Below, piece after piece: positions 1 through 24,806 of a stretch of 24,806 nt of DNA. The stretch is from IMG/VR virus record IMGVR_UViG_3300020215_000134, positions 1-24,806 of that record. The stretch is one strand, 5' to 3'. Every line of letters begins with the position of its first letter. The first letter of the stretch is position 1. Source of the DNA: a virus. The notes below the pieces were generated by a model, which saw only the letters and a list, made by a program, of their open reading frames with translations, had not been told where the DNA came from and searched no databases. Both the position numbers and the translations under genes were made by a program.

Positions 1-43
1 GTCACGGAGAGGTTTTTTCCCGCCCTACACACGCGAGGCCCAG

Positions 44-1321
44 ATGCCCGACTGGCCTGCGGATGCGGTGGAGCGACGCCCAGTCGCCTCGCTGATCCCC
101 TATGCACGCAACGCCCGCACCCATTCTGACGAGCAAGTCGCCCAGATTGCGGCCTCGATCCGCGAGTTCGGGTGGACGATTCCGGTCCTGGTGGACGAGA
201 AGGGCGGCCTGATTGCCGGTCACGGCCGAATCATGGCGGCCCGGAAGCTTGGGATCGCCGAGGTGCCCGTGATGGTCGCCCGCGGCTGGTCCGAGGCCCA
301 AAAGCGGGCGTATGTCATCACGGACAACAAGCTAACCCTCAACGGGGGGTGGTCCGACGACCTGCTGAAGTCCGAGTTGGAGGGGCTGCGGGACGAGGGA
401 TTCGACCTCGGGCTGACGGGCTTCTCCGGAGACGAGCTTGCGGCGCTGTTTGCGGACAAGACTGCGGGCCTGACCGACCCTGACGAGGTGCCCGAGGCGC
501 CCGAAACCCCGGTCAGCGTGCTCGGGGACGTGTGGATTCTGGGCAAGCACCGGATCGTCTGCGGCGACTGCACGGATGCGGACGTGGTGGCGAAGGCGCT
601 GAATGGCGTGTCGCCCCACCTGATGGTCACCGATCCGCCCTATGGCGTGGAATACGAGGCAGGCTGGCGGAACAAGGCCATGCCAGCGAAGAACGACCCC
701 GCGCGCTGGCGTGACGGCGCGGGCCGCGCCACGGGCAAGGTGCTCAACGACGACAAGGCCGACTGGCGCGAGGCTTGGGCGCTGTTCCCCGGCGACGTGG
801 CCTACGTCTGGCATGCTGGCAACATGGCGCACGTCGTCGCTGAAAGCCTGCTCGCCTCGGGCTTTGACATCCGTGCGCAAATCATCTGGGGCAAAAGCCA
901 GTTCGTGATCGGGCGCGGGCATTACCATCCGCACCACGAGCCCTGCTGGTATGCCGTCCGCAAGGGCGCGACAGGCCACTGGAACGGCGACCGCAAGCAG
1001 TCAACGCTCTGGCATATCGAGAAGCCGCGCAAGTCCGAGACGGGCCACTCTACGCAGAAGCCCGTCGAGTGCATGCAGCGGCCCATCGAGAACAACAGCA
1101 GCCCCGGGCAGGCGGTCTACGAGCCGTTCAGCGGCTCGGGCACCACCATCATCGCCGCCGAGATGACCGGCCGGGCGTGTCATGCGGTCGAACTCTCGCC
1201 CGCCTATGTGGACGTGGCTGTGAAGCGCTGGGAACAGTTCACAGGCCAGGCAGCCTGTCTTGAGGCAACGGGGCAGACGTTCGCCGACGTAGTATCAATC
1301 CGCGCTGGTAAGCGCGGCTGA
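44..1321 (+). CDS. ParB-like / beta-class DNA methyltransferase fusion
   Basis: Predicted DNA N6-adenine or N4-cytosine methyltransferase with an N-terminal ParB/sulfiredoxin-like domain. Residues about 10-105 carry the ParB-like pattern (LIPYARNARTHS, then GHGR near residue 62). The methyltransferase part has the catalytic motif DPPY at 197-200 and the SAM-binding motif FSGSGTT at 362-368. DPPY before FxGxG is the beta-class order, with the target-recognition region between them. Such fusions are common beside phage terminase genes; the usual view is that they modify phage or host DNA, and the ParB-like part may act as a DNA-binding or nicking module. The ATG at 44 gives the expected N-terminus, although only 43 upstream bases are visible. 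The last 83 bases overlap the 3' end of the opposite-strand HNH gene. Methylation target is unknown. Confidence 0.92.
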   Translation: MPDWPADAVERRPVASLIPYARNARTHSDEQVAQIAASIREFGWTIPVLVDEKGGLIAGHGRIMAARKLGIAEVPVMVARGWSEAQKRAYVITDNKLTLNGGWSDDLLKSELEGLRDEGFDLGLTGFSGDELAALFADKTAGLTDPDEVPEAPETPVSVLGDVWILGKHRIVCGDCTDADVVAKALNGVSPHLMVTDPPYGVEYEAGWRNKAMPAKNDPARWRDGAGRATGKVLNDDKADWREAWALFPGDVAYVWHAGNMAHVVAESLLASGFDIRAQIIWGKSQFVIGRGHYHPHHEPCWYAVRKGATGHWNGDRKQSTLWHIEKPRKSETGHSTQKPVECMQRPIENNSSPGQAVYEPFSGSGTTIIAAEMTGRACHAVELSPAYVDVAVKRWEQFTGQAACLEATGQTFADVVSIRAGKRG

Positions 1322-1895
1322 GTGCACAACTCATACACAGTCCGGTCTTTCCACGCCCTTTAGTGGGCTCTCCGCACTTCTTGCATTCGCGGGCGCGCTT
1401 GGACGCGAAGTCCTTCCCGTGAACCCGGCCGTGGCAGGGGATGCACAGCGTCAGGCCATTGGTCACATCGAAACGTCGGTCAGGGTGGGTCGCAAACGGA
1501 AGAACATGGTGGGCGTGCATGCCGCCTGCCCTTGTGCCGCAGTGGCGGCAGGTTCCGTTGTCTCGCGCGAACACGGCAATTCGCCAGGACCGTAGCTCGG
1601 TCGATGCGCGCCCTCTGGCATTCTCAAGCGACGCGCCGCCTTTCCAGCCAGGGTGCCCCTCGCCAGACATCGTTACCGTGTAGCAGCGCTTGGAGCAGTG
1701 ATGCTCGCGCTGCCCGGGCTTCACTCGAAATGCCTTGCCGCACGTTCGGCAGGTTCCGGTTCCTGCCCGCACTGACCAGCACGCCTTGCTGCAATACTTG
1801 GCCGTGTCGGCTCGGAAATGGTGGGTCCAAAATGGCGCGCGACACAGCGCGCAGTTCTTGCTCACACGCCTACGGCGCCCTGGGCGGGGTTCCAT
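1239..1895 (-). CDS. HNH endonuclease with multiple zinc knuckles
   Basis: The only convincing reverse-strand gene, 218 residues from the ATG at 1895. Paired cysteines form successive zinc knuckles: C15/C18 with C35/C39, C49/C52 with C67/C71, C116/C119 with C151/C154 inside the HNH fold, and C171/C174 with C187/C190. The HNH core shows H129-H130, N146 and H155, preceded by a HPGWKGG stretch and WRIAVFARDNGTC, both typical of phage HNH proteins. It probably cuts or nicks DNA, either as a free-standing homing endonuclease or as a packaging partner of terminase, a role known for HNH proteins in some cos phages. The frame stays open upstream to 2366, but that part is antisense to the small terminase gene and has no cysteine pattern. 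No clear Shine-Dalgarno site is seen before 1895. The 3' end overlaps the methyltransferase gene tail to tail. Confidence 0.85.
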   Translation of the reverse strand: MEPRPGRRRRVSKNCALCRAPFWTHHFRADTAKYCSKACWSVRAGTGTCRTCGKAFRVKPGQREHHCSKRCYTVTMSGEGHPGWKGGASLENARGRASTELRSWRIAVFARDNGTCRHCGTRAGGMHAHHVLPFATHPDRRFDVTNGLTLCIPCHGRVHGKDFASKRARECKKCGEPTKGRGKTGLCMSCALSRAYQRGLILRRRTSAPLPQDRLPGL

Positions 1896-1991
1896 GCAGG
1901 ACGGATAGCGTGGACCCACGCGAGAGTGAATCCGTATCCGCCAAATATCGCCCAGATCAGCGCCGAACGCCTCGGCACAGGAGCCTAGACC

Positions 1992-2369
1992 ATGCAACGG
2001 GGCCGACCGGCCTTCCAGCCGACCGATGCCCAACGCCGCCAGGTCAAGGCCATGGCGGCCTATGGCATTCCGCATTTCGACATCGCCAAGGTGCTGGAGT
2101 GCGACGAAAAGACGCTGCGGAAGCACTTCTGGGCCGAGCTTGAGACTGGCGGCATCGAGGCCAACGCTCGCGTCGCCGAGAACATGTTCAAGATCGCCAC
2201 CGGCTCGGGCCGCGAAGCGGTGATCGCCGGCAAGTACTGGCTCGCCTGCCGCGCCGGCTGGCGTGAGGCGGCGACGGCAGACGACCTCGGCAAGAAAGAG
2301 CAGCGCCAGCAGGCGGCGCTCACCGCCGAGCAAGGGACGCCGTGGGAAGCCCTGCTGAACCGGCACTAG
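1992..2369 (+). CDS. terS: Terminase small subunit (putative)
   Basis: A 125-residue protein directly before the large terminase gene. The N-terminal part (about residues 8-50) reads as a helix-turn-helix of the kind that recognises packaging sites, with AYGIPHFDIAKVLECDEKTL as the likely DNA-binding unit. The middle is helical, as expected for oligomerisation, and the C-terminus is charged and Gln-rich before ending in PWEALLNRH. ACAGGAG at 1977-1983 is a good ribosome site eight bases before the ATG. The gene overlaps the large subunit start by 28 bases, which suggests coupled translation. Small terminase subunits are poorly conserved, so the call leans on HTH, size and position. Confidence 0.78.
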   Translation: MQRGRPAFQPTDAQRRQVKAMAAYGIPHFDIAKVLECDEKTLRKHFWAELETGGIEANARVAENMFKIATGSGREAVIAGKYWLACRAGWREAATADDLGKKEQRQQAALTAEQGTPWEALLNRH

Positions 2370-4048
2370 GCTGGCGCACCGCCTGTCCCGACTGGGCTGC
2401 TCGCATCCGCGCCGGCCGGTCGCTGGTCCCGGACCTGCCGCTCATTAAGGCCGAGGCGGACTGCGCGGTCGAGATATTCAGCCGCCTTCGGCTCCCGGAC
2501 GTCCCGGGCCAGCCAGAGTTGCGCACCGCGGCCGGCGAATGGCAGCGCGACATGGTCCGCGCCCTGTTCGGCTCCTACGATCCGGCGCGGAACGTGCGGC
2601 ACATCCGCGAAATCTTCGCGATGGTGCCGAAGAAGTCGAGCAAGACCACGGCTGGCGCCGCCATCATGACGACGGCGCTGCTGATGAACCGCCGCCCGCG
2701 CGCCGAGTTCCTGCTGATCGCGCCGACCCAGGAGATTTCCGACCTCGCATACCGCCAGGCGGTGGGCATGATCGAGGCGGACCCGGTTCTCGCGGCCAAG
2801 GTCCACATCCGCGAGCACCTCAAGACGATCATCTTCCGCCCCACCGGGGCGTTCCTGAAGGTCAAGTCCTTCGACCCAAAGGTCGTGACCGGCAGCAAGC
2901 CCGCCGGCGTCCTGCTGGACGAGCTCCATGTGATCGCCGAGGCGCCGAACGCGGATCGGGTCATCGGGCAGCTTCGCGGCGGCCTGATCTCGCAGCCCGA
3001 AGGCTTCCTCGTCACCATCACCACCCAGAGCGAGCGCGCGCCGGCCGGCGTGTTCAAGGCAGAACTCAAGACGGCGCGCGATGTGCGCGACGGCAAGCTG
3101 CAAGCGCCCATCCTGCCGCTGATTTACGAGTTCCCGCCCGACATCATGGCGTCGGACGCGTGGCGTGACCCCGCCAACTGGCCAATGGTCACGCCGAACA
3201 ACGGCCTCTCCATCACGGTCGAGCGCCTCGTCGATGAGTTCAACCAGGCAGAGGCCAAGGGCGAGGCGGAATTTCGCCGCTGGGCAACTCAGCACCTCAA
3301 TATCGAGCTGGGGGTCGCTACCGCAGACGACAGTTGGCCCGGCGCGCAATACTGGGAACGCCGCGCCGACCCCACGCTGACGCTCGACACCCTGATCGAG
3401 CGGTGTGACGTGGCCGTGGTCGGCATCGACGGCGGCGGGCGGGACGACCTCCTCGGCCTCGCCGTCATCGGCCGCGAGCGGGGCACGCGCCGCTGGCTGG
3501 TCTGGTGCCGCGCCTGGTGCGTCCGCAACGTGCTCGATATCCGCAAGAGCATCGCATCCACGCTGCGCGACTTCGAGGCGGCCGGCACGCTCCGGATCAT
3601 CGACAACGAATCCGCGGAGGATGTGGTCGAGGTCGCGGATATCGTGGAGCGGCTCGACCGCGAGGGCTTGCTTCCGGATCGGCACGCCATCGGCGTGGAC
3701 CCGTCCGGCATCGTGGAAATCGTGGACGAGCTGCGGTCGCGCGGCTTCGACGCGGCAGAGGACGGCAACGGCCGTGTGGTCGGCGTCTCTCAGGGCTACC
3801 GGCTGAACGGCATCATCAAGACCTGCGAGCGGCAGGTTGCGACCGGCGGCCTGGTCCATGAGGGCTCGGGCCTGATGAACTGGGTCGTCGGCAACGCCAA
3901 GGTCGAGGCGCGCGGGAACGCGGTGCTGATCACCAAGCAGGCGAGCGGGACGGCGAAGATCGACCCGCTGATGGCGATGTTCAACGCCGCGGACCTGATG
4001 AGCCGCAATCCGGCCCCCGCGCTCGTCCCGGAGATGTTCGCAATCTAG
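2342..4048 (+). CDS. terL: Terminase large subunit
   Basis: ATP-driven DNA packaging motor and nuclease, 568 residues. The ATPase half has a Walker A-like loop VPKKSSKTT at 95-103 (a divergent P-loop usual for this branch) and Walker B VLLDE at 190-194. The nuclease half starts around residue 355, with VVGIDGGGRDD placing a likely metal-binding Asp at 363 and another acidic candidate at D453 (GVDPSG). It acts at the portal vertex with the small subunit to cut concatemers and fill the prohead. The GTG at 2342 is chosen because AAGGGA lies four bases upstream and no other start in frame precedes the conserved CPDWAARIRAGRSLVPDLPL segment. The portal gene follows after 15 bases. Confidence 0.96.
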   Translation: MGSPAEPALGWRTACPDWAARIRAGRSLVPDLPLIKAEADCAVEIFSRLRLPDVPGQPELRTAAGEWQRDMVRALFGSYDPARNVRHIREIFAMVPKKSSKTTAGAAIMTTALLMNRRPRAEFLLIAPTQEISDLAYRQAVGMIEADPVLAAKVHIREHLKTIIFRPTGAFLKVKSFDPKVVTGSKPAGVLLDELHVIAEAPNADRVIGQLRGGLISQPEGFLVTITTQSERAPAGVFKAELKTARDVRDGKLQAPILPLIYEFPPDIMASDAWRDPANWPMVTPNNGLSITVERLVDEFNQAEAKGEAEFRRWATQHLNIELGVATADDSWPGAQYWERRADPTLTLDTLIERCDVAVVGIDGGGRDDLLGLAVIGRERGTRRWLVWCRAWCVRNVLDIRKSIASTLRDFEAAGTLRIIDNESAEDVVEVADIVERLDREGLLPDRHAIGVDPSGIVEIVDELRSRGFDAAEDGNGRVVGVSQGYRLNGIIKTCERQVATGGLVHEGSGLMNWVVGNAKVEARGNAVLITKQASGTAKIDPLMAMFNAADLMSRNPAPALVPEMFAI

Positions 4049-4063
4049 CAAAGGAGGCCGCGG

Positions 4064-5476
4064 ATGGGCGGACCGATCGCTCGCCTCGGCGGTCTCGTAT
4101 CCCGCCTGTTCGGCGGCATGTTGGAGCGTCGCTCGGTGCAGTTCGCGCCGGGATTCTGGGAGCATTTCGCGGGCGCCCGTGCGGTGTCCGGCGTGGCCGT
4201 CAATCACCAGACGGCAATGCAATGCTCGACGGTGCTCGCCTGCGTGCATGCGATTGCCAGCGGCATCGCCATGCAACCGCTCGACTTCCAGGCGAAGCGC
4301 CAAGACGGCGGGCGCGATGATGCGTCCGACGACCCGGCCTGGGCCTCCCTGCGGGACCAGCCGAACGAGTGGCAGACCTGGCCCGAGTGGGTCGAGACAA
4401 CCCTGATGCACGCCGTGTTGTGCGGCGATGCGGTCAGCTTTGTGAATCGGCCGAACCCGCGCGGGCCGATCCGTGAACTGATCCCGCTGGTGCCGGGGTC
4501 CTTCGTGATCGAGCAGGGCGCGGATTACGGGCTCACCTACCGCGTAACCCTCGCGGGTGACCGCTCAATGACCCTGCCGCGGGCGCAGGTCTTTCATCTG
4601 CGCTCGCCCTCGTGGAACGCCTACTCCGGCATGCCGGCGGTCACCTTGGCACGGGAGGCGATTGGCCTGGCGCTGGCGACCGAGGAAAGCCACTCAAGGC
4701 TGCACGCTAACGGCACGAGGCCGAGCGGCTTCCTTACGACCGACGCGGCCCTGAAGCCGGAAATGGTGTCGCTGCTGAAAGAGCAGTGGCAGGCGATGCA
4801 CGGCGGGCTCGCCAACGTTGGCAAGACGCCGGTCCTGTCCGGCGGGCTGAAGTGGCAGCAGACGTCCATGTCGGGCGTGGATGCACAGCACCTCGAGACG
4901 CGGCGCCACCAGATCGAGGAAATCTGCCGCGCCTTCGGGGTGTTCCCGCCGGCCATCGGGCATTCCGACAAGGCCAGCACCTTCGCCTCGGCCGAGCAGT
5001 TCTTCCTCGCCCATGTGGTCTTCACGCTCGGCCGCTGGACGCGGCGCTTCGAGGAGCGGCTGCGGATTGACCTGCTGACGCCCGCCGAACGCAAGCGCGG
5101 GCTCTACTTCAAGTTCAACATGCGCGCGCTGCTGCGCGGCGATGCGAAGGCCCGCTCCGAGTTCTACCGCGCCATGATCGAGTTGGGCGTGATGACCCGG
5201 AACGAGGTCCGGGCATTGGAAGACCTTTCGCCTCTGGACGGCCTGAATGATCCGCTGCGCCCGCTGAACCTGGCGACGCAGGCCGAGGCCGACGCGCAGC
5301 TTGCATCCCGGGCCGAGAGCGTTGCCGCCGCTGCGAAGGCGATGCTCGCCGCGCCCGAGCACAAGGTCGGCCGAGTGCTCTCGGCCGCGAATGAACGCCG
5401 CATCGTCACTGCCCGCGATGAACTGAACACCGTCCTGGCCGCCGTCCAGGCAACCGACGGAGATCCCGGGGCATGA
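4064..5476 (+). CDS. HK97-family portal protein
   Basis: Forms the dodecameric ring at one capsid vertex through which DNA enters and leaves and to which the terminase and later the connector dock. The 470-residue protein has the usual HK97-portal features: early VNHQTAMQCSTVLACVHAIA, central TYRVTL strand region and HLRSPSWNAYSGMPAV, then EEICRAFGVFPPAIG and the helical segment near ASAEQFFLAHVVFTL. The C-terminal part (about 400-470) is Ala/Glu-rich and probably a flexible crown. AAAGGAGG at 4050-4057 is a near-perfect ribosome site six bases before the ATG. The stop overlaps the protease start as ATGA, which implies translational coupling. Confidence 0.95.
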   Translation: MGGPIARLGGLVSRLFGGMLERRSVQFAPGFWEHFAGARAVSGVAVNHQTAMQCSTVLACVHAIASGIAMQPLDFQAKRQDGGRDDASDDPAWASLRDQPNEWQTWPEWVETTLMHAVLCGDAVSFVNRPNPRGPIRELIPLVPGSFVIEQGADYGLTYRVTLAGDRSMTLPRAQVFHLRSPSWNAYSGMPAVTLAREAIGLALATEESHSRLHANGTRPSGFLTTDAALKPEMVSLLKEQWQAMHGGLANVGKTPVLSGGLKWQQTSMSGVDAQHLETRRHQIEEICRAFGVFPPAIGHSDKASTFASAEQFFLAHVVFTLGRWTRRFEERLRIDLLTPAERKRGLYFKFNMRALLRGDAKARSEFYRAMIELGVMTRNEVRALEDLSPLDGLNDPLRPLNLATQAEADAQLASRAESVAAAAKAMLAAPEHKVGRVLSAANERRIVTARDELNTVLAAVQATDGDPGA

Positions 5477-6141
5477 CCCGCGAAGTGAAGCTGCTCGCGC
5501 TGTCAGACGCGCGACTGGAGACCGAGGACAAGTCCGGAACCGTCGCGGGCTACGCGAGCGTGTTCAACGGCGTGGACAGCTACCGGGACACGATCCTCCC
5601 GGGCGCCTATGCGCGCACCATCGCCGACTGGAAGACCCGCGGCTACGCGCTGCCGATCATCGACGAGCACTGGGGCGCGACCATCGGCAAGTGGACGCAC
5701 ATGGAGGAGGACAGCCTCGGCCTGCGCGTGAAGGGCGAACTGACGCCCGGCCACAGCCGCGCGACGGACGTCCTGGCGAGCCTGCGCCACGGCGCCGTGT
5801 CGGGCCTCTCCATCGGCTTTCGTGCCGTTGCGGCCGAGAACGCCCCGGACGGGCGCCGACTGCTGAAGGAGATTGATCTCCTGGAAATCTCGGTGGTGAC
5901 CATGCCCGCGGATTCCCGCGCTCGCGTGGACGCCGTGAAGGCCATCACCGATATCGAATCCAAGTCCCAGGCTGAGCGGCTGCTAGGAGAACTAGCACCC
6001 CAACTCAGCGGGAAGTGGCGCACTGCCTTCGTCTCGAAGGTCAGTGCAATCGCCCTGCGAGATGCTGAGGCGAAGCGACTAGAGGCCGAGTGGCTCGCCG
6101 ACATGCGGCGCCGCGTGGCCGCCCTCACATCCCTCAAATAA
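5473..6141 (+). CDS. HK97-family prohead (maturation) protease
   Basis: Serine protease that trims the scaffold-like N-terminal domain of the capsid protein inside the prohead and then itself. Of 222 residues, the first 150 or so hold the fold: GTVAGYASVFN near 23, the likely catalytic His in DEHW (H66), the likely catalytic Ser in VSGLSIGF (S113), and the conserved LLEISVVTMPADS strand. The C-terminal 60 residues are helical and charged, unlike the catalytic part. The start codon sits in ATGA overlap with the portal stop, and the major capsid gene begins 13 bases after its stop. This portal-protease-capsid order is the standard HK97 set. Confidence 0.94.
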   Translation: MTREVKLLALSDARLETEDKSGTVAGYASVFNGVDSYRDTILPGAYARTIADWKTRGYALPIIDEHWGATIGKWTHMEEDSLGLRVKGELTPGHSRATDVLASLRHGAVSGLSIGFRAVAAENAPDGRRLLKEIDLLEISVVTMPADSRARVDAVKAITDIESKSQAERLLGELAPQLSGKWRTAFVSKVSAIALRDAEAKRLEAEWLADMRRRVAALTSLK

Positions 6142-6154
6142 TCGGAGTTCCACC

Positions 6155-7447
6155 ATGAGCGAGTTCGCTCCCAAGGAGCTCGTCGATGGCGCCCTGCGCG
6201 CCTTCGAGGAGTTCAAGGCCACCAACGACGCGCGGCTGCGCGACATCGAGAAGAAGGGCGCGGCCGATCCGGTCGTGACCGACAAGCTCGCCAAGATCGA
6301 GACCGCGCTGAATGGTTTCGAGAACCTGAACCAGAAGCTCACCCTCGCCGAGCAGGAGGCCAAGAACGCCAAGGCCGAGGCTGCGGAGATGAAGGAGGCG
6401 CTGGAGCGCATCGAGACGCGCCTCAACCGCCCCGGCGCATCTGCGACGCCCGCGGAGATCAAGGCGAAGCGCAATGCCTGGGCGCGCGCCGTGGTCAACG
6501 CCGTCACCCAGGGTGAGGTCAACCTCAACCAGGACGAGCGCAAGGCCATCGCCGATGTCATGGCCGAATACAAGGTGATGTCCATCACCCCGGACACGAC
6601 CGGCGGCTATCTCGCCCCGTCCGAGTTCGTGGCGGAAATCCTCAAGGGCGTGACCCTGCTCTCCCCGATGCGCTCCCTGGTGCGTGTCCGGCAGACGGCC
6701 AATCGCTCGGTGCAACAGCCGAAGCGCACGGGCCAGTTCGCCGCGCAGTGGACGGCGGAGAACGCGACCCGCACCGAGACGACCGGCCTCACCTACGGCC
6801 AGTTCGAGATCGTCGCGCACGAGCTGTACGCGATGGTTGATGTCTCGCAGCAGAACCTTGAGGACAGCGCCTTCAACCTTGAAGGCGAAATCCGCGAGGA
6901 AGCGGTGCTCCAGTTCGCGAAGGCGGAGGGGACGGCGCTGGTCTCCGGCTCTGGCGTCGGCCAGCCCGAGGGCCTGCTGACCAACGCGGATGTCCTGTCC
7001 ACCAACTCCGGCGCGGCCACGTCCATCGCGGACGCGGACGGCCAGGCGAACGGCATGATCACCCTCATGCACGCTCTGCCGACCTTCTACGCCATGAACG
7101 GCGTGTGGGTGCTGAACCGGGCGACGCTCGGCTCGGTGCGCAAGATGAAGGACGCGGACAAGGGCTACATCTGGGCGCCCGGCGTGGCGGTCGGACAGCC
7201 GAACACCATCCTCGGCCATCCCTACGTCGAGATGCCGGACATGCCGAACGAGGGGGCGAACACCTTCCCCATCGCCTTCGGCGACTTCGCCCGGGCCTAT
7301 ACGCTGGTGGACCGCGTCGCGATGACCATGCTGCGCGACCCCTACACGCAGGCCGCGTCCGGCAACATCCGGCTCTGGTTCCGCCGTCGTCTCGGCGGGC
7401 AGATCGTGCTCGCCGAGGCCGTCCGCAAGCTCAAGTGCGCGGCCTGA
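6155..7447 (+). CDS. HK97-family major capsid protein
   Basis: Builds the icosahedral shell. The 430-residue protein begins with a Glu/Lys/Ala-rich coiled-coil region (about residues 5-95), matching the HK97 delta domain that acts as built-in scaffold and is removed by the neighbouring protease. The fold proper begins around ITPDTTGGYLAPSEFVAEIL (residues about 147-166) and includes SPMRSLVRVR, the E-loop region, SGSGVGQPEGLL and the C-terminal WFRRRLGGQIVLAEAVRKLK. This makes a cleavage site somewhere in residues 95-145 likely, though the exact position cannot be read. GGAG lies nine bases before the ATG. A strong hairpin follows the stop codon. Confidence 0.96.
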   Translation: MSEFAPKELVDGALRAFEEFKATNDARLRDIEKKGAADPVVTDKLAKIETALNGFENLNQKLTLAEQEAKNAKAEAAEMKEALERIETRLNRPGASATPAEIKAKRNAWARAVVNAVTQGEVNLNQDERKAIADVMAEYKVMSITPDTTGGYLAPSEFVAEILKGVTLLSPMRSLVRVRQTANRSVQQPKRTGQFAAQWTAENATRTETTGLTYGQFEIVAHELYAMVDVSQQNLEDSAFNLEGEIREEAVLQFAKAEGTALVSGSGVGQPEGLLTNADVLSTNSGAATSIADADGQANGMITLMHALPTFYAMNGVWVLNRATLGSVRKMKDADKGYIWAPGVAVGQPNTILGHPYVEMPDMPNEGANTFPIAFGDFARAYTLVDRVAMTMLRDPYTQAASGNIRLWFRRRLGGQIVLAEAVRKLKCAA

Positions 7448-7455
7448 TCCTGACC

Positions 7456-7484
7456 GCCGCGCGCGCCTGACGGCTGCGCGCGGC
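7456..7484 (+). other. Stable hairpin after the capsid gene
   Basis: A perfect nine-base-pair GC stem (GCCGCGCGC at 7456-7464 with GCGCGCGGC at 7476-7484) encloses an 11-base loop that can itself form three more pairs. It starts eight bases after the capsid stop. A C-run rather than a T-run follows, so it is not a classical terminator. It could stabilise the capsid mRNA 3' end or reduce read-through. Confidence 0.55.
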
Positions 7485-7518
7485 TCCCCCGAATCCAATC
7501 CGAACCCAGGAGGGCGTT

Positions 7519-7947
7519 ATGCCTTTCGATCTGAAGAACAACATCAAGACGATGATCGGGATTTCCCCGGTTGCCGTCGGTACCACCGGCACCGGCCAGA
7601 CCGGGAAGGTCATCGACCGCGCCGGCTACGAGAGCGTGACCTTCGTGAACTCCTTCGGGGCCATCACCGCGACGAATGCGACCCTCGTGGTGACGGTTTT
7701 CGAAGGCGACACGACGGGCACGCTCACCTCCGTGGCCGATGCGGACCTGATCGGAACCGAGGCCGCCGCGGGTGTGGCCGCCGCGACGCCGCGTGCGTCC
7801 GGCACGACCATGCGCGTCGTCAAGACCATCGGCTACAAGGGCGTGAAGCGGTATGTGCGGTGCAATATCCGCAGCACCGTCACGGCCGGGCCGGTGATCT
7901 CCTCGGTGGCCGTGCTCGGCCATCCGCGGGTGAAGCCGACCTCCTGA
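7519..7947 (+). CDS. Putative capsid-associated or decoration protein
   Basis: A 142-residue protein immediately downstream of the major capsid gene, preceded by CAGGAGGG at 7508-7515 as a strong ribosome site. It has no transmembrane segment or enzymatic motif. The composition (many Thr, Val, Ala, Gly) and alternating pattern, such as ATLVVTVFEGD and VISSVAVLGHPRV, predict a mostly beta protein. Position and strong translation signal fit a head decoration or shell-stabilising protein, a common occupant of this slot in HK97-type phages. No specific family is recognised, so the role is inferred from context. Confidence 0.7.
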   Translation: MPFDLKNNIKTMIGISPVAVGTTGTGQTGKVIDRAGYESVTFVNSFGAITATNATLVVTVFEGDTTGTLTSVADADLIGTEAAAGVAAATPRASGTTMRVVKTIGYKGVKRYVRCNIRSTVTAGPVISSVAVLGHPRVKPTS

Positions 7948-7948
7948 C

Positions 7949-9322
7949 GTGCTCCGTGATGGCCAGCGACAGGTCGCCCCGACCCTCGATGGGATCAGGG
8001 CCGACCATCTTGCCCGGTATCGCTGGGCCGCCCAACGCCTCCCCGCCGCAAGCCGCGTCATCGACGTGGCCTGCGGCGTGGGCTACGGCGCCCGCATCCT
8101 CGCCGAGGCCGGGCACCGCGTGCTCGCCATCGACAACGACCCGGAGGCGATTGCCTACGCGCGCGAGCACTACGCGCACCGGCGCATTCGCTACCGGCAG
8201 GCAGACGCGTCCGCGCTCGGCGACCTGAGCGGCTTCGCGCCGGACGCTGCCGTATCCTTCGAGACCATTGAGCACCTCGCCGATCCGGCGCCGCTGCTGA
8301 CGGCTCTCCGCGCCGCGCCGCTGCTGCTCGCAAGCGTGCCGAACGAGACGGTGTTCCCGTTCCGCGGCTACCTCCACCACCACCGCCACTACACGGCGGC
8401 CGAGTTCACGGACCTGTTGCGCGAGACCGGATGGCAGCCCCGCCTCTGGTTCGGCCAGGCCGACGCCCATTCCGATGTCCTGCCCAACGTCGAAGGAAGA
8501 ACCCTCGTGGCTGAAGCCAAGCGCGCTCGCCCAAAGCGCCGCTCCCTCTCCAAGGCCCTGGCGCCCGTCGCGCCGCCCCCGGCCGCCGCCCCTCCTCCCG
8601 GCCCGCGCCACGTCGCGATCCTCGGCCTCGGGCCGACGCTGGAGGCCTACGTGGACCTCGTGAAGCGCCTCGGCGGGCGCCACAAGCTCTGCGATGAGGT
8701 CTGGGGCATCAACGCCGTCGGCGGCGTGCTCCAGTGCGACCGCATCTTTCACATGGACGACGTGCGGGTGCAGGAAATCCGCGCCGCCGCTCATCCGCAG
8801 AGCAACATCGCGGCCATGTTGGAATGGCTGCGAACGCATCCCGGCCCGGTCTATACGTCAGTGCCGCATACCGACTACCCCGGCCTTGTCGCCTACCCCT
8901 TGCAGGAAGTGATCAACAGCGTCGGCTACGCCTACTTCAACAGCACGGCCGCCTATGCGGTCGCATTTGCCATCGCGTCCGGCGTTCAGAAAATCAGCCT
9001 GTTCGGGATCGACTTCACCTATCCGAACAGCCACCAGGCCGAGAAGGGCCGCGCCAACGTCGAGTTCCTGTTGGGCATCGCAGCCGCGCGCGACATCGAG
9101 ATCGGCCTGCCGAGCAAGACGACGCTCATGGACGCCATCGAGGGCGACACGCTCTATGGCTACGACATGGTGCGCGTGACGATCACGCAGGACGGCCCGG
9201 CGCAGCCTGCGACAGTGACGTTCACCGAGCGCGAAGCGCCGCCGCCCACGGCCGAAGAGATTGAGCGGCGCTACGATCATTCCGCACATCCGAACCGCCT
9301 TGTGGCGGAAAGGGGGGCCTGA
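7949..9322 (+). CDS. SAM methyltransferase fused to a putative glycosyltransferase-like domain
   Basis: A two-domain protein of 457 residues from the GTG at 7949, one base after the previous stop. Residues about 15-185 are a class I SAM-dependent methyltransferase: motif I VIDVACGVGYG at 37-47, the acidic end of strand 2 in AIDNDPEA, and FETIEHL at 104-110, as in the UbiG-like group. A Pro/Ala/Lys-rich linker (about 187-220) leads to a second domain opening with HVAILGLGPTLEAY at 221 and containing an Ala-rich helix before KISLFGIDF (GID at 353-355). That pattern recalls DUF115/MptE-like and GT42 sialyltransferase-type proteins (GxGPSL early, AIxxGxxxIxLxGIDF late); this resemblance is tentative. 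A role in modifying virion or host surface glycans is plausible but unproven. Confidence 0.8.
   Translation: MLRDGQRQVAPTLDGIRADHLARYRWAAQRLPAASRVIDVACGVGYGARILAEAGHRVLAIDNDPEAIAYAREHYAHRRIRYRQADASALGDLSGFAPDAAVSFETIEHLADPAPLLTALRAAPLLLASVPNETVFPFRGYLHHHRHYTAAEFTDLLRETGWQPRLWFGQADAHSDVLPNVEGRTLVAEAKRARPKRRSLSKALAPVAPPPAAAPPPGPRHVAILGLGPTLEAYVDLVKRLGGRHKLCDEVWGINAVGGVLQCDRIFHMDDVRVQEIRAAAHPQSNIAAMLEWLRTHPGPVYTSVPHTDYPGLVAYPLQEVINSVGYAYFNSTAAYAVAFAIASGVQKISLFGIDFTYPNSHQAEKGRANVEFLLGIAAARDIEIGLPSKTTLMDAIEGDTLYGYDMVRVTITQDGPAQPATVTFTEREAPPPTAEEIERRYDHSAHPNRLVAERGA
8495..8509 (+). promoter_or_regulatory. Possible internal ribosome site and GTG start
   Basis: GGAAGA at 8495-8500 lies six bases before an in-frame GTG at 8507, exactly at the junction between the methyltransferase and the second domain. 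Initiation here would yield a separate protein of about 271 residues ending at 9322. Whether it is used cannot be decided from sequence. Confidence 0.4.
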
Positions 9323-9519
9323 TGCGCGTTCGCGTGATTCGGTCGTTTCCTTACGCCGCTGACCACATCCACGTCGAGATGCTGGAAGCCGGAGCAGAGG
9401 TGGACGTGGCCGATGATTGCGCGCCCGGCCTCTTGGCCGAGGGCTTCGTGGAGCTGCCGAAGGCAGACGCGCCTTCGACGTCTGATGCCCCTGAACCCGC
9501 CCGGCGCCGCCGCGGCTGA
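9322..9519 (+). CDS. Small hypothetical phage protein
   Basis: A 65-residue protein whose ATG shares a base with the preceding stop (TGATG), so translation is probably coupled to the methyltransferase fusion gene. The N-terminal half (VRVIRSFPYAADHIHVEML, then AGAEVDVADDCAPGLLAEGFVEL) reads as a small mixed alpha/beta unit. The C-terminus is Pro/Ala-rich and ends in a basic ARRRRG tail. No family is recognised. Comparable short proteins are often found after phage capsid genes, but no function can be given. Confidence 0.65.
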   Translation: MRVRVIRSFPYAADHIHVEMLEAGAEVDVADDCAPGLLAEGFVELPKADAPSTSDAPEPARRRRG

Positions 9520-9536
9520 ACAAGGATCAACCCGCG

Positions 9537-9902
9537 ATGTCACAGGATGCAGTCGCGCCCGGCGCGACGCTGCGGTCGAGCACGGAGACCGGCAAGGGCG
9601 GCCAGCCTTTGCAGCTCGTGCCGCGGCACGGCCTGACGCGCAACAAGTCGCAGCAGGATGAATACGTGCCCGTCGCGGTGCTCGCGGTGGATCGCATCCA
9701 TGACCAGGCGGACTGGGCCGTGACGGTCTCCATCGCGGGGAAGGAGAGCATCGTCGCCATCCCGCGCCAGCACAGCCGCGAGGAAGCCGCCGAGATGGCG
9801 TGGCGCGACGTGTGCCTGGCCGCGGCGCGTCTGGGCAAGGGCGGTGGCGGCATGATCGGCAATGCGGTGCGCGCCGCTCCGGATAGTGGCGAGGAGGGCT
9901 GA
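9537..9902 (+). CDS. Hypothetical phage protein
   Basis: A 121-residue protein between the capsid module and a set of small structural genes. AAGGAT at 9521-9526 may serve as a ribosome site. The middle (about residues 40-75, EYVPVAVLAVDRI to KESIVAIPRQH) looks like an antiparallel beta region, and a helix (about 78-98) and Gly-rich stretch follow. No signal peptide, membrane segment or catalytic motif is seen. The family is not recognised. Collinearity and tight spacing support a real late gene. Confidence 0.62.
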   Translation: MSQDAVAPGATLRSSTETGKGGQPLQLVPRHGLTRNKSQQDEYVPVAVLAVDRIHDQADWAVTVSIAGKESIVAIPRQHSREEAAEMAWRDVCLAAARLGKGGGGMIGNAVRAAPDSGEEG

Positions 9903-9905
9903 GCC

Positions 9906-10322
9906 ATGGCGAGCGTGATCTTCACCAAGTGCATCGAGCGTGCGTTCAACGGCAACCTCGATTTTGACACCGACACAATCAAGGTGACCCTCCACACGTC
10001 CTCCTATGTGGAGAACAAGGATCACGACTTCTTCGATGACGCGACGAACGAGTTGAGCACTGGCAGCGGCTACACCTCGGGCGGCGCGACGGTGACTGTC
10101 TCGGTCACGCTCGACACGACGAACGACCGCGTGGACGTCTCGCTCGGTGGCACGTCCTGGTCGTCCTCGACGATCACAGCGCGCAAGGCCATCTACCGGA
10201 AGGCCCGCGGCGGTGCGGCATCCGCCGACGAGCTGATCGCCTGTAACGACTTCGGCAGCGACGTCTCCACCACGGCGGGCACGTTCACGCTGGCGGCGTC
10301 CACGCTGCGCATCCAGAACTAG
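9906..10322 (+). CDS. Small phage structural protein (putative)
   Basis: A 138-residue protein with GGAGG at 9894-9898, seven bases before the ATG. The sequence follows a recurrent phage virion-protein pattern: N-terminal helix, DTIKVTLHTSSY strand, then DHDFFDD, GSGYTSGGATVTV, TNDRVDVS, WSSSTITARKAIYRKA and CNDFGSDVSTTAGTFTL, predicting a beta-sandwich. Similar proteins are generally annotated as phage structural or tail-associated proteins without a fixed role. It starts three bases after the preceding stop and precedes two further structural genes, so it probably belongs to the virion surface or appendage set. Confidence 0.72.
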   Translation: MASVIFTKCIERAFNGNLDFDTDTIKVTLHTSSYVENKDHDFFDDATNELSTGSGYTSGGATVTVSVTLDTTNDRVDVSLGGTSWSSSTITARKAIYRKARGGAASADELIACNDFGSDVSTTAGTFTLAASTLRIQN

Positions 10323-10341
10323 CGGCTGATCCGACTAGATC

Positions 10342-10794
10342 ATGGCGACGATCACCGCCCCGGTCTCATCGCGCAGCACGCTCACCACGAGCGCGCTGAA
10401 CAGCCTGGCCAGTGCGACCTATGTCAGCGCTGGCACGGTGGATGTGAGCGCGACCGATCCGCTGGACGTGATCCTGTCCGTCGAGGTCACGCCCGGCACG
10501 GTGTCGAGCAACAAGCAGGTTCTCGTGTTCGTGCAGCCCTCGCTGGACAACACGAACTTCCAGACCGGCCCGACCTCCGGCACCACCACGACCGACGAGG
10601 CCAATCTGCTGCTGCTCGGCGTGGTGCCGTGCAATACGAACTCCACGTTGCAGCGCGGGCATTTCAGCGTGGCCGCCGCGCTCGGCTATGTGCCGCCCTA
10701 CTTCAAGGTGATCTGCAAGAACGAGACGGGCGCGGCGCTCGCCTCTTCGGGCCACGCGGTCTATTACGCGACGGTCACCGGCAACTCCGCCTGA
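10342..10794 (+). CDS. Putative phage structural protein
   Basis: A 150-residue Thr/Ser/Val-rich protein with strong beta tendency (DPLDVILSVEVTPG, KQVLVFVQPSLDN, HAVYYATVTGNSA) and no charged catalytic cluster. The DVSATDPLDVILSVEV to FVQPSLDNTNF segment resembles small phage virion proteins found next to LamG-type fibres. It sits between another beta-rich small protein and the 915-residue modular protein, with only short gaps, so the three may form one surface structure. No Shine-Dalgarno site is obvious. The function is inferred from context only. Confidence 0.65.
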   Translation: MATITAPVSSRSTLTTSALNSLASATYVSAGTVDVSATDPLDVILSVEVTPGTVSSNKQVLVFVQPSLDNTNFQTGPTSGTTTTDEANLLLLGVVPCNTNSTLQRGHFSVAAALGYVPPYFKVICKNETGAALASSGHAVYYATVTGNSA

Positions 10795-10809
10795 TCCGGT
10801 AGGTCTGGC

Positions 10810-13557
10810 ATGGCGCGCCAGCCAAAGCATCCGGGGCGGCATACACGGGTTCTCCGCACGCACCCTCGCGCGCGGGGGCTGGTGCATGACTGGTCCGTTT
10901 ATGACGGCATCGAGCGGCAGATCATTGACCGCGGGCTTCGGCCCGCGAATGGTGTTTTCGGCTCGGGGAATAGCGGCACAACCGGCAACTATTGGCGCAC
11001 AGACCAGCACGGCTGGGGGATTGACTTCGACCCGACTGGTACGGGCACTTTCGCCTCGCAAGAGCTTGTGGTCGGTAACAGCGCCGGAAGCGGGAACCCC
11101 ACAAACGGGGCGTCATGGACGCTCGCCTGCTTCGTGTCGCTGGCGTCTACGGGCTCGACCCAGACGCTGTTTTGCGGCTCTATCGCGGGGTCTATTCAGC
11201 TTCGTGTGGAATCCAGCAATACGCTCGGGCTGGTGGCCACCAGCACGGCGCTAGACGGGACTTCCACCGGCACGCTGTCGGCCGGCGTTCGCACGCATGT
11301 GGCCGTCACTTACGACGGTAGCACCGCGCGCTTCTACATTAACGGGCTCGCGTCTGGCACAGCGTCGTTCAGTCGGACGTATGGCGTTGATAATCAGGCG
11401 ATCCTTGGTGCTAAACCCGGCAGTGAATACCTAAGCCTCGGCTCGCGTATCTGGAACTTCCGCGTCTGGGACCGGCCGCTGTCGGCGGCGGAAGTGCAGG
11501 ACGAGGCGCTCGATCCGAACGGCATCTATGTGCTACCGACGCGCCTCGGCTGGCGGCGCGATGTGCCGGCGCTGTGGAGCACGACAAGCGGCGCGGGCGC
11601 CACCGCGCCCGGCGCGACGATCACAGCCTATGCCTTCCTGAACCCGGGCAGCGTCACAGCGACCGCACAGGTCGCGGAGACACCCTCCGTCAAGACGGCG
11701 ACGGGCGCTGGCAGCGAAACCGCGCCTGCCGGGGCGGTCGCGGTGGATCTGGAAGTCTGGGGCGCCGGTGGGTCTGGCGCGAAGCAGACCAACACCGGGC
11801 GCCGCGCATCGGGCGGCAACGCCGGCAACTTCGCCAAGACCTCCGGCATCGCTGTCACGGGCGGCAGCACGGTCGTCTACTGGAACGTCGGGACCGGCGG
11901 CACGAGCGGCACCGCAGCGGCGGTGGGCAATGCGGGCGGCCAGTCCTGGGCGCGCGTCGGCACCAATGCGGCGCCGACCAGCACCACGGACGGCGCCCTT
12001 GCATCGGGCGGTAACGCCGGCGCCCAGAGCACATCCGGCACGGCGCAGCCCACGGCGCAGAGCACGGCAAGCGACGTCGGCACCATCAAGAACGCCGGCG
12101 GGCGCGCGGGCGCGGCCTCGGGCGGCGGATCGGCGACCGGCGGCGGTGGTGCGGCAGGCCCCGCCGGCGCGGGCGGCGATGCGGCAGCGGTCAGCACCGC
12201 AGCGGGCGGCCAGGGCGGCGCGTCGGCTGCTGGCACATCAGGGGGCGCAGGCGGCACCGCTGCCAACGGCACGGCCGGCACATCGGCGGAAGCCGGCGGC
12301 TCGGGCGGCGGCGGCTCCTACGGCAACACATCTGCCTTTGCGGGCGGTCAGGGCGGTGCGCCTGGCGCGGGCGGTGGCGGCGTCGTCACCAGCAGCACGG
12401 CGGCGGGCTCCGGCACAGGAGCCGGCGGGCGCGGTCAGGTCCGGCTCACCTACTACACGCTCACCCAGACGGCGGTCGCGCAGGGCAGCACCTTCACGGC
12501 CGCGGCATCGCTGATCGCCGGAACGGCATCAGGTCCGAACGGTGATGCCAGCGCGGGCGGCGCCACGCTCTCGGCGACGGCCAGTCTCACGGCAGGCGCG
12601 GCCACGGCGGCGAGCACCGCCGCGGGTGCGACGGTCACCGCCACCGCCTCCCTGGTGGCCGGTGCCGCCTCGGCGGACTACACGGCAGCCGGTGCGACGC
12701 TGATTGCGGCGGCCTCGCTCACCACGGGTGGGGTCACCGCGGCCTCTACCGCGGCAGGCGCCACCATCGCGGCGGCAGCATCGCTGACGGCCGGGGCCGC
12801 CTCGGCAGACAGCACGGCGGCTGGCTCCACCATCGCGGGCACGGCCAGCCTCGTCACCGGGGCGGCAAGCGCCGCCTCCTCTGCGGCGGGCGCCACCGTC
12901 ACCGCCACGACTGCCTTCACGGCTGGCGCCGCCGCGGCAGGGCAGATTGCCGATGGCGTGACGCTCACGGCCACGGCATCGCTCGCCGCTGGGGCTACTA
13001 CCGCGGAGAGCACCGCACCCGGCGCCACCCTCACAGGGGCCGCCGCGCTGGCCGTAGGGGCGGCGACAGCGGCGTCCACGGCGGCGGGGGCTACCCTCGC
13101 CGCATCCACCTCTCTGGCCGCTGGTGGGGCCTCCGCGGCGGCGAACGCGGCCGGTGCCACCCTCACCGCGGCGGCATCCCTGACCACGGGGGACGCGGCG
13201 GCCGATAGCACCGTCCCGGGGGTGACCTGGGGGGCCGCAGCATCCTTCATTGGCGGCGCCGCCACCGCATCGGTTCTCGTCCCCGGCGTCGTGCTTGTGG
13301 CCGAGCCGATCCTGATCCCGGGTGCGGCCATCGGGGGTGAGATCATCCCCGGCGCGACCCTGACCGCTCAAGCCTCGCTGATCCGAGGCCGCGCTGCGGC
13401 ACAACCCTACGGGCGGCCCGCCAACACGGCGGCCTCCGCCCGGCCCGCTGGCACCGCAGCCGCAGAGCGGGGCTCCGGCACCGGTGCCGTCGCCCGGCCT
13501 GCCGGCACGGCCGCGACACCCCGCGGCGCCGGCGCGCCCGCCATCTATCGCCCGTGA
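10810..13557 (+). CDS. Modular LamG / glycine-rich / repeat structural protein
   Basis: A 915-residue modular virion protein, probably a fibre or surface adhesin. Residues about 70-235 form a LamG/concanavalin-like lectin domain (WTLACFVSL, VAVTYDGSTARFYINGLASG, WNFRVWDRPLSAAEVQDEAL). A first copy of the 22-residue repeat appears at 266-287. It is followed by a glycine-rich region (about 313-550) that opens with VDLEVWGAGGSG and closes with GGRGQVRLTYY, the style of glycine-rich phage tail adhesins. Residues 582-867 hold 13 tandem 22-residue units and 869-913 five 9-residue units rich in Arg-Pro and Thr-Ala-Ala. There is no signal peptide or transmembrane segment. Its place between capsid and connector genes is unusual for a tail fibre, so head attachment is possible. 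Confidence 0.82.
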   Translation: MARQPKHPGRHTRVLRTHPRARGLVHDWSVYDGIERQIIDRGLRPANGVFGSGNSGTTGNYWRTDQHGWGIDFDPTGTGTFASQELVVGNSAGSGNPTNGASWTLACFVSLASTGSTQTLFCGSIAGSIQLRVESSNTLGLVATSTALDGTSTGTLSAGVRTHVAVTYDGSTARFYINGLASGTASFSRTYGVDNQAILGAKPGSEYLSLGSRIWNFRVWDRPLSAAEVQDEALDPNGIYVLPTRLGWRRDVPALWSTTSGAGATAPGATITAYAFLNPGSVTATAQVAETPSVKTATGAGSETAPAGAVAVDLEVWGAGGSGAKQTNTGRRASGGNAGNFAKTSGIAVTGGSTVVYWNVGTGGTSGTAAAVGNAGGQSWARVGTNAAPTSTTDGALASGGNAGAQSTSGTAQPTAQSTASDVGTIKNAGGRAGAASGGGSATGGGGAAGPAGAGGDAAAVSTAAGGQGGASAAGTSGGAGGTAANGTAGTSAEAGGSGGGGSYGNTSAFAGGQGGAPGAGGGGVVTSSTAAGSGTGAGGRGQVRLTYYTLTQTAVAQGSTFTAAASLIAGTASGPNGDASAGGATLSATASLTAGAATAASTAAGATVTATASLVAGAASADYTAAGATLIAAASLTTGGVTAASTAAGATIAAAASLTAGAASADSTAAGSTIAGTASLVTGAASAASSAAGATVTATTAFTAGAAAAGQIADGVTLTATASLAAGATTAESTAPGATLTGAAALAVGAATAASTAAGATLAASTSLAAGGASAAANAAGATLTAAASLTTGDAAADSTVPGVTWGAAASFIGGAATASVLVPGVVLVAEPILIPGAAIGGEIIPGATLTAQASLIRGRAAAQPYGRPANTAASARPAGTAAAERGSGTGAVARPAGTAATPRGAGAPAIYRP
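12553..13410 (+). repeat. 13 tandem 66-bp units (22-residue repeat)
   Basis: Thirteen in-frame units of exactly 66 bases, none with an indel. The consensus is roughly AAGATLTAxASLTAGAAxA plus three variable residues. A looser first copy lies at 12478-12552. Units differ widely at third codon positions but keep the protein pattern (G at 3, T at 5, hydrophobic at 6, S/L at 11-12, G at 15), so the repeat is old and maintained at protein level. Confidence 0.9.
13414..13548 (+). repeat. Five tandem 27-bp units (9-residue repeat)
   Basis: Five consecutive 9-residue units at the very C-terminus: RPANTAASA, RPAGTAAAE, RGSGTGAVA, RPAGTAATP, RGAGAPAIY, then RP and stop. Arg opens each unit, giving a regularly spaced positive charge. 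The segment is a different repeat from the 22-residue array just before it. Confidence 0.85.
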
Positions 13558-13565
13558 GGTAGCCC

Positions 13566-14162
13566 ATGCTCACCGTGATCACGCCGGCGCCGACGAAGGA
13601 CCTGACGACGCTGGCGACCGTCAAGGCTGAGTTGCAGATCACGAGTTCGGCGCAGGACGACCACCTCACGCGGCTGATCAGCGAGGCGTCCGAGACGCTC
13701 GCCGAAGCCTGCAACCGGGTGTTTGGGCGCGAGACGGTCAAGCAGACCGAGCGCATCGACATTCCGGTGGGCTTCATCATCCTCGACCGGGACATCAACC
13801 CAGCCGTCACCTCCGTGACGGTCAACGGCACCGCGCTTGCACCGACCGAATACGAGCTGGACGAATACCGGCTCTACCGGATCATGAACGACCGCCGCTA
13901 TGGCTGGTTCGCCTACTCCAAGGTGGAAATCACGTACCAGGCGGGGTTCACGCTGCTGACCGATCTGCCGCGCCCGCTGGAGCGGGCCTGCATTGATCTG
14001 GTCGTGAGCACGTATCAAGCGCGCGGGCGCGATGCGGGTGTCTCGCGCATCCAGACCGAGGGCGTGGGCGCCGTCAGCTACTTCGACATGAAGGACTGGC
14101 AGGGCGGCTTTCCGGCGAACGTGCAGGCCGTGGTGGACCGCTGGCGCCGGGTCCCGGTGTGA
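13566..14162 (+). CDS. Head-tail connector protein (PhiE125 gp8 / gp6-like)
   Basis: A 198-residue adaptor expected to bind below the portal and close the DNA exit path. Its N-terminal helical region (TTLATVKAELQITSSAQDDH and LTRLISEASETLAEACNRVF) is typical of the phage gp6-like/PhiE125 gp8 connector family. A beta region follows (about 60-125), then TYQAGF and a C-terminal helix with PRPLERACIDLVVSTYQAR and the DMKDW...VQAVVDRWR ending. GAGGT overlaps the previous stop and lies seven bases before the ATG. The next gene starts within the stop codon. Confidence 0.86.
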   Translation: MLTVITPAPTKDLTTLATVKAELQITSSAQDDHLTRLISEASETLAEACNRVFGRETVKQTERIDIPVGFIILDRDINPAVTSVTVNGTALAPTEYELDEYRLYRIMNDRRYGWFAYSKVEITYQAGFTLLTDLPRPLERACIDLVVSTYQARGRDAGVSRIQTEGVGAVSYFDMKDWQGGFPANVQAVVDRWRRVPV

Positions 14163-14503
14163 TGGGCGCGCATCTCGACGCGCGCCGCCGGACGCTCGGG
14201 CAGATGGGGCGCCCCATGACGCTGCGGCGGCAACTCACCGTCAGTCCGCAGACCTACGCCGACCTCACCGTGCAGGGCTTCGACCGGGCCTTCCAGCCGC
14301 AGGAAATCCAGGGCGGCGTGCGGCAGGGCGACCGGCGCGTCGAAATCCTGAACGACGAACTTGCCGCCGCCGGCTGGCCGGCGCTCCGCGGCCAGGTGCT
14401 CCGCCTCGTGATCGACGGCACAACGGTTACAGTGGTGGATGCCTTCCCGCTCTACGAGGGCGCGACGCTGATAGGCCACTCGCTCTGGTGCAGGGGCGGC
14501 TAG
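14162..14503 (+). CDS. Putative head-closure / head-tail adaptor protein
   Basis: A 113-residue protein whose ATG at 14162 overlaps the connector stop (TGATG); a GTG directly before it at 14159 would add one residue. After a basic N-terminus, the body is beta-rich: TLRRQLTVSPQTYADLTV, DRRVEILNDEL, LRLVIDGTTVTVVDAFPLYE. The segment from VRQGDRRVEI to VVDAFPLYEG fits small stopper or head-closure proteins, which hold the packaged DNA until the tail binds. The assignment rests mainly on size and on its place between the connector and the tail-completion gene. Confidence 0.62.
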   Translation: MGAHLDARRRTLGQMGRPMTLRRQLTVSPQTYADLTVQGFDRAFQPQEIQGGVRQGDRRVEILNDELAAAGWPALRGQVLRLVIDGTTVTVVDAFPLYEGATLIGHSLWCRGG

Positions 14504-14506
14504 GCC

Positions 14507-14929
14507 ATGGCATCGCAGAGCGCCCGCGCCGCCATCCGCGCCTTCCTCGACGCCGCGCGCGCCGGGGCGCAGATCAGCGCGCCGCTCACCTACGAGAACG
14601 AGCCAAGCGCGCAGCCCGCCGATAGCGCCTGGGTCTATGTCCGCTTCCAAGGGCTGTTCTACGACCAGGCGAGCATCGGCGCCGGCGCGCCGACCGCGAA
14701 CCGCTGGACCGAGGAAGGCAGCGTGATCTTCCACGTCCGCGTGCCGTCCTACTCCGGCACGGCAACCGCGGCGACGGTGGCAGAGGAAATCGCGGACGTG
14801 CTCCGCGGCGCGTGGCTTCAGCCGGCGAACATCCGGTTTCAGACGCTCTCCATCGGCGACGGCGAGATGGCCGACGAGGAAGGCAACTTCTGGCAACTCA
14901 CCGTCCGCGCCGAGTGGCTGCGCGGCTGA
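14507..14929 (+). CDS. Tail terminator / completion protein (DUF4128-like)
   Basis: A 140-residue protein resembling the phage DUF4128 group: N-terminal helix (ARAAIRAFLDAARAG), PLTYENEPSAQP, SAWVYVRFQGL, then EEGSVIFHVRVPSYSGTATA, a helix VAEEIADVLRG, and a closing strand WQLTVRAEWLRG. Tail terminators cap the tail tube and bind the connector. Size, fold pattern and position after the head-closure gene support this, though the sequence is only loosely diagnostic. It starts three bases after the previous stop. Confidence 0.7.
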   Translation: MASQSARAAIRAFLDAARAGAQISAPLTYENEPSAQPADSAWVYVRFQGLFYDQASIGAGAPTANRWTEEGSVIFHVRVPSYSGTATAATVAEEIADVLRGAWLQPANIRFQTLSIGDGEMADEEGNFWQLTVRAEWLRG

Positions 14930-14957
14930 CCCTCCCAACTGCCCAATGGGATGAGCC

Positions 14958-15197
14958 ATGACACCGAAAACGCAGACCAAGCGCACCTTCGAGGGGCTGC
15001 GCGCCGCTCTCTTTGAGGAACTTGACAAGGTTCGCAGCGGAGAGGCGGATTACCAGCGGTATTCGACGGTCGTGAAGATCGTCGGCCAAATCCACCTCGG
15101 CATCCTGACCGAGTTGAAGGTCCGCAAGACGCTCGGCGAGCCAGAGTTGGCCGAGAACATCCGGGGCATGCTCCCCGCGCCGGGAACCGACGGCTGA
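14958..15197 (+). CDS. Small hypothetical helical phage protein
   Basis: A 79-residue helical, charged protein. The core FEGLRAALFEELDKVRSGEA and YSTVVKIVGQIHLGILTELK recalls small phage proteins with the pattern LFxxLDxLRxGExD...AKxIAxxAxxI, whose role is unknown and sometimes regarded as regulatory. It is preceded by GGATGAG at 14949-14955, possibly a weak ribosome site. It lies between tail-completion and zinc-knuckle genes and four bases before the latter. Confidence 0.62.
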   Translation: MTPKTQTKRTFEGLRAALFEELDKVRSGEADYQRYSTVVKIVGQIHLGILTELKVRKTLGEPELAENIRGMLPAPGTDG

Positions 15198-15201
15198 CCC
15201 A

Positions 15202-15834
15202 GTGATCGTCCCTACCCATCACCATGCACAGCGCGGCACGCATTCAGCTGACGCGCTGCTGGAATGGCTGGCTGACAAATCCTGGACGCCGTTCTCGCGC
15301 GAGACCCTTGAGGCCGACCTTCGCCTCACGCCCAATGAGGGGCCGGGCCTGCTCCCGAAGCCCCATCTGGTCTGGACACGCGGGACAGATCGGGTCGCGG
15401 CTTCGACCGTGCGAACAAGCTATTGGCACGGCCCGGATCGGATGCGCGAACTAGGCTTTCGGCTACAGCGGCTGTTCGATCTGGGCGACGTCATCGAGTT
15501 CTTCCGGGATACGGTCGGCTTCCGATGCCGAGTATGCCGAGAGGTGACCGCGCGGAGCGGGCTCGCCGAGTTTCCGAGCATCTATGAACCGGACCGGGAC
15601 GCGCTCTGCGCCATTTGCGCGAACCAGGTGAAGGATGCATTGCGCGGCGACAAGCGTGCCCGCGACGCCTTGGTGAAGATGCCCTGGCAGGTGCGGGCCG
15701 CCCGCGATGCGGTGCGGCGCCTCCTGGCGCCGGAGCGGCGGCTGACACGCGCCACGCGAGATGACCTGAAGACCATCGCCGAGGCGCTCGGTTTGCGCGA
15801 CGGCGACTGCGCCCCCCACGCCCGAGAGAACTAG
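15202..15834 (+). CDS. Zinc-knuckle protein of unknown function
   Basis: A 210-residue protein from the GTG at 15202. Residues C109/C112 and C136/C139 (CRVC and CAIC, 23 residues apart) form a likely four-cysteine zinc site. The first 60 residues are rich in His, Trp and Thr (HHHAQRGTHS, LLEWLADKSWTPF). The C-terminal 70 residues are basic and helical (VRAARDAVRRLLAPERRL and ATRDDLKTIAEALGL), compatible with nucleic-acid or protein binding. No ribosome site is clear, so a later start remains possible. Its presence inside a structural operon is odd for a regulatory protein. The family is not recognised. Confidence 0.6.
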   Translation: MIVPTHHHAQRGTHSADALLEWLADKSWTPFSRETLEADLRLTPNEGPGLLPKPHLVWTRGTDRVAASTVRTSYWHGPDRMRELGFRLQRLFDLGDVIEFFRDTVGFRCRVCREVTARSGLAEFPSIYEPDRDALCAICANQVKDALRGDKRARDALVKMPWQVRAARDAVRRLLAPERRLTRATRDDLKTIAEALGLRDGDCAPHAREN

Positions 15835-15921
15835 TCGCGGCGCCCGCGAGGGCGGCGTCGTGACGCATGGCTGCTGCCCGGCGGCCGTCATCGCCCTCCG
15901 TTTTCCATAAGGAGCGACGAC

Positions 15922-17418
15922 GTGGACAGCAATCGCGTGCGCGTGGCCACCACAATCGAAGCCACGCTGGGCACAACCCCCGGCTCTGCGCGCATGCGCA
16001 CCGCCCGCATCACCGGCGAGAGCCTGCGCTACACGCCGAGCTTTTTCCAGCCGGCGGAACTGCGCTCCGACCGCATGAACCAGGCGCCATCGAAGCAGAA
16101 CGAGAGCGTCTCCGGCGGCGTCAACTTCGAGTTTTCCTTCCCGACCGACGCGACGTTCCTCTCGGACATGATCCGCTCGGCGATGTATTCGACGTGGGTG
16201 CTCACGCCGCAGCACTTCAACGACGGCACGGCGGATTCCGTCATCACGGACTACCAGTCCGGCACGGGCGTCTATACCGTCGTCGATCAGTCGGGCTCCG
16301 GCGGCTTTGCGGGCACCGCCTACAAGGTCGGGCATCTGGTGCAGGCCAGCGGCTTCACGGCCTCGAACAACAACCGCATCGCGCGCGTCTCCGCGTCCAC
16401 CGCGACCTCCGTCACGGTGGCGACCGGCGGCACCACCGACACGGCGCCGGCCGCCGCCGCCATGCTCAAGGTCGTCGGCTTCCGCGGCGCGACCGGGGAT
16501 ATCACCGCATCCTCCACCGGTCTCGCTTCCACGGCGCTGGACTTCACCACGCTCGGCCTCGCGGTCGGCCAGTGGATCAAGATCGGCGGCACCGCAGCGG
16601 GCGAGCAGTTCGCCACCGCGGCGCTGAACGGCTGGGCGCGCATTACGGCCATCGCCGCGACCGCGCTCACGCTCGACCATCGCCCGGCCGGCTGGACCAC
16701 CGACGCAGGCACCGGCAAGACGATCTCCGTCTGGTTCGGCGACTACATCCGCAACGGCACCACCCGGACCTCCTTCTCCATCGAGAAGGCGTTCCTCGGT
16801 CAGGCCACGCCGACCTACATCATCCACCGCGGCATGGTCGTGGATCGCTTCTCCCTCCAGGCGATCACGGACCAGGCGATCACGGGCTCGGCCGAGTTCA
16901 TGGGCCTGACCGGCGCGGCCGGCACATCCGCCTATGGCACGACCTACGATGCCGCGACGACCGAGACGGTCCTGACCGGCAACGCGAGCGTCGGTCAGAT
17001 CACCGTCGGCGGATCGTCCATGGCGTCGCCCAACTGGGCGCGGCAGCTCGACATCCAGATCCAGAACAACGTCCGCATGATCAACGCGCTCGGGAACATC
17101 GGCGCGGTGGAACTGGGCGTGGGCGAGATGGCGATGACGGGCACGCTGGCGACCTACTTCGGCGGCCTGTCCTACCTCACCGACCTGTTCGCCGCGGGGC
17201 AGACCACGATCACCAGCCGGGCGCAGACGACGCGCACGGCGGGCACGTCCGGCAAGGCCGTGGTCAAGACCATCCCGCAGGCGACCTTCACCGGCGGCGC
17301 GCCGAACGCGCAGGGCAAGAACCAGGACGTGCTGCTCTCCCTGCCGTTCTCCGCGTCCATCGACAGCGCGACCAACTGTCAGATGCAGTGGGACCGCCTG
17401 CCGTATTTCGAGCAATAG
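15922..17418 (+). CDS. Major tail (tube) protein
   Basis: Forms the stacked rings of the tail tube. The N-terminal part (MDSNRVRVATTIEATLGTTP, MRTARITGESLRYTPSF, SVSGGVNFEFSF) and the later SFSIEKAFLG...IIHRGMVVDRFSLQAI and WARQLDIQIQNNVRMINALG segments are typical of phage tail tube proteins. At 498 residues it is longer than many. The extra length lies around residues 100-265, where two similar beta units seem duplicated (about 133-178 and 205-262). AAGGAG at 15909-15914 lies seven bases before the GTG start, in keeping with high expression. Two hairpins follow the stop. Position before the chaperones and tape measure matches siphophage order. Confidence 0.9.
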   Translation: MDSNRVRVATTIEATLGTTPGSARMRTARITGESLRYTPSFFQPAELRSDRMNQAPSKQNESVSGGVNFEFSFPTDATFLSDMIRSAMYSTWVLTPQHFNDGTADSVITDYQSGTGVYTVVDQSGSGGFAGTAYKVGHLVQASGFTASNNNRIARVSASTATSVTVATGGTTDTAPAAAAMLKVVGFRGATGDITASSTGLASTALDFTTLGLAVGQWIKIGGTAAGEQFATAALNGWARITAIAATALTLDHRPAGWTTDAGTGKTISVWFGDYIRNGTTRTSFSIEKAFLGQATPTYIIHRGMVVDRFSLQAITDQAITGSAEFMGLTGAAGTSAYGTTYDAATTETVLTGNASVGQITVGGSSMASPNWARQLDIQIQNNVRMINALGNIGAVELGVGEMAMTGTLATYFGGLSYLTDLFAAGQTTITSRAQTTRTAGTSGKAVVKTIPQATFTGGAPNAQGKNQDVLLSLPFSASIDSATNCQMQWDRLPYFEQ

Positions 17419-17426
17419 CAGCTTCG

Positions 17427-17446
17427 GCCTGGGCTTCGGCCCGGGC
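17427..17446 (+). other. UUCG tetraloop hairpin after the tail tube gene
   Basis: An eight-pair stem (17427-17434 with 17439-17446, one G-T pair) is closed by C(TTCG)G, the most stable RNA tetraloop class. It begins nine bases after the tail tube stop and precedes a second, terminator-like hairpin by 22 bases. A likely role is 3'-end stability of the tube mRNA. Confidence 0.6.
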
Positions 17447-17468
17447 ACGAGGGCGCCGCGCGGCGCGG

Positions 17469-17501
17469 GGCGGCGGCGTTGGGCAGCGCCGCCGCCTCTT
17501 T
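17469..17501 (+). terminator. Terminator-like hairpin (probable attenuator)
   Basis: A perfect ten-pair GC stem (GGCGGCGGCG at 17469-17478, CGCCGCCGCC at 17487-17496) has an eight-base loop and is followed by TCTTT. It is the best intrinsic-terminator candidate in the window. Because essential tail genes follow on the same strand with no visible promoter, partial termination that lowers expression of the chaperones and tape measure relative to the tube is more likely than a full stop. Confidence 0.62.
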
Positions 17502-17535
17502 CCCGCCCATGCCCATCACAGGAACACAGCCCACA

Positions 17536-17970
17536 ATGGCGAAGCTTGCCAGCTTCCGCATCAACTCGCGTGCCATCGAGGAAGGCGAATGGGTCGCCGC
17601 CGGCGACGAATGGGGCGACCTTGAAGTCAAGGTCCGCGGCTTCACCAACGCCTACCACGACGCGCGCAACGCCGCGATCCGCCGAGCCGCCGTGCCCTAC
17701 GCCGGCCAGGCCGACCGCATCCCCTCGGCCATCGCCGACCGCATCGTCTGCGATTGCGTCATCAAGCACCTGTTCCTCGACGTGCGGAACCTCACGGGCG
17801 ACGACGGCCAGCCCGTCACGCGCGAGCAGTTCGTGGAACTGATGCGCAACCCGGACTTCAAGCCGCTGGTCAACGCCGTGATCGTGGCTGCGGCCAAGGT
17901 GGGCCAGATCCGTGAGGCCGAGGCCGAGGCCGCGGAGGGAAACTCTGCGCGGCTCTCCGCCGGGCACTGA
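17536..17970 (+). CDS. Tail assembly chaperone, G-type (zero-frame product)
   Basis: A 144-residue protein analogous to lambda gpG, made by ribosomes that do not shift frame. It coats or guides the tape measure during tail assembly and is absent from finished virions in known systems. The frame is open from 17479, but the ATG at 17536 (MAKLASFRINSRAIEEGEW) gives the expected start; the longer version would begin inside the hairpin. The protein is mixed, with SAIADRIVCDCVIKHLFLDV and VTREQFVELMRNPDFKPLV in the middle and a Glu/Ala-rich end (REAEAEAAEGN). The slippery sequence at 17937-17943 precedes the stop TGA at 17968. Confidence 0.84.
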   Translation: MAKLASFRINSRAIEEGEWVAAGDEWGDLEVKVRGFTNAYHDARNAAIRRAAVPYAGQADRIPSAIADRIVCDCVIKHLFLDVRNLTGDDGQPVTREQFVELMRNPDFKPLVNAVIVAAAKVGQIREAEAEAAEGNSARLSAGH

Positions 17971-18338
17971 GCGGAGCGCCGCAGACTGCTGACTGGCTTG
18001 CCCGGATCGCGGAGGAAGACGCAACCGCGGCCGAGGCCATGGCCCATCTCGTGGAAGCCACGGCCGACGCAGAGGACGTGGACCCGGGCTTTGCCTGGAT
18101 ATGGCGCGCCTGGCAGCGCCTTTCCCTCGACCGCCGGCTGGTGGGCGTCGGCCTGTCCGGCGTGATGCCGCAGCGCATTCCGTGGACCACGCTCGCGGCC
18201 TGGTGCGAGTGGCACGGCCACTCGGCCGAAGACCTGGACCTGCTCGACCGCTGCACCGTCGCGATGGACCGCGTGTTCATCGAGTGGTGGCAGGAGCGGG
18301 CGCGGCAGAACACCCCCAACACAGGAGCTCCCCCATGA
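17536..18338 (+). CDS. Tail assembly chaperone GT fusion by -1 frameshift
   Basis: A predicted 267-residue second product. Ribosomes read 17536-17943 in the first frame, slip back one base at G GGA AAC, and continue from base 17943 to the stop at 18338. The downstream frame has no stop from the slip site onward. It encodes about 131 residues starting L-C-A-A-L-R-R and running through DWLARIAEEDATAAEAMAHL to GFAWIWRAWQRLSLDRRLVG and ends in TPNTGAPP. In lambda and most siphophages the GT protein bridges the chaperone to the tail tube subunits, and a fixed G:GT ratio matters for assembly. An ATG at 18039 lies in this frame, but it has no good ribosome site. The next gene's ATG overlaps the stop (ATGA). 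Confidence 0.83.
17937..17982 (+). promoter_or_regulatory. -1 programmed ribosomal frameshift signal
   Basis: The heptamer GGGAAAC at 17937-17943 is in correct phase (G GGA AAC) for tandem slippage to GGG and AAA, the lambda G-T type. Five bases later a stem of eleven pairs with one T-C mismatch forms between 17949-17960 and 17971-17982, with a ten-base loop that contains the zero-frame stop. Slip site, spacer and stem together are what a -1 signal needs. Confidence 0.87.
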
Positions 18339-18613
18339 ACACCGGCGATATGGTTCTGTCGTCCGCGACCCACGCGGCCATCTGGACGGGTGCCGCCCTT
18401 GAAGCCGTCCCCGACGCGCAGGCGTCGCTCGACTTCGAGCGCATGCACGTCACGGTCCGCGTGGGCGTGACGCCCGTGCTGCCGACAGGCCGGCTGATCC
18501 TGAATGCGCCGGACTTCGCCGGCTGGACGGGCAGCGTGTCCATCAGCGATGTCGGCACCGGCGTGGCGCGCGACGGGCGCGAGGACAATGCCAGCGAGGG
18601 CAGCGCGGCCTGA
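18335..18613 (+). CDS. Small hypothetical tail-module protein
   Basis: A 92-residue protein starting at the ATG that overlaps the GT stop (ATGA), with CAGGAG at 18322-18327 seven bases upstream. The same frame is open further upstream from 18101, but that part is antisense-like noise inside the chaperone gene. The sequence is beta-leaning (RMHVTVRVGVTPVLPTGRLI, GWTGSVSISDVG) with an acidic tail (DGREDNASEGSAA). It has no recognised family. It may be a minor tail or assembly factor, given its position between chaperones and tape measure. Confidence 0.66.
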   Translation: MNTGDMVLSSATHAAIWTGAALEAVPDAQASLDFERMHVTVRVGVTPVLPTGRLILNAPDFAGWTGSVSISDVGTGVARDGREDNASEGSAA

Positions 18614-18618
18614 CCTGA

Positions 18619-19248
18619 ATGAGCGCCTCCGCCTTCGCGCGCACGGTGGATGTTTTCGCCGCGCAGAACCTCTCGCCGGCCGCGCTGTCGGCTCGGCTGG
18701 CGGAGACGGCGCGGGAGGATGTGGCGCGGCTGATTGCGTCGGGGCGGGCCTCGCCCCGCTACCGGCGCTTCGTGGATGGTGTGGAGGGCGCGCCCGAGAC
18801 GGCGGTGAAGCCGGACGGGATGATCCTCTACCGCTTCGACTACATGGCCGAGGTCGCGGCCTTCGTTCTGTCGTTCCTGGAAGCGCGCGCGCCGAAGCGG
18901 ACGGGCGAGTTCAGCAAGAGCTTCTACCTGGGGCTCGACGGAAAGTTCGTCCCGGCACGGTTCTTCAATCCGGCGACGATGGGCGATGTGCGCGAGATCG
19001 CGTGTGGGAACATGCAGCCGCAGGCGCGCATCGCGGACACTCAGATGGTCGGCACCAAGCGCGTCCGGTTCAGCGTGCCGCCCGGCATGTTCGAGGATGC
19101 GGCGCAGGCCGTGCGCAGCCGGTTCGGGAACATCGTCACGGCCAAGCGGGTCTACACGCTCCGCTGGCCGGGCCAGTACACGCTGCGCACCGGCAAGCGC
19201 GCGGGAAAGCCCGTCGAGAGCCCGGCCGTGGTCATCACGCGGAGGTAG
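18619..19248 (+). CDS. Putative tail-module protein
   Basis: A 209-residue protein between the chaperones and the tape measure. It begins with a helical region (SARLAETAREDVARLIASG), followed by PRYRRFVDGVEGAPE, VKPDGMILYRFDYMAEVAAF, the KRTGEFSKSFYLGLDGK segment and a C-terminal beta part ending in AVVITRR. The arrangement of a helix followed by PKRTGEFSKS is reminiscent of HK97 gp10-like neck or tail-completion proteins (helix, then 'TGxLxxS'), a weak similarity only. The following gene's ribosome site overlaps its stop codon (GGAGGTAG), which shows tight linkage to the tape measure. Confidence 0.66.
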   Translation: MSASAFARTVDVFAAQNLSPAALSARLAETAREDVARLIASGRASPRYRRFVDGVEGAPETAVKPDGMILYRFDYMAEVAAFVLSFLEARAPKRTGEFSKSFYLGLDGKFVPARFFNPATMGDVREIACGNMQPQARIADTQMVGTKRVRFSVPPGMFEDAAQAVRSRFGNIVTAKRVYTLRWPGQYTLRTGKRAGKPVESPAVVITRR

Positions 19249-19251
19249 TGC

Positions 19252-22200
19252 ATGGCGACGGTCAGCCAGGTCACCGAGGCGGTCTATCGCGGGCGCTACG
19301 AGGACCAGATGTCCGCGGGCGCCAAGGCCGCGACCGAGGCGCTCAAGCAGAACACCGCCGCCGTCGTCGAGAACGAACAGAAGGTCACGGCCGCGACGCG
19401 CAGCGCGTCCACTTGGGTCAACAAGACCGACGAGGTGACGCGCGCCACGAAGTCGCTGGAAACGGCGCAGAAGCAGCTTGCGACGGCGCGCGAGACGCTG
19501 ACCCGGGGCGTCGCCGCCGGCGAGGTCACGGACGCGCAGGCGGCGCGGGCCATCGCCGCCCTTGAGGCCAATGTCGCGAAGGCGCAGACGCGCGTGGCGG
19601 CCCTCTCCGCCGCCTACGGGCAGGCCACACCCGCCGTTACGGGCGCCGGGACCGCCATGGCGGCCTCGGCCGTCCATGCCGAGCGGCTTGCGAACCAGAC
19701 GCAGCTCACCAGCCGCCAGATGGCGCAACTGGCGCCGCAGTTGAACGACATTGCCGTCCAGCTTGCCGGCGGGCAGTCGCCCTTCCTGATCATGATGCAG
19801 CAGGGCGGGCAGATCACGCCGATTTTCGGCGGCATCGGGGCGACGCTCCGCGCCTTTGCAGGCGCCCTCGGCACGGTGGGCCTCGCGGCCGTCGGCGCAG
19901 CGAGTGCCCTCGCCGTCATGTTCTCGGCGCTGAACACGCAGCAGAGCGCACTCGCGGAACTGCGCGGCAGCCTTCGCGCCGTCCCGGGCGACTATGCGGC
20001 GATGGCGCGCGAGGTTGAGGCATCGGCCCAGCGGCTTGCGGCATCGGTGCCCGGCCTCTCCCGCGCCGATGCGCGATCCTCCCTCGTCACGCTCAGCCAG
20101 GGCGCCGCTGCGGCCCGGCTGGGGTTCTCGGCCGGCGACCTGGAGCAGCTTGTTCGCTCCGGGCAGGACTTGGCCCGCGTCCTGGGCACGGACCTGGAGG
20201 ACGCGATGCGCCGGCTGGCGCAGGGCATGCGCGACCCGGCGGCCATGGTCGCCGACCTCGCCCAGCGCGGCTTCCCGGGCTTCGATCAGGCGCTCCGGGC
20301 CAACGTCCAGCAGCTTATGGCCGAGGGCCGGGAGGTGCAGGCGGTCACGGCCGCCTTCGGGCCGCTGCGCGACCGTATCCAGGGCGCCGGGCAGGACGTG
20401 GGGCCGCTGGAACAGGCCACGCGCCGGCTCACGCAAGCCTGGGAGCAGTTCAAGCAGGCCATCGGGCCGACGCTGGTCAACGCGGCGACGGCGGTCCTCG
20501 ACGTGTTCACGCGGCTGGCGTCCGTCTCGGGCGTCATCGCCGAGGCCATCGGCCGCATGGGCGGCTCGGAAGTCGTGCGGCTGATCGGCAGCCTTGTCGG
20601 CGGCGGCGCGCGCGCGGGGACGGCGACGAACCCCGGCGGCCCGGTGGGCGGCCTGCTTGCCGAGGCAGGCCAGATCGCGGGCCTCGATCCGGGCTTCCTC
20701 GCGATCATCCAGCGCATGGAGAACCGACAGCGAGCGGACGGCACGTGGCCGACCAGCCCAGCCGGCGCGGTTGGGCCGATGCAGGTCATGCCGGGCACCT
20801 TCGCCGAACTGGCAAGGCGCTATGGGCTTCCGGGCGATGTAGGGGACGAGCGATCCAATGTGATCGCGGGCGCGCTCTATCTGCGTGAGTTGATTGACCG
20901 CTTCAACGGCGACGTGCGGGCGGCCGTCGCCGCCTACAACGCAGGGCCGGGGCGGGTCGAGGGCGTGGCCGGCAACTTTGACCGGCTCCCAAGAGAGACG
21001 CGAGACTATCTGGCGCGGTTCGAGCCGCAGTGGGTCGTCACGCAATCCCCGGTCACGGGGCCGCTAAACCGGGGCCTGATCACCGCACCGGCGGCGCCGA
21101 CCGCCACGCTCCCGCCCACCGTTGTCACCGCGCCGGCCCCAGGCGTCTCGCCGACCTCCACGGAAAGCGCTCTCGACCGCGCGCTGCGGCTTGCCAGCGG
21201 CGACCTGCCAGCCTTCGCGCCCGGCTCCTCCATCGAGGCGCAGCAGGCGGGCCTCGCCCGCGGCCTGCGCGAGATCGAGGAGGCGATGCGCGGCGTCGCG
21301 CAGGGCTCCGTCGAGTGGGATCGCCTTTCGGAAGGCGCGCGCCGCTTCCGCGAGCAGATCGCGAGCACCATCACGCCGGCTGAGCAGTTGGAGCGGCAGT
21401 TGCGCTTGCAAGGCGCCTCTGCCGGCATCGTGGAGCAGGCCCAGCGCACGCTCACGCAGCGCATGGCGGAATACGACGAGACGGTGCGCCGTTCCGGGCG
21501 CCCCGCCGACGCCGAGGCCCGCGCGCGCTACCAGGCCGAGCAAATCCGGCAGATCAACGCCGAACTCAGCGCCAGCATCACCCTCACCGAACGCGCCTCG
21601 ACGGCTCAGGGGCGGATCGCCGACGCCTATCTCCGTTCCGAGCAGGCGGGGCGGCGTCAGGAACTCGTGGAGCGCGCGCTCCGCGAGGTGCGCAACCAGG
21701 GCGTCCTGACGCAGGATGAGCAGATCGCGCGCGTGAACCAGATGGTGGCGGCCCTAGAGCGCGAGCAGCGTGCGACGGCCAATCTCGCGGCGGCACAGCA
21801 GGCGGCCCGGTTGAATCGCGATGCCGATATTGCCTTGCGCGAGCGCGAACTGATTACCAGCCGCAACCGCGAAGTGGAAATGGCTGGCCTCAATGCGCAG
21901 CGGAACATCCTGAACCGTCCCGGCGGCACCCTGAACTCACCGGAGGCCCAGGCCGAGATTGCTGCCGCGCGAAACCTCGCCCGGATGCAGCAAGAGAACC
22001 AGCAGCTACAAAACTCCTGGAACGAACTGGCCAACGGCGCCGAGCGATCCTTCGACCGCATCGGCACCGCGATCACCGAGGCGATGGTGCAAGGCCGCAT
22101 GAGCATGGCGAGCCTCGCCAACGTCGCGCGCGGCATCGTCTCGGAACTGATCCAGCAGTTCATGCGCCTCGCGATCCTGAACCCGATCCTGAACAGCCTC

Positions 22201-22695
22201 TTTGGCGGCAAGCGCGGGACGATGGGCGGCATCCTGGACCTGCTCGGCATGGGTGCCAGCGCCTATGCGGGCGGCGGCTGGGGCCAGGGGCAGATCATCT
22301 ATTCCTCACCCATCGGCCCAGGCTACGCCCGCGGCGGCGCCTTCAACGCCGGCATGGAAATTCACCCCTTCGCCTATGGCGGCGTCGTGGACAGCACCCG
22401 CGTCGTGCCCATGGCCATGATGGGCGAGGCCGGGCCAGAGGCCATCATGCCGCTTCGTCGCGGCAAGGACGGCAAGCTCGGCGTCGCGTCCGACGGCGCG
22501 ACCGCCGCGCCCGTGATCAACATGGGCGATATCCACGTCGAGGCGCCCGCCGACACCAAGGGCGCCGGCCCCGACGATCCCGCCGCCGCGGAACGCCTCG
22601 CCACCTGGATCGCCGGCCAGATCAAAGTCCAGGTCTACGAGGTGCTCACCAAGGAACTGCGCGGCGGCGGCGCCCTCTCCATGGCGCGCGCATAA
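19252..22695 (+). CDS. Tail tape measure protein with lytic transglycosylase domain
   Basis: At 1147 residues, the longest complete gene here. It spans the tail lumen and sets tail length. The first 130 residues and about 690-975 are Ala/Gln/Arg/Glu-rich coiled-coil helices, and 190-230 is a hydrophobic stretch (LRAFAGALGTVGLAAVGAAS) as common in tape measures. An SLT-type lytic transglycosylase is embedded at about 470-585: likely catalytic E490 in QRMEN, GAVGPMQVMPGTF at 505-517, and AAYNAGPGRVEG near 560-571. It should help DNA cross the peptidoglycan. The C-terminus carries the lambda-type GEAGPEAIMPLRRGKDGKLG from residue 1058. GGAGG overlaps the previous stop. At the usual 1.5 angstrom per residue, the tail would be roughly 170 nm if no part is excluded. 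Confidence 0.93.
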   Translation: MATVSQVTEAVYRGRYEDQMSAGAKAATEALKQNTAAVVENEQKVTAATRSASTWVNKTDEVTRATKSLETAQKQLATARETLTRGVAAGEVTDAQAARAIAALEANVAKAQTRVAALSAAYGQATPAVTGAGTAMAASAVHAERLANQTQLTSRQMAQLAPQLNDIAVQLAGGQSPFLIMMQQGGQITPIFGGIGATLRAFAGALGTVGLAAVGAASALAVMFSALNTQQSALAELRGSLRAVPGDYAAMAREVEASAQRLAASVPGLSRADARSSLVTLSQGAAAARLGFSAGDLEQLVRSGQDLARVLGTDLEDAMRRLAQGMRDPAAMVADLAQRGFPGFDQALRANVQQLMAEGREVQAVTAAFGPLRDRIQGAGQDVGPLEQATRRLTQAWEQFKQAIGPTLVNAATAVLDVFTRLASVSGVIAEAIGRMGGSEVVRLIGSLVGGGARAGTATNPGGPVGGLLAEAGQIAGLDPGFLAIIQRMENRQRADGTWPTSPAGAVGPMQVMPGTFAELARRYGLPGDVGDERSNVIAGALYLRELIDRFNGDVRAAVAAYNAGPGRVEGVAGNFDRLPRETRDYLARFEPQWVVTQSPVTGPLNRGLITAPAAPTATLPPTVVTAPAPGVSPTSTESALDRALRLASGDLPAFAPGSSIEAQQAGLARGLREIEEAMRGVAQGSVEWDRLSEGARRFREQIASTITPAEQLERQLRLQGASAGIVEQAQRTLTQRMAEYDETVRRSGRPADAEARARYQAEQIRQINAELSASITLTERASTAQGRIADAYLRSEQAGRRQELVERALREVRNQGVLTQDEQIARVNQMVAALEREQRATANLAAAQQAARLNRDADIALRERELITSRNREVEMAGLNAQRNILNRPGGTLNSPEAQAEIAAARNLARMQQENQQLQNSWNELANGAERSFDRIGTAITEAMVQGRMSMASLANVARGIVSELIQQFMRLAILNPILNSLFGGKRGTMGGILDLLGMGASAYAGGGWGQGQIIYSSPIGPGYARGGAFNAGMEIHPFAYGGVVDSTRVVPMAMMGEAGPEAIMPLRRGKDGKLGVASDGATAAPVINMGDIHVEAPADTKGAGPDDPAAAERLATWIAGQIKVQVYEVLTKELRGGGALSMARA

Positions 22696-22747
22696 CGCCG
22701 CCTGCGCCCGCGACCCACGCACGCCCTGACGCTGGAGCCGCCCCCGC

Positions 22748-24806
22748 ATGCCGATTGCCTACACCACCACAGGACGCGCGCTCACCTTCAACGAGCAGTG
22801 GGCCACCTTCACCCGCGCTGAGACGCACGCGCCGGACACCTGGCCGCGCTCCTATGGCGTGGGTGATTGGGTGGACTGCGGGCACAACCTCGATGGTTTC
22901 CAGACCGCCGCGCAAGCCTATGCGGAGGGCAGCCCCAACGGCTTCCGCTGGGGCATGGTGCCGCCCTTCGAGCACATGGCGACCTGGAAATGGCGGACGC
23001 TGATCGAGAACGAGGGCGTCGGCGGACGCACGCTCTGGGGCAACGGCGAGCAGCAGCTTTACGCGAACCTCGAACACCAGCGGCCGTGGAACACGACCAA
23101 TCCGCGGTTCGGGACGCTCCCGCCCACGCATGAGCGGATGACAGACCCGACTGCGACAGGCGGGCACTATCTCAAGCTGCGCGGGCACCGCTTCCCGGCG
23201 GCCCAGACCGGGTATCCGTATTACAACGCCGATCCCCTCGCTGGGCACAAATACATCTCGGGCATGATCAACGGCTTTCGTGCCATCGAGCGTCAGTATG
23301 GCATGTGGGAGGGGCGGTTTCGCTTCAAGGCCGCGCACGCGATTTGGCCTGCCTTCTGGCTGATGCCGGCGGACGGCATCCAGGTCTCGCCGGGACGCTG
23401 GCCGCCCGAAATCGACATCTTCGAGTGGATTCCCTACATCCACGATCTCGGGCAATACGTGGGCTCCCCGTGGGCGGGACGCAGCCGCTTCAACATCGGC
23501 ATCCTGACGCGGAGCACCGACATTGGCGGGCTCGGCGGCTTCTACGGCAATGATCCGGGCGAGTTCGCTGGCACGCAGCCCGCGACGGTCGGGCTCGACG
23601 ACAATCAGTGGCACCACTTCGGCTGCCTGATCACGCCGACCAAGCTCGCGATCTACCTCAACTATGTGAACATCTACGAGTGCGACACGCCCGAAAGCTA
23701 CAAGGTGTCGTACGAGTATCCCGGCCAGCCGCGCTGGTGGTTCCCCATCGTGAACATCGCCATCGGTTCGCACCACGGCGACAGTTGGGCGTCACGGGTG
23801 GACAAGGATGTCACCACGCCTGACCTCGTTGAGCTTGATATCGACTGGATCAAGCACTGGGACGCGACGGCGGCCGAGGGTGGCCCCTACTTCACCGGCC
23901 ACAACAGCAATGGCCCCATCGTCATCGCGCATGGCGGCGTGCTGACGCCGAACGGCACGCCCGAGAACCCCGGCGGCGGCGGCGCGGGCAGCACCGGCGG
24001 AACACCCGTCAACATCTCGGTCGGCACCGGCCCCAAGACGCTCGTCCTCAAGATCAGCCAGGACTTCTACCTGCAAGACGCGCAGTATTCCGTCGCGGTG
24101 GATGGCGTGCAGATCGGCGGCGTGCTCTCCGCGAGCGCGCGCAACGGCAGCGGCCAGGACACGCTGACGATCTTCGGTAACTGGGCGCCTGGCGCGCATA
24201 CGCTCACGGTGACCTTCCTGAATGACGCCTTTGTTGCGGGCGTCGGCGACAGCAACCTCATTATTCATAGCGCCACCTACCAGGGCTCGGCTATCGGCGG
24301 CGCAGCGCAGACGATCTGGAGCGCGGGCTCCGTGGACATCGCATTCACCGATGCCGGCGATCCGGTCGTCGCCGGCACGCTGGTCGCCCCGGAACTCGGC
24401 TCGACCGTCAACAGCGGCGCCGCGATCAACGCGAACCTCAAGCACTACTTCATCCCGGCCCTGTCACGCCCCGCGGTCCAGATCGCCCAGCTTGCGGCAG
24501 GTGGATCGAACGCCCCGCTCTCCTTCGGGACGCTGAACATCGACGCGCAGTTCATGCGGCCCTACTCGACCACGGGCCTGACGCTCGCCTTCGAGGACGA
24601 CTTCAACACCGATCACACCATCAGCGGCGTAACCCGGCCGATCAACTGGAACAGCGCCGCGCCCATCAAGGGCGTGACCGCGGGCTGGGACGGCGCTTGG
24701 CCTCGCCCGGGCTACACGGGCAAGTGGTGCACGCGCATCCAGGACGGCGTGCGCTTCTATCCCGGCAGCTACGAATACAACGCCGATCCGGACCATGGGC
24801 AGAACC
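22748..24806 (+). CDS. GH16 glycanase tail protein with CBM60-like domain (3' partial)
   Basis: Translated by hand from the ATG at 22748, the frame stays open to the window edge (686 residues, incomplete). Residues about 10-395 are a glycoside hydrolase family 16 domain: WGNGEQQLYAN, IWPAFWLMP at 199-207, and the catalytic motif EIDIFE with E221, D223 and E226 intact. A Gly/Ser/Thr linker (407-421) leads to a CBM60-like carbohydrate-binding domain at about 422-515 (ISQDFYLQDAQYSVAVDGVQ, GAHTLTVTFLNDAF, SNLIIHSATYQG). From about 605 a second GH16-like fold begins (LTLAFEDDFN, KWCTRI, YEYNADPDHGQN) and is cut by the window end. GH16 enzymes cleave beta-glucans, galactans and related polymers. 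After the tape measure, it is probably a tail-borne depolymerase. GGAG at 22734-22737 is a possible ribosome site. Confidence 0.88.
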   Translation, partial: MPIAYTTTGRALTFNEQWATFTRAETHAPDTWPRSYGVGDWVDCGHNLDGFQTAAQAYAEGSPNGFRWGMVPPFEHMATWKWRTLIENEGVGGRTLWGNGEQQLYANLEHQRPWNTTNPRFGTLPPTHERMTDPTATGGHYLKLRGHRFPAAQTGYPYYNADPLAGHKYISGMINGFRAIERQYGMWEGRFRFKAAHAIWPAFWLMPADGIQVSPGRWPPEIDIFEWIPYIHDLGQYVGSPWAGRSRFNIGILTRSTDIGGLGGFYGNDPGEFAGTQPATVGLDDNQWHHFGCLITPTKLAIYLNYVNIYECDTPESYKVSYEYPGQPRWWFPIVNIAIGSHHGDSWASRVDKDVTTPDLVELDIDWIKHWDATAAEGGPYFTGHNSNGPIVIAHGGVLTPNGTPENPGGGGAGSTGGTPVNISVGTGPKTLVLKISQDFYLQDAQYSVAVDGVQIGGVLSASARNGSGQDTLTIFGNWAPGAHTLTVTFLNDAFVAGVGDSNLIIHSATYQGSAIGGAAQTIWSAGSVDIAFTDAGDPVVAGTLVAPELGSTVNSGAAINANLKHYFIPALSRPAVQIAQLAAGGSNAPLSFGTLNIDAQFMRPYSTTGLTLAFEDDFNTDHTISGVTRPINWNSAAPIKGVTAGWDGAWPRPGYTGKWCTRIQDGVRFYPGSYEYNADPDHGQN

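Follow-up and report, generated by a model that had tools for sequence, protein, structure and literature searches.

The question raised by this locus is whether two overlapping reading frames of a phage tail module, the second of which lies in the -1 frame of the first, are separate genes or the two halves of one tail assembly chaperone joined by ribosomal frameshifting, as in the G and GT products of phage lambda. Xu, Hendrix and Duda reportedly described a conserved G-T frameshift in 2004. The DNA analysed is a stretch of 24,806 nucleotides from a virus, called the window throughout, and a preliminary description made from its letters alone had read the locus as a gpG/gpGT -1 frameshift cassette. 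We put the probability at about 0.95 that the two halves of a lambda-type tail assembly chaperone are joined here by programmed -1 ribosomal frameshifting.

The slip site and the reading frames

The candidate slippery heptamer, GGGAAAC, is at 17937-17943 on the plus strand and is the only copy in the window when both strands are searched. Read as G GGA AAC, it keeps the phase of the open reading frame 17536-17970, hereafter G, which begins at ATG 17536 and ends in a TGA at 17968-17970, 24 bases 3' of the heptamer. No stop interrupts the -1 frame between about 17916 and the stop codon that ends at 18338. Both the phase of the heptamer and the open -1 frame had been pointed out in the preliminary description and are as it said. 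The heptamer is built on rare codons, GGA being used for only 80 of the 938 glycine codons in the long open frames of the window, and this counts for a programmed frameshift. When the overlap was shuffled with its dinucleotides preserved, an in-phase XXXYYYZ of any kind appeared in 10.7% of the shuffles and one with YYY=AAA in 1.2%. Taken by itself, the window makes a case for frameshifting that is suggestive; it is the comparison of its sequence with those of relatives that makes the case compelling.

The G and T proteins and the neighbouring genes

The G product of 144 aa (17536-17970, plus strand), which ribosomes that do not slip would make, matched PHROG 313, 'Tail assembly chaperone', with an E value of 6e-10 and phrog_19222 with an E value of 2e-31. 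The -1 frame encodes a T-type domain of 131 aa (17943-18338, plus strand) that matched the Pfam family Phage_TAC_18 with an E value of 1.5e-7, above the family cut-off, and phrog_3817, 'tail chaperonin', with an E value of 9e-12. By these profile matches G and T are members of tail assembly chaperone families. A GT fusion would be 267 aa long, 136 aa of it from G and 131 aa from T. AlphaFold modelled both with confidence (pLDDT 93 for G and 87 for T), and the best viral fold match of each is the same protein, the 268-aa pre-tape measure chaperone of Caulobacter phage CcrColossus, at only about 20% identity in the fold alignments. The first PDB match of the G model was the HK97 tail assembly chaperone 2ob9, and it is a weak one both in Foldseek (E 0.04, probability 0.89) and in VIA-align 2, where it again came first (Z 5.9, rmsd 7.0 over 96 residues). 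Sequence profile searches of solved structures with G or T gave no relevant match.

The gene order is tube, G/T, tape measure. G and T are between a tail tube protein gene (15922-17418, plus strand; Phage_tube_2, E 2.4e-24) and a tape measure protein gene (19252-22695, plus strand; TMP_2, E 3e-25, with an SLT domain), as in lambda-type cassettes, and the surrounding module is siphophage-like, with terminase, portal, protease and capsid genes. Two small genes, of 92 and 209 aa, separate T from the tape measure gene. The first of these (18335-18613), directly 3' of T, has no Pfam or PHROG match, and it had only two matches among the relatives fetched, presumably the window and its own copy, L033. 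A lambda-type heptamer, GGGAAAG, is in phase at 19203-19209, close to the 3' end of the ORF 18619-19248 that precedes the tape measure gene. It was considered as a second frameshift site and rejected as a chance occurrence; it is kept in only 3 of 111 homologous matches, the window and L033 included.

Some other features of the window were noted in passing. The minus strand has an 853-aa open frame (15463-18024) antisense to the tube and G genes, which is probably a by-product of high GC content and not a gene. In a 915-aa protein (10810-13557), a long, repetitive tail rich in Ala, Thr and Gly comes after a Laminin_G_3 domain. Among the capsid-module genes, a 457-aa ORF (7949-9322) has a methyltransferase domain at the N-terminus, and its C-terminal half matches nothing in Pfam. 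Beside the terminase genes, the ORF 44-1321 fuses a ParB_N-like domain, just under the Pfam cut-off, to an N6_N4 DNA methylase.

Conservation of the junction among relatives

No match was found with G as the query in viral and genome contigs because G is too divergent for peptide patterns. Relatives were therefore retrieved through the neighbouring tail tube protein, and Azospirillum phage Cd was added. From 22 members, HMMs of G and of T were made, and 119 loci matched both; these comprise 84 distinct junctions. Where a G or T match was lacking, the contig mostly stops short of the region or within it. In the aligned relatives the identity of G to the G of the window is 15-44%. T is in the -1 frame of G in all 84 distinct junctions and in none of them is it fused in frame; the G/T overlap of every one contains an X XXY YYZ heptamer in phase. 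The preliminary description had named homologues that lose the heptamer while keeping both frames intact as the finding that would count against its reading; there were none among the 84, and the reading as a gpG/gpGT cassette is borne out. The -1 reading straight after the slip site is itself conserved, with L1 in at least 90%.

These data bear on the possibility that the heptamer is there by chance and that G and T are unrelated overlapping frames of GC-rich DNA. Long spurious ORFs are common in high-GC DNA, the window is 69% GC, and an in-phase heptamer in an overlap of this size is no rarity, as the shuffles showed. However, G and T each match protein families and were modelled with confidence, and the repetition of their arrangement in every one of these divergent junctions already refutes such an explanation, the probability of which is negligible.

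The heptamer ends in AAC in 81 of the 84 junctions, 58 being AAAAAAC and 23 GGGAAAC; the other forms are AAAAAAG, GGGAAAG and AAAAAAA. The heptamer of the window had been singled out as a variant for ending in C, but AAC is the rule here, and phage tail chaperones with AAC sites are already in the literature (PMC3556154, PMC3483164, PMC5009743). On a tree of the tube proteins, made with FastTree and weak in parts, the XXX part has gone from AAA to GGG or back at least 12 times and the heptamer has never been lost, which argues for tandem slippage on either form. It is conceivable that the fusion is made instead by RNA polymerase realigning on a run of A, since A AAA AAC, which many relatives have, is an A6 run and transcriptional slippage is used by other bacterial genes (PMC5009743, PMC3711429). 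But the longest run in GGGAAAC, the form in the window and in about a quarter of the family, is three, and throughout these switches the geometry for the re-pairing of tandem tRNAs and the phase were kept. Transcriptional slippage is thus very improbable.

A further alternative is that T is a separate gene with its own start, at ATG 18039 or GTG 18051, that is translated by re-initiation or coupling after the stop of G, the heptamer being incidental. ATG 18039 would give an ORF of 99 aa that covers the Phage_TAC_18 core; this ORF, which gene callers had been predicted to report, is indeed present as the product of a mechanical ORF call. Neither start has a Shine-Dalgarno-like 4-mer 4-11 nt before it. 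Within 45 codons past the slip site, the T frame has no ATG in 51 of 67 relatives and no ATG, GTG or TTG whatever in 15 of them, and in 59 of the 67 there is no start with a Shine-Dalgarno-like motif for T. A separate start would also leave unexplained why the heptamer and the -1 reading right after it are conserved without exception in the first case and nearly so in the second. We consider a separate start unlikely. Programmed frameshifting into T also accounts for the loss of T in annotation: in Azospirillum phage Cd (CU468217.1), T is intact at 3402-3773 in the -1 frame after GGGAAAC-TAA, and the GenBank record has no gene annotated over it.

The hairpin downstream of the heptamer

Five nucleotides after the heptamer begins a hairpin (17949-17982, plus strand) with arms at 17949-17960 and 17971-17982. 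It has 11 pairs and one mismatch (17954 x 17977), the geometry originally given for it, and a loop of ten bases with the TGA of G at the 3' end. RNAfold gave the same stem with three additional pairs inside the loop that engage the T and G of the stop, and an energy of about -25 kcal/mol for the segment. The stem had been put forward as a strong feature of the window, but it is unexceptional for the GC content, since 13 of 200 shuffles folded equally well and synonymous recoding of T gave a z of -1.5 (p 0.09). That it is only marginal against these nulls is because of the high GC content of the DNA, and the support for it is comparative.

In the 67 non-redundant junctions, the 50 nt 3' of the heptamer were compared with synonymous recodings of T. 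The mean z was -1.23, with 43% of the junctions at p<=0.05, and when the same test was shifted 60, 120 and 180 nt further it was -0.58, -0.38 and -0.06; these z values are approximate, the codon-usage nulls having drawn on all open frames of at least 250 codons, some of which are spurious in GC-rich DNA. Helices with 6 or more contiguous pairs cluster at i+j = 59-61, and a hairpin in these fixed columns is present in 37 of the 67 junctions as against 15.4 +/- 3.0, and at most 24, in 300 simulations of the synonymous null. The covariation score of the named stem was 0.237 as against 0.151 +/- 0.015 when shuffled and 0.110-0.188 when the stem was slid, in an ungapped alignment of 51 sequences that were picked from the 67 after inspection, so that this score favours the stem, whereas the synonymous test took all 67. 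An alignment of homologues had been proposed at the outset as a check on heptamer and stem; among the relatives compared here the heptamer is always there, and the hairpin exceeds its synonymous null and covaries.

The hairpin is not uniform in the family. The stem of the window is two columns off the commonest register, its spacer of 5 nt compares with a family mode of 7-8 nt, and about a quarter of the relatives have no excess structure; the stem-loop of the window starts within the 5-9 nt after the heptamer expected of a dnaX-type cassette. RNAalifold found no consensus structure in the 51-sequence alignment, probably because the stem is displaced by a column or two from one member to another and is absent from some. 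For this reason the hairpin was judged by counts of the named structure and by synonymous-codon nulls. A search of the window against Rfam gave no match.

The Shine-Dalgarno-like element upstream

An element that the preliminary description had overlooked is a Shine-Dalgarno-like GAGG at 17926-17929 (plus strand), which ends 7 nt before the heptamer and is a possible stimulator. A 4-mer of this kind (AGGA, GGAG or GAGG) is 5-9 nt, mostly 6-7 nt, before the heptamer in 42 of the 67 junctions, and the synonymous null gave 24.9 +/- 3.0. The profile of anti-Shine-Dalgarno pairing also peaks at this position. A control on Glu codons was mixed, with p 0.002 against the tube gene and 0.22 against other codons of G. 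The GAGG perhaps aids slippage.

The position of the zero-frame stop

The TGA that ends G is formed from CTG-A in the codons of the -1 frame, and in the relatives too the zero-frame stops arise from Leu codons of T (CTG-A, CTA-A/G). Of the 67 junctions, 59 have an early stop, no more than about 54 nt away, as against 28.9 +/- 3.5 in the synonymous null, an enrichment that had likewise escaped earlier notice. Two positions make up most of it: the stop abuts the heptamer in 21 of the 67 (9.0 expected) and is placed as in the window in 29 (13.2 expected), and the corresponding counts among all 84 junctions are 31 and 35. On the tube-protein tree the class of the stop has changed at least 26 times. 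It had been claimed that the stop sits in the hairpin loop, so that a terminating ribosome would melt the stem. The first part holds for the window, at the 3' end of the loop, but is not general because of the junctions in which the stop abuts the heptamer; the second is plausible for the window and is no rule of the family, in which the stop class varies.

A possible, if doubtful, extension is that phages of Alphaproteobacteria and their kin share an AAC-centred, dnaX-like three-part cassette in which the position of the stop further sets the rate. Where the stop abuts the heptamer, in about a third, a release factor would compete with slippage, and the stop would have moved repeatedly while the ratio of the products was kept.

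How the cassette would work

From the sequence features described, we infer slippage itself, its rate and the chaperone function as follows. Most ribosomes would translate G and terminate at 17968. A minority would pause on G GGA AAC, the hairpin then standing where the mRNA enters the ribosome, and the GAGG behind may assist. The tRNA-Gly and tRNA-Asn would then slip back one base in tandem and T would be translated, so that a minor product, a GT fusion of about 267 aa, is made beside G. If the analogy with lambda holds, G and GT would coat the tape measure protein and T would recruit tail tube subunits; the functions of lambda G and GT are summarised in a review (PMC5009743). The efficiency of slippage in the host of this phage is uncertain, an A-site AAC being a much weaker slip codon than AAG in E. 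coli (PMC5009743). For two HK97-like tail chaperone genes, GeneTack work measured 6-7% frameshifting (PMC3711429).

The tail-chaperone frameshift was known already, and the present results extend it to a well-documented group of phages and prophages that diverge widely. With two heptamers, two main stop positions and variable hairpins, the group is a natural series for asking how an AAC slip site is tuned outside E. coli.

Comparison with known systems

The cassette resembles lambda G/GT (G GGA AAG) in the -1 direction, the heptamer class, the position between tube and tape measure genes and the logic of two products. It differs in that the A-site codon is AAC and not AAG, the downstream hairpin and the upstream Shine-Dalgarno-like motif are conserved at the family level, and the two small genes stand between T and the tape measure gene. 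Genes intervening before the tape measure gene are also reported for HK97, SPP1 and KL1 (PMC3483164). Both heptamers of the family are tail chaperone slip sites elsewhere, namely AAAAAAC and GGGAAAC in the Caulobacter phages phiCbK and Colossus, respectively (PMC3556154), and likewise GGGAAAC in HCTV-1 and AAAAAAC in HCTV-2, which are haloarchaeal viruses (PMC5009743). The likeness to Colossus extends to its chaperone, which at 268 aa is almost the length of the GT fusion and is the best viral fold match noted above, whereas the identity is low and the phiCbK-type phages are large prolate siphophages. In Burkholderia phage KL1 (gp18/gp19) the GGGAAAC adjoins a TGA, as in our abutting-stop relatives, and a stem-loop is predicted downstream (PMC3483164); in contrast, the stop in the window is 24 nt downstream and inside the hairpin loop. 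A parallel in its three parts is E. coli dnaX (A AAA AAG), which has a Shine-Dalgarno-like motif, a heptamer and an 11-pair stem-loop (PMC5009743), but dnaX is another gene, its Shine-Dalgarno motif is about 10 nt upstream rather than 6-7 nt, and its heptamer ends in AAG rather than AAC. Tail chaperone frameshifts are handled as routine by PRFect (PMC10885494). Thus, by sequence comparison, the cassette of the window is confirmed as a predicted programmed -1 frameshift of the lambda G/GT type, ordinary in kind, strongly conserved and with a mechanism that is known already; the slight novelty is in the evidence, drawn from the family as a whole, for a cassette of three parts and for selection to keep the zero-frame stop early although its position shifts.
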